A program made the translations under genes and the position numbers. Shown here piece by piece: positions 1 to 64,000 of a stretch of 64,000 bases of DNA. The notes under the pieces were generated by a model that made no database searches, was not told where the DNA came from, and worked only from the letters and a program-made list of their open reading frames with translations. Each line of letters begins with the position of its first letter. Position 1 is the first letter of the stretch. Source of the DNA: Muriicola soli (GTDB taxonomy: Bacteria > Bacteroidota > Bacteroidia > Flavobacteriales > Flavobacteriaceae); assembly GCF_004139715.1 (NCBI RefSeq), contig NZ_CP035544.1, positions 2,607,501 to 2,671,500 of the forward strand, read 5' to 3'.

Positions 1-1582
1 TCAAATGAGCAAGATTATAATTACCGTTGATGTGGCGAAATTTCGTTTGATCTATAAACTTGGCTCCGGTAGTTAAATCCCCATCCGCAATAACCGAATT
101 GAATGCGCGTTGAAATTCGGGTGTTCCCGGTATAAAACGACCTGTATCTGCTGCTGCTCTTGCAGCGGCCTCAGCTTGTTCATCAGTGGCCGGAACACCA
201 GTTCCTACGCCTAACTTGGCTCCAATGTAAGTGTTTAAATAGTCCGCCCCCCATTGATTGTCAGACTTCCACCTTCTATTGACATTGATAGATGCAAAAC
301 GAGTATCATAGGCATTCCCGGAATTCTCAGAAACAATGTAACCTCTTATAAAGAAATTGTCATTCTTCAGTTCAAGTTTGTGTTGCTGCATAGTAAAACC
401 ATCAACCGCATATCTGCTAGCCCCTTGATAGATAGTTGTCCCCCGACCAATACGGCCATTATATATCAATTCCAAATCATCTCCGAATGGGCGATAATGT
501 ACAGCAAAATCTGTTTTTAAACTTTCTGCATCATAATTTGCGACGGCACTTTCATCGTACCCCGTCCTGGTAAAAGAATGTGAACCTAGTGTACCAGAAG
601 GTAGTCCCGCCAAAACATCTAAATTCCGGGTAATTACAGCGTCATCGCCATATACATTTAATCCATCATATGTTGGGTTAGATCTATCGCCTCCAGGGTT
701 GTTCAAATCAAATCTACTGTTAGCATGCCAATCCTCTCCTTTTAAAAAGGAGAAATTTGCTTTTACCGCTAATTTATCGCTAAAGGCATGGGCTGCTCTA
801 ATACCAAAGTCATAATAGTTATTGTCGCCGGCTGCTTCCTGTGAAGTGATTCCTGTTTTAAAATAGGAGCTAATCCCCTGAAAATCGAACGGACTCTTAC
901 TTCTCATAAAAAGGATCCCGTTAAAGGCGCCTGCCCCATACAAAGCGGAGGAAGCTCCTGGTAAGATCTCAACACTCTGTACATCCAATTCAGACATCCC
1001 CACCAGGTTCCCCAATACAAAGTTTAGTCCTGGTGCTGTATTGTCCATCCCATCTACCAATTGGAGAAAACGGACGTTGGCGAAAGTGGCGAAACCCCTG
1101 GTGTTTATTGATTGAAAGGTTAAACTGTTGGTGTTGATATCAACTCCTTTTAAATTCTGTAGCCCGCCATAAAATGACTCTGCTGTGGTATTTTTAATAT
1201 CTTTTAATCCAAATCTTTCTACAGAAACCGGGGATTCAAAAATTCGTTCCGGGGTTCTGGAGGCAGAAACTACAATCTCATCTAAAAGAGTTGATGATTC
1301 CTGAAGTACGATATTCAGAGTCTGGTTATTGGAAGTAACCTGAATAGTAACTTCGGTATAACCAATACTTGTAATCCTAAGTACAAAGGGAGGTGCCTGA
1401 TCCGTAGAGAGGCTGAAGTTACCGTCAAAATCTGCTACCGCACCCGTTGTGGTCCCAATGATGACGATATTGGCTCCCGGTATGGGTTCACCGCCATCGT
1501 CTTTAACGGTTCCCTGGATTGTGGTTTGTGCATTAATTCCATATCCTACTAACAGGAGGAAAAATAATAGTGCTGTTCTCAT
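1..1582 (-). CDS. TonB-dependent receptor, N-terminal part (gene runs off the window)
   Basis: Outer-membrane TonB-dependent receptor, incomplete because the C-terminal barrel lies beyond position 1. The reading frame stays open from an ATG at 1582 to the window edge. It begins with a signal peptide (MRTALLFFLLLVGYGINAQ), followed by a carboxypeptidase-like beta-sandwich (roughly residues 20-95, ending at DEIVVSASRTPER) and a plug domain with the typical LVGMSELDVQSVEILPGASS stretch and SALYGAGAFNGIL. The substrate cannot be read from the sequence. No SusD-like partner is visible on the side that can be seen. A six-G run at 247-252 (C on the plus strand) is read through in frame, a useful control for the broken C runs elsewhere in this window. 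Confidence 0.9.
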   Translation of the reverse strand, partial: MRTALLFFLLLVGYGINAQTTIQGTVKDDGGEPIPGANIVIIGTTTGAVADFDGNFSLSTDQAPPFVLRITSIGYTEVTIQVTSNNQTLNIVLQESSTLLDEIVVSASRTPERIFESPVSVERFGLKDIKNTTAESFYGGLQNLKGVDINTNSLTFQSINTRGFATFANVRFLQLVDGMDNTAPGLNFVLGNLVGMSELDVQSVEILPGASSALYGAGAFNGILFMRSKSPFDFQGISSYFKTGITSQEAAGDNNYYDFGIRAAHAFSDKLAVKANFSFLKGEDWHANSRFDLNNPGGDRSNPTYDGLNVYGDDAVITRNLDVLAGLPSGTLGSHSFTRTGYDESAVANYDAESLKTDFAVHYRPFGDDLELIYNGRIGRGTTIYQGASRYAVDGFTMQQHKLELKNDNFFIRGYIVSENSGNAYDTRFASINVNRRWKSDNQWGADYLNTYIGAKLGVGTGVPATDEQAEAAARAAADTGRFIPGTPEFQRAFNSVIADGDLTTGAKFIDQTKFRHINGNYNLAHL

Positions 1583-1751
1583 TCGTCTTGGTCTTTGTTA
1601 TTGCGAGCAATTTAACGATTTTTTTACACCGTGGAATACTAATATCAAAAAAAGCTGCGGGAAGAATTGTTAATTTATAATTGTAGAGGGTAAAAGATTG
1701 TCAATACTTCAAGATTTATTTCGCTGAGAAAGAATGAAGTAAAACACAATA

Positions 1752-1787
1752 TAAAAAAATAGCAGCTCCATTTATCAGGAAGCTGCT
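1752..1787 (-). terminator. Rho-independent terminator after glmS
   Basis: On the minus strand AGCAGCT (1781-1787) pairs with AGCTGCT (1761-1767) across a 13-base loop, and a run of seven T follows (plus-strand A 1753-1759). It lies 22 bases past the glmS stop codon. Confidence 0.8.
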
Positions 1788-1809
1788 ACATAAAAAAAAT
1801 ATTTTCGGA

Positions 1810-3657
1810 TTACTCCACCGTAACCGATTTAGCCAGATTACGCGGCTGATCTACGTTACAACCTCGCATAACTGCGATATGGTAGGAAAGTAATTGCAAT
1901 GGAATGGTAGTAACAAGCGGACTAAGACCTTCCAATACTTCGGGCACTTCAATTACGTGATCGGCCAATTCCCTCACCTGTGTATCTCCTTCAGTTACAA
2001 TGGCGATAATCTTTCCCTTTCTCGTCTTTATCTCCTGAATGTTGCTTACAACTTTTTCATAGTGCCCTTTCTTAGTGGCAATCACGATCACAGGCATTTG
2101 CTCATCGATAAGGGCGATGGGACCGTGTTTCATCTCTGCGGCAGGATATCCTTCGGCGTGGATGTAGCTGATCTCTTTTAGTTTCAAAGCTCCTTCGAGG
2201 GCAACGGGGAAATTGTATCCCCTTCCCAGATACAGACAGTTTTCTGAATCTTTATAGACATCGGCAATAATCTCAACCAAAGGATTAGCTTCAAGTGCCT
2301 TTTCAACCTTTTTCGGTATGTTTTCCAGTTCCACCAAAATTTCGTGATACTTGGTTTCATTGATCACTCCCTTTTCTTTGGCCAGTTTAAGAGCCAGCAA
2401 GGTAAGGATGGTGATCTGAGTGGTAAAAGCCTTTGTTGATGCCACACCAATTTCAGGTCCGGCATGCGTATAGGCACCGGCATGGGTCTCTCTGGCGATA
2501 GATGAACCAACAACATTACAGACGCCAAAAACAAAGGCGCCATTTTCTTTAGCCAGTTTTATAGCAGCGAGTGTATCTGCCGTTTCTCCGGATTGGGAAA
2601 TAGCAATGACCACGTCATTGTTCGTAATCACAGGGTTTCTGTATCTGAATTCAGAGGCGTATTCTACCTCAACAGGTATTCGTGCCAGGTCTTCAAAAAT
2701 ATATTCAGCTACGAGTCCGGCATGCCAGGATGTTCCGCAAGCCACAATAACAATACGGTTTGCATTCATAAACCTTTCCAGGTTGTCATCTATTCCGGAC
2801 ATTTTGATCAGCCCTTGATCCACGAGTAATCTTCCCCTATAAGTGTCTTTAATTGCTCTGGGTTGCTCATAGATCTCTTTTAACATAAAATGATCGTACC
2901 CGCCTTTTTCAATTTCCTCAAGATTCAGTTGTAATTCCTGAATCATCGGGTAAGCTACCGCGTCATTTTTGATCTTGCGCAATTTTATTTCTTTCCCGGG
3001 TCGTACAATAGCCATTTCTTCATCTTCCAGGTATACGGCATTGTTAGTATATTCAATAAAAGGAGAAGCATCTGAGGCTATAAAGAATTCGTTCTCACCA
3101 ATACCGATAGCCAACGGACTACCCAATTTAGCAACTACGATCTCATCGGGCTTCGACTTGTCAAATACGGCAATGGCGTATGCCCCTACAACCTGATTCA
3201 ATGCAATTTGTACAGCTTTACCGAGTTTTACATTTTCTTTCTTTTTTACCTCTTCGATCAGATTTACGAGAACTTCAGTATCTGTATCCGATTCAAAAAC
3301 GTAACCCCTTTTAGTTAATTCGGTTTTTACAGACTCGTAATTTTCGATGATCCCATTGTGAATGATCACCAGATTTCCTGAATTGGAGTAGTGTGGGTGG
3401 GAGTTAACATCATTAGGAACCCCGTGAGTGGCCCAACGAGTATGGCCCATTCCCAGTGTGCCATTTATGGCGATATTCTTTTCAGATTTATTCTTGAGGT
3501 CAACCACCTTGCCCTTGGTCTTGGACATGTTGATTTGGTTCCCATCAAACAAGGCAATCCCGGCACTATCGTAGCCCCTGTATTCAAGCCTTTGAAGACC
3601 TTTCATAATAATGGGATACGCTTCTCGGTGACCTATATAACCAACTATACCACACAT
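1810..3657 (-). CDS. glmS: Glutamine--fructose-6-phosphate aminotransferase (isomerizing)
   Basis: Cytoplasmic GlmS makes glucosamine-6-phosphate from fructose-6-phosphate and glutamine, the first step toward UDP-GlcNAc for peptidoglycan and lipid A. The 615-residue length is normal. The N-terminal glutaminase begins MCGIVGYIGH, with Cys2 as nucleophile once Met1 is removed. Two SIS sugar-phosphate domains follow, with CGTSWHAG, SQSGETADT and EMKHGPIALI visible, and the protein ends in the conserved AKSVTVE tail. The gene is last in a minus-strand group behind the DUF4270 lipoprotein (117-base gap), an order I know from other Flavobacteriaceae. No glmS ribozyme is visible in that gap. Transcription probably ends at the hairpin at 1752-1787. 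Confidence 0.98.
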   Translation of the reverse strand: MCGIVGYIGHREAYPIIMKGLQRLEYRGYDSAGIALFDGNQINMSKTKGKVVDLKNKSEKNIAINGTLGMGHTRWATHGVPNDVNSHPHYSNSGNLVIIHNGIIENYESVKTELTKRGYVFESDTDTEVLVNLIEEVKKKENVKLGKAVQIALNQVVGAYAIAVFDKSKPDEIVVAKLGSPLAIGIGENEFFIASDASPFIEYTNNAVYLEDEEMAIVRPGKEIKLRKIKNDAVAYPMIQELQLNLEEIEKGGYDHFMLKEIYEQPRAIKDTYRGRLLVDQGLIKMSGIDDNLERFMNANRIVIVACGTSWHAGLVAEYIFEDLARIPVEVEYASEFRYRNPVITNNDVVIAISQSGETADTLAAIKLAKENGAFVFGVCNVVGSSIARETHAGAYTHAGPEIGVASTKAFTTQITILTLLALKLAKEKGVINETKYHEILVELENIPKKVEKALEANPLVEIIADVYKDSENCLYLGRGYNFPVALEGALKLKEISYIHAEGYPAAEMKHGPIALIDEQMPVIVIATKKGHYEKVVSNIQEIKTRKGKIIAIVTEGDTQVRELADHVIEVPEVLEGLSPLVTTIPLQLLSYHIAVMRGCNVDQPRNLAKSVTVE

Positions 3658-3774
3658 AGTATTTAAAATTAAGCATTTCTAACGGAGCGTAAAATTACGA
3701 GAAGAAATGTAATTAATGTTGTTTTTAGGTTATATAACGAGTTTTATCCGCCAGTGGTATGATGTGCTGATGAA

Positions 3775-5601
3775 TTAATTGGGCTCGGTGTAGAAGATTT
3801 CGAGTTTTAGCTTCATTTCCTCCGGGACATCAGCTTCGCTGCCGAAAAGTACGGTGCTCAAAGGGCTCAGGGTTGCCCCAACTGGGATATCTTTATCCAT
3901 ATTGCCTTCAACAACGGCACTTGCGACCCCTGAAATACGAATATCAGGAGAAATGGCAAGACCCAGTGTAGCGTTTGTGGAATCGCGGAGAATCAGATCG
4001 TTAATATGATCGGTTATTCTTATTTTATACTTGATTCCAAGGTCGTTTTCTTCCTGTAAAATCGCATCATAGTCTAGATAGATCCCAAATCTCGAGTCAG
4101 CTGAATTATTTTCATTAGCCGGATTGTAGACCGGAGCATTGGTATCAGCATTATACATATAAAGCCTAAAAGGTTCAATAATTCCCCCTACCGCATTCAG
4201 GGCATCCCTGTCTACATAAAATACCAGATTGGCCTCATTGATGATCCAATTCCTCGATTTGATGTCATTGACAATCGCTTCACCGTTATTTTCCTCAAAA
4301 AGAGCTATTTCAGCAAATATTCCCGGTCCGCCTTTGAGATATATTCGGGAAGCATTGTTCCCGGTATCCAGATTATCGGAAATTTCAGTGGGATAAGACT
4401 CTGTGAGTATGGTATTTACCGCATTACCCGAAATGGGCGAGTTGGCTTGTCCCGTAATCAGGCTAATGGTGTAATCTCTTTCGGTGGTCTCCATTTCTCC
4501 ATCAACAATCCTGTCGTATTCATAAGTTATTGTAATACTGGCTGTACGAAGATCGAGGAGAAGCATAATGTCTTCAGTAGTAGGGGTCACAGAAAGATGA
4601 AGCCCTCTAAAAAAATCCTGGAAGTTAGAATTACTGATCAACTCAGATTTTCCTTCTTTATCCAGAATATTCTGTTGAAAGAAGTCCGAATCCAACGCAA
4701 CTCGTATTCCGGGTTCAATTACCTGCGGTGACGCCAGTGATTCATCATCCTCTGTATCCGGATCATCTTCAGCAAAAACCAGGGTTTGTTCATTATTGAT
4801 CAGGACTTCTCCATCAAATAGGACATCAGAGACAAAAGAGGGTGCAAATTCCTGACTAGAATAATACTCCTGTGCCTCCAGGAAATTTGAATTAGGATCC
4901 AGATCGCGAAGAAAATAGGTAGACCTTTCTACTTTAAAATTAAAGGGCAGGTCGCGATTACCGTAAATACTATCCAGATCTCTTTTAACCGGAAATCTGT
5001 TGGGCAGGGTGCTTGTATCCTCGTCATCAGGGATACCATCTCCGTCTGTATCTGTATTCAGGGGATCTGATCCCGAGACGCGTTCCTGGTTATCAGATAA
5101 TCCATCTCCATCGCTATCACTGTCCGGATCTTCAGGATCTACATCAAACTCATTGATGACTCCGTCGAGATCGGTATCTGCATTGTTGTTCCTGAGATAA
5201 GGAATGTACAATATAACCTCTGAAATCCTTTCGTTCTCTTCAATAGTTGCATCGATATCATCGGAATCAGAAATATCTTCTGTGCTCTGAGCGTAATTAC
5301 CGAAAGTTGGATTCCCTATTCCTCCTTGTAAAGAAACCTGTGTTGTAATACTTGCGGTGGTTTGGCCGTAAAGAGGATCATTAAAAACACCTATCTGATA
5401 AATAGGTAACTTATTTGTCTGAACTGCTTCTACATTCCTATTGTAGGCAAAGACGTCGTATAAAGCAACGTCAGAAACGAAGGGATTTTGGTCAATCACC
5501 CCGTTTCCAATAGTGGTGACCTCTTCTTCACATGAAGAGACCGCAATAAGCAGGAGTGTTCCTAAAAGGGCAGGAACTGTACCTCGTAAAAAGAATCGCA
5601 T
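3775..5601 (-). CDS. DUF4270 family lipoprotein with thrombospondin type-3-like acidic repeats
   Basis: Predicted surface or periplasmic lipoprotein of 608 residues; function unknown. The signal peptide ends in a lipobox (AVSSC, Cys24). The body resembles the Bacteroidota DUF4270 family, which commonly sits between a GT5-like gene and glmS as here. Residues about 141-198 carry a run of Asp-rich DxDxDGxxD units (for example DSDSDGDGLSDNQE and DTDGDGIPDDED) that look like type-3 thrombospondin calcium-binding repeats placed inside the domain. The gene begins 5 bases after the GT5-like gene, so the two are probably cotranscribed. The family call rests on overall resemblance and context; the acidic repeats are read directly. 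Confidence 0.85.
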   Translation of the reverse strand: MRFFLRGTVPALLGTLLLIAVSSCEEEVTTIGNGVIDQNPFVSDVALYDVFAYNRNVEAVQTNKLPIYQIGVFNDPLYGQTTASITTQVSLQGGIGNPTFGNYAQSTEDISDSDDIDATIEENERISEVILYIPYLRNNNADTDLDGVINEFDVDPEDPDSDSDGDGLSDNQERVSGSDPLNTDTDGDGIPDDEDTSTLPNRFPVKRDLDSIYGNRDLPFNFKVERSTYFLRDLDPNSNFLEAQEYYSSQEFAPSFVSDVLFDGEVLINNEQTLVFAEDDPDTEDDESLASPQVIEPGIRVALDSDFFQQNILDKEGKSELISNSNFQDFFRGLHLSVTPTTEDIMLLLDLRTASITITYEYDRIVDGEMETTERDYTISLITGQANSPISGNAVNTILTESYPTEISDNLDTGNNASRIYLKGGPGIFAEIALFEENNGEAIVNDIKSRNWIINEANLVFYVDRDALNAVGGIIEPFRLYMYNADTNAPVYNPANENNSADSRFGIYLDYDAILQEENDLGIKYKIRITDHINDLILRDSTNATLGLAISPDIRISGVASAVVEGNMDKDIPVGATLSPLSTVLFGSEADVPEEMKLKLEIFYTEPN

Positions 5602-5606
5602 GGGGC

Positions 5607-6416
5607 TTATTTTAAAACTTCAGTGTCATAAAAATTAGCATAGGCCTCTTCAAATTCCTGAAGAGGAACAAATGGTAACACGGGTTTTTGAGAGTTTTTG
5701 ATATGCGAAAGCATATCATCAGGTATGCCTTCAGCTGCTAAAATTACAGCATCAGAATAATTCACCCCTATTTTTAACAAATTATTATAGGTAGGGTCCT
5801 GAAGGAGGGAAACGGCATCATCCGGGATACCGTCAAAAGTTACTTTTTTAATAAGGTCTTTATCGAGCGAGCCCTCAAAACTCTTTCCGTAAACGGAGAG
5901 CACAATTTTGCTATCCGCAAAAAGGGGTTCGTCGGCATAATATTTTCTGAGGTACAATGGAAGTAAGGAAGACATCCAACCGTGTATATGGATAATATCA
6001 GGATTCCAGTTGAGTTTTTTAACTGTTTCTACCACTCCTTTGGCAAAAAAGATCGCTCGTTCGTCGTTATCGGCAAACATATCACCATTCTCATCAGTAA
6101 ATGTCGCTTTGCGCTTAAAGTATTCTTCATTGTCAATGAAATAAACCTGAATTCGCTCTTTAGGGATAGAAGCAACCTTGATGATCAGGGGCATATCCAT
6201 ATCGTTGATCACCAGATTCATTCCGGACAGCCTGATCACCTCGTGTAACTGGTGTCGCCGTTCGTTGATATTGCCATATCGCGGCATAAAGATCCGGATC
6301 TGACCGCCTTTGCTGTTCACCATTCTAGGTGTCTCGTAAGACATTAAGGAAACTTCATTCTCTGGTAAGTAGGGCACTAATTCTGAAGATACAAACAATA
6401 TCTTTTTACCATTCAT
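5607..6416 (-). CDS. Glycogen/starch synthase-like protein (GT5 N-terminal half only)
   Basis: Cytoplasmic protein of 269 residues resembling the N-terminal Rossmann half of GT5 glycogen synthases, for example VYFIDNEEYFKR at 91-102 and PDIIHIHGWMSSLLPLYLR starting at 139. Full GlgA is about 470-500 residues and has a second GT1-type half, which is absent here. At the place where GlgA has its KxGGL substrate loop this protein reads PENEVSLMSY, so the loop motif is missing. I therefore doubt normal synthase activity. The gene is divergent from panC across 103 bases and leads a group with DUF4270 and glmS. It may have a regulatory or nucleotide-sugar-binding role, but that is inference. Confidence 0.82.
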   Translation of the reverse strand: MNGKKILFVSSELVPYLPENEVSLMSYETPRMVNSKGGQIRIFMPRYGNINERRHQLHEVIRLSGMNLVINDMDMPLIIKVASIPKERIQVYFIDNEEYFKRKATFTDENGDMFADNDERAIFFAKGVVETVKKLNWNPDIIHIHGWMSSLLPLYLRKYYADEPLFADSKIVLSVYGKSFEGSLDKDLIKKVTFDGIPDDAVSLLQDPTYNNLLKIGVNYSDAVILAAEGIPDDMLSHIKNSQKPVLPFVPLQEFEEAYANFYDTEVLK

Positions 6417-6452
6417 ACAGGTCGTCTTTTATTTATCGCAGAAACGTAGCCG

Positions 6453-6460
6453 CAAAATTA
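6453..6460 (-). promoter_or_regulatory. Possible -7 element (TAnnTTTG) for the GT5-like gene
   Basis: TAATTTTG on the minus strand matches the Bacteroidota -7 consensus and lies 36 bases before the ATG at 6416. No clear TTTG is present at the expected -33 spacing, so support is the -7 match and position only. Confidence 0.4.
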
Positions 6461-6491
6461 CAAAAATTATGCAGATTAGCAGTAATTATAG

Positions 6492-6499
6492 TAAGTTTG
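6492..6499 (+). promoter_or_regulatory. Possible -7 element (TAnnTTTG) for panC
   Basis: TAAGTTTG fits the Bacteroidota -7 consensus, 20 bases before the chosen panC ATG at 6520. It argues against the upstream in-frame ATG at 6469, which would lie ahead of the promoter. No -33 TTTG is obvious. Confidence 0.4.
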
Positions 6500-6519
6500 C
6501 TCGCTTTTTAAATTTTGGT

Positions 6520-7368
6520 ATGAAGTTGATTTCTGATAAAAAAGAGCTCCTTTCCTATTTACAATCTCCAAAAGTTAAATCCGGAACCCTGGGTTTAGTT
6601 CCTACAATGGGTGCTTTGCACAGCGGCCATTTAAGTCTCGTAAAAAAGGCCCTGGCGGATAATAAAGAGGTTGTAGTTACCATTTTCGTCAATCCTACCC
6701 AATTCAACAATGCCGAAGACCTTAAAAAGTATCCGAAAACCCTGGATGATGATCTGGCCTTATTAAAAACATTAGGGGAAAGCATCACGGTATTTGCCCC
6801 CTCAGTGGAAGAACTCTACGACGGAAACATTTCCTCAAATGATTATGCATTTGACGGCCTGGATAAGGTAATGGAGGGAGAATACCGGGAAGGGCATTTT
6901 AACGGCGTGGCCACCATAGTAGAAATGCTGTTCGAATTGATCCGACCCGACAGGGCTTATTTCGGAGAAAAGGACTTTCAACAGCTACAGATAGTAAACC
7001 GACTGTCAGAAAGTCTGCCCTTTGAGGTAAAAGTAATAGGGTGCCCAATCGTCCGCGAGCCCAATGGATTAGCGATGAGTTCCAGAAACCGCCGGCTTTC
7101 AGGTCCGATGAGAGACAAAGCCAAACTGATCTACCACACTCTAAAAGAAGTGAGGCGTATGTTTGGCACGGAAAATGCGACTACTTTACACGAATATGTG
7201 TCCGGAGTTTTCGCCGAGGAAGAAGAGATGAAACTCGAATATTTTCAGATCGCCGATGTGCAAACGCTGACACCGATAATTAACAAACAAAAAAACAGAA
7301 AATACAGAGGCTTTATTGCCGTTTATGTTGAGGGGATTCGCCTCATAGACAATATCGCCCTGAATTGA
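6520..7368 (+). CDS. panC: Pantothenate synthetase
   Basis: PanC joins pantoate and beta-alanine with ATP in the cytoplasm, the last step of pantothenate (vitamin B5) synthesis. The protein is 282 residues from the ATG at 6520, the usual size. It shows the nucleotidyl-transferase HIGH-type motif ([12 protein letters not shown]), the pantoate/ATP loop (FVNPTQF), the GEKDFQQL helix and the KMSKS-type MSSRNRRLS. An in-frame ATG at 6469 would add 17 residues (MQISSNYSKFARFLNFG) that are not typical of the family. panD, whose product supplies beta-alanine, starts 13 bases downstream. Confidence 0.97.
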
Positions 7369-7369
7369 T

Positions 7370-7377
7370 TACTTTTG
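7370..7377 (+). promoter_or_regulatory. Possible -7 element (TAnnTTTG) directly before panD
   Basis: TACTTTTG ends only 4 bases before the panD ATG at 7382 and begins right after the panC stop codon. If used, it would give a leaderless or nearly leaderless transcript. No -33 TTTG is seen, so this is tentative. Confidence 0.35.
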
Positions 7378-7381
7378 CGCC

Positions 7382-7732
7382 ATGAAAATTGAAGTAGTAA
7401 AATCCAAAATACACCGGGTTAAAGTTACCGGGGCAGACCTGAATTATATTGGTAGTATTACCATTGATGAGGATCTGATGGATGCAGCCAATATCATAAA
7501 AGGAGAAAAAGTTCAGATTGTCAACAACAACAATGGTGAACGCCTTGAAACATATGCTATTCCCGGACCCAGAAATACCGGCGAATTAACCCTGAATGGA
7601 GCTGCAGCACGAAAAGTTGCGGTTGGTGACATTCTTATCCTGATTACCTATGCCTGGATGGAAATTGAAGAGGCTAAGACTTTTGAGCCGGCCATGATTT
7701 TTCCAAACGAAGAGAACAATCTTTTAACCTAA
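7382..7732 (+). CDS. panD: Aspartate 1-decarboxylase, pyruvoyl type
   Basis: PanD decarboxylates L-aspartate to beta-alanine, the co-substrate of PanC. The protein is 116 residues. The self-cleavage site Gly24-Ser25 is intact in [13 protein letters not shown], so Ser25 would become the pyruvoyl cofactor. The downstream sequence ([31 protein letters not shown]) fits the double-psi barrel of the family. It follows panC closely and is followed 3 bases later by the flippase-like membrane gene, so an operon is likely. Confidence 0.97.
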
Positions 7733-7735
7733 CCT

Positions 7736-8701
7736 TTGAGCTCCCGCTTAAAAAGACTCCTGAAAATTGTAGTCCCCGTTCTCCTGGGAGTTTTTTTGGT
7801 TTGGTATTCCTATTACAACACCTCTCCCGAAGACAGGAAGGAAATTTTCAGATACATCCGGGAAGCCGATATGTTCTGGGTGGGACTCTCTGTTCTGATC
7901 GGAATCGCAAGTCATATTTCCAGGGCCATCAGGTGGAATTACTTACTGGAACCCCTAGGGTACAGGCCCAAAATTTGGAATAATATCTTTTTTATCCTGA
8001 TCGCCTATTTTGCAAATCTGGGAATACCCAGATCAGGCGAAGTGCTGAGGGCAACAGCGCTTGCCACTTATGAAAAGGTACCTTTCCAAAAGGGCTTCGG
8101 AACCATCGTAACTGAAAGGGTAGTAGACCTTTTGATGTTGCTGCTTATTATATTTATCGCCCTTCTTTCTCAAACCAACATCATCTTATCTTATCTTAAA
8201 GCGAACGGCATAGGTCTTACCGCAACGCTGATCCTGGTGGCCGGAGGTATTCTTTTCCTTTTTGTCTTCCTGGCTTTCCTGAGAAGGTCAAGTTCCAGGC
8301 TCGCAATCAAACTAAAGGACCTAGTAAAAGGCCTGCTCGATGGGGTGATGAGCATTTTTAAAATGAAAAACAAATGGCTCTTTATCTTCCACACCTTCTT
8401 TATCTGGGGAGCCTATATTGCCATGTTCTGGGTTATTAAATTTACCGTAGTAGAAACGATTTCCCTGGGCATGTCTGAGTTTCTCGTAGCCTTTATCGCA
8501 GGTGCCTTTGCCATGTCTACTACTAATGGGGGAATCGGTCTTTATCCCATAGCGGTAAGTAAAGCACTTTCCATCTACGGTGTAAGTGCAGTATCGGGAG
8601 ATGCCTTTGGCTGGATTATGTGGATCGCCCAAACCCTCATGGTTGTGGTTTTCGGGGCAATATCCTTTCTACTCTTACCGTTATTGAACAGAAACCGATA
8701 G
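7736..8701 (+). CDS. Flippase-like membrane protein (lysylphosphatidylglycerol synthase TM / UPF0104 family)
   Basis: Integral membrane protein of 321 residues with about eight hydrophobic segments, resembling the AglD/MprF transmembrane domain family. Recognisable parts are the Arg-rich SRAIRWNYLLEPLGY loop, ANLGIPRSGEVLRATAL, the TERVVDLLMLLLI segment and the TNGGIGLYPIAV segment. It has no lysyltransferase domain, so it is not a full MprF; a lipid-carrier or flippase role is inferred from the family only. The best start is the TTG at 7736, three bases after the panD stop; no better ATG lies near the N-terminus. This gene after panD is a recurrent flavobacterial order. Confidence 0.88.
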   Translation: MSSRLKRLLKIVVPVLLGVFLVWYSYYNTSPEDRKEIFRYIREADMFWVGLSVLIGIASHISRAIRWNYLLEPLGYRPKIWNNIFFILIAYFANLGIPRSGEVLRATALATYEKVPFQKGFGTIVTERVVDLLMLLLIIFIALLSQTNIILSYLKANGIGLTATLILVAGGILFLFVFLAFLRRSSSRLAIKLKDLVKGLLDGVMSIFKMKNKWLFIFHTFFIWGAYIAMFWVIKFTVVETISLGMSEFLVAFIAGAFAMSTTNGGIGLYPIAVSKALSIYGVSAVSGDAFGWIMWIAQTLMVVVFGAISFLLLPLLNRNR

Positions 8702-8728
8702 GTTTCAGATAACCCAAAATCCAGCCCA

Positions 8729-9874
8729 ATGAGGAATGTCATCACAATGGCCCTTGTCCTATTGATTACCCAGAGCACTTTTGCGCAGGCAACACACGAA
8801 ATTTTTGAGTCCTTTAAATTACAGGAAAGGCGTAACGTCTCTTACTATTTTCCGGAGGATTACACCCCTGAAAAAAAGTATCCCCTGGTGGTAGTACTCG
8901 ACGCAGAATACCTCTTTGACCAGGTAGTCGCCAACGCTAAATTCTACAGTAGATTTGAAGGGATGCCAGAAGTAATTATCGTCGGTGTTGATCAGAGTGA
9001 AAACGACCTCCGATGGGAAGACTGCGCTTTTGAAGAAATATCCGGATTGCCCACCGATAAAGGAAAGAAATTCTATGAATTTATTGGGATGGAATTGGTT
9101 CCCTACCTCGATCTCACCTACAGTACTGCTCCTTTCAGAATGTTTATTGGCTATGATATCACAGCTAATTTTGGGAATTACTTCCTTTTTAAGGATCGGT
9201 CTTTTTTTAATGCCTTTATCAGTATAGCGCCTCGACTTGCACCTGAAATGGAAAGCAGGGTACCTGAGCGACTTATGGCGATAGATCAACAAATATTTTA
9301 CCACCTCATCGCAGGGGGCGGTAAACCCGCCTCGGCTGATGAGATTAAAATGTTAGACCAAAATCTCAAGAAACTTGAAAAGCCTACCATTCACTATTCC
9401 TATGATTCCTATCCAGAATCCAATGAGGTTTCTGTGGTAACTTACGGCTTAGGGAAGGCATGGGGAAAAATGTTTGAAGTTTTTAAACCCATTTCTCCCA
9501 AACAATACAGGGAAGAAATCCTGACCTCAGAAGAACCGGCATTTGCCTATCTTGAAAATAAGTACTCAACCATCGAAGAATTATTCGGCTTCCAGAAAAG
9601 AGTTAGTGTTAACGACATCATGGCCATTTACGCAGCCACCCGGAAGAAAGATGATTTTGAATCTTTAAAACCTCTTTCAGAATTGTGTAAGAAAGAATAC
9701 CCCAACACCATGCTGGGATTCTTCTTCGAAGCAGAATATTACGAGCAATTAGGAGAGGCGAAGAAAGCCCTGCGAACTTTTGAAAAAGCATTTGGGATGG
9801 AGGAAATAGATTTCCTCACCAAAGAACTCGCCCTTGAAAAAATAGATGCGATTAAGGCCGACTTCGGCTACTAG
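8729..9874 (+). CDS. Secreted esterase-fold protein (EstD/Fes-like) lacking the catalytic serine, with TPR-like tail
   Basis: Exported protein of 381 residues: signal peptide MRNVITMALVLLITQSTFA, an alpha/beta-hydrolase fold of the putative esterase (EstD/Fes) family at about 25-260, and a helical TPR-like tail at about 310-380 (TMLGFFFEAEYYEQLGEAKK). The beginning YYFPEDYTPEKKYPLVVVLD is typical. The nucleophile elbow reads GYDIT (141-145) instead of GxSxG, so Asp143 stands where serine should be and hydrolysis looks unlikely. The protein may bind a ligand or a partner. It lies 27 bases after the flippase-like gene and before a strong terminator, so it probably ends the panC operon. Confidence 0.85.
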   Translation: MRNVITMALVLLITQSTFAQATHEIFESFKLQERRNVSYYFPEDYTPEKKYPLVVVLDAEYLFDQVVANAKFYSRFEGMPEVIIVGVDQSENDLRWEDCAFEEISGLPTDKGKKFYEFIGMELVPYLDLTYSTAPFRMFIGYDITANFGNYFLFKDRSFFNAFISIAPRLAPEMESRVPERLMAIDQQIFYHLIAGGGKPASADEIKMLDQNLKKLEKPTIHYSYDSYPESNEVSVVTYGLGKAWGKMFEVFKPISPKQYREEILTSEEPAFAYLENKYSTIEELFGFQKRVSVNDIMAIYAATRKKDDFESLKPLSELCKKEYPNTMLGFFFEAEYYEQLGEAKKALRTFEKAFGMEEIDFLTKELALEKIDAIKADFGY

Positions 9875-9898
9875 CCAGTCATAGCTTTTCCAAAATAC

Positions 9899-9931
9899 GA
9901 ACACCCGGTTTTTTAGCCGGGTGTTTCTTTT
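9899..9931 (+). terminator. Rho-independent terminator after the pan operon
   Basis: ACACCCGG (9901-9908) pairs with CCGGGTGT (9917-9924) around a TTTTTTAG loop and is followed by TTCTTTTG. It separates the esterase-fold gene from radA. Confidence 0.85.
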
Positions 9932-9968
9932 GTTATTAATGAATACCACAATATCTTTAGCGGTAATC

Positions 9969-11330
9969 ATGGCAAAGACCAAAACCGCTTTTTTCTGCCA
10001 GAATTGTGGCACTCAATACCCCAAATGGGTGGGGCAATGCACGGCTTGTAAAGAATGGAATACCATCGTTGAAGAAGTAGTACAGAAGGAGGAGAAGTCG
10101 AGCTGGAAAGCAACAATGAATGGCACTCCAAAAAGAGCCTCTCCTGTCAATATTTCAGATATTGACACAGATAAGGAAATCAGGTATGATATCCTTGACC
10201 ATGAATTCAACAGGGTGCTTGGGGGTGGACTAGTACCCGGTTCCCTGGTACTCCTTGGAGGAGAACCTGGTATAGGTAAAAGTACTTTGCTGCTACAAAT
10301 CGCTTTGCGATTACCTTACAAAACGTTATACGTTTCCGGGGAGGAAAGCATGAAGCAGATTAAGATGAGAGCTGAGAGAATTCAGCCAAATAGTGCTAAC
10401 TGTTTCGTCCTTACGGAAACTAAGACTCAACAAATCTTCAAGCAGATCTCAGAGATTAATCCTGATATCGTGGTAATCGATTCTATACAAACCCTGCATT
10501 CGGATTATATCGAATCTTCAGCGGGTAGTATATCCCAGATCAGGGAATCTACAGCAGAACTTATCAAGTTTGCGAAGGAAACTAATACCCCCGTGATCTT
10601 AGTAGGGCATATTACCAAAGATGGCACCATTGCCGGACCAAAGATTCTGGAACATATGGTAGATACCGTTCTTCAGTTTGAAGGCGATCGAAATTACATG
10701 TACAGGATTCTCAGGGCCCTGAAAAACCGTTTTGGATCTACGGCAGAACTGGGAATATATGAAATGCAGGGCGACGGTCTCAGGGAAGTTAGTAATCCTT
10801 CGGAAATTTTGATCTCCAAATACGATGAAGCTCTAAGCGGAACGGCTATCGTCGCTACTCTAGAAGGTATGCGTCCCCTCCTGATTGAAATCCAGGCCCT
10901 TGTGAGCTCAGCAGTATACGGAACTCCACAACGAACGGCTACAGGATTTAATGCTAAGAGGTTAAATATGCTCCTGGCCGTCCTTGAAAAAAGAGCGGGA
11001 TTTAAACTGGGGGCCAAAGATGTTTTTCTCAATATCACAGGTGGAATTACCGTTGACGATCCGGCCATAGATTTAGGGGTAGTTGCTGCAGTCCTTTCGA
11101 GCAATGCAGACATTCCCCTGGAGAAAGGGGTTTGCTTTGCGGCAGAAATAGGACTCGCAGGTGAAGTCAGGCCGGTTCGCAGGATAGATCAACGTATCCT
11201 CGAAGCAGAAAAACTCGGCTTTACGCGGATTTTTGTCTCCAAGAACAATAAAATTGCCTTAAAAAACCACAGTATCCTGATCAGTAAGGTATCAAAGATC
11301 GAAGATGTAATCCGTGAATTGTTTGATTGA
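9969..11330 (+). CDS. radA: DNA repair protein RadA (branch-migration helicase)
   Basis: RadA promotes branch migration of recombination intermediates in DNA repair. The ATG at 9969 gives 453 residues; an earlier in-frame start at 9921 would overlap the terminator and add an untypical hydrophobic leader. In order: a four-cysteine zinc finger (CQNCG and CTAC), a RecA-like ATPase with Walker A GGEPGIGKSTLL and a VVIDSIQT Walker B region, the RadA-specific KNRFG motif, and a C-terminal Lon-like domain (KLGAKDVFLNITGG, VRPVRRIDQRILEAEKLG). All motifs are intact. It stands alone between a terminator and the S33 peptidase gene, 47 bases downstream. Confidence 0.98.
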   Translation: MAKTKTAFFCQNCGTQYPKWVGQCTACKEWNTIVEEVVQKEEKSSWKATMNGTPKRASPVNISDIDTDKEIRYDILDHEFNRVLGGGLVPGSLVLLGGEPGIGKSTLLLQIALRLPYKTLYVSGEESMKQIKMRAERIQPNSANCFVLTETKTQQIFKQISEINPDIVVIDSIQTLHSDYIESSAGSISQIRESTAELIKFAKETNTPVILVGHITKDGTIAGPKILEHMVDTVLQFEGDRNYMYRILRALKNRFGSTAELGIYEMQGDGLREVSNPSEILISKYDEALSGTAIVATLEGMRPLLIEIQALVSSAVYGTPQRTATGFNAKRLNMLLAVLEKRAGFKLGAKDVFLNITGGITVDDPAIDLGVVAAVLSSNADIPLEKGVCFAAEIGLAGEVRPVRRIDQRILEAEKLGFTRIFVSKNNKIALKNHSILISKVSKIEDVIRELFD

Positions 11331-11377
11331 AGTAATCGAATAATTATTAACTTTATTTTTCACCAAACACTAAGATC

Positions 11378-12430
11378 ATGAAATTCTATTCCTGGCTATT
11401 TCCAGCTGTTCTTCTTTTTATCTCTTGCCAGACTAATCCTCAGAAATCAGACGGGCAGGAATCAACGAGCGCTGAACAATATCTCAGTTTTGAAAATAGG
11501 GACGACCAGTTCACAGGGGGAATTAAAATGATTCCCATCACTACCAAAAAAGGTACTTTTAATGTCTGGACCAAACGCATTGGGAATAATCCCACCAAAA
11601 AAGTATTGTTACTTCACGGTGGCCCTGGGATGACCCACGAATTATACGAGTGCTTTGACGGCTATTTCCCACAAGAGGAAATAGAATACATTTATTACGA
11701 TCAATTGGGTTCCTATTACAGTGAACAGCCCGACGATCTCGACCTCTGGACCACTGAACGTTTTGTTGAGGAAGTGGAGCAGGTAAGGCAGGCCCTGGGA
11801 CTGGATGCTTCCAACTTCTATCTCCTGGGTCAATCCTGGGGAGGAATACTCGCTATGGAATACGCATTTAAATACCAGGATAATCTCAGGGGATTGATTA
11901 TATCCAACATGATGAGTAGTGTTCCTGAATACAACGCCTATGCACAGAATGTACTGGGCCCTCAGATGAATCCGGAAATATACAAGGAGATCAAAGCTCT
12001 GGAAGACGCTGAGGACTTTGAAAATCCTAGATACAGCGAACTATTATTTGAACACTACTACACTGAACACGTCCTGAGAATGCCCCCTGAAGATTGGCCT
12101 GAAGCAATTATGCGCACCTTTAAACACGCCAATAATCAGGTTTATGTCCACATGCAGGGGTATAGTGAGTTTGGAATAACCGGCGATGCCACCCTAAAAG
12201 ATTGGGATGTAAGGGATCAATTAAAAAACATTGCGGTGCCTACCCTGGTCATAGGGGCTCAATACGATACTATGGATCCCGAACATATGAAATGGATGTC
12301 AGAAGAAGTGCAAAATGGCCGTTACTTATATTGCCCCAATGGGAGCCACCTTTCGCAGTACGACGATCAGAAAAACTACTTTGAGGGCGTGATCCGGTTT
12401 ATAGAGGATGTTGATCAGAATAACTTTTGA
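11378..12430 (+). CDS. Proline iminopeptidase-family alpha/beta hydrolase, lipoprotein
   Basis: Probable exported S33-family peptidase of 350 residues. The signal peptide ends in a lipobox (LFISC, Cys17), so lipid anchoring is expected. The family oxyanion motif HGGPG, the nucleophile elbow GQSWGG, an Asp in GAQYDTMDPE and a His in NGSHLSQ give a complete catalytic set. Members release N-terminal proline or other residues from peptides; the exact substrate is unknown. Its TGA directly abuts the stop of the convergent aldo/keto reductase gene (TTTTGA/TCA), with no spacer. Confidence 0.9.
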   Translation: MKFYSWLFPAVLLFISCQTNPQKSDGQESTSAEQYLSFENRDDQFTGGIKMIPITTKKGTFNVWTKRIGNNPTKKVLLLHGGPGMTHELYECFDGYFPQEEIEYIYYDQLGSYYSEQPDDLDLWTTERFVEEVEQVRQALGLDASNFYLLGQSWGGILAMEYAFKYQDNLRGLIISNMMSSVPEYNAYAQNVLGPQMNPEIYKEIKALEDAEDFENPRYSELLFEHYYTEHVLRMPPEDWPEAIMRTFKHANNQVYVHMQGYSEFGITGDATLKDWDVRDQLKNIAVPTLVIGAQYDTMDPEHMKWMSEEVQNGRYLYCPNGSHLSQYDDQKNYFEGVIRFIEDVDQNNF

Positions 12431-13471
12431 TCAGGGTGCAGGATCGGGATGATCTTCGTGTATGGCTTCAATTCCTTTGAGCACTTCCTCGCTCAGGTTG
12501 AGGTCTATACTCCCTAAATTTTCCTTCAGTTGCTCCATAGATGTGGCACCGATGATCGTGCTGGTTAAAAAGGGCCTGCTATTCACAAAGGCAAGAGACA
12601 TCTGAGTAAGTGACATCCCATTTTCATTTGCCAGATCCTGATATTTCTGGGTGGCCTTAAGGGCAATTTCATTACTGTATCTACCATAAGCAGGGAATAA
12701 CGTAATCCTTGCATTTTCCGGCTTTTTCCCTCCCAGATATTTTCCGCTGAGCACGCCAAAACCTAAGGGAGAATAGGCTAGCAAGCCAATTTTTTCTCTG
12801 ATGGCAATTTCAGAAAGTCCAACTTCAAAAGTTCTGTTCAGCAAGCTGTACGGATTTTGTATGCTTACCATTCGGGGCAGGCTTTTATGGACTTTGCTCT
12901 CTTCTAAAAAGCGCATCGTCCCCCATGGGGTTTCGTTGGATAAGCCCACATGACCTATCTTTCCTTCTTTAATCAGGTCCCTCAAGGTTTCAAGGACCTG
13001 ATGAATATTATCCTCCCAGAAATCAGAAATGTCATGCTTGTACCCCCTTTGCCCAAAATAGTTGGTTGATCTTTCAGGCCAATGCAATTGATACAAGTCG
13101 ATGTGTTCAGTTTGCAATCTTTCCAGACTCCCGTTGACAGCTTCAATCAACGCGTCCTTTTTAAAGCCTGATGTTCTTATAAACTTTGTAAATGCAGCCT
13201 TGCCTGCGATCTTGGATGCCAATACGATCTTATCTCTCTTTCCTGATTTTTTAAACCAGTTCCCTATAATCTTTTCGGTTAGGGCATAGCGATCGGGATG
13301 GGCTGGAATAGGATAAAGTTCAGCTGTGTCAAAAAAGTTGATCCCCTGTTCCACAGCATAATCCATCTGCGAATGCCCTTCGGCTTCCGTATTCTGCTTT
13401 CCCCAGGTCATCGTTCCCAAACAGATCTTACTTACTTCAAGGGAGGTATGTGGCAGGGTGGTATAAATCAT
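12431..13471 (-). CDS. NADP(H)-dependent aldo/keto reductase, Tas-like
   Basis: Cytoplasmic TIM-barrel oxidoreductase of 346 residues from the ATG at 13471, the same length as E. coli Tas. The start MIYTTLPHTSLEVSKICLGTM, the active-site region NFFDTAELYP, the ASKIAG strand and DLYQLHWPER are typical, and a C-terminal cofactor motif (TSTIIGATSMEQLKENL) is present. The frame remains open to 13561, but those 30 extra residues run back toward xth and lie before a -7-like element, so I prefer 13471. The physiological substrate is unknown. Confidence 0.9.
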   Translation of the reverse strand: MIYTTLPHTSLEVSKICLGTMTWGKQNTEAEGHSQMDYAVEQGINFFDTAELYPIPAHPDRYALTEKIIGNWFKKSGKRDKIVLASKIAGKAAFTKFIRTSGFKKDALIEAVNGSLERLQTEHIDLYQLHWPERSTNYFGQRGYKHDISDFWEDNIHQVLETLRDLIKEGKIGHVGLSNETPWGTMRFLEESKVHKSLPRMVSIQNPYSLLNRTFEVGLSEIAIREKIGLLAYSPLGFGVLSGKYLGGKKPENARITLFPAYGRYSNEIALKATQKYQDLANENGMSLTQMSLAFVNSRPFLTSTIIGATSMEQLKENLGSIDLNLSEEVLKGIEAIHEDHPDPAP

Positions 13472-13496
13472 GATAATTTTCGTTATAATTCGGCAG

Positions 13497-13504
13497 CAAA
13501 GGTA
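13497..13504 (-). promoter_or_regulatory. Possible -7 element (TAnnTTTG) for the aldo/keto reductase gene
   Basis: TACCTTTG on the minus strand lies 25 bases before the ATG at 13471, just past the xth stop codon. It supports the shorter start. No -33 TTTG is visible at proper spacing. Confidence 0.4.
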
Positions 13505-13527
13505 TGCAACCCTTTGTAAATCTAGTT

Positions 13528-14295
13528 TTAAGCTGTGTTTAATTCTACCATAATCGGGCAATGATCACTGTGTTTGGCCCGTGATAGTATTACAGATCGG
13601 TTTAGTCTTTCTTCTAAGGTCTTGCTAACCATGCCGTAGTCCAGGCGCCAACCTTTGTTGTTATTTCGGGCATTCGCACGGTAACTCCACCAGGTATACT
13701 GATGTGGTTCTTTATTAAAGTAGCGGAAACTGTCAATAAATCCGCTATCCATAAAATTGCCGATCCATTCCCGCTCAACAGGCAGAAAACCGGATACATT
13801 CTTGTTCCTAACCGGATCGTGGATATCGATTGCCTGGTGGCAGATATTGTAATCTCCAAGGATTATAAGGTTAGGATGCGTTTTTTTAAGTCCATCCACA
13901 TAGTCCTGAAAGTCGGCCATGTACTGTAGCTTGTGATCGAGACGTTCAATATTGGTGCCGGAGGGTACATAAAGGCTCATTACAGAAACCCCGTTGATAT
14001 CTGCCCTGATATTCCTTCCTTCCTTATCCATATAGTCTATTCCTGTACCGAATTCGACGTGTTCAGGTTTGTATTTTGAAAGTATGGCTACCCCGCTGTA
14101 CCCTTTCTTTTCTGCACTGTACCAATAATGATATGGGTATCCGGCATTTTCGAAAAGACTGAGTTCTAGTTGTTCCTTCATCGCCTTAATCTCCTGCAGG
14201 CAAACCACGTCGGGATCAACGCTTTGTAACCATTCCAAAAATCCTTTGCCCAGGGCGGCACGAATACCATTTACATTGTAGGATACGATCTTCAT
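13528..14295 (-). CDS. xth: Exodeoxyribonuclease III
   Basis: Exonuclease III/AP endonuclease of base-excision repair, 255 residues. Endonuclease/exonuclease/phosphatase fold with MKIVSYNVNGIRA (Asn metal ligand), VVCLQEIK (Glu), the SLYVPSG strand, LGDYNICH (Asp/Asn), RLDY, and the terminal SDHCPIMVEL catalytic histidine. All catalytic positions are intact. It has no signal peptide, unlike the EEP protein at 31214. It is followed on the same strand by the Tas-like gene. Confidence 0.96.
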   Translation of the reverse strand: MKIVSYNVNGIRAALGKGFLEWLQSVDPDVVCLQEIKAMKEQLELSLFENAGYPYHYWYSAEKKGYSGVAILSKYKPEHVEFGTGIDYMDKEGRNIRADINGVSVMSLYVPSGTNIERLDHKLQYMADFQDYVDGLKKTHPNLIILGDYNICHQAIDIHDPVRNKNVSGFLPVEREWIGNFMDSGFIDSFRYFNKEPHQYTWWSYRANARNNNKGWRLDYGMVSKTLEERLNRSVILSRAKHSDHCPIMVELNTA

Positions 14296-14571
14296 TTTAG
14301 AATTTTTTCGAAAGTAAGAATTGTTGGGTTTAGTAAAAAGTTGATTCCCGATTAGTTTGCAATGAGGAGTGCATCTTAATTTTTAATACTGGTCCTGAAG
14401 GCTATTCTCCTTAGTTAGCCCTCCATGGTTCAAATATATCGGATGAATAATATGCAGTATACTATGGCAGATCTGTCCTTTCCGGAAGTCTCGCCTGAAG
14501 GAGCCGGCAGTGGCAGAACTTCCCTTGGCTTTAGGTATTAATGATTACTTTTGATGCCTTAAAATCGATTG
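14296..14571. other. Noncoding spacer between xth and TonB receptor
   Basis: A 276-base divergent spacer holding the promoter above and two inverted repeats: GGCTA/TAGCC near 14400-14420 and GGAAGT/ACTTCC near 14478-14524. I see no coding sequence. A B12-riboswitch-like GCCACTG with a partial box is on the minus strand, but it is not convincing. Confidence 0.45.
14525..14553 (+). promoter_or_regulatory. Predicted Bacteroidota promoter for the TonB receptor gene
   Basis: A TTGG at 14525-14528 and TACTTTTG at 14546-14553 are about 18 bases apart, close to the -33/-7 arrangement of Bacteroidota sigma-70 promoters. The ATG follows at 14572. This is the best -33/-7 pair I found in the window. Confidence 0.5.
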
Positions 14572-16653
14572 ATGAAATTTTACGCTGGCATCTGTTTATT
14601 TCTAATGAGTAGCCTCGCTTTATTCAGCCAGCAAACTTCCAAACCGGATAGTGTAACCGTCCTAAAGGAAGTACTGCTGTTAGAGGAGCTACGGGAAAAA
14701 CAAACAACAGGAATTGTACCCTCACAAATCATTGGCGATAAGGTCTTCGATAATTTCAGCCCGATAGATGCTATATCGGCCATTAACCAGATCCCTGGGG
14801 TTTATGCCTTGTCCGGAGCCTTAAATACCAATAGAATTACCATAAGAGGGATTGGAGCCCGTACCTTGTTTGGCACCGATAAGCTTCGTTTGTATTACAA
14901 TGAGATCCCTGTCACCAACGGAAGCGGATTTTCTACCATTGAAGCTTATGATCTGGAAAATTTAAGTCAGGTTGAAGTAGTCAAAGGACCAAAAGCCACT
15001 GCTTTCGGTACTAATCTCGGTGGTGCCATCTTACTTAGTACCAGAGAAGCACTTGGAAATAGTAGTAGCCTATCAAACAATTCTACTTTTGGTTCTTATG
15101 GGCTCTTCAAGAATAATCTGTCGTTCAGACATGCAGATCAGGGAATGACACTTGCGCTCAACTACGACCGTTTAAATACAGACGGCTATCGGGAAAATAA
15201 TGATTTCCAAAGGGATGGATTATTGCTGAACACCACTTTTCAGATAAATCCGAATAATAGGATCAACCTGTTGGTTAACTACATAGATTACACAGCTCAG
15301 ATTCCGAGTTCACTAGGAATTACAGCCTTTAATGAAGATCCGACTCAGGCAGCATTTACATGGGCAGCATCAAAAGGATTTGAAGCCAATAAATACACCT
15401 TGATCGGTGCCAGTTATGAGCATACATTTTCTCCTGAGTTTAAAAATTCTACCAGCATCTTCTATACCTATCTGGATCATTATGAGGCCAGGCCTTTTGG
15501 TATCCTGGATGAGTATACCAATGGATTTGGTTTACGAACGCGCTTCATCGGTGAAGCAGCGATATTTGGAATAAAGACCGATTATTCTTTTGGAACTGAA
15601 CTCTACAAGGACGAATACAGTTGGGATGAATACGAAAATCTCTACGCAGACAATAATGGGGAGGGAAGCCTGCAAGGAGATCAGTTTGCAGATAATAGAG
15701 AATTTCGAACACAGCTAAATTCCTTCGGAACACTATCTGTGGCCGTTGCAGAGAAAGTAAGTTTACAGCTCGGCCTTAACATAAACAGCACCCAATATGA
15801 TTTTCGTGACCTGTTCAATACTGGAGAGGCCAACCAGAGTGCAGAAAGAAATTTTAAAACCATTGTCCTCCCCAGTGTCAATATTTCTTATCGATTCACG
15901 AATTACCAATCCGTTTATGCCAATGTCAGCAGGGGGTTTTCCAATCCGACAGTAGAAGAGACCTTAACTCCTGACGGGGTAATCAATCCTGATATTGCCC
16001 AGGAAACCGGCACTAATTACGAGTTGGGGTCCCAACTTTTCTTATTCAATAATAAGCTACACCTGCTTGCTACGATTTATCAAATGGATGTTGAGAATCT
16101 CTTGGTGGCCGAGCGAGTAGGTGATGACCGATTCGTGGGTAGGAATGCCGGAAAAACAAGACATCAGGGGCTTGAGGCCGCTATTAATTACCGATGGGAT
16201 CTCACTTCAGGCATCAGGATTACACCCTTTTTAAACTATACTTACAATCAGCACAGGTTTGTGCAGTTTGTTGACGGGGACGAGGACTTTTCAGGCAATC
16301 CGTTAACCGGAGTGCCAAAACACAGAATAAACAGTGGATTACAGTTTCAGTTTAAAGATCATTTCTTTTGGAATACCACACATCAATACGTTGGCAGCAT
16401 TCCTCTAACGGATGCCAACAGTCTTTCCAGTGACCCATTCCATGTCTTTACCACAAAATGGCGGTATGAACAAAAACTAAGTTCGGCTTTCAGCCTTGGG
16501 ATAGCATTTGGAATCAATAACCTCTTTAATGTTCGATACGCACAATCTGTACTAATTAATACCCGGGCTTTCGGAGGTGCTGAACCGCGGTACTATTACC
16601 CCGGTAACAACAGAAATTATTATACCAGTTTCAGAATTAGGTATACGCTTTAA
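14572..16653 (+). CDS. TonB-dependent receptor, siderophore/FecA-like
   Basis: Outer-membrane receptor of 693 residues; the ATG at 14572 is preferred over the overlapping TTG at 14569. A signal peptide (to about residue 20, ending ALFSQQ) is followed directly by the plug domain, without the carboxypeptidase-like domain found in the other receptors here. Plug motifs include QIPGVYALSGALNTNRITIRG and VEVVKGPKATAFG; a 22-strand barrel and a terminal aromatic-rich FRIRYTL follow. The architecture resembles Fe-dicitrate and similar receptors, but the ligand is unknown. Its stop overlaps the end of convergent glyS by 4 bases. Confidence 0.92.
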   Translation: MKFYAGICLFLMSSLALFSQQTSKPDSVTVLKEVLLLEELREKQTTGIVPSQIIGDKVFDNFSPIDAISAINQIPGVYALSGALNTNRITIRGIGARTLFGTDKLRLYYNEIPVTNGSGFSTIEAYDLENLSQVEVVKGPKATAFGTNLGGAILLSTREALGNSSSLSNNSTFGSYGLFKNNLSFRHADQGMTLALNYDRLNTDGYRENNDFQRDGLLLNTTFQINPNNRINLLVNYIDYTAQIPSSLGITAFNEDPTQAAFTWAASKGFEANKYTLIGASYEHTFSPEFKNSTSIFYTYLDHYEARPFGILDEYTNGFGLRTRFIGEAAIFGIKTDYSFGTELYKDEYSWDEYENLYADNNGEGSLQGDQFADNREFRTQLNSFGTLSVAVAEKVSLQLGLNINSTQYDFRDLFNTGEANQSAERNFKTIVLPSVNISYRFTNYQSVYANVSRGFSNPTVEETLTPDGVINPDIAQETGTNYELGSQLFLFNNKLHLLATIYQMDVENLLVAERVGDDRFVGRNAGKTRHQGLEAAINYRWDLTSGIRITPFLNYTYNQHRFVQFVDGDEDFSGNPLTGVPKHRINSGLQFQFKDHFFWNTTHQYVGSIPLTDANSLSSDPFHVFTTKWRYEQKLSSAFSLGIAFGINNLFNVRYAQSVLINTRAFGGAEPRYYYPGNNRNYYTSFRIRYTL

Positions 16654-18200
16654 CTCTCTGCCAGCTTTTGTAGCCAGTATTTCATTGCAACTTCTTTCTC
16701 CATAACAGCAGGGATGTCTTTAATAGCAATTCTCTTTTGCTCCATGGTATCCCGGTGGCGTATTGTAACCGAATTGTCTTCCAGGGTTTGATGATCAACA
16801 GTGATACAGAAGGGAGTGCCTGCTGCATCTTGCCTTCTGTACCTGCGCCCTACGGCATCCTTCTCATCGTAAATCACATTGAAATCGAGACGTAGGTCTG
16901 CAATAATCTTATGGGCGATCTCCGGTAGACCGTCCTTTTTTACAAGAGGAAGTACCGCGGCCTTGGTAGGAGCAAGCACTGCGGGAATTTTCAGCACCGT
17001 TCGCGAAGATCCGTTTTCCAGTTCTTCTTCAACAAGAGAATTGGATAGGACGGCCAGGAACATACGGTCTAAGCCTATAGAGGTTTCAACAACATAGGGC
17101 ACATAGCTCTCTTCTAATTCGGGATCAAAATACTGAAGCTTTTTACCCGAATATTTCTCGTGGCTGCCCAAATCAAAATCGGTTCGGGAATGAATCCCCT
17201 CTAATTCCTTAAATCCGAATGGAAATTTAAACTCGATATCGGCGGCAGCATCGGCGTAATGGGCTAATTTTTCGTGATCGTGGAATCTGTAATTCTCCTC
17301 TCCCATCCCCAGCGACAGATGCCATTTCATCCTGGCTTCTTTCCAGGTCTCATACCATTCTTTTTGAGTACCCGGCCTTATAAAGAACTGCATTTCCATC
17401 TGTTCAAATTCCCTCATCCTGAAAATAAATTGTCTGGCGACAATCTCGTTCCTGAAGGCCTTACCTATTTGTGCAATCCCGAAAGGAATTTTAAGGCGTC
17501 CCGATTTTTGAACATTCAGAAAATTTACGAAGATTCCCTGGGCCGTTTCCGGGCGCAGATATAAATCCATGGCAGAATCAGCTGATGCGCCCAGTTTTGT
17601 GCCAAACATCAGGTTAAACTGTTTTACATCAGTCCAGTTCCTGGAACCCGAAAGTGGGCAGGCAATCTCTAGTTCCTCTATCAGATTTTTTACATCTGCC
17701 AGGTCTTCCTTTTCCAGAGAGCTGGCCATCCTTTTCAGGATGGTTTCTGATTTTTGCTGATAGTCTTTTACCCTGGGGTTGGTAGCACGGTATTGAGCCT
17801 CGTCAAAGGAATCTCCAAATCGCTTGGCTGCCTTGGTGATCTCCTTGTCTATTTTAGCCTCAATTTTGGCCACATAGTCTTCAATAAGAACGTCGGCGCG
17901 ATATCTCTTTTTTGAATCTTTATTATCGATCAAAGGGTCATTAAAAGCATCAATATGCCCTGAAGCTTTCCAGGTAGTAGGGTGCATAAAGATGGCTGAA
18001 TCGATTCCAACGATATTCTCATTGAGTTGCACCATGGCCTGCCACCAGTATTCTCTGATGTTCTTTTTTAACTCTGCTCCGTTCTGGAGGTAATCGTATA
18101 CTGCACTAAGGCCATCGTAGATTTCACTGGACTGCGCAACATAGCCGTACTCCTTGGCGTGAGAAATGACCTTTTTGAAAATATCTTCTTGATTTGCCAT
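16650..18200 (-). CDS. glyS: Glycyl-tRNA synthetase (single-chain, dimeric type)
   Basis: Class II synthetase that charges tRNA-Gly; 516 residues. Class II motifs are visible: PETAQGIFVNF, the motif 2 region AFRNEIVARQFIFRMREFEQMEMQ, and the motif 3 region VVETSIGLDRMFLAVL. The C-terminal anticodon-binding domain begins near KIPAVLAPTKAAVLPL. It is the eukaryote/archaea-like alpha2 type common in Bacteroidota, not the alpha2-beta2 GlyQS. The membrane coiled-coil gene lies 37 bases upstream on the same strand, so the two may share a transcript. Confidence 0.97.
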   Translation of the reverse strand: MANQEDIFKKVISHAKEYGYVAQSSEIYDGLSAVYDYLQNGAELKKNIREYWWQAMVQLNENIVGIDSAIFMHPTTWKASGHIDAFNDPLIDNKDSKKRYRADVLIEDYVAKIEAKIDKEITKAAKRFGDSFDEAQYRATNPRVKDYQQKSETILKRMASSLEKEDLADVKNLIEELEIACPLSGSRNWTDVKQFNLMFGTKLGASADSAMDLYLRPETAQGIFVNFLNVQKSGRLKIPFGIAQIGKAFRNEIVARQFIFRMREFEQMEMQFFIRPGTQKEWYETWKEARMKWHLSLGMGEENYRFHDHEKLAHYADAAADIEFKFPFGFKELEGIHSRTDFDLGSHEKYSGKKLQYFDPELEESYVPYVVETSIGLDRMFLAVLSNSLVEEELENGSSRTVLKIPAVLAPTKAAVLPLVKKDGLPEIAHKIIADLRLDFNVIYDEKDAVGRRYRRQDAAGTPFCITVDHQTLEDNSVTIRHRDTMEQKRIAIKDIPAVMEKEVAMKYWLQKLAES

Positions 18201-18237
18201 GGGGCAAAAATAGAACTTTAGGAAAAGATAGGATAGA

Positions 18238-19137
18238 TTATTTTAACTGAAATTCTGTTGTGGCCAGTAATTTTTCGTCCTCAAACACATTAAGCGTATA
18301 AGTGCCGTCAAGAAGCGATCCTTCGGGCACCGTAATAAAATCACATACACTCATTTCCTCACCCCTGAAGATGAGAGTAACCCTCTTGCTGTAAATGTTG
18401 CCATTTACGGAAATGATGTTTGCGTTGTCTTCTATGATCCCCATATTTGGACCCAGAAACTGAAAGTAAAGTACTTTTTCTTTGGGTTCAATTGTATTGG
18501 GGTCTGACTGGACGGTAATACAGCCTCTTAGTTTTTCTATAGTTGAAGCCTTGTTGGTTTTAATGGGTCTTCCACTGCGCATTCTAAAACCGCTACCCTC
18601 AGCATTGCTCAGGTTGAGATAGTTCTTCATCTTGAGTTCCCTACTCAGTTCGCGATTTTTTCTTCTCAACAGCGCTTCCGCCTCGGCTAGAGAACTACTT
18701 CTTCCCCTCAACTCCTCGAGCATTTCCTGTGATTCGTCAAACTTATCAGCAAGCAATCTGTTGTTGTAGCGCAAGAGATTGTTCTTTAATTTAATACTGT
18801 CGTATTGTGCTTCTAATTTGCGGAGTTCACTTTTAAATTCGCTTAGTTTCCCGATGGTGAAATTGAGACGTCCAACCGAATCAAGTAACATCTGAACACG
18901 ATCTCTGGAATCCTGTAATTCAATTTCGTTGACTTCGTTAAGAGCGGATAGCCGATCTACCTCTGTTTTCATAAGAGTGAGATCTCTGACCAATAAGGTT
19001 TTCTCGTCTTCCAGATAAGAAATCTGGTTCTGAGATTGAGCATAGCTGTAATAAAAGGCAATCAATATGCCAATGATTACCGCCACCATAGCTGCCAGGA
19101 TAATTTTGTAATTGAATTTGGTTTCTTGAAAGTCCAT
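18238..19137 (-). CDS. Membrane-anchored coiled-coil protein, function unknown
   Basis: A 299-residue protein with a short cytoplasmic N-terminus, one transmembrane helix (about 11-31, IILAAMVAVIIGILIAFYYS), a long coiled coil (about 35-175) rich in Leu/Glu/Lys heptads, and a C-terminal beta-rich domain (about 205-299, with CITVQSDPNTIEPKEKVLYF). It probably spans the envelope with the coiled coil in the periplasm. Related flavobacterial proteins are sometimes labelled as chromosome-partitioning proteins, but nothing here shows a ParA ATPase motif. It is divergent from comF (43 bases) and upstream of glyS. Confidence 0.75.
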   Translation of the reverse strand: MDFQETKFNYKIILAAMVAVIIGILIAFYYSYAQSQNQISYLEDEKTLLVRDLTLMKTEVDRLSALNEVNEIELQDSRDRVQMLLDSVGRLNFTIGKLSEFKSELRKLEAQYDSIKLKNNLLRYNNRLLADKFDESQEMLEELRGRSSSLAEAEALLRRKNRELSRELKMKNYLNLSNAEGSGFRMRSGRPIKTNKASTIEKLRGCITVQSDPNTIEPKEKVLYFQFLGPNMGIIEDNANIISVNGNIYSKRVTLIFRGEEMSVCDFITVPEGSLLDGTYTLNVFEDEKLLATTEFQLK

Positions 19138-19180
19138 TCGCCAGGGGATACGTTACAAGTAGGTTTTGATACGTTGAGAT

Positions 19181-19885
19181 TTGAATTTCACTAAGCTACC
19201 AAATATAATAAATGATCTCAACACGGTTCTTGTACCCCGTGTCTGTTTTGGATGTAATGCACGATTATATCGGGGAGAGCAGATTTTATGTGTCTCTTGT
19301 CGAGCCCAATTACCGCTTACCGAGTTCAATTTTTCGAAAGAAAACAGTTTAGACAGGGTATTTTACGGACGAATAGCCATTCAAAAAGCATCGAGTTTTC
19401 TATATTTTTATGAAAATGGGGTAGTTCAACGTCTACTGCACTATCTGAAATATCGCAATCAGCCGCAGATCGGTAACTTCCTCGGAAAATGGTACGGACA
19501 CATTCTAAAACAAGATCTCGCTCTGCCACCAATTGATGTGGTGATCCCTGTACCGCTTCATCCCAAAAAACTAAAAAAAAGAGGCTATAACCAGGTGGAA
19601 GGGTTTGGAAGAGAGCTCGCCCTCCATCTCAAGGCCAGATACAGGGAAGACATTTTAGCTAAAACATCCCATACACGCACACAAACTCAGAAATCGAGAA
19701 TATTTCGATGGCAGCATGAAAAACCTGTATTCAATATTATATCACCTACCATACTAAAGCCATGTAAAGTCTTACTTGTAGACGATGTGGTGACCACAGG
19801 TGCTACCCTGGAAGCCTGTACCAAAGCCTTGATTTCACAAAATGGAATTGAGGTTTATATTGCAACAATGGCAGTAGTTCCCTGA
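19181..19885 (+). CDS. comF: ComF family amidophosphoribosyltransferase-like protein
   Basis: ComF-type protein of 234 residues linked in the family to DNA uptake and competence. An N-terminal four-cysteine zinc finger (CFGCNARL and CVSCRAQL) precedes a type I phosphoribosyltransferase domain with VIPVPLHPKKLKKRGYNQ and the PRPP loop LLVDDVVTTGATLEAC. The likely start is the TTG at 19181; I see no upstream ATG in frame. It is divergent from the coiled-coil gene and 49 bases before the Ig-like lipoprotein gene. Confidence 0.92.
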   Translation: MNFTKLPNIINDLNTVLVPRVCFGCNARLYRGEQILCVSCRAQLPLTEFNFSKENSLDRVFYGRIAIQKASSFLYFYENGVVQRLLHYLKYRNQPQIGNFLGKWYGHILKQDLALPPIDVVIPVPLHPKKLKKRGYNQVEGFGRELALHLKARYREDILAKTSHTRTQTQKSRIFRWQHEKPVFNIISPTILKPCKVLLVDDVVTTGATLEACTKALISQNGIEVYIATMAVVP

Positions 19886-19934
19886 TTTCAGAATTCTGCA
19901 AATTAGTTGTTTCTTTGCCCAAACAAAGGGCTCT

Positions 19935-21554
19935 ATGGCAAACTTAAAGCGATTTCTTTCTGGGGTATTCGTTCTGTTTATTGCCCTTGCCCTTTTTCAG
20001 TGCGCCAGACGTGGCAGTCCTTCAGGAGGGCCAAGAGATACCACTCCACCTGTTTTACTCCGTGCCGAACCGGAAAATCTTAGTACACGGTTTAGCACTA
20101 ACAAAATAAGGTTGTACTTCGATGAATACATCAAACTCGAAGATGTTCAGAATCAACTTATCGTATCACCTCCCTTTAAAAACCCCCTTGAGATCAGTCC
20201 GCAAGGAGGTGCCAGTAAATACGTCGAGATTGTTATAAAGGATACGCTGCAGGAAAACACCACCTACACCATGAATTTCGGTGAAAGTATTGTTGATAAC
20301 AACGAGGGCAACCCATACCCTTATCTCACCTATGTCTTTTCGACGGGGGATTATATTGATTCTCTTTCGCTCTTGGGCGTCGTTCAGGATGCCTTTAATA
20401 AGGAAACTGATGACTTTATCAGCGTAATGTTATATGAAATTGACACCAGCTACACCGATTCTGTCATCGAGAAAAGGCCTCCAAACTATCTCACCAATAC
20501 CCTGGATAGTACTACCATTTTTAGACTACAGAATTTAAAGGCAGGGAGCTATCGGTTAATTGCTATAAAAGACGAAGCAAAGAACAATGTCTATGACCCC
20601 GTAGTTGACAAAATAGGATTTATAGAGGACACCATAACCCTTCCTACAGACTCAATCTATCTCTTGCGCCTTTTCAGGGAAATTCCGGAATACAGCTTGT
20701 CGGTTCCCAAGTTTGCAGCGAGCAACAAGATTGTATTTGGATATAACGGACCCAATGAAGAATTGGAAATAACCCCCATAACCCCGCTTCCGGATACCGT
20801 ATTCACTTACCAGTCTAAAGAACCCGGGAAGGATACACTCAATTTCTGGTTTACTCCTTTTGAAACTGATTCCCTGATTTTTGAAGTCAACAATGAACGG
20901 CTCGTACAAAGAGATACATTTGTAGTTAAAACGCGTCAACTCCCTCTTGACAGCCTCCTTGTTTCTGCAAGCCATCGCAGTTCTATTGGGTTTTTAGACA
21001 CGCTGACCCTATCAGCAAATATACCTATCCAAACTAGTGACACTGCCACAGTTTCACTCATAAATAAGGATTCACTGCCTCAACCATTTGAGTTTTCTTT
21101 GGATACTATGAGGAACCGACTTGTAGTCGACTTTCCAAAGGAGCCCAATGAAACTTATTTTCTTACGATTTTGCCAGAGGCACTCACAGACATCTTTGGG
21201 ACAAGCAATGATACCCTGAATTACAGGCTAACAACAGGCAGTTATGCCGATTTTGGTAATCTTAGAATTCGGTTGAGCGGGGAGGTCAGTTATCCTGTCC
21301 TGGTTGAATTGACCACTCCCCAAGGCCAAGTAGTGCGGTCAATAGCCGCTCAGGAAGATAAGCTTTATGAATTTAATCTCTTGAGTCCTGCCAAGTACTT
21401 GGTACGTGTAATTTTCGACACAAATGGCAATGAACTGTGGGACACGGGTAGTTTTAAGGATAAAATACAGCCCGAAAGGGTGGTTTATTTCCCTCAGGAA
21501 ATAGAGGTAAGGGCAAATTGGGAACTGGAACAACTCTTTCTTATTGAAGAATAA
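19935..21554 (+). CDS. Ig-like domain lipoprotein
   Basis: Surface lipoprotein of 539 residues. The signal peptide ends in ALFQC (lipobox, Cys23). It then carries a bacterial Ig-like domain of the SbsA type (DTTPPVLLRAEPENLSTRF, about 35-135) and further beta-rich repeats. The pattern is typical of a conserved Bacteroidota lipoprotein of unknown function, often found near comF or nitrilase-family genes. The C-terminal section contains a small prealbumin-like motif (RVIFDTNGNELWDTG). It overlaps the convergent nitrilase gene by 14 bases. Confidence 0.85.
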   Translation: MANLKRFLSGVFVLFIALALFQCARRGSPSGGPRDTTPPVLLRAEPENLSTRFSTNKIRLYFDEYIKLEDVQNQLIVSPPFKNPLEISPQGGASKYVEIVIKDTLQENTTYTMNFGESIVDNNEGNPYPYLTYVFSTGDYIDSLSLLGVVQDAFNKETDDFISVMLYEIDTSYTDSVIEKRPPNYLTNTLDSTTIFRLQNLKAGSYRLIAIKDEAKNNVYDPVVDKIGFIEDTITLPTDSIYLLRLFREIPEYSLSVPKFAASNKIVFGYNGPNEELEITPITPLPDTVFTYQSKEPGKDTLNFWFTPFETDSLIFEVNNERLVQRDTFVVKTRQLPLDSLLVSASHRSSIGFLDTLTLSANIPIQTSDTATVSLINKDSLPQPFEFSLDTMRNRLVVDFPKEPNETYFLTILPEALTDIFGTSNDTLNYRLTTGSYADFGNLRIRLSGEVSYPVLVELTTPQGQVVRSIAAQEDKLYEFNLLSPAKYLVRVIFDTNGNELWDTGSFKDKIQPERVVYFPQEIEVRANWELEQLFLIEE

Positions 21555-22314
21555 ACGAATCCCGATCGTCCAGAAACCTTAACTTCTCTCTGGCTTCTGT
21601 TAAATGTGTTTTGCTGATTTCCACAAATAGCACCTCTTCTTTCTCTGAAAATACAAGCTGCTCGCCCAAAGCATCGTAGCAAGCTGAATGCCCGTTGTAA
21701 TTGTGCCCATTTGGATCATTTCCAATTCGATTTACGCCAATACAGTAAGCCATGTTTTCAATGGCTCTGGCCCTTAACAATGCATCCCAGGCACTTACCC
21801 TGGGTTGGGGCCAATTGGCTACAAATAGCAAAAGGTCATAAGCCTCCGTATTTCTGGACCATACAGGGAATCGCAGGTCATAGCAAATCATAGGACAAAT
21901 ACGAAATCCCCCGTAATCAATAATGACCCTTTTCTTTCCGGCCGAATACGACAGCTGCTCGCCGGCCAGCGTAAAGGTGTGGCGTTTATCGTAATACTCG
22001 AAACTCCCGTTTGGCTTAACAAAGAACAACCTGTTTGTATAGCTTCCCCCTTCAAAAAATGCTATGCTGCCTGTTATGGCCATTTTAGTTTCCAGGGCGA
22101 GCGACTTCATCCATTCCAGGGTTTTATTTCCTTCTTTTTGGTCGATCTCCGAAGGCGTCATCGTAAACCCCGTGCTAAACATTTCAGGGAGTATCACCAG
22201 ATCTGCAGCCCGGGTTAAATTCCTTATTATCTCAGTAAAATGCGTTCTGTTTTCTTCGGGCTGATGCCAGAAAATGGAGGATTGTACCAGGGCAATTTTC
22301 AAATTTGTTTCCAA
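21541..22314 (-). CDS. Nitrilase-family omega-amidase (YafV-like)
   Basis: C-N hydrolase of 257 residues, likely cytoplasmic. The Glu-Lys-Cys triad is visible: LPEMFSTGF (Glu), DKRHTF (Lys) and MICYDLRFP (Cys). The YDLRFPVWSRN context and ENMAYCIGVNRIG match the omega-amidase YafV/Nit2 group, which hydrolyses alpha-ketoglutaramate and related amides in metabolite repair. The start appears to be TTG at 22314. The gene lies 19 bases past the ankyrin gene on the same strand, so they may be cotranscribed. Confidence 0.92.
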   Translation of the reverse strand: METNLKIALVQSSIFWHQPEENRTHFTEIIRNLTRAADLVILPEMFSTGFTMTPSEIDQKEGNKTLEWMKSLALETKMAITGSIAFFEGGSYTNRLFFVKPNGSFEYYDKRHTFTLAGEQLSYSAGKKRVIIDYGGFRICPMICYDLRFPVWSRNTEAYDLLLFVANWPQPRVSAWDALLRARAIENMAYCIGVNRIGNDPNGHNYNGHSACYDALGEQLVFSEKEEVLFVEISKTHLTEAREKLRFLDDRDSFILQ

Positions 22315-22333
22315 GAGTTATGGCCGTTAAATG

Positions 22334-22804
22334 TTATTGGGTTAAAAGAGACTGAAAATGCCTGAACCCTTGCATTTTAGCATGGTCTAGCGCAGTATGT
22401 CCCCTGGCATCCCTGACGTGAATATCCGCCCCATGTTTAACCAGAAGTTGAGCAATTTCCAATTGATTAAAGGTGACAGCGAAGATCAGGCAACTAGATC
22501 CCATGGCGTTGGTCGTATTCACATCTGCGCCAGCTTTCATCAAGAGTTCAGCTATGTCCTTATACCCTTTAAAGCAAACACCCATTAAAGCCGTATTTCC
22601 CGTGCCATCTTTTTCGTCAACATTAACCCCTTTTTGAAGAAGGTATTCAACAACATCCTGGTGATTGTAGTAAGCCCCAAGGATCAAAGGGGTAGAACCT
22701 CTCTTGTCTTTTACAGTAAGTAATTCGGGATGCTGTTTTACAAGCGATTTAATCTTGTTTAAATCTCCAGTTCGAATTGCATTAAAAAACGATTCCTGTT
22801 CCAT
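22334..22804 (-). CDS. Ankyrin repeat protein
   Basis: Cytoplasmic 156-residue protein made almost entirely of about four ankyrin repeats. GSTPLILGAYYNHQDVVEYL, GNTALMGVCFKGYKDIAELL and the repeat beginning GSSCLIFAVTFN show the regular TPLxxA/G pattern and beta-hairpin loops (DAR/DKR/DGT). No catalytic domain is attached. A likely role is protein binding, partner unknown. The ATG at 22804 is preferred over the in-frame TTG at 22810. TACCTTTA lies upstream and is close to a -7 element. Confidence 0.9.
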   Translation of the reverse strand: MEQESFFNAIRTGDLNKIKSLVKQHPELLTVKDKRGSTPLILGAYYNHQDVVEYLLQKGVNVDEKDGTGNTALMGVCFKGYKDIAELLMKAGADVNTTNAMGSSCLIFAVTFNQLEIAQLLVKHGADIHVRDARGHTALDHAKMQGFRHFQSLLTQ

Positions 22805-22906
22805 GATCAATTAAAATAAATACAGAATAAAGGTACAATAAGCTTCTAAAAATGAATTTAAAATAATAGAAATCGTCTATCCTTCCATGTAGAACAAAAA
22901 TTTCAA

Positions 22907-22914
22907 TAGGTTTG
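22907..22914 (+). promoter_or_regulatory. Possible -7 element (TAnnTTTG) for the DUF2237 gene
   Basis: TAGGTTTG lies 30 bases before the ATG at 22945 and overlaps the alternative TTG start at 22912, which favours the ATG. The -33 region is not convincing. Confidence 0.4.
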
Positions 22915-22944
22915 GGATTTGGGTATTCCACACTATCTTGCCAT

Positions 22945-23325
22945 ATGGAGAAAAATCCAAAAAACGTATTTGGCCTACCACTTCAGGCTTGTTGTCACGA
23001 TCCGCTTACCGGATATTTCAGGGATGGGTATTGTAAAACAATGACCGAGGACCGGGGAACTCATGTGGTTTGCGCCCGTGTCACTGAAGAATTTTTAAAT
23101 TTTTCCAAAGAAAGAGGCAACGATCTGATCACTGCCATTCCCCAATGGCAATTTCCGGGACTCAAACCCGGAGATCAGTGGTGTTTGTGCGTTTCCCGCT
23201 GGATAGAAGCTGAGAAAGCAGGAGTAGCACCACCGGTAGTTCTGGAAGCTACACACGAAATAGCCTTGGATTATACTGACATGCCTACACTTTTAAAATA
23301 CGCTTTTGTGGCTCCTGAAAATTAA
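22945..23325 (+). CDS. DUF2237 family protein
   Basis: Small cytoplasmic protein of 126 residues of the DUF2237 family, whose function is not established. The family pattern is clear: NVFGLPLQACCHDPLTGYFRDG near the start, THVVCARVTEEFLNFS, LKPGDQWCLCVSRW, and the conserved EATHEIALDYTDM. The cysteines in QACC and CLC are family-conserved and could bind metal, which is inference. The membrane-protein gene starts 13 bases after its stop, suggesting cotranscription. Confidence 0.88.
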   Translation: MEKNPKNVFGLPLQACCHDPLTGYFRDGYCKTMTEDRGTHVVCARVTEEFLNFSKERGNDLITAIPQWQFPGLKPGDQWCLCVSRWIEAEKAGVAPPVVLEATHEIALDYTDMPTLLKYAFVAPEN

Positions 23326-23338
23326 TGGAAAACGTAAT

Positions 23339-24241
23339 ATGAATAAAATTGATATCATCCTGGATTCACTTCACCGTCTTTTCCTTTCCGAAAAAACGAG
23401 GGAAAGAAGTGAAAAGGTCATCATCAGTATCGCTATTATCAGTTTTATTTTGCACCTGGCTCTGATTCTGTTGAAAGACTATCTTCCGGGGATAACATTA
23501 AACTCGGACTTGTTCAACAATCCGATAGCCGCAATCTACACTCCTTTTTCTTTTATTCTGGTATATGAGGTGTACCTGCTGGTCTATTATCTTCCCAAGT
23601 CAATTTCACTATATATCAGCAAGCAATATGAGATTATAACCCTGGTGATCATCAGGCGGATATTTAAAGATTTGTCCAATTTGGACCTGCAATCCAATTG
23701 GTTTGAAAACAGTTACGATCTGCAGCTAACATTTGACCTCATTACTACACTCTTCCTGTTTGGGCTTATATTATTGTTTAATAAACTCAATTTGAATCGC
23801 AAAGAAGTTAGAGGGGACGCCGAGCCAATAACAGGATCACTAACACTTTTGATTCGTCGAAAAAAAATATTAGCGGTCTTGCTGGTACCTGTCTTTGTTG
23901 CGCTCGCCCTTTACAGCTTTGGAACTTGGGTGGCGGATATTACAGGAGCAGCAAATGCCGGGATCGATACCCTCGGTGATATTAACCTTATTTTCTTCAA
24001 TGAGTTTTTTACGATCTTAATCCTGGCCGATGTTTTGCTACTACTTTTTTCCTTTTTCCACACCGATCAGTTCAATGCGGTAATCCGAAATTCGGGCTTT
24101 ATCATATCTACTATCCTGATCAGACTTTCCTTCAGCACAACGGGACTGGTAAATGACTTGCTGGTAGTAGTCGCTGTAACCTTTGGAGTCCTTATTTTAT
24201 GGCTTAATAATAAATATTACGGCTTAAGAGTTAGGAATTGA
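23339..24241 (+). CDS. Unrecognised integral membrane protein
   Basis: I do not recognise this 300-residue protein. The ATG at 23339 follows the DUF2237 stop by 13 bases; an in-frame ATG at 23306 would overlap that gene. About six hydrophobic helices are visible (for example IISIAIISFILHLALILL, IYTPFSFILVYEVYLLVYYL, ILAVLLVPVFVALALYSFG, FFTILILADVLLLLFSF, GLVNDLLVVVAVTFGVLILW). A conserved-looking Thr-Gly/Asn segment (DITGAANAGIDTLGDINLIF) sits between helices four and five. No catalytic or transporter motif is evident. It precedes the histidine kinase gene by 136 bases. Confidence 0.65.
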   Translation: MNKIDIILDSLHRLFLSEKTRERSEKVIISIAIISFILHLALILLKDYLPGITLNSDLFNNPIAAIYTPFSFILVYEVYLLVYYLPKSISLYISKQYEIITLVIIRRIFKDLSNLDLQSNWFENSYDLQLTFDLITTLFLFGLILLFNKLNLNRKEVRGDAEPITGSLTLLIRRKKILAVLLVPVFVALALYSFGTWVADITGAANAGIDTLGDINLIFFNEFFTILILADVLLLLFSFFHTDQFNAVIRNSGFIISTILIRLSFSTTGLVNDLLVVVAVTFGVLILWLNNKYYGLRVRN

Positions 24242-24377
24242 TCAAAGCAATATCACTTACCTATATTTAACTACTATAGCGGTTTTTCATTAGTTTTTTA
24301 AAGATTTTTCTTACTTCTATAAAATTATTCGCTTCTGTGAACGTTAGTTTTCAGGAACTTCTCTTAAGTAATTCTAA

Positions 24378-26567
24378 ATGAAGACTATTTCACCAGCCGA
24401 AACCATAAAAAACCTTCCATTTCCCTTAGCAAAAATGGACTGCGATTTTAAGTTGATCGAGACTTCTGAAGCCTGGGACAAAGCCGAGAAATTAGAACAG
24501 CAAAAATCGGAGAGAAATCAGGATTTTACGCTCCCGTTAAGATCGCTGAAGGAATTGAATGACGATTGTCTGAAAAACAGAGAACAAGGCGAAAAAATTA
24601 TTCCTGTAATCTCGGAAGAAGGTCTTTCTTTTTGGTATCGTTGGCAAGTTAATCCCTATTTTGACGAGGATGGCAAAGTACTTGGTACTTATATTTTAAG
24701 GGAAGACGTAACTAAGCAGGTAAAAAAAGAGCAGTTACTAATAAAGGCTCAGGAAGTAACCAGAATAGGTGGATGGGAAGTTGACCTTATTCAAAATACT
24801 GTATACTGGACAAAGGTCACCAAAGAAATTCACGAGGTCCCCATGGATTACATCCCCAACCTGGAAGAAGGGATTAATTTCTATAAAGCCGGCGAAGATC
24901 GCGAGAGGATAACTGAATTGGTAAGCAAAGCGATTAGTGACGGTAGTCCTTGGGATACTGAACTTCGGATAGTTACGGCAAAAGGCCGTGAACTTTGGGT
25001 TCATGCCAGGGGTGAGGTGGAAATACTCAAGGGTAAGGCTGTGAGAATTACGGGTACCTTCCAGGACATTGATCAGAAAAAAAAGGCCGATCTGGCCTAT
25101 AAGAAAATCAGTGAGCGACTTTCCATCGCAACAGAGGCCTCCGGCATCGGGATATGGGATTTAAACCTATTGACCAATTCACTGGAATGGGATAAAAATA
25201 TGTACCAACTCTACGGGATAAAAGAAAATGATTTCTCAGGGGTCTACGACGCATGGGAATCTGCGGTGCACCCGGATGATAAAGAAAAAGCACAAATTGA
25301 ATTACAGGACGCGATTCAGGGAACAAAAGATTTTAATACTGAATTTAGAATAGTCTATCCCTCAGGGGAAATTCGATATATTCGGGCGTTTGGAGTAATC
25401 AGAAGGAATGCTGAAGGAATTGCTTTAAATATCATAGGGACCAATTGGGATATTACTGAGTTAAAGAAAACCCGTCTTGAACTGGATAAGAGCGAAGAGT
25501 CTTTTGAGGGTGCTTTTGAACATTCTACTACAGGTATGGCCTTGGTTTCACTTGAGGGAAATTGGATAAAGGTCAACCAAAACCTTTGTGAAATCACGGG
25601 CTATTCAGAGGAAGAATTAATGAAAATCAATTATTTAGACCTTACTCATCCTGAGGACCGTTCGAGGGATCTTCTACTCAGGTCTGAAGTTCTGGAAGGA
25701 AAAAGGAAATCTTATCAGACTGAAAAACGTTATTATCATAAAAAAGGGCATTTAATTCATTTAATTGTTTCTGTAACGGGAGTGAAAAATATTTATGGAG
25801 AACTCTCACATGTCATTTCTCAAATACTGGATGTTTCCAAATTGGTCAAGGCAGAGAAACACTTAAAATCCCTTGTGCAAATCACACAAGACCAAAATGA
25901 GAGTTTATTAAATTTTGCGCATATCGTTTCCCATAACCTGAGGTCACATGCGAGTAATATGACCATGTTGACAGATTTTCTTTTGAAGGATAACGATCCT
26001 GATGAATTGCAAAACATAGGCAAAATGTTAAAAGCTGCCTCTGAAAGCCTTAATGAAACTGTAGCCCACCTCAACGAAGTTGTTCAGGTAAAGGCGGGGA
26101 GTAGTGAAAAAATAAGGCCAGTTGCCTTACTTAAAAAAATAAATCTGGTAAGGAACAACATCAACGCTTTATTGCATGAAAAAAATGCAGAATGTCATAT
26201 TGATATTCCAAAAGACCTTCGGGTGAAAGCGATTCCTGCCTATCTTGAAAGTATGTTCTTAAATCTATTCACCAACTCCTTAAAATACGCTTCTCCAGAT
26301 CGCAATCCGATCATAGAAATAGAGGTAAAACCAATTAAAAAGGGAGTATGCAAAATAGAATTCAGGGATAACGGTTTAGGGATCGACCTTAAGAGACACA
26401 AGGATAAAGTGTTTGGTATGTACAAAACCTTTCATCACAACAAGGATGCCAAGGGAATCGGTCTTTTCATTACAAAAAATCAGGTAGAAGCGATGAATGG
26501 GAATATTAACGTGAAGAGTAAAGTTGATCAGGGTACCACCTTTATCATTGAATTAAATACAATTTAG
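24378..26567 (+). CDS. PAS-domain sensor histidine kinase
   Basis: Soluble-looking signal transducer of 729 residues with no transmembrane segment. It has a divergent PAS-like region (about 10-115) and three clearer PAS domains (about 120-235, 240-362 and 370-490), suggesting cytoplasmic ligand, redox or light sensing. A dimerisation helix with phospho-acceptor His519 (IVSHNLRSHASN) and a GHKL ATPase domain with N box (NLFTNSLKYASP), G1 (FRDNGLGID) and G2 (GIGLFITKNQVEAMNG) follow. Where classical kinases have HELRTP, this one has HNLRSHA, a variant common in Bacteroidota. The response regulator begins 10 bases later and is the obvious partner. Confidence 0.95.
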   Translation: MKTISPAETIKNLPFPLAKMDCDFKLIETSEAWDKAEKLEQQKSERNQDFTLPLRSLKELNDDCLKNREQGEKIIPVISEEGLSFWYRWQVNPYFDEDGKVLGTYILREDVTKQVKKEQLLIKAQEVTRIGGWEVDLIQNTVYWTKVTKEIHEVPMDYIPNLEEGINFYKAGEDRERITELVSKAISDGSPWDTELRIVTAKGRELWVHARGEVEILKGKAVRITGTFQDIDQKKKADLAYKKISERLSIATEASGIGIWDLNLLTNSLEWDKNMYQLYGIKENDFSGVYDAWESAVHPDDKEKAQIELQDAIQGTKDFNTEFRIVYPSGEIRYIRAFGVIRRNAEGIALNIIGTNWDITELKKTRLELDKSEESFEGAFEHSTTGMALVSLEGNWIKVNQNLCEITGYSEEELMKINYLDLTHPEDRSRDLLLRSEVLEGKRKSYQTEKRYYHKKGHLIHLIVSVTGVKNIYGELSHVISQILDVSKLVKAEKHLKSLVQITQDQNESLLNFAHIVSHNLRSHASNMTMLTDFLLKDNDPDELQNIGKMLKAASESLNETVAHLNEVVQVKAGSSEKIRPVALLKKINLVRNNINALLHEKNAECHIDIPKDLRVKAIPAYLESMFLNLFTNSLKYASPDRNPIIEIEVKPIKKGVCKIEFRDNGLGIDLKRHKDKVFGMYKTFHHNKDAKGIGLFITKNQVEAMNGNINVKSKVDQGTTFIIELNTI

Positions 26568-26577
26568 AATTAGAACT

Positions 26578-26973
26578 GTGGAAGCAATTCAAAACATTTA
26601 TATCATTGATGATGACCCTATCTTTATTTATGGAACTAAACGTCTTATAAAGGAAGTAAACTACGAAGGTGGCATTACTGTTTTCCAGAATGGAAAAGAA
26701 GGATTAATGGGATTGGCAAAAATCCAGGATAAGGAAAAGTCGCAACCATTAATCATTTTTTTAGACCTCAATATGCCGGTTATGAATGGATGGGAATTCC
26801 TTGATGCGGTCCACAAACATTCAGATTACAATTCCCTGGATCTTCAGATATTCGTCCTCAGTTCCTCAATCGATCCTAAAGATACCGAGAAAGCCTACTC
26901 GTATAAGATGGTCAAAGAATTCGTTTCAAAGCCTATTTCTCCTACCCTTTTAGAGGAAATCCTACATTCCTAG
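26578..26973 (+). CDS. Single-domain response regulator
   Basis: CheY-like receiver of 131 residues without an output domain. The acidic pocket is DDD at 11-13, the phospho-acceptor is Asp63 in IIFLDLNMPVMNGW, the Ser/Thr switch lies in VLSSS, and the conserved Lys118 is in FVSKPI. The start is GTG at 26578, 10 bases after the kinase stop. It probably receives phosphate from the neighbouring PAS kinase and acts by protein-protein contact. The gene ends 4 bases inside the convergent DUF5689 gene. Confidence 0.93.
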   Translation: MEAIQNIYIIDDDPIFIYGTKRLIKEVNYEGGITVFQNGKEGLMGLAKIQDKEKSQPLIIFLDLNMPVMNGWEFLDAVHKHSDYNSLDLQIFVLSSSIDPKDTEKAYSYKMVKEFVSKPISPTLLEEILHS

Positions 26974-28349
26974 TTGGGAGCGCCGGGCGTAAAATCCTGA
27001 GGTGCGTTTTGGGGTTGATTAATGGTCCCGAAAGCTCCAGTATCATTATAAATGACCCATTCAGAAGGAGTAAAAACAGCATTCGCCAAACTTACTTCAT
27101 TTCTTCGAAATGCCCTCCCGTCTTCAAATTCGTGTGACGTTCCTGAGCCGTCTTCACCGATCACCCCAAAGATATCGATGACCTCTCCAAACGGATCCAC
27201 CAGGGTGAGATTGTCATCACCGTTGGAATCAGCCGGACTATTAACCCCTGCCACCAGATCCGCGGGAAATCCATAAGTCTGTTCAAAAGCTTCTGCATTT
27301 GACGCGATCACCAAAAATTGCCCGGGCAACATTTCAATGTCTGAAAGATCTACGGATGAGCTTTTCTCCAAACTGTTATTGGTGTAACGATTAATATGCC
27401 AGCTCTTCAATGAAAGCGGTTGAACACCAGAATAGTGGAGTTCTATAAATCTCGCAGAACTATTATTATCTGGGTCTGCCAACTCTGAGATCAAGAGTTT
27501 ATCTGAAGTGAATTCGGTAATGTATTCCTCACACCGCTCCTGGGTAAACTCCACATCATTCAGGGATCGAATAATTAATCCGGGTTCATTGTCGATTATA
27601 TGTGTTATGCCCGTTATACTCCCCTTCCCTCCCGGCAGTGTTTCCTGATAAAAATCGGAGTATCCACTGTTGATCAATAGGATTTTATTATCTGTACAAT
27701 CTTCAAGCGTACGAACTGTCTGCAGCTGTTTTCGGGCATAGCTGGAATCTAATTCTTCTTCCGAAAATTCCATTTCTTCAAGTCGAACCAGAGTATTTAC
27801 AGGCTGAGTTAAAATTTCAGCAACTGAAATCGTTTTCGGTACTATGGAAATAGTTTGATCACAACTTAGCACGATATGATTGGAAATGGCATGCCTGGGA
27901 ATTCTTCCGGGCTGAAGAATTCCAAATGATGAGTAAGCGCTCCCCAATTTAAATACCCCTTTAGACTTTCCAAGATATAGCCCGTTTAAGTAGAGTACAA
28001 CTCTGTCTCCTGGCTGAAATAGTAAGTATGAATCCCTCAATTCCAATTCCAATTGAATTCCTGCAGTAGGATCAGAAGGTTTATCCTGCAAGTGAAGGGT
28101 ATTGAAAATATTCCCTGATTGATCTGACGAGATAACATAGGCTTCAATAATCCAATTATCAATGATCTTTTCAGTGGTTCCGGCGAAACTTTTCAAAAGT
28201 GCTGTTAAAGTAAAATTGGGAAGAACATCAGAGTTGCAGTCCGTATCCGGAGTCGTCCATTCATCTTGTCTAAGGCAGGAAGAGCTAAATACAAGAAGAA
28301 TTATGAGTCCAATGCAAAATCTCCTGCTGAAAATCACTGTTTTAAACAT
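26970..28349 (-). CDS. DUF5689 lipoprotein with lamin-tail-like domain
   Basis: Exported lipoprotein of 459 residues (lipobox SSSC, Cys25). The first half (about 45-270) resembles DUF5689, an OB-fold-like domain, for example IIDNWIIEAYVISSDQSGN. The second half (about 285-450) looks like a lamin-tail domain: LLISELADPDNNSSARFIEL and later LTLVDPFGEVIDIFG. Such domain pairs occur in secreted nucleases and nuclease-associated proteins. It starts 1 base after the TonB receptor's stop, so the two are almost certainly cotranscribed, and the divergent gene past the receptor encodes a secreted EEP protein. Function remains inferred. Confidence 0.8.
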   Translation of the reverse strand: MFKTVIFSRRFCIGLIILLVFSSSCLRQDEWTTPDTDCNSDVLPNFTLTALLKSFAGTTEKIIDNWIIEAYVISSDQSGNIFNTLHLQDKPSDPTAGIQLELELRDSYLLFQPGDRVVLYLNGLYLGKSKGVFKLGSAYSSFGILQPGRIPRHAISNHIVLSCDQTISIVPKTISVAEILTQPVNTLVRLEEMEFSEEELDSSYARKQLQTVRTLEDCTDNKILLINSGYSDFYQETLPGGKGSITGITHIIDNEPGLIIRSLNDVEFTQERCEEYITEFTSDKLLISELADPDNNSSARFIELHYSGVQPLSLKSWHINRYTNNSLEKSSSVDLSDIEMLPGQFLVIASNAEAFEQTYGFPADLVAGVNSPADSNGDDNLTLVDPFGEVIDIFGVIGEDGSGTSHEFEDGRAFRRNEVSLANAVFTPSEWVIYNDTGAFGTINQPQNAPQDFTPGAPN

Positions 28350-28350
28350 T

Positions 28351-31131
28351 CTAAAAGCTAATTGCTAGATTTAAAAAGAAGGTCCGTCCAAAGCCATACC
28401 AGTATTTATTTCCGAAAGAAGGTGCGCCATTCAAATTGTCATTTACCATCTGCTGATAATTGCCGTTCCTGCTCTGTTCATAACCTCCGGATTTGAAGAT
28501 GGTATTAAACACATTACTCACAGTGAGAAAAATACTGATATACTTCCCTTTTCGAAGCCAGGATTTACCCCCTAAAAGATTGAGCAGATATACCGGAGGA
28601 AGGGACTCCTGAGCCAGCAAATTTCTAAGTTGTTCTTCCGAGACTCCGGGGAATGGCCTTCCGTTTTCGGGATCTAACCGAAAGCTCCGAGTTCGTTTTA
28701 TAAATGCCATATCAATTACGCTATTGGCCAAATAATTTGCAGTGCCTCCTATCCACCAGTACGATGGATCCCTGTATTCTACCCCTAATGAGAGTGCTGT
28801 CTGGGGCCCCTGGTTTAACTGATTCCCCTTAATTGTAGCAATACCCAGATCGATATTGCCTCCTGTCCTATTCAGGGTTTCATCTATTCCGCTGGTATCA
28901 AAATTGATGGTAACCGAAGGGTCGCTGGCATATTCATGCCTGCCGATTGATGCTGAAAAAGAAGCTTTAGTCGTAGGCGAAAGGTTGAGTTCCAATCCAG
29001 CTTCCAGGCCTTTGTGCAACCTGTCCAGACCACTGGCCACCTCCTGCACAAATTCAGACCCAACACCGGAGTCCACATAGAAAAAGTTAATTTCTGTCCC
29101 GTTTATAAATCGAGTGTAGTAAGCAGAGAACCTGCCGGTTAGCCCCGGCAGTCGGAGCAGGTAATTTACATCAAGACTGTATATATTTTCTACAGATATA
29201 TTGGGGACTATCAAATTGTTCTCCCTGGGATTGATAAAAACGTACTTCAGTGGCTGAGACTTGGCGCCAGCATAGGCATATACTCTAATCCAATGCCTGG
29301 AAGTAATGCCATAAGACAGGCCACTTTTAATTCCCCAGAATTGAAATCGCTTTTTTTTACCTCTGCCATAAGAATTATCAATAAATCGTTCGTTTAAAAA
29401 AAGCCCGTCTCGTTGAAAACTCTTTTCAGCATATTCTCCAGCGACATAAAAATCACATTGGTTCCAAGCGAAACGGGCTTGCAAAAAACTATTCCAATAA
29501 TCTGAATTGTTGTTATAGTGGTAACCAAATAGGTCTCCTTTTTCCTTTTTTACAGGCTCATTGAGGTTGTTTCGGGTATTGCTGAATGAATCAATATCCC
29601 GTATTTGATCTGCTCCCAGAAGGTCATTAACTCGTGCAAAATTTTCAGCCTGAGACCTTTGCCACAGAAACCCCGCATCGATCTTCAGGCTTTTACCAAT
29701 CTGAATATTCAGTATGGTGTTGCTTGTGATTATTGTTTCATCACTCACATCTTCCTGATCTATGTAGGCTGCATCATTTTTTCGTGCCGGTTTAGAATTG
29801 GCTCTGTACAAATCGGACCAGGGCCATTGTGGATTTTCAATAAAACCTTTTCTGGCAGCTTCAGCTCCGATAAAATTAGCTCCAATAGGGCTGTTGATGT
29901 TATAGCTTGGCAGATAACGATAATAGGTAGGGTCGGGATTCGGAGCATTGTAGTATCCTATTCTGCTGAATTTCCTACTCCCCCATTGATATCCAATAGA
30001 TGTACGAAGCTGCAATTTTTTTGTGGTTAAATCATAGGTTATAAGAGCAAGAGGTTCGTGAATCTTTCGGATTCGGGAAGTTCTGATAGATCCTTTCTGC
30101 TCTCCCCAATAAGGATTGTACCCCGGCCCCATAAGGCCCGCCACTTCATCGGTAAGCGCTGCTATTCTTCCCCGACTATTATACGCACTGATAAGCGCAG
30201 CTCCCAAGGTCTGTTGGCCGGTTAAGGCAAGGCTAGCGGCCAAAAAAACAGAATACGCATCATAAGGCGTACCGGTTACAAATCCTTCTTTTGCCCAGCG
30301 GCGTGAGAAGGACATCGAATAAGCGAATCCTTTTCTACCTTTCCCGGTATGGTAGGTAGCCATTATACGGTTTCTATAAGTTCTATTTGAGGCCGCAGTG
30401 CTAATACGCAGGCCGGGCCTGAACCTATGGGGTGACAGATCTATAGCAGAAGTTCCCAGAACTCCTCCAAAGGTCTGATCAGAAGCATCGAGACCAAATG
30501 TAAATTCCTGATTTCTGATGACATCATTTAGGCCGCCCCAATTATTCCACTGAGGTCTTCCATCCCAGTTGCGATTCATGGGGATACCATTAATCAGAAC
30601 AAGTCCTTCTTTGGAATCATAGCCTCTGACTCGAAAGAAAGCCTGACTAAAATCAAACGCTGCACGTTTGAGGAAAACATCTCGTGTTGCCATCAGTAAT
30701 CCGGAATTTGATTCCAGATTCGACTCCTCCTTTAAATCTGATTCGGTGAGCGTCAGCAAATTATCACTCTTTTCCACTTCGAGATCACGCTTAAGGTAAA
30801 CCGGTCCTAAATGGATGTCGACAGTATCAACAGCAAGGGGATATATTTGTGTGACATAATTTTGTGCAGAGAGGTTCAACTGCAAGTTTCCTCTTTGCCC
30901 TGTTTTAAATTGGAATTCGCCCTCTTTGCGAGAAATCGTAAATTCCGGCTGTCCAGTGATCCAGATCCTGACACCTTCCAACCCTTGTTTGTCCTGATAT
31001 TCAATTACCCGACCGGTAATAAGAACCTCCTGAGCTACTCCTATTTGAAAGAGCGTAAAAAACAGCAGCATCAATACTTTTAGTCTTGTGCTTTTTAATT
31101 GCTTGTCTGTTCCGGGTAAATCCATCAACAT
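28351..31131 (-). CDS. TonB-dependent receptor with carboxypeptidase-like domain, linked to DUF5689 protein
   Basis: Outer-membrane receptor of 926 residues. A signal peptide ends near IGVAQ, then come a carboxypeptidase-like domain (VLITGRVIEYQDKQGLEGVRI), a plug (about 120-230, with GLVLINGIPMNRNWDGRPQWN) and a beta barrel ending FFLNLAISF. The plug's VFLKRAAFDFSQAFFRVRGYDSKE differs from SusC-type receptors, and no SusD gene is next to it. It pairs with the DUF5689 lipoprotein in an operon, and a secreted EEP nuclease-like gene is divergent 82 bases away. It may import degradation products; the ligand is unknown. Confidence 0.9.
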   Translation of the reverse strand: MLMDLPGTDKQLKSTRLKVLMLLFFTLFQIGVAQEVLITGRVIEYQDKQGLEGVRIWITGQPEFTISRKEGEFQFKTGQRGNLQLNLSAQNYVTQIYPLAVDTVDIHLGPVYLKRDLEVEKSDNLLTLTESDLKEESNLESNSGLLMATRDVFLKRAAFDFSQAFFRVRGYDSKEGLVLINGIPMNRNWDGRPQWNNWGGLNDVIRNQEFTFGLDASDQTFGGVLGTSAIDLSPHRFRPGLRISTAASNRTYRNRIMATYHTGKGRKGFAYSMSFSRRWAKEGFVTGTPYDAYSVFLAASLALTGQQTLGAALISAYNSRGRIAALTDEVAGLMGPGYNPYWGEQKGSIRTSRIRKIHEPLALITYDLTTKKLQLRTSIGYQWGSRKFSRIGYYNAPNPDPTYYRYLPSYNINSPIGANFIGAEAARKGFIENPQWPWSDLYRANSKPARKNDAAYIDQEDVSDETIITSNTILNIQIGKSLKIDAGFLWQRSQAENFARVNDLLGADQIRDIDSFSNTRNNLNEPVKKEKGDLFGYHYNNNSDYWNSFLQARFAWNQCDFYVAGEYAEKSFQRDGLFLNERFIDNSYGRGKKKRFQFWGIKSGLSYGITSRHWIRVYAYAGAKSQPLKYVFINPRENNLIVPNISVENIYSLDVNYLLRLPGLTGRFSAYYTRFINGTEINFFYVDSGVGSEFVQEVASGLDRLHKGLEAGLELNLSPTTKASFSASIGRHEYASDPSVTINFDTSGIDETLNRTGGNIDLGIATIKGNQLNQGPQTALSLGVEYRDPSYWWIGGTANYLANSVIDMAFIKRTRSFRLDPENGRPFPGVSEEQLRNLLAQESLPPVYLLNLLGGKSWLRKGKYISIFLTVSNVFNTIFKSGGYEQSRNGNYQQMVNDNLNGAPSFGNKYWYGFGRTFFLNLAISF

Positions 31132-31213
31132 TCAGATATTAAACTGATCTCACTTTTCCTTTGGCCAATGTAAAGCGTGCTGCTGCAATCGCCTTGCAAG
31201 TACAAAAGCTATA

Positions 31214-32299
31214 TTGCCTCTAATAATTGCCCTCAAATCATTTTCAGTGAATTGCTTGATTACTATTTCGATCCTCCTATTTTGTTTTTCAGCCCCAGGG
31301 CAGGCTTCCAGGTATCAGGTAAGGACTGTAGCATTTTACAATCTGGAAAATCTTTTCGATACCATCGATGACCCGAAGACATTTGATGAAGATTTTACGC
31401 CCTCAGGGAAGTTTAAATGGACTGTTAAACGATACGAGGAGAAAATTGAAAATTTGGCCGGGGTTATTGCAGGTATCGGATATCGGGTAAGAAAAAGTGC
31501 ACCGGATATCCTGGGAATCTGCGAAGTGGAAAACTATCAGACTTTGTCAGACCTGGTCAATCATACTGCACTTAAACCTTTTGATTACGGCATCATCCAT
31601 AAGGATGGGCCTGATGCCCGGGGTATTGATGTAGCATTAATCTACAGGAAAGCCTCATTTATTCCCGTTAGTATTCAAGCCCATCGTCTTGTCTTGCTTG
31701 ATAAGGATCGATTCATAGTGCCCACGAGATATCAGCTTGTTGTGCATGGTTTTCTGGAGGGTATGCCATTGTACCTTTTAGTTAATCACTGGCCTTCAAG
31801 ACGTGGAGGCGAACTCAGAAGCAGGGCCAACAGGATAGCAGCTGCCGAGCTGAATCTAAAGATTATTGATTCGATCAGAAGAATTGAACCGGAGCCCGTG
31901 ATAATTGGGATGGGCGACTTTAATGATAATCCCAATGACTACTCCATGAAAAAAGTGTTAAGAACAAAAAATGAAAGGGAAGAGATGGGGTCAACCGACT
32001 TATTTAATCCTATGGCCTATATGTTTCAAAAGGGGAAAGGAAGTTTGGCCTATCGGGATTCGTGGAGTCTTTTTGATCAGATATACTGCTCCGGTAATCT
32101 GATCAATGGAGAAAAGCCTTTTCGATGGTGGAAGGTCAATATTTATGACCCGCCGGAACTAAAGATTAGTCGGGGACTTTATAAGGGCTATCCCTTGCGT
32201 ACAATTACAGCAGGGCGCTATACGGGTGGTTTTAGTGATCATTTCCCTGTATTCGGTTATCTGATCAAAGAATTAAAGCCGTTACTCGGGAAGGATTAA
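31214..32299 (+). CDS. Secreted endonuclease/exonuclease/phosphatase family protein
   Basis: Exported protein of about 361 residues with an EEP fold: VAFYNLENLFDTIDDP (Asn ligand), ILGICEVEN (Glu), the LVNHWPSRRGGE loop, and MGDFNDNPNDYS (Asp/Asn). A catalytic histidine is in FSDHFPVFGYL. The N-terminus has a signal peptide ending near APGQA. The start is uncertain: TTG at 31214 gives the best leader, while other TTG codons follow. It is divergent from the TonB/DUF5689 operon. The family includes DNases and phosphodiesterases; a role in extracellular nucleic acid breakdown is inferred. Confidence 0.88.
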   Translation: MPLIIALKSFSVNCLITISILLFCFSAPGQASRYQVRTVAFYNLENLFDTIDDPKTFDEDFTPSGKFKWTVKRYEEKIENLAGVIAGIGYRVRKSAPDILGICEVENYQTLSDLVNHTALKPFDYGIIHKDGPDARGIDVALIYRKASFIPVSIQAHRLVLLDKDRFIVPTRYQLVVHGFLEGMPLYLLVNHWPSRRGGELRSRANRIAAAELNLKIIDSIRRIEPEPVIIGMGDFNDNPNDYSMKKVLRTKNEREEMGSTDLFNPMAYMFQKGKGSLAYRDSWSLFDQIYCSGNLINGEKPFRWWKVNIYDPPELKISRGLYKGYPLRTITAGRYTGGFSDHFPVFGYLIKELKPLLGKD

Positions 32300-32878
32300 T
32301 TTAATATTCCGCCATTTTACCTTAATTCCGCCTCCATCGTGGATCTGAAGGGCTATGGCACCTTCTCCTGCACCAATGGCCTCATCATTAATACTGACCA
32401 TCTGTACCCCGTTGAGCCATGAGGTGAGTTGATCACCCATTACACGGATCTTCAGTGTATTCCATTGCCCTTCTTTCAGGATCAATTCTTTTTCCGCTTC
32501 CGGCTTAACCAGCCAGCCACGGCCATAAGATTCATAGACCCCGCCGGTATGCTTTCCTTTGGGAGCCACCTCTACTTGCCAGCCACTCACTTTTGTGCCT
32601 TCAATAGTTGAGCGAATAAATACACCGCTATTTCCATCGGCTTCCTGCAGGAATTCCAGGCTAACTTCAAAATCCTTGTAGTGTTTATCAGTAGCCAAAT
32701 AGCCATACTGGGCATCCGGACCACTTTCTGAGACCAGTAGCCCATCCTGTACATACCATTTTTCGGTACCGTAAACAGTCCAGCCCGTAAGGTCTTTCCC
32801 GTTGAATAGTTCTTTCTCCTGAGCTGTAAGTCCTGTTACCATCAGGAAGCTAAATAAAATTTGTATCGTTTTCATCAT
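32282..32878 (-). CDS. DUF1080 (3-keto-disaccharide hydrolase-like) secreted protein
   Basis: Exported protein of 198 residues with a signal peptide (MMKTIQILFSFLMVTGLTAQ) and one concanavalin-like beta-jelly-roll of the DUF1080/PF06439 family. Diagnostic pieces are LFNGKDLTGWTVYGT, GYLATDKHYKDFEVSLEF, NSGVFIRS and VMGDQLTSWLNGVQM. Some family members cleave 3-keto-glucosides, but the substrate here is unknown. It overlaps the end of the EEP gene by 18 bases (convergent) and lies 7 bases after the small membrane gene, probably in the same operon. Confidence 0.9.
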   Translation of the reverse strand: MMKTIQILFSFLMVTGLTAQEKELFNGKDLTGWTVYGTEKWYVQDGLLVSESGPDAQYGYLATDKHYKDFEVSLEFLQEADGNSGVFIRSTIEGTKVSGWQVEVAPKGKHTGGVYESYGRGWLVKPEAEKELILKEGQWNTLKIRVMGDQLTSWLNGVQMVSINDEAIGAGEGAIALQIHDGGGIKVKWRNIKLILPE

Positions 32879-32885
32879 TTAAATT

Positions 32886-33323
32886 TTAATTGAACCACTG
32901 TGACCAAGGAATTCTGCTGAGGATCAGGATAAGGCCGAGTCCGTAAAATAAGGCGATGCTTTTAAACTTCTTCTTTCCTTCCATAAATCGTTTATGACGA
33001 GACCAGCCTATGGTGATCAGCACAATGGCCAGGATATTGACAAATGGATGTTCCACAGCTAACAAACGAGCGGCAGAATTCATTCCCCCCATGCCGAGAT
33101 CTCGAATGGCCGATAACCCGCTTGCGGAGAATCCCCAGAGCAAAAGGCCAATGACGAGTTGAATATGGCTTAAAATGAGGGTAAACAGGCTAAGACGATA
33201 GTCCTTTTGGAGGGTAAACATCCGGTTGCTCAGAACTCCCGTGATCGCATTGGCCACCGCGAGAAACAATAGGGCCAGAACAATATAAGCCAGATAAGAG
33301 TGTACGTTTTGTAAAATTTCCAT
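32886..33323 (-). CDS. Small four-helix membrane protein, cytochrome b-like
   Basis: Integral membrane protein of 145 residues with four predicted helices (about 11-31, 45-67, 88-106, 122-138). Several histidines lie near the helices: His8, one in LILSHIQLV, one in LAVEHPFVN and one in GWSRHKRF. That pattern suggests heme binding, and homologues are often called cytochrome B-like; direct evidence is lacking. It precedes the DUF1080 gene by 7 bases. Confidence 0.68.
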   Translation of the reverse strand: MEILQNVHSYLAYIVLALLFLAVANAITGVLSNRMFTLQKDYRLSLFTLILSHIQLVIGLLLWGFSASGLSAIRDLGMGGMNSAARLLAVEHPFVNILAIVLITIGWSRHKRFMEGKKKFKSIALFYGLGLILILSRIPWSQWFN

Positions 33324-33366
33324 TTTATTGAATTTACGAATTAAAAGTAAGGAATTTTACCCATTA

Positions 33367-33393
33367 AAAAACCCCGCTTGGAGCGGGGTTTTA
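33367..33393 (-). terminator. Terminator after the Oar-like receptor
   Basis: CCCCGCT (33372-33378) and AGCGGGG (33382-33388) form a 7-bp stem with a TGG loop; both sides are flanked by A/T runs, so it could work in either direction. It lies 25 bases past the receptor stop on the minus strand. Confidence 0.8.
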
Positions 33394-33413
33394 ATTATTT
33401 AAGTAATGATCTT

Positions 33414-36400
33414 CTAGTTAAAGATATATCTGATCCCTAATTGAGCTTGCCATCTTGAAGATGCTAATCCGAAGTCATCAATCTGAGTGATATTCGGGGT
33501 ACCGTCATCGTTGACAGTTCCGTAATTCACCTGGAATTCTGGTGTTGCTCCTGTTGAAACTGTGGTCAACGGGCTCACCTCAGAACTGATAAACCTTCTT
33601 TGTCCCCAATCCTTATTGATAAGGTTAGTGAAGTTAAAGATGTCTGCCGAGATCTGGAAAGTATGTGTCTTTCCGCTAAATTCAAGGCTAAAATCTTGAA
33701 GGATTTTTAAATCGATGATATGATTCCAGATTCCTCTTGAAGCATTTCTCTCCGCATATTTTCCTCGGTTCTCTCTGAGGTAATCAATGCTATTAATAAA
33801 GGTATTAAGATCATTCCACTGTTCTGCAGCTGAAACCTCAACATTACCACTGCCATCAGTGATATCTGCTAAAACGATCTCATCTTGAGAAGCCGGGATA
33901 TAAATAAGTGCGTTATCCCTTGAATCGTCATTCAACAAGTCGCGTCCTTCTCTGTAAATAAAGCTGTAAGGCTGACTCTGATACCCTTCATAGAAGACTC
34001 CAAAAGTGGTCTTCACGTTATCACTCCAATTAATTTCATAAGAAGCATTGGCCGTGATCCTGTTCCCAAGAGCAAAATCTGAACGCGTAACAGGAAGGTT
34101 TGAATTCTTTCCGTTAACTGTCTGAATATTTCTCCATTGTGAACTGTTCTGAGAAGATGTACCATCAAAGATTTTAAACGAATCCCCGAAGCTATACGAA
34201 ACCTGTCCTGAGAATCCATTCTCAAAAGGCTTACGAAGCGTAAAGGTGGTGTTTGTTGCGTATCCTCCACCTGTGTTTGAGGCTAAGTAGACACCCCGAT
34301 ATGTAGGATCGATTTCATCTCTCCTGTCATAGAATGGCCTGTTATCCGCCCCGGCGTAAGTACCTGAAGCTGATTTAAGGTTTAGATTCTCATAGTAGAT
34401 ATCGGTTATCACGTTGGTGTAAAGAAAGTCCCCGCTTAAAATAAGATTCCAAATCGGTAATTTCTGATCTACCGCAATATTAAACTTAGCTACCTGAGGC
34501 AATTTGAAGTCTTTGGCAATCAAATCTACATTACCTCCAGTTCCGCCTGATCCCGGAGCCGGGTCTTCAAACTGGTTATTGACATTGGGCTCAAATGGCT
34601 GACCAAATTCAAACATAAACCCTCCGGTGATACCGTTGTTGTTATACGTTCCTCCAGGCCATACCAAAGGAAGACGAGATGTGAAAACTCCCACACCACC
34701 ACGAACTTGGGTGGTCCCCTTGCCATTAACATCCCAGTTGAAGCCGAGACGCGGGGCAAACATTGGGGTTGGGTCTATTCCTTGTCCAACTCTTGCTCCC
34801 TGAACATCTTTCCCTGCAGCTTCTAATAGTGGAACAGTTCTATCATTAAAATCGTCATTCTCTACACCGTCACTCCAGTAAGGAATATCAATCCTGGCAC
34901 CGAAAGACAATTTGAAATCATCAGTCATCTGCCAGTCGTCCTGAATATAAAATCCTGCCTGGAAGGTATCAAATTCTGATGCCCCGGCAGATTCGTCACC
35001 AACGACTCCTGTTCCTACGAGGGAATATCCGTGTTGATATACATCGGCATCCTGCCCGGTAAGGAATTGGTTTAAACCAGAGGAAGTAAGTGTCCCGGAA
35101 CCATCAAATTGATCTTCAAAAGTATAATCTCCATAGTTGAAGGCAAAGAACAGGTTCTTTACCTGAGCAAATTCTAAGTTGGTACCCAAGGTAACGGTAT
35201 GCGCTCCTGAATAGATCTCAAAATTATTGGTCAAGGTAAGAACATCCTGATCCAAAAGGTTTGCGGTTGAGAAAGGTTCAGCTCCAAAAGAAATAGTCCC
35301 TGAACCATCCTGAATATCTACGGTTGGGAATGGATCTCCAAGTGGATCCCTGTCATCTCTAACCTGAGTGTATCCAAGGATAAAACTGTTTGAAAACTTG
35401 TTGCCAAAACGCGAGTTCAATTCCAAAGCAATGGAATGGGTCTGGGTTTCGAAAGACTCAGATCCGTTGATAAATCCGATTCCGAAGTTTCCTGAATTAC
35501 GAGCTTCAAGGTTGTCTGCCCCTACATATCCATAGCGGAAAGAGAGCTTGTTGTTCTGGTTGATGTTCCAGTCGATCTTGGCGGTAAGTTTGTCTCCTGC
35601 CAGGGTACGAGTGTTATTGTCAAAAATGCCCGGATCATAACCGTAATTGCTCACTAAGAAACTACTTAGGTTATTGAGGTCTGCTGCAGATGAGCGTCCG
35701 GTATAGTTGCTGATGTTAAATGGCTGAGGCGTTTCATCGTCCTGTCTTTCATAGTTAAGGAAGAAAAATACTTTGTCCTTAACTAAAGGACCTCCAACAC
35801 GAACACCGTAAGTAAGCGCACTAAAGTCGGCAAGCTTTTCACGGGTATCCCCATCATTAGTTAGTGCTGTTGGTGTTTTTCCTGCCAGACTTTCGTTACG
35901 TACAAAAGCATAAGCCGATCCTTCCCAGTTGTTAGATCCAGAACGTGTAATTGCGTTGATAGATCCTCCTGAGAAACCTGATTGACGAACGTCAAACGGG
36001 GCAATGTTGATCTGGAAGGTTTCGATCGCATCCACAGAGAAAGGATTCACCCCGGTTTGTCCCCCGTTGGTTCCTGATCCTGCAAGACCGAACACATCAT
36101 TGTTAACCGCCCCATCAATATAGATAGCGTTGTAACGGTTGTTCTGACCTGCCAGGGATACTGAGAATCCATCATTTCCTTCAGTAACCTGAGCCTGAGG
36201 CGTGATACGGACAAAATCCGCAATAGATCGCGAAGCTGCAGGTAGTGTAGCCACATCTCTTCTGGAAACCGTGGTCTCTGTACCTGTTTTATTCGATCCA
36301 AAAACTCCTGAAGCAGAAGCCGAGATTACAACTTCCTCCAGTGCTGTTGCCGATTCTGATAAGCGCACATTGAATTGAGATGCCCTACCCAGTGTCAGGT

Positions 36401-36680
36401 AAATTTCATTTTTTACATTATCGGTAAATCCGATATAAGAGAAAGTAATGGTGTACGGCCCACCTGATCTCATGTTAGAGATTCGGTAGAAACCGTCGAA
36501 ATCAGCAGCTGCACCGTAAGTACTTCCCGTAGGAACGTGTACTGCCACAATACTGGCTCCACCCAGTGGCTCGCCAGCTTCATCGATTATCTTTCCGCTG
36601 ATGGCGGAAGTGGTAACCCCTTGTGAAAAAGCCATTGCTGTCATTAAAAAAGCAGCAAGGGCAAAGTAAATTTTCTTCAT
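33414..36680 (-). CDS. Oar-like TonB-dependent receptor
   Basis: Outer-membrane protein of 1088 residues, resembling the Oar subfamily of TonB-dependent transporters. A signal peptide ends at AMAFSQG, then come a carboxypeptidase-like domain (ISGKIIDEAGEPLGGASIVA, about 28-110), a plug with TLPAASRSIADFVRITPQ and FEGGS-type SGFSGGSINAITRSGSN, and a long barrel ending LGIRYIFN. Oar proteins are linked elsewhere to surface adhesion or secretion of proteins rather than glycan uptake; that is family knowledge. It is transcribed alone with a strong terminator. Confidence 0.92.
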   Translation of the reverse strand: MKKIYFALAAFLMTAMAFSQGVTTSAISGKIIDEAGEPLGGASIVAVHVPTGSTYGAAADFDGFYRISNMRSGGPYTITFSYIGFTDNVKNEIYLTLGRASQFNVRLSESATALEEVVISASASGVFGSNKTGTETTVSRRDVATLPAASRSIADFVRITPQAQVTEGNDGFSVSLAGQNNRYNAIYIDGAVNNDVFGLAGSGTNGGQTGVNPFSVDAIETFQINIAPFDVRQSGFSGGSINAITRSGSNNWEGSAYAFVRNESLAGKTPTALTNDGDTREKLADFSALTYGVRVGGPLVKDKVFFFLNYERQDDETPQPFNISNYTGRSSAADLNNLSSFLVSNYGYDPGIFDNNTRTLAGDKLTAKIDWNINQNNKLSFRYGYVGADNLEARNSGNFGIGFINGSESFETQTHSIALELNSRFGNKFSNSFILGYTQVRDDRDPLGDPFPTVDIQDGSGTISFGAEPFSTANLLDQDVLTLTNNFEIYSGAHTVTLGTNLEFAQVKNLFFAFNYGDYTFEDQFDGSGTLTSSGLNQFLTGQDADVYQHGYSLVGTGVVGDESAGASEFDTFQAGFYIQDDWQMTDDFKLSFGARIDIPYWSDGVENDDFNDRTVPLLEAAGKDVQGARVGQGIDPTPMFAPRLGFNWDVNGKGTTQVRGGVGVFTSRLPLVWPGGTYNNNGITGGFMFEFGQPFEPNVNNQFEDPAPGSGGTGGNVDLIAKDFKLPQVAKFNIAVDQKLPIWNLILSGDFLYTNVITDIYYENLNLKSASGTYAGADNRPFYDRRDEIDPTYRGVYLASNTGGGYATNTTFTLRKPFENGFSGQVSYSFGDSFKIFDGTSSQNSSQWRNIQTVNGKNSNLPVTRSDFALGNRITANASYEINWSDNVKTTFGVFYEGYQSQPYSFIYREGRDLLNDDSRDNALIYIPASQDEIVLADITDGSGNVEVSAAEQWNDLNTFINSIDYLRENRGKYAERNASRGIWNHIIDLKILQDFSLEFSGKTHTFQISADIFNFTNLINKDWGQRRFISSEVSPLTTVSTGATPEFQVNYGTVNDDGTPNITQIDDFGLASSRWQAQLGIRYIFN

Positions 36681-36852
36681 AGTTCTCGTGTTAGATAATT
36701 TTTAGTGTGTTGGCAAAAGTGTCATAATTCAATCACTTATATATTAAGAGAGTGTTAAATTATGAAGATCAAATTTAACTAAAAAGAGTAAAACTCAATG
36801 GTTAAATACTCTTGATTTGGAAACTTAAAGTAAAAAATATGAAATTGGCCTT

Positions 36853-38490
36853 CTACTTCTTAAAATTTTGTAATAATTGCGTTGTAGAGGCATCGTGACT
36901 GGAGATTTCTGAAGAAGTAATATCTCTCAGGGTTGTGGCGGCAAGTTGCTTTCCTAATTCTACCCCCCACTGGTCATAACTGAAAATGTTCCAAATTATA
37001 CCTTGTACAAATATTTTATGCTCGTACATCGCAATGAGCGCTCCCAGGCTTCTCGGACTTAATTTCTCTATTAAGAGAGTATTGGTAGGTTTATTCCCAT
37101 CAAATAATTTAAAGGGCAAGAGTTTATTTATCTCACTATCAGAAAGGCCCTTTTCTTCTAACTCTGCCCGTACTTCCTCTGCATTCTTGCCGTTCATCAG
37201 GGCTTCTGTTTGAGCAAAAAAGTTTGCCATTAGCTTTTGATGGTGATCCGTATTCCCGTAAAGAGAAGTTTTGTAACCAATAAAGTCGGCCGGGATAAGC
37301 TTAGTCCCCTGGTGGATCAATTGAAAGAAAGCGTGTTGGGCATTAGTGCCCGGTTCTCCCCAGATGATGGTCCCGGTTTGATATGAAATCTGCGATCCAT
37401 CTCTGGCGGTACTCTTACCGTTGCTCTCCATGATCCCCTGCTGAAAATATGCGGAGAATCTACTTAAGTATTGGGTATAGGGAATAATCGCTTCGGTTTC
37501 GGCTCCGTAAAAATTGTTATACCAGATACTGAGAAGTCCTAGTAAGACCGGGATGTTATCATGGAAGTCGGCTGTCCTGAAATGCTCGTCCATTTCACGT
37601 GCCCCTTCCAATAGCTCTTCAAAACGGTCCGGGCCCAAAGCCAGGGCGATAGACAGTCCCACAGCACTCCAGAGAGAAAATCTTCCACCTACCCAATCCC
37701 ACATTGGAAATACGTTTTCACTGGCAATACCAAATTCCTCAATCTTTTCCGTGTTGGTGGAAACCGCCGCAAAATGCTTGGCGATTTCTTTGGGCGAAGC
37801 GCTTTCTAGAAACCACTTCTTAATGGTAAGGGCATTTGTAAGTGTTTCCTGAGTGGTAAAAGTTTTAGAGACGATGACGAACAAGGTGGTTTCCGGATTG
37901 ATTTCTTTCAGAATCTCCTCTACATGATCGCCGTCGATATTGCTGACAAAGTGTGTCTTGAGGTGGTTCTTGTAAAACTTTAGGGCCTCTGTAACCATTA
38001 CAGGACCTAGATCAGATCCTCCGATTCCAATATTCACTACATCCGTAAAAGCTTTACCGGTAAATCCCTTTAATTTGCCTGAAATGACAGCGTCAGAAAA
38101 TTTTCTAATGTGCTCCCTTACTTCGTAAACTTCCGGAACGACATTTTCCTTGTCGACGAGGATTTCTTCTGACTCTCCGGCTCTCAGAGCCGTGTGGAGT
38201 ACTGCCCTCCCTTCGGTCTCATTGATGATATCCCCTTCAAAATACTTTCCTATTGCATCTTTTAGCTTTACTTCTTTGGCGAGTTGAAACAAGGTTTCCA
38301 GGGTGGTATCCGTAATTCTGTTTTTGGAGAAGTCGACAAAAAAATCCTGCCACTGTCTGGAGAATCGCTTTGCCCTATCCGGGTCGTTTTTAAATAAGTC
38401 TTTTAGGTGATGATCTTTGGTTTCCCGATAGTGTTTTTCGAGCTTTTTCCAGGCGTCGGTAGTGGTTGGATTAATTTTTTCTAAAGGCAT
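36853..38490 (-). CDS. pgi: Glucose-6-phosphate isomerase
   Basis: Cytoplasmic glycolytic enzyme interconverting glucose-6-phosphate and fructose-6-phosphate, the substrate of GlmS; 545 residues. Phosphate-binding sites are visible in [14 protein letters not shown] and [14 protein letters not shown]. The active-site region [17 protein letters not shown], the base-containing ESNGKST, and [15 protein letters not shown] are all present. It lies 4 bases downstream of the M23 peptidase gene, so it likely ends the hppD-side operon. Confidence 0.98.
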
Positions 38491-38494
38491 TTTA

Positions 38495-39772
38495 CTAGTT
38501 GAGGGTTAGAAGTTCTTCTGCCTGTTCTTCGGGAAAATCAATGCAATCGAGTTGGGTTTTTACCGGATCCATATACTCGTAATAGGCCGGTCTCAATATT
38601 TCTGCTAAAGGTTCTGCAGCCGGTAATTTTTCCCGTAGCGGGTCTACCTGCCGTCCGTTCTTCCAAAAGCGGTAACAAACATGGGGTCCACCGGTATTAC
38701 CGGTCATCCCGATCCAACCAATTACATCACCCTGCTTTACATATTCACCCCTGCGGACCTTTTGGGCTTTCATATGCAGGTACTGTGTACTGTATGTACC
38801 GTTATGTCTGATCTTTACGTACTTCCCGTTACCTCCTCTACGGGTAGACTCGGTTACCACACCATCGGCAGTGGCGAGAATGGGCGTACCGATAGGCGCT
38901 GCGTAATCTGTTCCTTTATGGGGTCTCACCTTATAGCCGTAATACCTGATTTTTCGTTTGAGGTTATAGCGAGATGACAGTCGGCCAAATTTCAACGGAG
39001 CTCTTAAAAAGGTTCGGCGAAGGTTATTGGCCTCCTGATCGTAGTATTCTTTGATATCGAGCGAATCATTGTGGTAGGCAAAGGCGTAAAACGGTTCTCC
39101 TCTGTGTTCAAAGTAGGCCGCTTTAACTTCACCTGCCCCGGCATAAATACTGTCATTGATATATTTTTCCTCGTAAATGATCCGGAATTTATCTCCTGCA
39201 TCGAGCTTAAAGAAATCGATAGTCCATGCGTAGATACCCGATAATTCGTTTACCATCAGGTAATCGATATTCTGCTTTACAATAACGTCGGATAAAGATC
39301 CTCCTTTGGGAATTACTCCGGATGCTTCTCGCTGTACAAGTTTTACTTTCTTTCTTCCTTTGTAGGCCAGAACGGTGTCCCTGAAGTCGACTACCGTATA
39401 ATTAATGGCATCATTCTCATAAATAAAAAGCTGAGCGACTTCGGAAGTATCTCTCGATTTTAAAATGGTATAGGGGTTGCCCACTCGTATACGCCTAACA
39501 TCGAAAGTGTCCTTAAACCTTTGTGTGAGCTCGTAGATTTTAGGATAATCTACCTTGTTACGGGTCATGAGGTCACCGAAAATATCACCTCTTCTGATGG
39601 TGTCTTCAACCACGATGAAATCTGAAAGGTTAAGTCCGTATTTCTCGATATTCCTTTCCGGGATAGATTCTTGAACATCAACATCTTCATCAGCTATAGA
39701 AGCAGTAGACTTTTCTTCACCACATGAAGATAGCAGCATACATGCTAAAAAGAGGCCCCAGTATTTTCGCAT
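38495..39772 (-). CDS. M23 family peptidoglycan DD-metalloendopeptidase, lipoprotein
   Basis: Cell-wall hydrolase of 425 residues with a lipobox (LLSSC, Cys17). The N-terminal part (about 60-230) has LysM/OapA-like beta structure. The LytM domain (about 270-375) has the zinc motif [13 protein letters not shown] (His, Asp), the [12 protein letters not shown] strand and the terminal [13 protein letters not shown] histidine. All zinc and catalytic positions are intact. It probably trims or remodels peptidoglycan crosslinks. It lies between TDO-family and pgi genes with gaps of only 4-6 bases. Confidence 0.93.
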
Positions 39773-39778
39773 TGTACT

Positions 39779-40744
39779 TTAGGTTGTTTTTTCGGGATTA
39801 AATAAGTGATCTATCCATTGTTTACCCCAATTTTCTAATTCCTGTTCGGCGTGCAATTTCGGAAAAAACACCACCTTTTGAAAACTTGGCGGTAAATATT
39901 CCTTCCAATTGGTTCCTCCCGTTGCTTCAATTGACTTATCTCCTTTACTGAGATAGCGGTAGGCCGAGCCCATATGCATGAGCGGCCAATTTACATTCGC
40001 ATTGAGGTCCATCCTCCTTAACGCATCTTTAAGGTCTTTATTATTCCGGCTTTTTTCAGGTAACTTCAGGTATTTGTGATAGATCGTATTGTCTTCCACT
40101 TCTTTTGCTATCCTGATAAATCTGGGCGTGTAGCGATATTCAAACTGTTTGAGGGTCAGGGTTTTCTCTCCGGTATTTATATCTGTAGCGCCTTTTTTCC
40201 AGTAAATATGTTCGTACAGCTCTTCTATACTGTCTTCTTGCGAAAAATTGTTTCGCTCAGTTTCGTGAACCAGATTTTGAAGAGGAGTAGCGTATAATTC
40301 GATCATGCGGTATTGCGCCGATTGAAATCCACTGGACGGCAAAAGCGCCATTCGGTATCGCAGAAATTGCTCTCTTTCCATCCCGGTAATCATAATACTA
40401 AAGGAAGAGATCAGCGCTTTGTAATAGTTATTGATCCGGTTTACTTTTTCAATAAAATGGGATACTTCCTGGGACCTGTCATCCGCGATCTGTTTTTCTT
40501 CGTGTATGATGAGTTTAAAGTACAATTCCGTGATCTGGTGATACATTATAAAGATCTCCTCATCAGGAAAATAGGTCCTGGGCACCTGCAGGCTCAGCAG
40601 GGTATCTAGATGTATATAATCCCAGTACGTAAGATAACGCTGGTAGAGCAGGCCGTCGAGGTAGGAGCTCAGATCCTGTCCGGAATCTTTGTACTTCTCT
40701 GCCAGCTTTTCGATCTGAGATGCGATCTGCTCCTTTTTCTTCAT
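39779..40744 (-). CDS. Tryptophan 2,3-dioxygenase family protein
   Basis: Heme-dependent dioxygenase-family protein of 321 residues. TDO hallmarks are the substrate loop YLDGLLYQRYLTYWDYIHLDTLLSLQ (first part at 28-47), MYHQITELYFKL with His69 at the active-site position, and NWPLMHMGSAYRYL with the proximal heme ligand His257, followed by TGGTNWKEYLPP. No other kynurenine-pathway gene is nearby. It sits with DUF3108 and near hppD, an order I know in Flavobacteriaceae, so its true substrate could be another indole or aromatic compound; the name is by family. Confidence 0.9.
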   Translation of the reverse strand: MKKKEQIASQIEKLAEKYKDSGQDLSSYLDGLLYQRYLTYWDYIHLDTLLSLQVPRTYFPDEEIFIMYHQITELYFKLIIHEEKQIADDRSQEVSHFIEKVNRINNYYKALISSFSIMITGMEREQFLRYRMALLPSSGFQSAQYRMIELYATPLQNLVHETERNNFSQEDSIEELYEHIYWKKGATDINTGEKTLTLKQFEYRYTPRFIRIAKEVEDNTIYHKYLKLPEKSRNNKDLKDALRRMDLNANVNWPLMHMGSAYRYLSKGDKSIEATGGTNWKEYLPPSFQKVVFFPKLHAEQELENWGKQWIDHLFNPEKTT

Positions 40745-40751
40745 GCTGTTG

Positions 40752-41531
40752 TTAATCCATTATGATCTTGAACTGGTGCTTTAAGCCATTGTATCCGTCG
40801 AGATCGGCCTTAAGCGACCCTACCGCCAGATCAGCCTTGATACGGATAGGAATCTTGTTTCTATCATTTGACACCCACAAGGTAAGGCTTTCCTGTTCTT
40901 TAAATACCCTGCCGGCCTGTACGTAGGGTCTGAATTTTAGACATTCCACTTTTCCAAATTTGGTTCGCAGTATGTCTTTCCCAAGAAATTTCAGTTTAAA
41001 CTTAAATATGCCTTCATCGTCATACAGCATGTTTAGTTGAATCGACTTGCCAATCTCCAGGTCTCCTATTTCGTAATTATTTCTGAGGAAATAAAAGCCC
41101 GACACCAGGTCTTGTATGTTTTCCCCTAGGTCAAAATTAAACTTTTTATCATTTTTTTTATCGTCGAGCAGGGCTTCTTTTTTGTTATAGTCAAAGTTGA
41201 TTTCTATGTCCTTGGTATAGCCTCCTTCGTCCACTTTTCGGACAAATCGATACGGTTTTCCGTTTTCCATATCAAAATAGCTCTCATAGGTATCGTCAAC
41301 CTTAAAGAAAATACTCGCAAATCCGGTGGTCCTCCCTCTGCCCACGACGTGGTATACAGGGGTCTCCCCAACGCTGTCTGTTTTAACATGCAGGGTGGCA
41401 TAGCTGGCATTCAAAATACCGTAATGTATCCTGAATTTAAGCCACTCCCCGGGTTTAAATGCTTCATGCACGTTTTGCGCATACAACATCCCCTGGAGAA
41501 AAAGAAACACAAGAAATACCTTCTTTTTCAT
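40752..41531 (-). CDS. DUF3108 secreted protein
   Basis: Exported protein of 259 residues (signal peptide MKKKVFLVFLFLQGMLYAQ). The body resembles DUF3108: GEWLKFRIHYGILNASYATL, KFGKVECLKFRPYV, and the ending SLTLWVSNDRNKIPIRIKADLAVGSLKADLDGY. Function is not known. It precedes the TDO-family gene by 7 bases and is probably first in the operon with TDO, M23 and pgi. A TAnnTTTG lies upstream. Confidence 0.85.
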   Translation of the reverse strand: MKKKVFLVFLFLQGMLYAQNVHEAFKPGEWLKFRIHYGILNASYATLHVKTDSVGETPVYHVVGRGRTTGFASIFFKVDDTYESYFDMENGKPYRFVRKVDEGGYTKDIEINFDYNKKEALLDDKKNDKKFNFDLGENIQDLVSGFYFLRNNYEIGDLEIGKSIQLNMLYDDEGIFKFKLKFLGKDILRTKFGKVECLKFRPYVQAGRVFKEQESLTLWVSNDRNKIPIRIKADLAVGSLKADLDGYNGLKHQFKIIMD

Positions 41532-41544
41532 GATAATTTCTGTT

Positions 41545-41552
41545 CAAAATTA
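41545..41552 (-). promoter_or_regulatory. Possible -7 element (TAnnTTTG) for the DUF3108-TDO-M23-pgi operon
   Basis: TAATTTTG on the minus strand lies 13 bases before the ATG at 41531. Further upstream there is a TTG at about 15 bases distance, short of ideal spacing. It would start one transcript for four genes. Confidence 0.42.
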
Positions 41553-41622
41553 GTAAAACAGGCTTCACAACCATGTTCTTAACGTTATTTAAACAACTAT
41601 TATTCCAATTTTGACTACAAAA

Positions 41623-41650
41623 AAAAGCCCCGACGAGCGTCGGAGCTTTT
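41623..41650. terminator. Bidirectional-looking terminator between hppD and DUF3108
   Basis: AAAAGC-C-CCGACG and CGTCGG-A-GCTTTT pair with one C/A mismatch, with A/T runs on both sides. It probably ends the minus-strand hppD transcript, about 185 bases past the hppD stop. Confidence 0.75.
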
Positions 41651-41834
41651 CCTAAATAACCAACCAAACTTTAAATTATGAAAAACCAATACTTAAAGTT
41701 ATAAGGGAACCACCCCTTATGAGTACAAATCTAATATATCTTCCTGAAACCACATTTCCTTTTAACGTAATTTAACTAGAACCTTAACAATAGTTTATTA
41801 AATCCTTGTGCGATTTAGGAAAATGGGTATATAA
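41651..41834 (+). other. Noncoding stretch with orphan short ORF and hairpin
   Basis: Holds AACCAACCAAAC leader-like sequence, an 8-codon ORF (41678-41704, MKNQYLKL then TAA) and the hairpin ATAAGGG/CCCTTAT at 41701-41720. No gene follows on this strand. It may be a relic of a gene start. Confidence 0.35.
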
Positions 41835-42977
41835 TCAGAGGGTTCCCCTTGATTCCTGTTCTCGTTCTATGGCTTCAAAAAGAGCCTTAAAATTCCCTTT
41901 CCCAAAAGACTTGGCGCCTTTTCTCTGTATGATCTCTATGAACATGGTAGGCCTGTCCAAAATAGGTTTGGTAAAGATTTGCAATAAATACCCTTCGTCA
42001 TCCCGATCGATCAGAATTCCGAGTTCGCTCAAAGGGGCAAGATCCTCATCGATTTCCCCAACCCGATCCAGAACATCCTCGTAATAAGATGCCGGTACCG
42101 TCAGAAATTCTACGCCGCGGTCTCTTAAAGCACTAACGGTTTCGATTATATTATCCGTCGCCAAAGCCATGTGCTGTACCCCTGCCCCGTTATAGAATTC
42201 AATGTACTCTTCTATTTGTGATTTTTTGCGTCCTTCAGCAGGTTCATTAATCGGGAATTTGATCCTTCCGTTCCCGTTACTCATCACCTTACTCATCAGG
42301 GCGGTGTATTCTGTTGATATGTCTTTGTCATCAAAAGAAACCAATTGTGCAAATCCCATAACATGGGCATAGAAGTGACACCATTTGTTCATTTCATTCC
42401 ATCCCACATTTCCCACCATATGGTCAATGTATTTAAGTCCCACATCTGAAGGCTGGTAGTGTGGGTTCCAGGCCTTATACCCGGGCATAAATACGCCTTT
42501 GTACTTACCCCTTTCTACAAAAACATGTACAGTTTCACCGTAAGTGTGGATCCCTGAGAGAACCACCTCTCCGGAATCATCTTTTATGGTTTTGGGTTCA
42601 AAATAGGATTCTGCTCCCCTTTTTACGGTTTCCTGGTAACTTTTTGTTGCGTCATCTACCCACAAGGCAATAGCTTTAACACCATCACCGTGTTGGTCTA
42701 TATGCCGATTGATATCCCCGCCTGATTTTAAAGGAGAGGTAAGCACCAATCTAATTTTATCCTGTTGTAATACGTAAGAAACTCTGTCTTTTAAACCGGT
42801 TTCCAGACCTGCGTAGGCCAGGGGTTGAAATCCCCATGCCCCCATGTAGTAATAGGCAGCCTGTTTTGCATTCCCCACGTAGAGTTCTACGTGATCTGTC
42901 CCTAGCAGCGGTAGGAAATCTTCTGCCGCCGGGTTCTCCTTTGGCAAGTGTAAAGAGGTGTTATCTAAAGTAGCCAT
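41835..42977 (-). CDS. hppD: 4-hydroxyphenylpyruvate dioxygenase
   Basis: Fe(II) enzyme of tyrosine degradation forming homogentisate; 380 residues. Two VOC domains are visible (VELYVGNAKQAAYYYM and YIDHMVGNVGWNEMNKW). The iron ligands are His186 (IDHMVG), His269 (VQHMAL) and Glu348 (FIEIIQ). The substrate loop FPINEPAEGRKKSQIEE is complete. The homogentisate dioxygenase gene is not in the window. A 207-base leader with overlapping hairpins and a 16-codon ORF precedes it; see findings. Confidence 0.97.
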   Translation of the reverse strand: MATLDNTSLHLPKENPAAEDFLPLLGTDHVELYVGNAKQAAYYYMGAWGFQPLAYAGLETGLKDRVSYVLQQDKIRLVLTSPLKSGGDINRHIDQHGDGVKAIALWVDDATKSYQETVKRGAESYFEPKTIKDDSGEVVLSGIHTYGETVHVFVERGKYKGVFMPGYKAWNPHYQPSDVGLKYIDHMVGNVGWNEMNKWCHFYAHVMGFAQLVSFDDKDISTEYTALMSKVMSNGNGRIKFPINEPAEGRKKSQIEEYIEFYNGAGVQHMALATDNIIETVSALRDRGVEFLTVPASYYEDVLDRVGEIDEDLAPLSELGILIDRDDEGYLLQIFTKPILDRPTMFIEIIQRKGAKSFGKGNFKALFEAIEREQESRGTL

Positions 42978-43021
42978 GATATTATTTTTGAATTGATTTT
43001 ACATTAAGGTGTGCCTGAATC

Positions 43022-43094
43022 GGCCCTGAAAATTGCAGGGCTGCTACCACATGGCCCTGAGATGGGCTGTAATATCTATTCTTATGATCAGCAT
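43022..43094 (-). promoter_or_regulatory. Candidate attenuator-like leader of hppD
   Basis: Four segments can pair alternatively on the minus strand: CAGCCC (43064-43069), CAGGGCC (43053-43059), GCAGCCCTG (43036-43044) and CAGGGCC (43022-43028). Segments 2:3 and 3:4 are mutually exclusive. A 16-codon ORF (ATG at 43094, TAG at 43044-43046, preceded by AGGAGAT) ends in Met-Trp and spans segments 1 and 2. No T-run follows 3:4, so classical termination is not shown. Confidence 0.4.
43044..43094 (-). CDS. Possible 16-residue leader peptide upstream of hppD
   Basis: Codons read MLIIRIDITAHLRAMW then TAG. AGGAGAT lies about 7 bases before the ATG, unusual for this lineage which rarely uses strong Shine-Dalgarno sites. 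It overlaps the first two arms of the leader hairpins. The only aromatic residue is a single Trp before the stop. It could be chance. Confidence 0.3.
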   Translation of the reverse strand: MLIIRIDITAHLRAMW

Positions 43095-43184
43095 GCGAGT
43101 TATCTCCTGTCGCAAAGATCGTAAAAAAGAGTGAAATTCTGTATGAACAAAGCCACTTCAATCTGTTCTTGCACCCGTATATAC

Positions 43185-45466
43185 TTAAAACCAGTAACCA
43201 AGGCTGATTAAAAAATACCCTTCATCGGTTTCAGGCGACCAGGAATAAAGGAGCTGGACGGGGCCAAAAAAGGATTCCCAGCCGTAACCCAGGCCAAAAC
43301 CGGTATAATCGGGTGCCGTAAACCATTCTCCGGTCCTGAAAATATCATCTTCAACATTGGCCATATTTGCCGCAAAGAGTAGGTGATTCTTCGGGCTGAA
43401 TTCATAGTCGAAACGAGCATATGCTTTTACGTAGCTGTTTCCGGGCAGACTCAGGAAATCGTATCCCAGGAAAGATTGAAAATTATTTAAAGGGTAGTTT
43501 CCAAATCCCCCAAGACAAAATCGAAGGAGGTCACACGGGATGTCCCAAGTTTAAACCCGCCTTCGGTTTCCAGATTGAGACTCATGTTTGGAAAAAGGGG
43601 GAATGCTGCACCCATGGTGGCCTTGGCAACTGAAAATTCCTTGAAATTATCGTTAAAATCAGATGACCACAGGTAAAAGTGAAAATCCCCATCAAAATAA
43701 AGCCCTCTTGAGGGAAAATACTTATCGTCATAAGTGTCGAGCGTGAGACGTCCAAAGGTGGAAACATAGTTGCCCTTTTCAAAGAATGTACTTTTTCCGG
43801 CAGATGATTGCGGAAGTGAAAGGCTGTCAGTGCGTTGTTCATTGAGTGTGGTGGTGCTATAAGTCAACAGTTTGTGTTCAGCGCCTATTTTAAAGGCAAA
43901 TTCTTCATTCAGTGCTGTTTGCAAATAGATTTGATTGGTAAAATCGGTAACCTTTAAATTGATGTTATTGACATTGACATTGACAGGAACCTCAAAGTTC
44001 GATTCTATTATTCCGTAATCGATCTCCCTTTCAAATTCATAGAATCGCGAATTGATTCCAAAACTCCAGTAGGAGCCTTTGTCAACATAATACTGGAAGT
44101 TATATCTCAAATTGTCACCGAGAATAAGATCGATAGAAGCCACGTCATCCTGCAGCAGCAAATTTTTTCTGGTAAGGTTAATCAGGGCTGCACTTTTATA
44201 TAGGTTATCGTAATGAGCTGCGATTCGCAGAAAGGTCTTATCGGTGCTTTCGGTAAGGCTCATGATCAAATCCTGACCCAGACCGTTAGACAGGAGTTCG
44301 TACCTGATCGTTCTAAAATTTCCCGTAGCAACCAAATTATTTATTCCCTGCTGAAGCTTTGTAAAGCTCATTTTTTCATTCAGGTTGATTCTCAGTTTCC
44401 CCTTGATATACCCCCGGGAAAAATTTTCATTTCCTTCCAGTACAAGTCGGTTTACTACAAGAGAATCCTGCAGCGGGATAAATGGCCTTTCTTCCGGGGA
44501 TAGATTTTGTTTTGTTGCGAGGGCCTCAAGGGCATCTTTGTGCTTTAGTGCAACTTGCTTTCCGGTTTTTATAATGGTGTCTTTCCGTTCAAAGTCGATC
44601 ACAGAGAAATTATCCATATCGGGCTTGATATAGATATCTGTAAGTTCCGATTTCCTCTTCATGTCTTTAATCGTGCGGAAGTTGTTGATCTGCAGAAGGA
44701 TTTCCGTAGCTGACGAAAGAGATGACCTATCCCTCAACCCGTGTTGCACGTCCACGCCAATGACGATGTCTGCACCCATAGCTCTTAATTCCTCCACGGG
44801 ATAGTTGTTGAGTACGCCGCCGTCGATCAGGATCTGTCCATCTACCTCTGCCGGCTGGAATAAGGATGGAAATGTTCCGCTTGCCAGAATGGCCTCAGGT
44901 AAATAGCCGCTGTTTAACATCACCTCTTTACCTGTTTCTACATTGGTGGCTATGCAAAAAAATGGGATTTCAAGCTCATTAAAGTCGCGTATGTCCTTCA
45001 CGTGATATAGTAATTTCACCAGGGTATTATAAATATTCTGACCGCTGGAAATACCTTGTGGAAAGGACAACTTAAAATTGTTGAATGGCAGGGTGAGCGC
45101 GTAACGTTCCGAGTCTTCTTTCTCGTAAAATGTCTTGGCATCTCTGGGCAGGTTATCCTGGATCAGAGCAGTAAGGTCTGAATTGCGAAAAAGGATTTCT
45201 AACTGCTTTGCCGAATATCCCGAGGCGTATAGCGCTCCAATAATGGCTCCCATACTTGTACCTCCGATGTAGTCTATGTGTACGCCCGACTCTTCTATGA
45301 CTTTTAGTGCGCCAATATGGGCCAGTCCCTTGGCTCCGCCCCCACTGAGGACCAGTCCCACTTTAGGTGCCTTCTCCTCGGTAGCTTGCTGTGCGTTTAT
45401 GTGGCACACCACCATAAAAATCATCGCGAAAATGAAGCTATTTCGCATACTGTGAAGATAGACCAT
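43185..45466 (-). pseudogene. Patatin-like phospholipase with BamA-type barrel, frameshifted near the C-terminus
   Basis: Exported protein. The intact part shows a signal peptide to about residue 25, a patatin domain with GGGAKG (42-47), nucleophile Ser71 in GTSMG and Asp215 in DGG, a POTRA-like region near 340, and a beta barrel. The frame stops at 43487 (659 residues), but in the -1 frame after the GGGGG at 43507-43511 the barrel continues for about 100 residues (GNYPLNNFQSFLGYDFLSLP, YGWESFFGPVQLLYSWSPET) and ends FLISLGYWF, a classic outer-membrane C-terminus. One extra G would give 760 residues. Its ATG overlaps the uvrC stop (TAATG), so translation is coupled; a second start is at 45448. 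It may be a sequencing error, a true mutation or phase variation. Confidence 0.88.
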
Positions 45467-47253
45467 TAATGAAAGTTTTCATATATTTTCTTTGCCTTTG
45501 CCCGTCCAACCTCCTTGCTGAGGTCTTCCAGTGAAGCTTCTTTTATTCGCTTTACCGATTTGAATTGTTTCAACAGTTGTTCTACGGTTTTATCACCAAT
45601 TCCGTCAATAGCCTCAAGTACTGAATTAATAGCATCTTTACTCCGTTTATTTCGATGGAAGGTGATCCCGAATCGATGTGCTTCATTCCGTAGTTGCTGT
45701 ATGACTTTAAGGGATTCCGATTTTTTGTCGAGATAGAGTGGTACCGGATCTCCGGGAAAGTAAATTTCCTCCAGTCTTTTGGCGATCCCAATAATAGCTA
45801 TTTTGCCCCTGAGGCCTAAAATATCCAGGCTTTTTAAAGCTGATGATAGTTGCCCTTTACCCCCGTCGATAACGATTAACTGGGGAAGGGAGGCATCCTC
45901 AGCCAGCAGGCGTTTATACCGCCGATATACCACCTCTTCCATTGAGGCAAAATCGTCCGGGCCGTCTACGGTTTTAATATTGTAATGACGATATTCTTTC
46001 TTGGCAGGTTTTCCATCTCTGAAAACCACACAGGCCGCAACGGGATTGCTCCCCTGAATATTAGAATTGTCAAAACACTCTATATGCCTTGGTTCTTCGG
46101 ATAGTCGGAGGTCGGATTTCATTTGAGCCATTATGCGATTTACGTGGCGGTCAGGGTCAGTGATCTTAACTTGTTTAAATCTTTCCTGCCTGAAAAATTT
46201 CGCATTGCGCTGTGAGAGATCGAGGATCTTCTTTTTATCCCCCAATTTGGGAACCGTTATTTTCAGGTCTTCCGGCAGACTTACCGGAAAAGGCAGATAA
46301 AGCTCCTTTGATTGGGATTGAAATCGTTGCCTGATTTCAACAATAGCGAGTTGCAACAAATCCTTGTCGGCTTCTTCCAGCTTTTTCTTAATCTCCATGG
46401 TATGTGATCTGATGATGGAACCATGGGAGAGCTGTAAAAAGTTTATGTAGGCATAGGCTTCATCCGAAATAATGGAAAAGACATCTACATTATTGATTTT
46501 TGGATTGACAATGGTGGATTTAACCTGGTAGTTTTCCAAAACCTCAATCTTATTCTTGATCTGTTGGGCCGCTTCAAATTGCATATCCGCTGCCAGTGAT
46601 TTCATTTCCCTTTTAAAATAGTGTAGCGAAGATTTGAAGTTCCCTTTGATGATCTCCCTGATATCGCCGATCTGCTGATGGTACTCTTCCTCCTTTTGCA
46701 ATCCTTCACAGGGCCCTTTGCAATTGCCAAGATGGTATTCCAGGCAGACCTTGTACTTTCCCGCTTCAATCTTTTCCTCAGAAAGGTCGTAGTTGCAAGT
46801 TCGTAACGGATAAACACTTTTTATAAGGTCTAAAAGGGTTTTTACCGTCTTCATACTGGTGTAAGGCCCATAGTATTCCGAGCCGTCCTTGATCAACTTC
46901 CTCGTTGGGAATATCCTGGGAAAACGCTCATTTTTAATGCAGATCCAGGGATACGACTTATCGTCTTTCAGCAACACATTGTAGCGTGGCTTATATTTTT
47001 TAATCAGATTATTCTCCAACAACAAGGCATCCGACTCTGTAGGCACCACGATATGCTTCAGGCTATTGATCTTTTTAACCATTACCCGGGTTTTGCCATT
47101 TTCATGGCTTTTGGTAAAGTAAGAAGTAACCCGTTTTTTGAGATTTTTCGCCTTCCCTACATAAAGTATTTTTCCGTTGTTGTCATAGAACTGGTATACC
47201 CCGGGCGACTCAGGGAGGGTAGTAAGCTGAAGTTCTACGGATAATTCTGGCAT
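45466..47253 (-). CDS. uvrC: Excinuclease ABC subunit C
   Basis: UvrC makes both incisions in nucleotide excision repair; 595 residues. In order: the GIY-YIG domain (PGVYQFYDNNGKILYVGKAK), a cysteine cluster (CNYDLSEEK, CLEYHLGNCKGPCEG), the UVR motif near 210-240, the RNase H-like nuclease (ECFDNSNIQGSNPVAACVVF, LIVIDGGKGQLSSAL), and a C-terminal helix-hairpin-helix (IDGIGDKTVEQLLKQFKS). It is complete. The patatin-barrel gene overlaps its stop codon by one base. Confidence 0.98.
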   Translation of the reverse strand: MPELSVELQLTTLPESPGVYQFYDNNGKILYVGKAKNLKKRVTSYFTKSHENGKTRVMVKKINSLKHIVVPTESDALLLENNLIKKYKPRYNVLLKDDKSYPWICIKNERFPRIFPTRKLIKDGSEYYGPYTSMKTVKTLLDLIKSVYPLRTCNYDLSEEKIEAGKYKVCLEYHLGNCKGPCEGLQKEEEYHQQIGDIREIIKGNFKSSLHYFKREMKSLAADMQFEAAQQIKNKIEVLENYQVKSTIVNPKINNVDVFSIISDEAYAYINFLQLSHGSIIRSHTMEIKKKLEEADKDLLQLAIVEIRQRFQSQSKELYLPFPVSLPEDLKITVPKLGDKKKILDLSQRNAKFFRQERFKQVKITDPDRHVNRIMAQMKSDLRLSEEPRHIECFDNSNIQGSNPVAACVVFRDGKPAKKEYRHYNIKTVDGPDDFASMEEVVYRRYKRLLAEDASLPQLIVIDGGKGQLSSALKSLDILGLRGKIAIIGIAKRLEEIYFPGDPVPLYLDKKSESLKVIQQLRNEAHRFGITFHRNKRSKDAINSVLEAIDGIGDKTVEQLLKQFKSVKRIKEASLEDLSKEVGRAKAKKIYENFH

Positions 47254-47647
47254 TGGGAATATTTGGAGACGCTATAAACAAAGATAATTTAGCAAAATTT
47301 AATTGACCCTCATTTCCATCATTTTATGATTTACCGGGATAGTTCATGGTGCTGAGACGTCGACTAAAGAAAAATTAAATCTCATATTAGGATAAAATTC
47401 GGACTGACCTTGAATGACTTTATCAGTATAAAATGATATTCATGAAAATTAATAAAAAAGATTTTTCTGCATATCAAGTGATTTAATCACTTGATTATTA
47501 TACGATTTATTCCCATTCAAAAAGAACCTATTAGTTGGACATGTTAAATCTTTACTAAAAATGTGCATTTCGTCGAGTAAATCTTACCTTTTATAGAAAC
47601 CGTATATAATTTTTACCTATTTTTAGCGCAATCGTAACGATAATTTA
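47254..47647. other. AT-rich intergenic region with a perfect palindrome
   Basis: A 394-base gap between uvrC (divergent) and the small membrane ORF. It holds the palindrome at 47474-47496 and two similar TAAATCTT stretches near 47546 and 47578. I see no tRNA, rRNA or longer coding sequence in it. Confidence 0.6.
47474..47496. repeat. Perfect inverted repeat with 10-bp arms
   Basis: ATCAAGTGAT, TTA, ATCACTTGAT. The symmetry suits a dimeric regulator site or an RNA hairpin; no clear T-run follows on either strand, so it is a weak terminator candidate. Confidence 0.7.
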
Positions 47648-47734
47648 ATGGACAATTACCTGATCACCCTGGGAATGTACCTGATCTTAATGCTCTTTTT
47701 TAAGATCTATTTTACTGTTGCCGGAAAAGAATAA
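47648..47734 (+). CDS. Possible 28-residue single-span membrane peptide
   Basis: Short ORF encoding a peptide that starts MDNYLITLGMYLILMLFF and ends KIYFTVAGKE. It is one hydrophobic helix with a charged C-terminus, reminiscent of small membrane proteins. It starts at ATG 47648 and lies 41 bases before the formyl-THF cyclo-ligase gene on the same strand, so it may be cotranscribed. I do not recognise a family. The coding status is uncertain because it is so short. Confidence 0.45.
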   Translation: MDNYLITLGMYLILMLFFKIYFTVAGKE

Positions 47735-47775
47735 AGTTCATTTCACTGCCCCACTTCTAAGAACTGTTCGGCCTT

Positions 47776-48336
47776 ATGCTAAAGAAAGATCTCCGAACGC
47801 ATTTTCTTGAATTGAGAAAGAACACTTCCGATGCAATAATAGAGGAAGCTAGTTTAGTATTGGCCAATAGCCTTTTGGCCATGCCTATTTGGGGCCATAC
47901 TTATTATCACATTTTTCTTCACAGCGCTTTTAAGAAAGAGATTGATACGGGGCCCATTATTACGCTTCTCAGGGGAAAGGACAAAGAAATTATCATTCCC
48001 AAAATTGCTCCCCAAAATCAACTGCAGCATTTCTTGTTAACAGACAGTACCACCCTTAAACCCAATAATTGGGGTATCCCTGAACCTGAACACGGTATAA
48101 AGGTTTCTCCGTCTGAAATCGAGGTAGTTTTTGTTCCCTTACTCGCCTTTGACCGCAAAGGCCACAGGGTGGGCTACGGAGGAGGTTACTACGATAGTTT
48201 TCTATCAGAATGTAATGAGAATACTGAGAAAATCGGTTTGAGTTTATTTGACCCCGTCGATGTGATTAGTGATTCTAAGCCTCACGATATCCCATTGGAC
48301 TATTGCGTGACACCTGAGAAGATCTACACTTTTTGA
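47776..48336 (+). CDS. 5-formyltetrahydrofolate cyclo-ligase
   Basis: Cytoplasmic ATP-dependent enzyme (5,10-methenyltetrahydrofolate synthetase) recycling 5-formyl-THF; 186 residues. N-terminal basic helix KKDLRTHFLELRKN, substrate region NWGIPEPEHGIKV, and the conserved LLAFDRKGHRVGYGGGYYDSF loop that binds ATP/phosphate are present. The ending SKPHDIPLDYCVTPEKIYTF is typical. It overlaps the end of convergent lspA by 13 bases. Confidence 0.95.
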   Translation: MLKKDLRTHFLELRKNTSDAIIEEASLVLANSLLAMPIWGHTYYHIFLHSAFKKEIDTGPIITLLRGKDKEIIIPKIAPQNQLQHFLLTDSTTLKPNNWGIPEPEHGIKVSPSEIEVVFVPLLAFDRKGHRVGYGGGYYDSFLSECNENTEKIGLSLFDPVDVISDSKPHDIPLDYCVTPEKIYTF

Positions 48337-48971
48337 TCGGCTTCAACTTTAACTTCATCTTTTTTGCCAAATGCCTTTTTGTTGAAGACTACCAAAATCC
48401 CTACCCCAGTACTAATGGCGGTATCCGCGATATTGAAAACCGGTTCAAAGAAACGGAAATCATCCCCTCCCACGAAGGGAACCCAGTATGGCCATACAGT
48501 ATCAATCATTGGAAAATACAGCATGTCTACAACCTTCCCATAAAATAGCTTTCCGTAAGGTTCATCGGAAAGAAAAGTAGCCACAGTATTGTAACTGTCG
48601 TCGAAAAGCATTCCGTAGAAAAGAGAATCAATGATGTTACCTATTGCACCCGCAAAAATCAAAGAAACGGCTATGACGAGAGTCTTGGACGCTGCTTTTC
48701 GAATACTGTCCCAAAGCCAGTAACCAATTCCTGTAATGGCAAAAAGTCTGAAGATAGTCAGGACAAGTTTCCCGGAACTATCTGAAATAGGCAGGATATC
48801 GCTAAGTTTTGTTCCCCAGGCGGCACCTTCATTTTCAATAAATAAGATCTTAAACCAACTGAATACATCAATGGATTCTCCCAGAATAAAATGGGTCTTG
48901 ATATATATTTTACTAATCTGATCTATCAATAAAATCAGGAAAATCAGAATAAGGGACTTTTTGAGATTCAT
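48324..48971 (-). CDS. lspA: Lipoprotein signal peptidase (signal peptidase II)
   Basis: Inner-membrane aspartyl protease that cleaves prolipoproteins at the lipobox cysteine; it would process the many lipoproteins of this segment. 215 residues with four TM helices. The conserved IENEGAAWG region and the catalytic Asp pair in GAIGNIIDSLFYG and NIADTAISTGVG are intact. A long insert before the second Asp (about 120-165) is usual for Bacteroidota LspA. Gene order ileS-dksA-lspA is common in the family, here with one inserted gene. Confidence 0.96.
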   Translation of the reverse strand: MNLKKSLILIFLILLIDQISKIYIKTHFILGESIDVFSWFKILFIENEGAAWGTKLSDILPISDSSGKLVLTIFRLFAITGIGYWLWDSIRKAASKTLVIAVSLIFAGAIGNIIDSLFYGMLFDDSYNTVATFLSDEPYGKLFYGKVVDMLYFPMIDTVWPYWVPFVGGDDFRFFEPVFNIADTAISTGVGILVVFNKKAFGKKDEVKVEADQKV

Positions 48972-49048
48972 AGTTTATCTTCTGCAGGGCCAAAAATAGG
49001 AATAATTAGTTCATTGTTATGACTAGCTTACTTTTAGAAATTATAATC

Positions 49049-49672
49049 TTACTCCAGGGATCTGATAGTGATGTTTCCACTGTTGGATTGAAGTGCGAAA
49101 TTATTTTCTCCCAGGGGGATGGAATCCCTTTCAACCCGTCCGTATTTGGTGTTTACCCGAATTGATCCGCCAGCGGTATACAATACAATATTTCCACTTT
49201 GGGTAGTAACACTAATATGATCTCCTGCCTCCTTTAAAACACATTGTCCGTCGCTTAGCACCACCTTTAAATTCTTGTAAATCCCCATCGCACTAACCCT
49301 GGCACTGGTGCCGTACAAATAGACTATTTTGTCTTCGGGTATTCCGATAGAAAGGGAAATAGCGATCACTTTATGGGCACTCAATTTGTCATTGGGCTGA
49401 ATAAAAAATGGTTGAATTGCAGCACTAACTCTTAGCGTGTTGCCCTCTTCAACCAGCTCTATACTGAGATCTTTCTTATATTCTCCTTCCATCACTGCCT
49501 CAAGACTAAGTTCAGATCCCGAAACGGTTTCAAGGCTTACCTGAGAAAGGCTGTCGGCGTCTATCTGTATAGTGGTAATATGCGGAAGGAGCAGGACTTT
49601 TCTGACTACATTCTGGCCTAAGCCGGGCTTTATTCCCAGGAGCAGGAATACTAAAATGAAGGAGTGTTTCAC
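49049..49672 (-). CDS. Secreted beta-repeat protein (DUF4097-like), function unknown
   Basis: Exported protein of 207 residues with a signal peptide (ending near KPGLGQ) and a beta-strand-rich body. The pattern of short alternating strands (LKVVLSDGQCVLKEAGDHISVTTQSGNIVLYTAGG, read as two halves) resembles DUF4097 putative adhesin domains. The start is GTG at 49672, just after the dksA terminator, so it may depend on read-through or its own promoter. It stands between dksA and lspA, where many relatives have nothing. Confidence 0.68.
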   Translation of the reverse strand: MKHSFILVFLLLGIKPGLGQNVVRKVLLLPHITTIQIDADSLSQVSLETVSGSELSLEAVMEGEYKKDLSIELVEEGNTLRVSAAIQPFFIQPNDKLSAHKVIAISLSIGIPEDKIVYLYGTSARVSAMGIYKNLKVVLSDGQCVLKEAGDHISVTTQSGNIVLYTAGGSIRVNTKYGRVERDSIPLGENNFALQSNSGNITIRSLE

Positions 49673-49681
49673 TGATAAAAA

Positions 49682-49700
49682 ACGCCCCTGAGCGGGGCGT
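49682..49700 (-). terminator. Terminator after dksA-like gene
   Basis: ACGCCCC (49682-49688) pairs with GGGGCGT (49694-49700) around TGAGC, followed on the minus strand by TTTTTT. It lies 6 bases past the dksA-like stop. Confidence 0.85.
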
Positions 49701-49705
49701 GTTAT

Positions 49706-50089
49706 TTACTTTTGCATATTTTTTGCCTCGATGCTCAAGGTTGCGTGTGGCACAAGTTTTAGTCGCTCTTTATTAATGAGTTTCCCTGTAACCCTGCAAA
49801 TTCCGTAGGTCTTATTTTCGATACGTAATAAGGCGTTTTTCAGATCCCGGATAAATTTTTCCTGCCTGATGGCCAACTGTGTGTTTGCCTCCTTACTCAT
49901 CGTTTCAGAACCCTCTTCGAAGGCCTTAAAGGTTGGGGAGGTATCATCCGTCCCATTATTGCCGTCATTCATGTATGAACTGCGCAGCAAATCGAGATGA
50001 CTTTTCGCTTTTTCAATTTTTTCCTCTATCAAAACTCGAAACTCTTCCAGTTCTTTATCTGTGTATCTAACTTTTAAATCTTGTCCCAT
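49706..50089 (-). CDS. TraR/DksA family regulator with degenerate zinc finger
   Basis: RNA-polymerase-binding protein of 127 residues. A coiled-coil N-terminal half (about 10-90) precedes a C-terminal finger region KTYGICRVTGKLINKERL and VPHATLSIEAKNMQK. Classical DksA has four cysteines; only Cys98 is present here, so zinc binding is doubtful. The remaining pattern (one Cys, PHATLSIE) is common to Bacteroidota homologues. It lies directly after ileS (5-base gap) with its own terminator, so it is likely expressed with ileS. Confidence 0.92.
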   Translation of the reverse strand: MGQDLKVRYTDKELEEFRVLIEEKIEKAKSHLDLLRSSYMNDGNNGTDDTSPTFKAFEEGSETMSKEANTQLAIRQEKFIRDLKNALLRIENKTYGICRVTGKLINKERLKLVPHATLSIEAKNMQK

Positions 50090-50094
50090 AATTC

Positions 50095-53000
50095 TTAATG
50101 TTTTTGAATGAACAATTTTGTATTAACTTCATCAAACACGATCGCAGTACCTGTATCCAATTTTTCTTCTAAGGCCAGATCCGCGGTGAGCGTTTCTGTT
50201 TTTATGTACTGCATATTGCTTTCGATCGCTTTTTCTACAAAACCGTCCTTTAGCACTTTAATGTCAATTTTATCAGTAACCTCAAATCCGGATTCTTTTC
50301 TGAGGTTCTGTATCCGGTTTACAAGCTCCCGAGCGATACCCTCTTTCCTGAGATCATCATCAATAGTTACGTCGAGGGCTACCGTTAGACCTCCTGCACT
50401 GGCTACGAGCCAGCCTTCTATGTCTTCGGAACTTATTTCTACTTCCTCTAACTGTAAGATAATACTTTTATTTTCTATCTCAAGGGGAATTTCGCCTTCC
50501 CGTTCAATTTTTTGGATATCCTTCTGTGAGAAGTTACCTACTTCCTGAGCGATTTTTTTCATATCCTTGCCAAATCTGGGACCTAAAACCTTAAAGTTGG
50601 GTTTGATCTTTTTGACAAGAATTCCGGAAGCATCGTCCAACAATTCAATTTCTTTTACATTGACCTCCGATTTAATAAGATCTGCAACCGCTTCAATTTC
50701 AATTCGCTGTTTTTCATCCAGAACAGGGATCATTACTTTCTGCAAGGGTTGCCTCACTTTGATCTTTTCCTTTTGCCTGATCGACAATACAAGAGAAGAA
50801 ATAGTTTGGGCTTTTTCCATTTTACTTTCCAGGGTTCGATTGATCATCGCCTGGTCGTACTCAGGAAAAAGAGACAAATGCACGCTTTCAGGAGTATTTT
50901 CCCCGATTCCCCTTGACAAGTCAGTATATAATTGCTCCGCAAAAAATGGAGCTATTGGCGCGGAGAGTTGGGCAACTGTACGCAGACAGGTATAGAGTGT
51001 TTGGTAAGCTGAAATCTTATCCCTCTGGTAATCCCCTTTCCAAAAACGCCTTCTGCAAAGACGCACATACCAGTTACTGAGATTTTCCTGGACGTAATCT
51101 GAAATAGCCCTTGCCGCTTTTGTGGGTTCATAGTCGTCATAAGCCTCATCAACAACTTTTATAAGTGAGTGCAGCTCCGACAGTATCCATTGGTCAATTT
51201 CTGGTCTTTCCTTTAAGGGTATTTCTTCTTCGCTGTAGCTAAATTCATCGATATTGGCATATAGGGCAAAAAAGGAATACGTATTGTAAAGTGTGCCGAA
51301 AAACTTTCGCTTTACCTCCTGAATGCCATCAACATCAAATTTGAGGTTGTCCCATGGATTGGCATTGGCAATGAGGTACCATCTGGTAGCATCCGGGCCA
51401 AATTCCTTTATGGTTTCAAAAGGATCCACCCCATTTCCGAGCCTTTTGGACATTTTCTTCCCTTCCTTGTCCAATACGAGTCCGTTAGAAACCACATTCT
51501 TATACGCAACAGAATCAAATACCATAGTGGCTATCGCGTGGAGTGTATAGAACCAACCCCTGGTCTGATCTACTCCCTCGGCAATAAAATCGGCCGGAAA
51601 TGTTTTTCCTTCATCGATCAGCTCCTTATTCTCAAAAGGATAATGCCATTGTGCATAGGGCATAGACCCACTGTCGAACCAAACATCAATCAGATCGGCT
51701 TCCCTTTTCATCGGCTTCCCTGAAGCAGAGACCAAAACTACGGCATCCACAACATTTTTATGCAGGTCTATTTTGTCGTAATTGGCCTCCTCCATATTCC
51801 CTGACTCAAATGAGGCAAATGGATCATTATTCATCAACCCTGCCTTGATCGACTTTTCAATTTCCTCCTTAAGCTGAGCCACCGAACCAATGATGATCTC
51901 TTCTGTACCGTCTTCTGTTCTCCAGATAGGCAGGGGTATTCCCCAGAAACGAGATCGGGAAAGGTTCCAGTCATTAGCATTGGCAAGCCAGTTCCCAAAC
52001 CGGCCGTCCCCCGTTGCTTTGGGTTTCCAGTTGATCGTCTGGTTGAGTTCAAACATTCGATCTTTGATATCGGTCACTTTAATAAACCAGGAATCCAATG
52101 GATAATACAGTATAGGCTTATCAGTTCTCCAGCAATTGGGATAACTGTGCAGGTATTTCTCTACTTTAAAGGCCCTGTTTTCCTCCTTGAGTTTTATGGC
52201 CAGCTCAACATCAACAGATCTCTCCGGTGCCTTGCCTTCTTCGTAGTATTCATTCTTTACATATTTGCCCGCAAGTTCCTCCATTTCAGGGCGAAATTTC
52301 CCTTGCAAGTCTACTAAAGGAACGGGATTCCCGTACTGATCCAAAACCAGAAGTGGTGGGACTTCAGGGGAAGCTTGTTTGGCTACCAGGGCATCATCTG
52401 CACCAAAGGTTGGTGCGGTATGCACAATACCTGTACCGTCCTCGGTAGTCACAAAATCTCCGCCAATTACACGGAAGGCATTTTCCGGTTGCTGATACGG
52501 CAAGGCATAAGGCAATAATTGCTCGTATTTGATTTCCAAAAGATCTTTTCCCTTGCAATCGAGCCCGATTTTATAGGGTATTTTTTTATCTCCTTCTTTA
52601 AAAGCCTCCAGTTCTTCGTCTGATGCAACCTCGGTGAACTTTCCCTTAAACTGCTCACCTACCAAGGCTTTGGCTAAAATTACATTGATCGGCTCAAAGG
52701 TGTATTGGTTGTATGTTTTTACCAATACATAATCGATTTTTGGGCCAACTGTTAATGCCGTGTTCGATGGCAAGGTCCAGGGCGTAGTCGTCCAGGCAAG
52801 AAAATATATATCCCCGTCCACAGATTGCAGCATGGCGGGCAGGCTTTCCTTCTTAGCTTTAAATTGAGCAGTTACCGTAGTATCTGTAATATCCTGGTAG
52901 GTTCCTGGCTGGTTCAACTCGTGAGAACTGAGTCCGGTCCCTGCTTTTGGCGAGTAGGGCTGTATTGTGTACCCCTTGTAGATGAGGCCTTTGTCATAGA

Positions 53001-53496
53001 TCTGTTTCAACAGCCACCAAACCGATTCCATATATTTGGGCTTGTAGGTGATGTAGGGATCCTGCATATCTACCCAGTAACCTATCTTTTCGGTCATGCT
53101 GTTCCATACGTCAGTATATCGCATAACCGCCTTTTTACAAGCTGCATTGTATTCCTCAATACTGATGTTGACACCTATATCCTCTTTTGTAATCCCCAGA
53201 TCTTTTTCTACCCCCAGTTCTATGGGAAGTCCGTGGGTATCCCATCCGGCCTTTCGCTTTACCTGGTATCCTTTCATTGTTTTATACCTGGGAAAAATGT
53301 CTTTGATGGTACGTGCCATCACATGGTGGATCCCGGGAAGGCCGTTGGCAGAAGGCGGACCTTCATAAAACACATAAGTGGGGTTTCCTTCTTTTGTGGT
53401 TATGCTTTTTTCAAAAATACGATCGTTTTTCCAGCGTTGGAGGACTTCCTCGCCTATCCTGGATAAATCCAAACCTTTGTATTCCTGAAATTTCAT
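50095..53496 (-). CDS. ileS: Isoleucyl-tRNA synthetase
   Basis: Class I synthetase that charges tRNA-Ile, with editing; 1133 residues. The HIGH motif is GLPGIHHVMART, the connective editing domain includes FLAWTTTPWTLPSNTAL and DGTGIVHTAPTFGADD, and the KMSKS motif is GKKMSKRLGN. The C-terminal anticodon-binding region is followed by an extended tail typical of the long IleS class found in Bacteroidota. No T-box is visible upstream; the 120-base upstream stretch mainly holds a terminator. Confidence 0.98.
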   Translation of the reverse strand: MKFQEYKGLDLSRIGEEVLQRWKNDRIFEKSITTKEGNPTYVFYEGPPSANGLPGIHHVMARTIKDIFPRYKTMKGYQVKRKAGWDTHGLPIELGVEKDLGITKEDIGVNISIEEYNAACKKAVMRYTDVWNSMTEKIGYWVDMQDPYITYKPKYMESVWWLLKQIYDKGLIYKGYTIQPYSPKAGTGLSSHELNQPGTYQDITDTTVTAQFKAKKESLPAMLQSVDGDIYFLAWTTTPWTLPSNTALTVGPKIDYVLVKTYNQYTFEPINVILAKALVGEQFKGKFTEVASDEELEAFKEGDKKIPYKIGLDCKGKDLLEIKYEQLLPYALPYQQPENAFRVIGGDFVTTEDGTGIVHTAPTFGADDALVAKQASPEVPPLLVLDQYGNPVPLVDLQGKFRPEMEELAGKYVKNEYYEEGKAPERSVDVELAIKLKEENRAFKVEKYLHSYPNCWRTDKPILYYPLDSWFIKVTDIKDRMFELNQTINWKPKATGDGRFGNWLANANDWNLSRSRFWGIPLPIWRTEDGTEEIIIGSVAQLKEEIEKSIKAGLMNNDPFASFESGNMEEANYDKIDLHKNVVDAVVLVSASGKPMKREADLIDVWFDSGSMPYAQWHYPFENKELIDEGKTFPADFIAEGVDQTRGWFYTLHAIATMVFDSVAYKNVVSNGLVLDKEGKKMSKRLGNGVDPFETIKEFGPDATRWYLIANANPWDNLKFDVDGIQEVKRKFFGTLYNTYSFFALYANIDEFSYSEEEIPLKERPEIDQWILSELHSLIKVVDEAYDDYEPTKAARAISDYVQENLSNWYVRLCRRRFWKGDYQRDKISAYQTLYTCLRTVAQLSAPIAPFFAEQLYTDLSRGIGENTPESVHLSLFPEYDQAMINRTLESKMEKAQTISSLVLSIRQKEKIKVRQPLQKVMIPVLDEKQRIEIEAVADLIKSEVNVKEIELLDDASGILVKKIKPNFKVLGPRFGKDMKKIAQEVGNFSQKDIQKIEREGEIPLEIENKSIILQLEEVEISSEDIEGWLVASAGGLTVALDVTIDDDLRKEGIARELVNRIQNLRKESGFEVTDKIDIKVLKDGFVEKAIESNMQYIKTETLTADLALEEKLDTGTAIVFDEVNTKLFIQKH

Positions 53497-53573
53497 AACT
53501 GCTGTACTTTCACCTATTTAAAGGTGGCAAAATTAGTGAATTTTGTCTAATTCTATGTTGAAACGGCAACAAA

Positions 53574-53597
53574 AAAAGGCCCGATAGCGGGCCTTTT
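53574..53597 (-). terminator. Terminator before ileS, after the TonB receptor
   Basis: AAAAGGCCCG (53574-53583), ATAG loop, CGGGCCTTTT (53588-53597): perfect 10-bp stem with flanking A/T. On the minus strand it ends the receptor transcript. It can work on both strands. Confidence 0.85.
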
Positions 53598-53616
53598 ATT
53601 CACTTTTCTTATTGTA

Positions 53617-53703
53617 TTATTTAGTACCCGTAATTGTAACGTTGGCACTGATCTGAAGGGCAGAAGTTACATTGAGAAAAGAAAAAAGACCTTTAAAATA
53701 CAA
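53617..53703 (-). CDS. Possible 28-residue ORF overlapping the end of the TonB receptor
   Basis: A TTG-started reading frame MYFKGLFSFLNVTSA, continuing LQISANVTITGTK, overlaps the receptor stop in another frame and ends just before the terminator. The end has a beta-strand look, as in the C-terminal tail of a larger protein. It may be a relic or chance. Confidence 0.22.
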   Translation of the reverse strand: MYFKGLFSFLNVTSALQISANVTITGTK

Positions 53704-56104
53704 TTCCGAGGGCCAGGATCAGGTTTATTCCCGGTGCAGATATTCCTGAAGAGTACGTCCGGTATCTCTGGTCTGTTATATTTTCAAGGGATAAGGAAGC
53801 CGTTAAGGCATTGCTGAACTGATACTGCGACCTAAGATTTAAAGTGTACCAGGAGGGGGAATAAGGATTCCCGTTCTCGTCCAGATCGTAAATATAATCT
53901 TTGCTTCGCTCCGTAAGAGCCAGATCTTCATATCGTATTTCCCCATTAAAGTTGAGGAAGAGATCGGTTTTTAGTCTTGTTTTAGTCCAGATAAAATGGA
54001 AGTCCCCAAACGTTGGAGCGGCATGCCTTGCGGCCGAATCTTCTCCATTGTCGTCTTCTTCAATTCCATTGGTTATGGTGAGGTTTGAGGTCAGTTGCAT
54101 TTCTTTGTTCAGATACACTTCGCCTCCAAATTCAAAACCGTAGACATAGGCTTTGGCCGCATTCTGAATGGCTTGTACATTACTCAGTTCCCCATTGTAA
54201 AGGATTTCTCGTTCCCCATTAAAAGTAAAATCCCGGCGCACAAGGGCATCTACCAGATAGGTATAAAAGGTAGCCGCTCGCAAAACAGCTTTATTTTTAA
54301 AGTTCTTTTTGATGCCAAAGTCGACATTGTAAGCGTACTCAGGTTCCAATTGCGGGTTGGGCACTACTACTGATCCGGGTTCCGAATCGAAAACCTTCCC
54401 GATATCGTCAATATTGGGAGCCCTGAAGCCAGTAGATCCGTTAAGCGTTATTTGAGTCGATTGATTCGGGAACCAGCTCAAACCCAAACTACCCGTTAAT
54501 GCACCGTTATCGAGTTTGGCTTCTTCAAAGGGAAAGGGGTAAAAGGTAGTGTCAAATTCGGCATTGATCCATACGTGGCTGTACCTCAGCCCGGATAGCA
54601 GTGTTAAATTGGGCATCGCCTTGTACTCGGCGTTCACATATCCGGCAAGGGTTTGCCAGCTTGATCCGTCAGGATATCGCGAAGCGGCTTCTTCCTCCTG
54701 ATTGGTCTCAATATTCAATTGACTCCCATCAGAATGTACCCTGTTAAAAATATACTCCCCTCCATAATACAGTCTCAAATCACCTATTCGCTTATTTTCA
54801 AAATCGAGGTTAGCCGAAATTGCATCCACTTTTTCCCTGGTTCGGTTCAGGATCGGATCCTGAAAATCCCGATCGTTACGGCTCTCCTCAAACCGCTGGT
54901 AGGCCGTGGTTAATTTAAGGCCGTCATAAAATTTACCACTCCCTTTTTTGTACAGCTGAAGATTACCCATAAACCACTTTTGCGGCCCGTAATACCATTC
55001 TGCAGATCTGAGTCCTGTACCTTCATTATCCGGCCTGATTAGGCGGTCATAACGCGAGTAATCTGAAGTCTCTGAATAGTATAACCCGAGATCGTATTGC
55101 CAGTCGCTATCCGGTCTGAAGGCTATTTTTTGTAAAAAGTTGATCTGATCATAAGCCGTTGGGGTTTGCAACTTTGGCTTACTATTATTAAGCAGTACAT
55201 CCGTTCCATTTTGCCGTTGCACAAATTGATTTCGGAGATATCTTTGGGGGCCGTGACTTCCGATGCGCAGATCATCGAAACGATTGTAAGTAATACTGCT
55301 TAATGATGCCCATTTTTTTGAAGCGACATTCACATCACCGTGTATGGTATTTTCATTATTTGCGCTGGCATATCTAAAATCTGCATTCCCACTCACTAAA
55401 ATTGTATCAACCCTGGGCAATTGTGGTTTTAAGGTGTAAAAATTCATCACTCCCCCTATAGCGTCACTCCCGTAAATCACAGAGCCCGGGCCAAATACCA
55501 CTTCTGTATTCTTGATCGTAAAGGGATCAATGGAGATAACATTTTGAATGTTCCCACCCCTGAAGATCGCATTATTCATACGAACCCCGTCAACTGAGAG
55601 AACAAGTCGGTTGGTTGCAAAGCCCCTAATCATAGGGCTTCCTCCACCTAACTGACTCTTTTGCACAAAAACTTGCCCGCTGTTTTGCAAAAGATCTGCG
55701 GAGGTCTGGGGATTGGTAAAAGAGATATCTCCGGCACTTATTGAAGTTACTTTTTGGGGGATATCTTTTTTCTGTTGTTCCCATTTAGAGATTGACATCA
55801 CCACCGCTTCAAGTTGTTCCGTTTTGGGAATTAGCTCTATTCTTCCTCCTCTTCTGAGGATCTGATTTTTATTGGTTATTTTGGTTTCATAGCCGATATG
55901 ACTAACGGTAAAGCGTTCTAAAGCTTTGAATTCTGACAGATCGCAAATACCTTCAATATCAGTAATGAGGGTTTTACTTTTGTTGGCATTGTAGAGCAGG
56001 GCATTGACAAGGGGTCTTTTGGTTTCCCCGTCTATTACCTTAATCTGCTGCGCGCCCGCGCAGAGCAGCACAAAGAAAAATCCAATGCTTAGTGTTAGGC
56101 GCAT
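53693..56104 (-). CDS. TonB-dependent receptor, colicin/BtuB-like
   Basis: Outer-membrane receptor of 803 residues from the ATG at 56104 (an in-frame TTG at 56110 overlaps recO). Signal peptide MRLTLSIGFFFVLLCAGAQQ, a carboxypeptidase-like domain (IKVIDGETKRPLVNALLYN), a plug with TSADLLQNSGQVFVQKSQLG, PMIRGFATNRLVLSVDGVR and VVFGPGSVIYGSDAIGGV, then a barrel ending LILALGIVF. The plug resembles vitamin B12/heme-type receptors; ligand unknown. It starts 2 bases after the recO stop, so they are likely cotranscribed. Confidence 0.92.
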   Translation of the reverse strand: MRLTLSIGFFFVLLCAGAQQIKVIDGETKRPLVNALLYNANKSKTLITDIEGICDLSEFKALERFTVSHIGYETKITNKNQILRRGGRIELIPKTEQLEAVVMSISKWEQQKKDIPQKVTSISAGDISFTNPQTSADLLQNSGQVFVQKSQLGGGSPMIRGFATNRLVLSVDGVRMNNAIFRGGNIQNVISIDPFTIKNTEVVFGPGSVIYGSDAIGGVMNFYTLKPQLPRVDTILVSGNADFRYASANNENTIHGDVNVASKKWASLSSITYNRFDDLRIGSHGPQRYLRNQFVQRQNGTDVLLNNSKPKLQTPTAYDQINFLQKIAFRPDSDWQYDLGLYYSETSDYSRYDRLIRPDNEGTGLRSAEWYYGPQKWFMGNLQLYKKGSGKFYDGLKLTTAYQRFEESRNDRDFQDPILNRTREKVDAISANLDFENKRIGDLRLYYGGEYIFNRVHSDGSQLNIETNQEEEAASRYPDGSSWQTLAGYVNAEYKAMPNLTLLSGLRYSHVWINAEFDTTFYPFPFEEAKLDNGALTGSLGLSWFPNQSTQITLNGSTGFRAPNIDDIGKVFDSEPGSVVVPNPQLEPEYAYNVDFGIKKNFKNKAVLRAATFYTYLVDALVRRDFTFNGEREILYNGELSNVQAIQNAAKAYVYGFEFGGEVYLNKEMQLTSNLTITNGIEEDDNGEDSAARHAAPTFGDFHFIWTKTRLKTDLFLNFNGEIRYEDLALTERSKDYIYDLDENGNPYSPSWYTLNLRSQYQFSNALTASLSLENITDQRYRTYSSGISAPGINLILALGIVF

Positions 56105-56106
56105 GC

Positions 56107-56826
56107 TCAATTGAAAACTTCATTTAAAACCTCCAGCGATCTGGGTTTTCTAAAACCGTGCAAATGTAATTCAAAATAGAGGACCAATTTTTGCAACAAA
56201 GCCTGTCTCTCTTCCTTCTTGATTCTAATTGTTTGAATAGCATCAAAATTTGTGCCTAAGAAGGCCTGGAAAAGGTATAATTCTCGTCCTGTTAGGAGTG
56301 GGTTCAGGGTAGGCTGCATTACAAAGCGACCGTCCTGCAGGTCAAAATATTCAGAAACCGGCTCAGAAATATCGGGATAGAAGCCCAGGTACTTGCTAGC
56401 TTGTAGGAGAAAATACAAATGGAAATTACTGATCTGATCGTGGTGATCTGCCCACTGAAAGGCGGCTTCCAGAAATTGATACAAGCCTTCGTTCTTTTCT
56501 TCCTCATGGATACTGTTGCCCATCATTTCTGCGAGGAAGAAGGCAAGAGCATTTTTGACAATATCCGAATGTAATGTCTGATAGGGATTGATGACCTTTA
56601 CCTCCTGCAGTCGTTCCATACTGCCTTTATTCCTGTGGACAGCAACAATTTCCAACTGTGTTAAGGGCAGGAAATAAGCCGATTTTAATTTTCCTTTTTT
56701 CGATCCCAGTATCCCTTTGAGAAGGTAGGTCTTTAACCCGTCTGATTTCGTAAACATCTTTACGATCAGGCTGGTATCTCCGTATTTAAGGGAAGAGAGC
56801 ACAATAGCTCTGGTTGTCACTCGCAT
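56107..56826 (-). CDS. recO: DNA repair protein RecO
   Basis: RecO helps load RecA onto SSB-coated DNA in gap repair; 239 residues. The N-terminal OB-fold is clear: TRAIVLSSLKYGDTSLIVKM and SDGLKTYLLKGILG. A helical C-terminal part follows (FLAEMMGNSIHEEEKNEGLY), without a full cysteine zinc motif, as in many Bacteroidota. It is directly upstream of the TonB receptor on the same strand. Confidence 0.95.
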   Translation of the reverse strand: MRVTTRAIVLSSLKYGDTSLIVKMFTKSDGLKTYLLKGILGSKKGKLKSAYFLPLTQLEIVAVHRNKGSMERLQEVKVINPYQTLHSDIVKNALAFFLAEMMGNSIHEEEKNEGLYQFLEAAFQWADHHDQISNFHLYFLLQASKYLGFYPDISEPVSEYFDLQDGRFVMQPTLNPLLTGRELYLFQAFLGTNFDAIQTIRIKKEERQALLQKLVLYFELHLHGFRKPRSLEVLNEVFN

Positions 56827-56858
56827 TGGGAATAGATTGCGCTTAAAAGTACAAAAAA

Positions 56859-56882
56859 GCCCCCTGTGAGAGTCCAGGGGGC
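56859..56882 (-). terminator. Terminator after gdhA
   Basis: GCCCCCTG (56859-56866) and CAGGGGGC (56875-56882) form an 8-bp stem with an 8-base loop; on the minus strand a T-run follows. It lies about 25 bases past the gdhA stop. Confidence 0.85.
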
Positions 56883-56906
56883 CATTTCATTTTATGTTGA
56901 AGGCTT

Positions 56907-58253
<1,347 letters not shown>

Positions 58254-58297
58254 TTATTTGCTATTTAAAGGCTGTTGTTAGATCGACAATATAAGAT

Positions 58298-58305
58298 CAA
58301 AATTA
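58298..58305 (-). promoter_or_regulatory. Possible -7 element (TAnnTTTG) for gdhA
   Basis: TAATTTTG on the minus strand lies 47 bases before the gdhA ATG; a TTTA at about 19 bases upstream is a near -33 match. Confidence 0.42.
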
Positions 58306-58355
58306 TATTATTTTCTTAATTAAAGGGTCTTTTTTTTACCTATTTGACAAATGGC

Positions 58356-59509
58356 CTAGCCAATGGCTTGTTCCAGATCGGCAATGAGGTCGTCGGCATC
58401 TTCTATTCCCACACTCAGGCGAATAAGAGCGTCTACAACACCACTTTTCTCCCTTTCTTCTTTAGGAATGCTCGCATGTGTCATGCTCGCCGGATGGCCT
58501 GCAAGACTTTCCACTCCACCCAGGGATTCTGCCAAGGTAAAAACCTGAAGTTTTTCTACTATGCTGACGGCATCTTTGAAAGAACTGCCTTTGGGAATAA
58601 AGGAAATCATCCCCCCAAAATCACTCATCTGTGACTTGGCGATATCGTGGTTGGGATGGTCCTCAAAACCGGGCCAGTATACTTTCTCAATCTTGGGATG
58701 ATCCTTGAGATATAAGGCTATAGCTCTCCCATTTTCACAGTGCCTTTGCATCCTCACATGAAGGGTCTTTATTCCCCTTAATACAAGAAAACTGTCCATA
58801 GGCCCGCAAACAGCCCCGCTTGCATTTTGAATAAAGTACAGCTTATTGGCTAAGTCTTTGTCCTTAACTACCAGGGCACCAACAACTACATCACTGTGTC
58901 CTCCCAAATATTTTGTTGCAGAATGCATCACAATGTCGGCGCCGAGCTCTAAAGGCCTTTGCAAGAAAGGTGTGGCAAAAGTATTGTCCACGGCCAGTAA
59001 TAGGTTATGGTCTTTAGCCAGTTTTACCGCCCCTTTCACGTCGATAATATTCATCATCGGATTAGTGGGGGTCTCTACCCAAAGTAACTTAGTCCTTGAA
59101 TTAATTTTTTCGGCAACCTTGTTCAGATCTGTCATGCCTACAAAATGAAAAGTAATTCCGTACTTCTCAAAAACCTGCTTAAACAAGCGGTAGCTCCCTC
59201 CGTAAAGATCATTGGTGGAAACCACCTCATCTCCGGGAGAAAGTAATTTTATCACGGCATCTATGGCAGATAAGCCGCTGGCAAATGCCAGACCGTATTT
59301 ACCACTTTCTATACTGGCCAGAGATTGTTCCAAAGCAGTTCTTGTTGGATTAGCACTTCTTGAATACTCATAGCCTTTATGCCCCCAGGGGTCGACTGTG
59401 CATAGGTAGAGGTTTGATAAATAGGTGGCATTACAGCCGCATAAGCGGCATCTGGTTCTTGGCCCCCGTGTATGGTCTTACTATTGAATTTTAGTGTTTT
59501 CTTTCTCAT
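58356..59509 (-). pseudogene. Cystathionine gamma-synthase/lyase family enzyme, frameshifted near the N-terminus
   Basis: PLP enzyme of the trans-sulfuration family. The N-terminal piece starts at ATG 59509 (MRKKTLKFNSKTIHGGQEPD, later VMPPIYQTSTYAQSTPGG). The rest is in another frame and ends at 58356. It has the cofactor motif YGGSYRLF, PLP lysine in MHSATKYLGGHSD and the end region SLGGVESLAGHPASMTHASI. A GGGGG run at 59382-59386 separates them; one extra G makes HKGYEYSRSANPTRTALEQSL, exactly the expected family sequence, and gives 384 residues. It may act in methionine or cysteine metabolism. The break may be an error in the sequence, because the whole protein is otherwise perfect. Confidence 0.9.
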
Positions 59510-59615
59510 ATTCTTCGAATGAAGCTACAAAGGTATCGTTCTGGGCTGTATTTAACCAATCCTTTTTTAGATGAAATACCCTCTGTGTAAGAATGGTCTA
59601 ATATAGATTATACCT

Positions 59616-59623
59616 TAGCTTTG
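59616..59623 (+). promoter_or_regulatory. Possible -7 element (TAnnTTTG) for the DUF3298 gene
   Basis: TAGCTTTG lies 23 bases before the ATG at 59647. No -33 match is seen. Confidence 0.4.
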
Positions 59624-59646
59624 TAACATCTAAAGAACACTGCTAA

Positions 59647-60396
59647 ATGAAGTTTTTAAAACCTCTGTTTGTCTTATCAGTTGTTGCGGTTTTTACTTCT
59701 TGTGAAGAAGAATCAGCTCTCGTAATGGAGCCTGTGGTCTATACCAGTGCTCCCTGTAACAGCTGCCCGGAAATATCCATTAGTTATCCCCGGATTCTGG
59801 AAGATACTAAATTGGGAAGGACAGTAAACGACGGAATTGAAGCAGAGATCATAGAACTACTAACTTTTGCTGACAGCCTGGAGGTTGACAACCTCAATGA
59901 AGCAGTAAATTCATTCTCCCTGGGGTATTCAGAGTTAAAAGAGGTCTACCCCGACGAAACGGTACCATGGGAAGCGAACATTAATGCGGAAGTATCTTTT
60001 GAGAACAGACGTGTGCTGTCCATAAAATTGGATTCCTATCTGTTTACCGGAGGAGCTCATGGTTATTCAGCCTCTAATTTCCTGAATTTTGACATAGAAA
60101 AAGGTGAGGAAATAAATACGCGTGAGCTCTTCAGAGATCTCCTGGCTTTCCGCTCCTATGCTGAAACCAAATTCAGGGAGCAGGAAAAAATTCCTGCAGA
60201 CGCTCCTATCAATAGTACCGGATTTATGTTCGAGCGCGACACCTTCTACCTGCCCGAAAATATTGGTCTCACGCCAAAAGGCATTCTGTTATTATACAAC
60301 CAATACGAAGTTGCCTCCTATGCCGATGGACAAATACAACTTCTAATTCCCTTCAAGGAAGCAAAGAAATTTGTTTCTCCTGGAATGAAGCTCTGA
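59647..60396 (+). CDS. DUF3298/DUF4163 lipoprotein
   Basis: Exported lipoprotein of 249 residues (VFTSC, Cys19). The DUF4163 half (about 40-130, ISISYPRILEDTKLGRTVNDGI) and DUF3298 half (about 135-245, TGGAHGYSASNFLNFDIEKGE, LTPKGILLLYNQYEVASYADG) match this domain pair known from RsiV-like proteins and other surface proteins. The second Cys pair (CNSC) could form a disulfide. A soluble role at the envelope is likely; the specific function is unknown. Confidence 0.88.
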   Translation: MKFLKPLFVLSVVAVFTSCEEESALVMEPVVYTSAPCNSCPEISISYPRILEDTKLGRTVNDGIEAEIIELLTFADSLEVDNLNEAVNSFSLGYSELKEVYPDETVPWEANINAEVSFENRRVLSIKLDSYLFTGGAHGYSASNFLNFDIEKGEEINTRELFRDLLAFRSYAETKFREQEKIPADAPINSTGFMFERDTFYLPENIGLTPKGILLLYNQYEVASYADGQIQLLIPFKEAKKFVSPGMKL

Positions 60397-60397
60397 A

Positions 60398-60865
60398 TTA
60401 TCCCCCGGTAGAAATAATTTTCTTTATCCCCAGGATAGTACCGTAGTGTAATCCCAAATGAAAGTGATTAAAGGCAATCGCATCCTCTACACAATTCAAA
60501 GTGACTTTTGCACTTGTAGTGTATGAATTAAATTCTTTAAAAATCCCTTTTTCATAATCCCCTTTTATCCAGTCCGGAGCGAGTAACAAGGCGTCAGCTA
60601 TCTTCTTTACCGTTTCGGCACTTACTTCCTCCTCAGGGAATGTCCCTTTGCTGTATCTATCGATCAGTGAATCCTCAAGCCGCATAGGAAGCTTACTGAG
60701 TTTGTAGATAAGCAATTGTTCAGTGACAAGGGCATGTGCTATATTCCAGAAAAGATTGTTCTTGTGAGAATTCGGGATGACGAATAATTGCTCTTCAGGG
60801 GTTTCTGTAAGTACCCTGTGATATATGTCATGTAATTTTGAGGTAATGTTGAAAAGATTTTCCAT
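60398..60865 (-). CDS. DinB family protein
   Basis: Cytoplasmic four-helix bundle of 155 residues. The ATG at 60865 is best; the frame is open to 60964 but that extension would cover the start of the divergent ArsC-like gene. Metal-binding histidines of the DinB/YfiT fold are in WNIAHALVTEQLL and FNHFHLGLHYGTILGIKK. Family members are often thiol-linked transferases or stress proteins; substrate not known. Confidence 0.85.
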   Translation of the reverse strand: MENLFNITSKLHDIYHRVLTETPEEQLFVIPNSHKNNLFWNIAHALVTEQLLIYKLSKLPMRLEDSLIDRYSKGTFPEEEVSAETVKKIADALLLAPDWIKGDYEKGIFKEFNSYTTSAKVTLNCVEDAIAFNHFHLGLHYGTILGIKKIISTGG

Positions 60866-60951
60866 GACTTCATTTTGATAAAAGTATAACTTTTGGCCAT
60901 AATTGGGTTTCTTTGCATAGAGAGATTCTCCAAACCTAAAATGACTAGCCG

Positions 60952-61308
60952 ATGAAAGGGACATTTTTTTACTTAAGCACTTGTGATACTTGTAAACGAA
61001 TTATTGGCGAACTCAATTTGCCCCAGGGGATCACGCTTCAGGACATCAAAACAAAACCTTTATCTGAGGCACAACTCCTCCAATTAAAGACACTGGCCGG
61101 AAGTTACGAGGCACTTTTTAGTAAGCGTGCAAGGATGTACAAAGAGCGTAATCTCAAAGATAAGAAGCTAACGGAATCGGATTACCGCAAGCTGCTTTTG
61201 GAACACTACACCTTCCTGAAACGACCAGTCCTGCTTATCGGAGACAAGGTCTTTATTGGCAATGCTAAAAAAACCGTGGCTGAGGCCCGAGAAACACTCC
61301 ATCCTTGA
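60952..61308 (+). CDS. ArsC/Spx-family thioredoxin-fold protein
   Basis: Small cytoplasmic protein of 118 residues of the ArsC family. The redox motif is Cys11-Asp-Thr-Cys14 (STCDTCKRI) in place of the usual single Cys of ArsC, and RPVLLIGDKVFIGNAKKTV is the conserved proline-containing strand. It may be an arsenate-reductase-like or Spx-like thiol protein. Its stop overlaps the start of the EamA gene (TTGA), so expression is coupled. Confidence 0.88.
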   Translation: MKGTFFYLSTCDTCKRIIGELNLPQGITLQDIKTKPLSEAQLLQLKTLAGSYEALFSKRARMYKERNLKDKKLTESDYRKLLLEHYTFLKRPVLLIGDKVFIGNAKKTVAEARETLHP

Positions 61309-62210
61309 CAAAAAGAACTCTTGCCCTTCTTGCCGCGCTGGGGGCAACCGTCATTTATGGCCTAAACCATACCATCGCCAAAGGCGTTATGCCCATCTAC
61401 GTAAAACCTTTTGGCTTTATAATGATTCGCGTACTGGGTGCAACAGCCCTCTTTTGGGCTATCTCTTTCCTGGGGCCGAGTGAAAAGATTGAAAAGAAAG
61501 ATTGGGGCCGACTCATTCTCTGCGCGCTTTTTGGGATGGTTATCAATATGCTTGCCTTTTTTAAAGGCCTTGAACTATCCACTCCCATTAACAGCTCTGT
61601 ACTGGTAACGACCACACCTATAATTGTTGTTGTCCTATCTGCTCTCCTAATTCAGGAACGGATAAGGCTACTCAAAGGCCTCGGAGTTATCATCGGGCTC
61701 ATAGGTGCATTGGGGCTCATTATATACGGGCAGGAAGTAAGACAGGATGCGCCTAATATTCCTTTGGGGAACATGCTATTTTTAGTCAATGCACTCTTTT
61801 TTGGCCTCTACCTTATCCTGGTTAAAAAACTAATTGCAAAATATCATCCTTTCACCCTGATGAAATGGCTTTTCCTTTTAGGAATCTTTATTAACCTCCC
61901 TGTGGCACTACCTGATTTTCTTGAGATTTCATGGACAACACTCCCGGGTGAAGCCCTCTGGAAGATCGCCTTTGTGGTATTAGGCACCACCTTTTGCACG
62001 TATCTCTTTAACGCCTTCGCCCTCACACAACTAAAAGCGTCAACGGTAAGTGCTTTTATCTATGTTCAGCCGCTGGTAGGGATCGTTTTTGCCGTTGCAA
62101 GCGGGAAGGACGAATTAAGTCCTGTTAAGATTATTGCCGCCCTGATGGTTTGCCTTGGCGTTTATCTGGTGAGTAAAAAAGCTAAGCCAGATCCTTCGGT
62201 GACTTCTTAA
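61305..62210 (+). CDS. EamA/DMT family transporter
   Basis: Inner-membrane protein of 301 residues with ten TM helices and two EamA repeats (about 7-140 and 150-292). VIYGLNHTIAKGV, ELSTPINSSVLVTTTPIIVV and the second-half STVSAFIYVQPLVGIVFAV are typical. It exports metabolites or drugs; substrate unknown. The start is TTG at 61305, overlapping the previous stop codon. The end overlaps the convergent thioesterase gene by 29 bases. Confidence 0.92.
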   Translation: MTKRTLALLAALGATVIYGLNHTIAKGVMPIYVKPFGFIMIRVLGATALFWAISFLGPSEKIEKKDWGRLILCALFGMVINMLAFFKGLELSTPINSSVLVTTTPIIVVVLSALLIQERIRLLKGLGVIIGLIGALGLIIYGQEVRQDAPNIPLGNMLFLVNALFFGLYLILVKKLIAKYHPFTLMKWLFLLGIFINLPVALPDFLEISWTTLPGEALWKIAFVVLGTTFCTYLFNAFALTQLKASTVSAFIYVQPLVGIVFAVASGKDELSPVKIIAALMVCLGVYLVSKKAKPDPSVTS

Positions 62211-62661
62211 ATTTTCGAGTATCCTCCTTTGTAAGCAGTTTAAAGTTTTCAGCCCTTTCAAAATCCATAAATCTATTGAGAAGTTCTCCCTTTAGTGGAA
62301 TTAATTTTCGGGTTTCCAGACTTATCCAGGCCCCCATCATTTCGCAGTGTGCCACATTCATGCCATCTGCCGTATAAAAATTGTGCTGAAATTCAAAAAA
62401 CATTCCGTCTTCACTCATTCCCGTAACTTCAACTGATACTTTTATTGGCTTTCCGGGAAAAACTTCCTTGAAGTAATACATATGCTCGTAGAATACAACC
62501 GGGCCTATTTGATGCTCAATTAAGGTTTTGTGATCAAATCCCATTTCCATGAGAAAAGCCATTCGGGTGTGACTCATAAAGTTGGTATATGCACTGTTGG
62601 CCATATGGCGATTGGCATCCAGATCGCTCCATCTCACCTCAAATTCCTTTAAATAAGTCAT
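62182..62661 (-). CDS. Acyl-CoA thioesterase (4HBT/hotdog family)
   Basis: Hotdog-fold protein of 159 residues. The active-site region is VRWSDLDANRHMANSAYTNF, in which Asp and His match the 4-hydroxybenzoyl-CoA thioesterase family; MGFDHKTLIEHQIGPVVFYE and FEFQHNFYTADG follow. It probably hydrolyses an acyl-CoA or acyl-ACP; the substrate is not determinable. Confidence 0.92.
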   Translation of the reverse strand: MTYLKEFEVRWSDLDANRHMANSAYTNFMSHTRMAFLMEMGFDHKTLIEHQIGPVVFYEHMYYFKEVFPGKPIKVSVEVTGMSEDGMFFEFQHNFYTADGMNVAHCEMMGAWISLETRKLIPLKGELLNRFMDFERAENFKLLTKEDTRKFKKSPKDLA

Positions 62662-62761
62662 CTTTTTCCTTTTTAAAGCGGTAAAAATACCATTGTTTTC
62701 TCTTTCTTCAGGAGCCTGTACAAAAAAATTAATCCCTATTTTTAGCGCCTAATTTGATCAG

Positions 62762-63733
62762 ATGAGTTCAAAACCAGCCTTTATAAAGTCGCTTTCCCTG
62801 CCGGCCATTGCAGCACCTATGTTCCTGATTTCAGGACCCAATTTAGTTGTGGAATGTTGTAAAAACGGTATCGTTGGAACCTTTCCCGCCCTTAATCAGC
62901 GTAGTAGCGAGGGCTTTGAAGAATGGTTGATAGAAATTAAGGAAGCCCTGTCTGCCTATGAAAAAGAGAGCGGTAAAAAAGCAGCTCCTTTTGGGGTGAA
63001 CCTCATTGTACATCCGACCAATCCCAGATTGGAGGCCGACCTAAAACTCTGTATCAAACACAAGGTGCCCATCATCATCACCTCCCTGGGAGCAGTATCA
63101 CAGGTAGTTGATGCCGTGCACAGTTACGGTGGACTCGTATTTCACGATATTATCAAAAAACGGCATGCTGAAAAGGCTGCCGAAGCCGGGGTAGACGGAT
63201 TGATTTTAGTAGCCGCAGGGGCCGGTGGCCATGCCGGTACGATAAATCCCATGTCCCTGGTAGCTGAGATCAAAAAATTCTTTGACAAAACCATTATCCT
63301 GTCAGGATGTATTTCCACCGGGCGTGACATTGCCTCTGCCATGCAAATGGGGGCAGACCTGGCTTATATGGGTACACGTTTTATCAATACAACCGAAAGT
63401 AAAGCCCCTGAAGAGTATCGCAAAATGATCATTGATGCCGGCGCAAGTGATGTGGTCTATACCGCCGCCATATCAGGAGTACATGCCAATTTTCTGGGTG
63501 CAAGTCTTAAGGCTGCAGGAATTTCCGAAGAAGATCTGAAAAAAGACCGGAAGATCGATTTTGGCAAAGAACTCGATACCGAAGCAAAAGCCTGGAAGAC
63601 CATTTGGTCAGCCGGACAGGGTGTGACTACTGTTGAGAATGTATTAGCCGTAGAAGAACTCGTATCTCAGCTTAAACATGAATTCAGGGAGGCTGTTGAG
63701 GCTCAATATCAACTTCTCAAGCTTTATCCCTAA
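62762..63733 (+). CDS. Nitronate monooxygenase family FMN enzyme
   Basis: TIM-barrel flavoprotein of 323 residues. Family motifs are LPAIAAPMFLISGPNLVVECC, GVNLIVHPTNPRLEADL, LVAAGAGGHAG with the likely catalytic His, LSGCISTGRDIASAMQMGADLAYMGTRF (read in parts) and the later TAAISGVHANFL. It oxidises nitronates or related nitroalkanes, or may be an enoyl-ACP reductase-like relative. The YheT-type hydrolase begins 11 bases later, so cotranscription is likely. Confidence 0.94.
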   Translation: MSSKPAFIKSLSLPAIAAPMFLISGPNLVVECCKNGIVGTFPALNQRSSEGFEEWLIEIKEALSAYEKESGKKAAPFGVNLIVHPTNPRLEADLKLCIKHKVPIIITSLGAVSQVVDAVHSYGGLVFHDIIKKRHAEKAAEAGVDGLILVAAGAGGHAGTINPMSLVAEIKKFFDKTIILSGCISTGRDIASAMQMGADLAYMGTRFINTTESKAPEEYRKMIIDAGASDVVYTAAISGVHANFLGASLKAAGISEEDLKKDRKIDFGKELDTEAKAWKTIWSAGQGVTTVENVLAVEELVSQLKHEFREAVEAQYQLLKLYP

Positions 63734-63744
63734 AGCCGTAATCC

Positions 63745-64000
63745 ATGCCGGAGCTGCAATCAAAGTACAAGCCCCCTTTACTCTTTAGGAATGGCCATGT
63801 TTCTACGGTTTATTATGGTTTATTTCGAAAAATCGACCATTTTGAACAAGAACGCGAACGCCTCGAACTTCCCGATGGAGATTTTATGGATCTCGACTGG
63901 AGTTTTGCAGAGCAGGCTTCTTCCAAAGTAGTAATCCTGCTTCACGGGTTGGAAGGGCACGGCCAAAGACCTTATATTACAGGTAGCGCAAAACACCTTA
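63745..64000 (+). CDS. YheT-type alpha/beta hydrolase, N-terminal part (runs off the window)
   Basis: The frame starts at ATG 63745 and is open to the window end (about 85 residues seen). KPPLLFRNGHVSTVYYGLF, the short DGDFMDLDW strand and ILLHGLEGHGQRPYITG match the N-terminus of the YheT/Alh hydrolase family. The nucleophile lies beyond the edge, so catalytic completeness is unknown. Confidence 0.88.
   Translation, partial: MPELQSKYKPPLLFRNGHVSTVYYGLFRKIDHFEQERERLELPDGDFMDLDWSFAEQASSKVVILLHGLEGHGQRPYITGSAKHL

Follow-up and report, generated by a model that had tools for sequence, protein, structure and literature searches.

What is the role of a reading frame of 16 codons that lies directly ahead of hppD, the gene for 4-hydroxyphenylpyruvate dioxygenase, in Muriicola soli? 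We analysed the locus in a window of 64,000 nucleotides (the whole stretch of DNA under study: contig NZ_CP035544.1, positions 2,607,501 to 2,671,500) from the complete genome of 3.07 Mb; all positions below are those of the window. An earlier note had described an attenuator-like leader, in which four complementary arms form mutually exclusive hairpins and a small ORF with a strong AGGAGAT site runs through the first two. These sequence elements are all present where described, on the minus strand. The short ORF is the core of the observation, most of the proposed hairpins not being real, and the leader looks like an undescribed peptide switch that slows its own ribosome to control hppD. Many marine flavobacteria have it, Zobellia, Cellulophaga and Arenibacter being among the carrier genera.

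The leader ORF and its promoter

The start codon of hppD, at 42977, lies 3' of the leader ORF on the minus strand, and the elements around the two genes are as follows.

43113..43120 (-), promoter -7 element GATCTTTG, a variant of the Bacteroidota TANNTTTG, assigned by resemblance to the consensus
43108-43102 (-), AGGAGAT
43044..43094 (-), leader ORF from ATG at 43094 to TAG at 43044, 16 sense codons and TAG, encoding MLIIRIDITAHLRAMW and a stop; peptide conserved with synonymous codon changes
43044..43058 (-), invariant core Arg-Ala-Met-Trp-stop, AGG GCC ATG TGG TAG
41835..42977 (-), hppD, 4-hydroxyphenylpyruvate dioxygenase, 380 aa (TIGR01263, 449 bits with a cut-off of 277)

According to the available text of PMC6847099, transcription in Bacteroidota starts 4-5 nt downstream of the -7 element TANNTTTG, and the phylum is naturally without Shine-Dalgarno (SD) sequences. 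The predicted transcription start is at about 43107-43108, some 13 nt ahead of the leader ATG, and either GATATTTG or GATCTTTG is found within 60 nt upstream of this codon in 75 of 99 leaders. The AGGAGAT site is not conserved as an SD sequence: it would sit at the extreme 5' end of the mRNA, it varies even within the genus, and SD-like 4-mers are seen in 13 of the 99 leaders. The promoter variant TTTNCGATMTTTG (43113-43125, minus strand), whose GATATTTG/GATCTTTG core is retained before hppD leaders across genera, has only seven copies in this genome, with one for the reversed control, and may be more than a plain promoter.

Conservation and distribution of the leader peptide

Relatives were retrieved through their HPPD, the leader itself playing no part in the retrieval, as nine genomes of the genus and the 80 best-matching HPPD loci among named genome records. 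A leader ending in R-A-M-W-stop, mostly of 16 codons, is present in 9/9 genus genomes and at 78/80 HPPD-retrieved Flavobacteriaceae loci, the two exceptions (L090 and L091) both being Sinomicrobium. The consensus reads M-L-x-x-R-I-D-I-T-A-H-L-R-A-M-W-stop (RIDITAHLRAMW and a stop). In a pool of 99 distinct leaders, 80 obtained via HPPD and 19 via the pattern, His-6, Arg-4, Ala-3, Met-2 and Trp-1 (numbered from the stop) are identical in 99/99, H-L-R-A-M-W being true by construction in the 19. The other conserved residues are Leu-5 (94), Ile-9 (93), Asp-10 (87) and Arg-12 (87), and at codon -16 there is an ATG in 86 leaders and a GTG in six, which places a start at the 16-codon length in 92 of the 99.

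The nucleotides beneath these residues are far from fixed. Among 93 distinct 39-mers, six codons are used for Leu-5, six for Arg-4 and four for Ala-3, and the stop is TAA in 66, TAG in 17 and TGA in 10; nearest neighbours differ by 172 synonymous and 49 non-synonymous codon changes, with 27% expected to be synonymous. Base conservation stops at the leader stop codon, entropy being near maximum at every later position. As these residues and the stop stay the same whereas their codons differ synonymously, with TAA, TAG and TGA all in use, selection acts on the peptide: the substitution pattern, as judged from the aligned leaders, is that of a translated peptide under selection. The earlier view that a translated ORF precedes hppD is thus supported by peptide conservation. 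A riboswitch or an operator, acting in cis as RNA or DNA and open as a reading frame only by chance, would agree with some covariation in the leader and with the fact that no regulator was identified; the periodicity of substitution with the reading frame, the fixed residues and the three stop codons argue against it, as does Rfam, whose families match nothing in this leader at E up to 5 and nothing in nine related loci at gathering score. We regard such an element as the least probable of the explanations considered here.

The leader has one exact match in this genome, and at two mismatches there are three further sites versus two for reversed-pattern controls. The exact HLRAMW-stop codon pattern occurs in 43 of 299 family genomes, as a single copy in each, and a larger draw that overlaps the first gave 58 of 397; the reversed-pattern control had no match in either. 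All 30 of the exact-pattern matches fetched from the first draw lie upstream of hppD on the same strand. These facts bear on the proposal that the released 16-residue peptide is itself a functional product, for instance a protein ligand, placed before hppD out of operon economy. Strong peptide conservation would be expected of such a product; a single copy per genome, directly before hppD in each fetched match, would not, and the most conserved end is that which would sit at the ribosome's catalytic centre at termination. We give this proposal a very small chance.

hppD is present in 239 of the 299 family genomes. Of 60 hppD-bearing genomes inspected that lack the exact pattern, 11 carry a diverged leader and 49 none, and in these 49 the hmgA-hppD gaps are mostly short. 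Ten of the 11 diverged leaders end in RAMW-stop, with D, S, V, V, C, A, D, A, S or I at position -5, and the eleventh ends in RVMW-stop; RAMW-stop is retained by diverged leaders that have lost H or L. One genome (G104) has two HPPD matches, one of which is preceded by a diverged leader ending in HVRAMW-stop (L160). A spread beyond the family was considered and rejected: a looser pattern is found in 12 of 395 genomes of the class, where only three matches, all within the family, precede hppD. NCBIfam and Pfam models gave no match with a 20-residue relative (L025) as query, so short a query having little power.

RNA pairing within the leader and with the hppD start

The arms of the earlier note, the hairpins that they can form and a longer-range pairing are located as follows.

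43069-43064 (-), CAGCCC, arm 1
43059-43053 (-), CAGGGCC, arm 2
43044-43036 (-), GCAGCCCTG, arm 3
43028-43022 (-), CAGGGCC, arm 4
43054..43067 (-), small stem GCCC-ATCTCA-GGGC over codons A-H-L-R-A (arms 1:2), examined by mutual information and tree mapping
43023..43041 (-), hairpin GCCCTG-CAATTTT-CAGGGC (arms 3:4), present, lineage-specific, with no T-run
43074..43081 (-), leader segment GAATAGAT, codons R-I-D, which can pair with the hppD start region, here with one internal mismatch
42990..42997 (-), its partner ATCAATTC, 13-20 nt upstream of the hppD ATG

The leader folds about as its composition would predict, with an MFE of -27.9 and a z of -1.04 that 32 of 200 shuffles equal. Within the genus only one relative (L003) retains part of the 3:4 stem, and neither of the supposedly exclusive 2:3 and 3:4 pairings is kept in the consensus fold of the nine species; a conserved switch between them was rejected, as they are not conserved among the nine genus members. 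The check that the earlier note had proposed, conservation or covariation of the arms in relatives, thus goes against 3:4, and brought out the strong conservation of the peptide, which it had not foreseen. The 1:2 stem fares better in part. Its sole pair with both sides free, between the wobble positions of Ala-7 and Arg-4, ranks first among 528 column pairs in APC-corrected mutual information, and on the HPPD tree six branches change both wobbles, where about two are expected, five of them keeping the pair as C-G or T-A. This covariation lies inside codons; many single changes break the pair, and another pair of wobbles co-changes as often (seven times, 1.9 expected), so that the covariation of the 1:2 stem is suggestive only. 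A general folding signal in the spacer was also rejected, the first 45 nt having a z of about -1.1 versus -1.0 in control gaps, of which there are six, too few to compare.

In the window, no terminator is found on the coding strand. Terminator-like hairpins are seen in 16 of 99 leader-hppD spacers, in several lineages, where 3.2 are expected, and also in 2 of 45 hppD gaps that lack a leader, where 0.3 are expected. A classical starvation attenuator, in which a shortage of charged tRNA for Trp (or Met) halts the ribosome at ATG-TGG and so selects between hairpins, would account for Met and Trp as the last two sense codons in 99/99 leaders, and for a flavobacterium, attenuation by leader peptides has been put forward for operons of amino-acid biosynthesis, in the accessible part of PMC9723704. 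The Trp codon is single and terminal in all 99 leaders, without the tandem regulatory codons of such systems; there are no conserved alternative hairpins; R, I, D, H, R and A are conserved as residues, which counting codons does not need; and starvation is not expected to induce a catabolic gene. We find this mode of control highly improbable.

A different pairing emerged first in the consensus fold of seven leaders of the Eudoraea group, where GAATTGAT, over the R-I-D codons, pairs with ATCAATTC; in the present genome it is imperfect (-4.6 kcal/mol). Across the 99 leaders, pairing with the final 40 nt ahead of hppD exceeds that of shuffled sequences at codons -12 to -9 (mean z -1.0, peak -1.2), and z ranges from -0.4 to +0.1 elsewhere in the leader. 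Cognate pairing reaches -5.91 versus -5.10 with non-cognate start regions and, with one representative for each of 52 HPPD clusters, the cognate value is attained in a fraction of 0.0004 of the permuted draws, for a pairing that was spotted by inspection first and tested afterwards. Of two hold-outs, one with 13 leaders, most of them diverged, gave p 0.20, and one with 12 gave p 0.017 and includes a compensated pair in L303 (GGATTGAT with ATCAATCC). Other compensated pairs are found in L055 (GGGTTGAT with ATCAACTT), L045 (GGATTGA with TCAATCC) and L039 (ATCGG with CCGAT), and the pairing is missing in several lineages (L022, L027, L057). That the R-I-D codons fold back on the hppD start region, in a lineage-dependent manner, is moderately supported by these comparisons.

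Such a pairing could suffice without any ligand: the hppD start would simply be opened by translation of the leader, and conservation of the peptide would follow from overlapping RNA structure. Both the R-I-D pairing and the covarying wobbles of Ala-7 and Arg-4 speak for this coupling. RNA pairing cannot, however, explain the synonymous freedom at Leu-5, Arg-4, Ala-3 and the stop with the residues fixed, and the invariant R-A-M-W-stop segment has no consistent partner in the spacer, pairing with the first 50 nt after the stop having been tried and rejected (mean z 0.02 over 99 leaders). Coupling of this kind seems unlikely to us, if not negligibly so.

Gene neighbourhood

Downstream of hppD, three further genes lie on the same strand.

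41618..41722 (-), sRNA-like gene of about 105 nt with its own TANNTTTG promoter element and a strong terminator, between hppD and DUF3108-TDO
40752..41531 (-), DUF3108 protein gene (PF11306)
39779..40744 (-), tryptophan 2,3-dioxygenase gene (TDO; PF03301 above gathering score, TIGR03036 match below the equivalog cut-off)

Eight loci (L096, L103, L104, L107, L109, L118, L119, L123) have the order hmgA-leader-hppD, in which the ORF is flanked by the two genes; the leader therefore keeps company with hppD rather than with one particular promoter. On the upstream side, nearly all of the remaining loci carry a patatin-Omp85 gene. The patatin-Omp85 gene of the window has a frame change at about 43508-43526 (minus strand) and is uninterrupted in the four relatives compared (L003, L005, L009, L019); the change may be either a sequencing error or a recent break.

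The order hppD - DUF3108 - TDO is nearly constant at leader-bearing loci. TDO falls inside the short stretch examined at 64 of 100 loci, two of them leader-less, and is present at 7/7 leader-bearing loci in a further comparison; within 3.2 kb, it is found at 20/20 leader-bearing versus 24/40 leader-less loci (Fisher 0.0005, kinship ignored). Three loci (L052, L056, L087) keep the leader without TDO. In L052, a 24-residue remnant of TDO follows DUF3108 (4471-4542): TDO was lost there and the leader stayed.

The hppD-DUF3108 gap, of 295-625 nt, contains a TANNTTTG element in 69 of 75 cases, with 27.5 expected. The sRNA-like gene within it consists of three stem-loops and a terminator (fold MFE z -5.91), GGTTGGTTATTTAGG being invariant in 75/75 gaps; by DNA similarity it is found in 15 of 40 relatives, strongly in 11, and it matches no Rfam family at gathering score. 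A single-stranded GGUUGGUUAUUUAGG is likewise invariant in 75/75 related gaps. The sRNA-like gene may be a relative of Rfp18 from Flavobacterium psychrophilum or may be unrelated to it, as far as the available text of PMC9723704 goes. Regulation of the hppD start by this RNA was rejected, pairing showing no excess (z 0.21 over 99 versus -0.29 for controls). Because hppD is separated from DUF3108-TDO by a terminated gene that has a promoter element of its own, the leader transcript may end after hppD. Tryptophan as the ligand, on the strength of the adjacent TDO, was rejected on the same separation and on the three leaders without TDO; the TDO neighbourhood is not good evidence for tryptophan sensing.

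Proposed action and comparison with known systems

The leader is short and of fixed length, its conservation increases towards the stop, and it stands immediately ahead of a single catabolic gene. These marks lead us to read it as a nascent-chain arrest peptide, acting as a translational attenuator of hppD and, in some lineages, as a transcriptional one; we infer arrest, ligand and sign from these features, and give this reading about even credence. Ribosome stalling, which the earlier note had offered as an alternative, finds support as a possible mechanism. The 16-codon ORF would be the first gene of the hppD mRNA and would encode a regulatory peptide that acts while still inside the ribosome, which would be held at Trp-stop. 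Either this stalled ribosome or another that queues behind it, covering the R-I-D codons, would block the pairing of the leader with the start region and turn hppD on; without arrest, the leader codons would fold back on the start region and hppD would be poorly translated. The usual footprint of a ribosome stopped at the stop codon would end just short of the R-I-D codons, which makes it necessary to assume a second ribosome in the queue. Where a hairpin and a T-run follow the leader, as in some lineages, such an arrest would keep transcription from terminating. A further step, to which we lean less, is that the leader represents a new class of metabolite-sensing arrest peptide in Bacteroidota with the motif R-A-M-W-stop, its 51-nt stretch combining a sensor peptide and an antisense arm; this is possible and is put forward tentatively.

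The leader has the general features of a nascent-chain arrest leader, a short ORF 5' of the regulated gene and peptide-level conservation that ends at the stop. With trpL-type leaders it shares a leader peptide containing Trp and, in a minority of lineages, a terminator-like hairpin. It differs from them in its one Trp codon, its catabolic gene and the lack of a conserved terminator or antiterminator: the intrinsic terminator and competing antiterminator of the trp type are absent from the coding strand here, with terminator-like hairpins in the 16 of 99 relatives. In Erm-type attenuators (ErmCL, ErmBL), stalling on the leader ORF frees the start of the next gene from RNA pairing, and stalling on the present leader would likewise free the hppD start; the covariation expected of a leader that sequesters the next start gives 0.0004 over the 52 clusters, with 0.20 and 0.017 in the hold-outs. 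The hppD leader differs in lacking an SD sequence, in having the A-rich start region as partner and in a putative ligand that is not an antibiotic.

TnaC of the E. coli tryptophanase operon, for which arrest with the stop codon in the A site has been proposed, is the closest precedent for stop-codon arrest under an aromatic metabolite (PMC8429421, in the portion available). Both are short leader ORFs before an aromatic amino-acid catabolic gene, with conserved residues up the tunnel that include an Asp about 10 residues from the end (same portion of PMC8429421). TnaC has 24 residues, with Trp-12, Asp-16 and Pro-24, and tnaA and tnaB downstream; the hppD leader has 16, no Trp about 12 residues before the end and no terminal Pro, its Trp being last, and is followed by hppD instead. 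The RAPP-type peptides ApdA and ApdP, in which Arg is required for stalling, and the similar SecM are closest in having Arg-Ala just before the peptidyl-transferase centre, according to the accessible text of PMC10951233. They carry Arg-Ala-Pro-Pro or close variants, where the hppD leader has Met-Trp-stop instead of Pro-Pro, and hppD is not a Sec or YidC gene. As the defining residues of both are missing, the leader is filed under neither TnaC nor RAPP, and it fits none of the described families tested. No paper describing this peptide was found, and the string HLRAMW is absent from the texts searched, a scope outside which subscription papers, preprints and supplements fall. To our knowledge, small-molecule-sensing arrest peptides are few and come mostly from Proteobacteria and Firmicutes. 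Here the last four residues of a 16-residue peptide are kept across dozens of flavobacterial genera; if ribosomes arrest on it, the leader would add to those systems a new motif and a new phylum for metabolite-sensing leaders, in a phylum without Shine-Dalgarno initiation, and which aromatic metabolite stops the ribosome at Trp-stop is directly testable.
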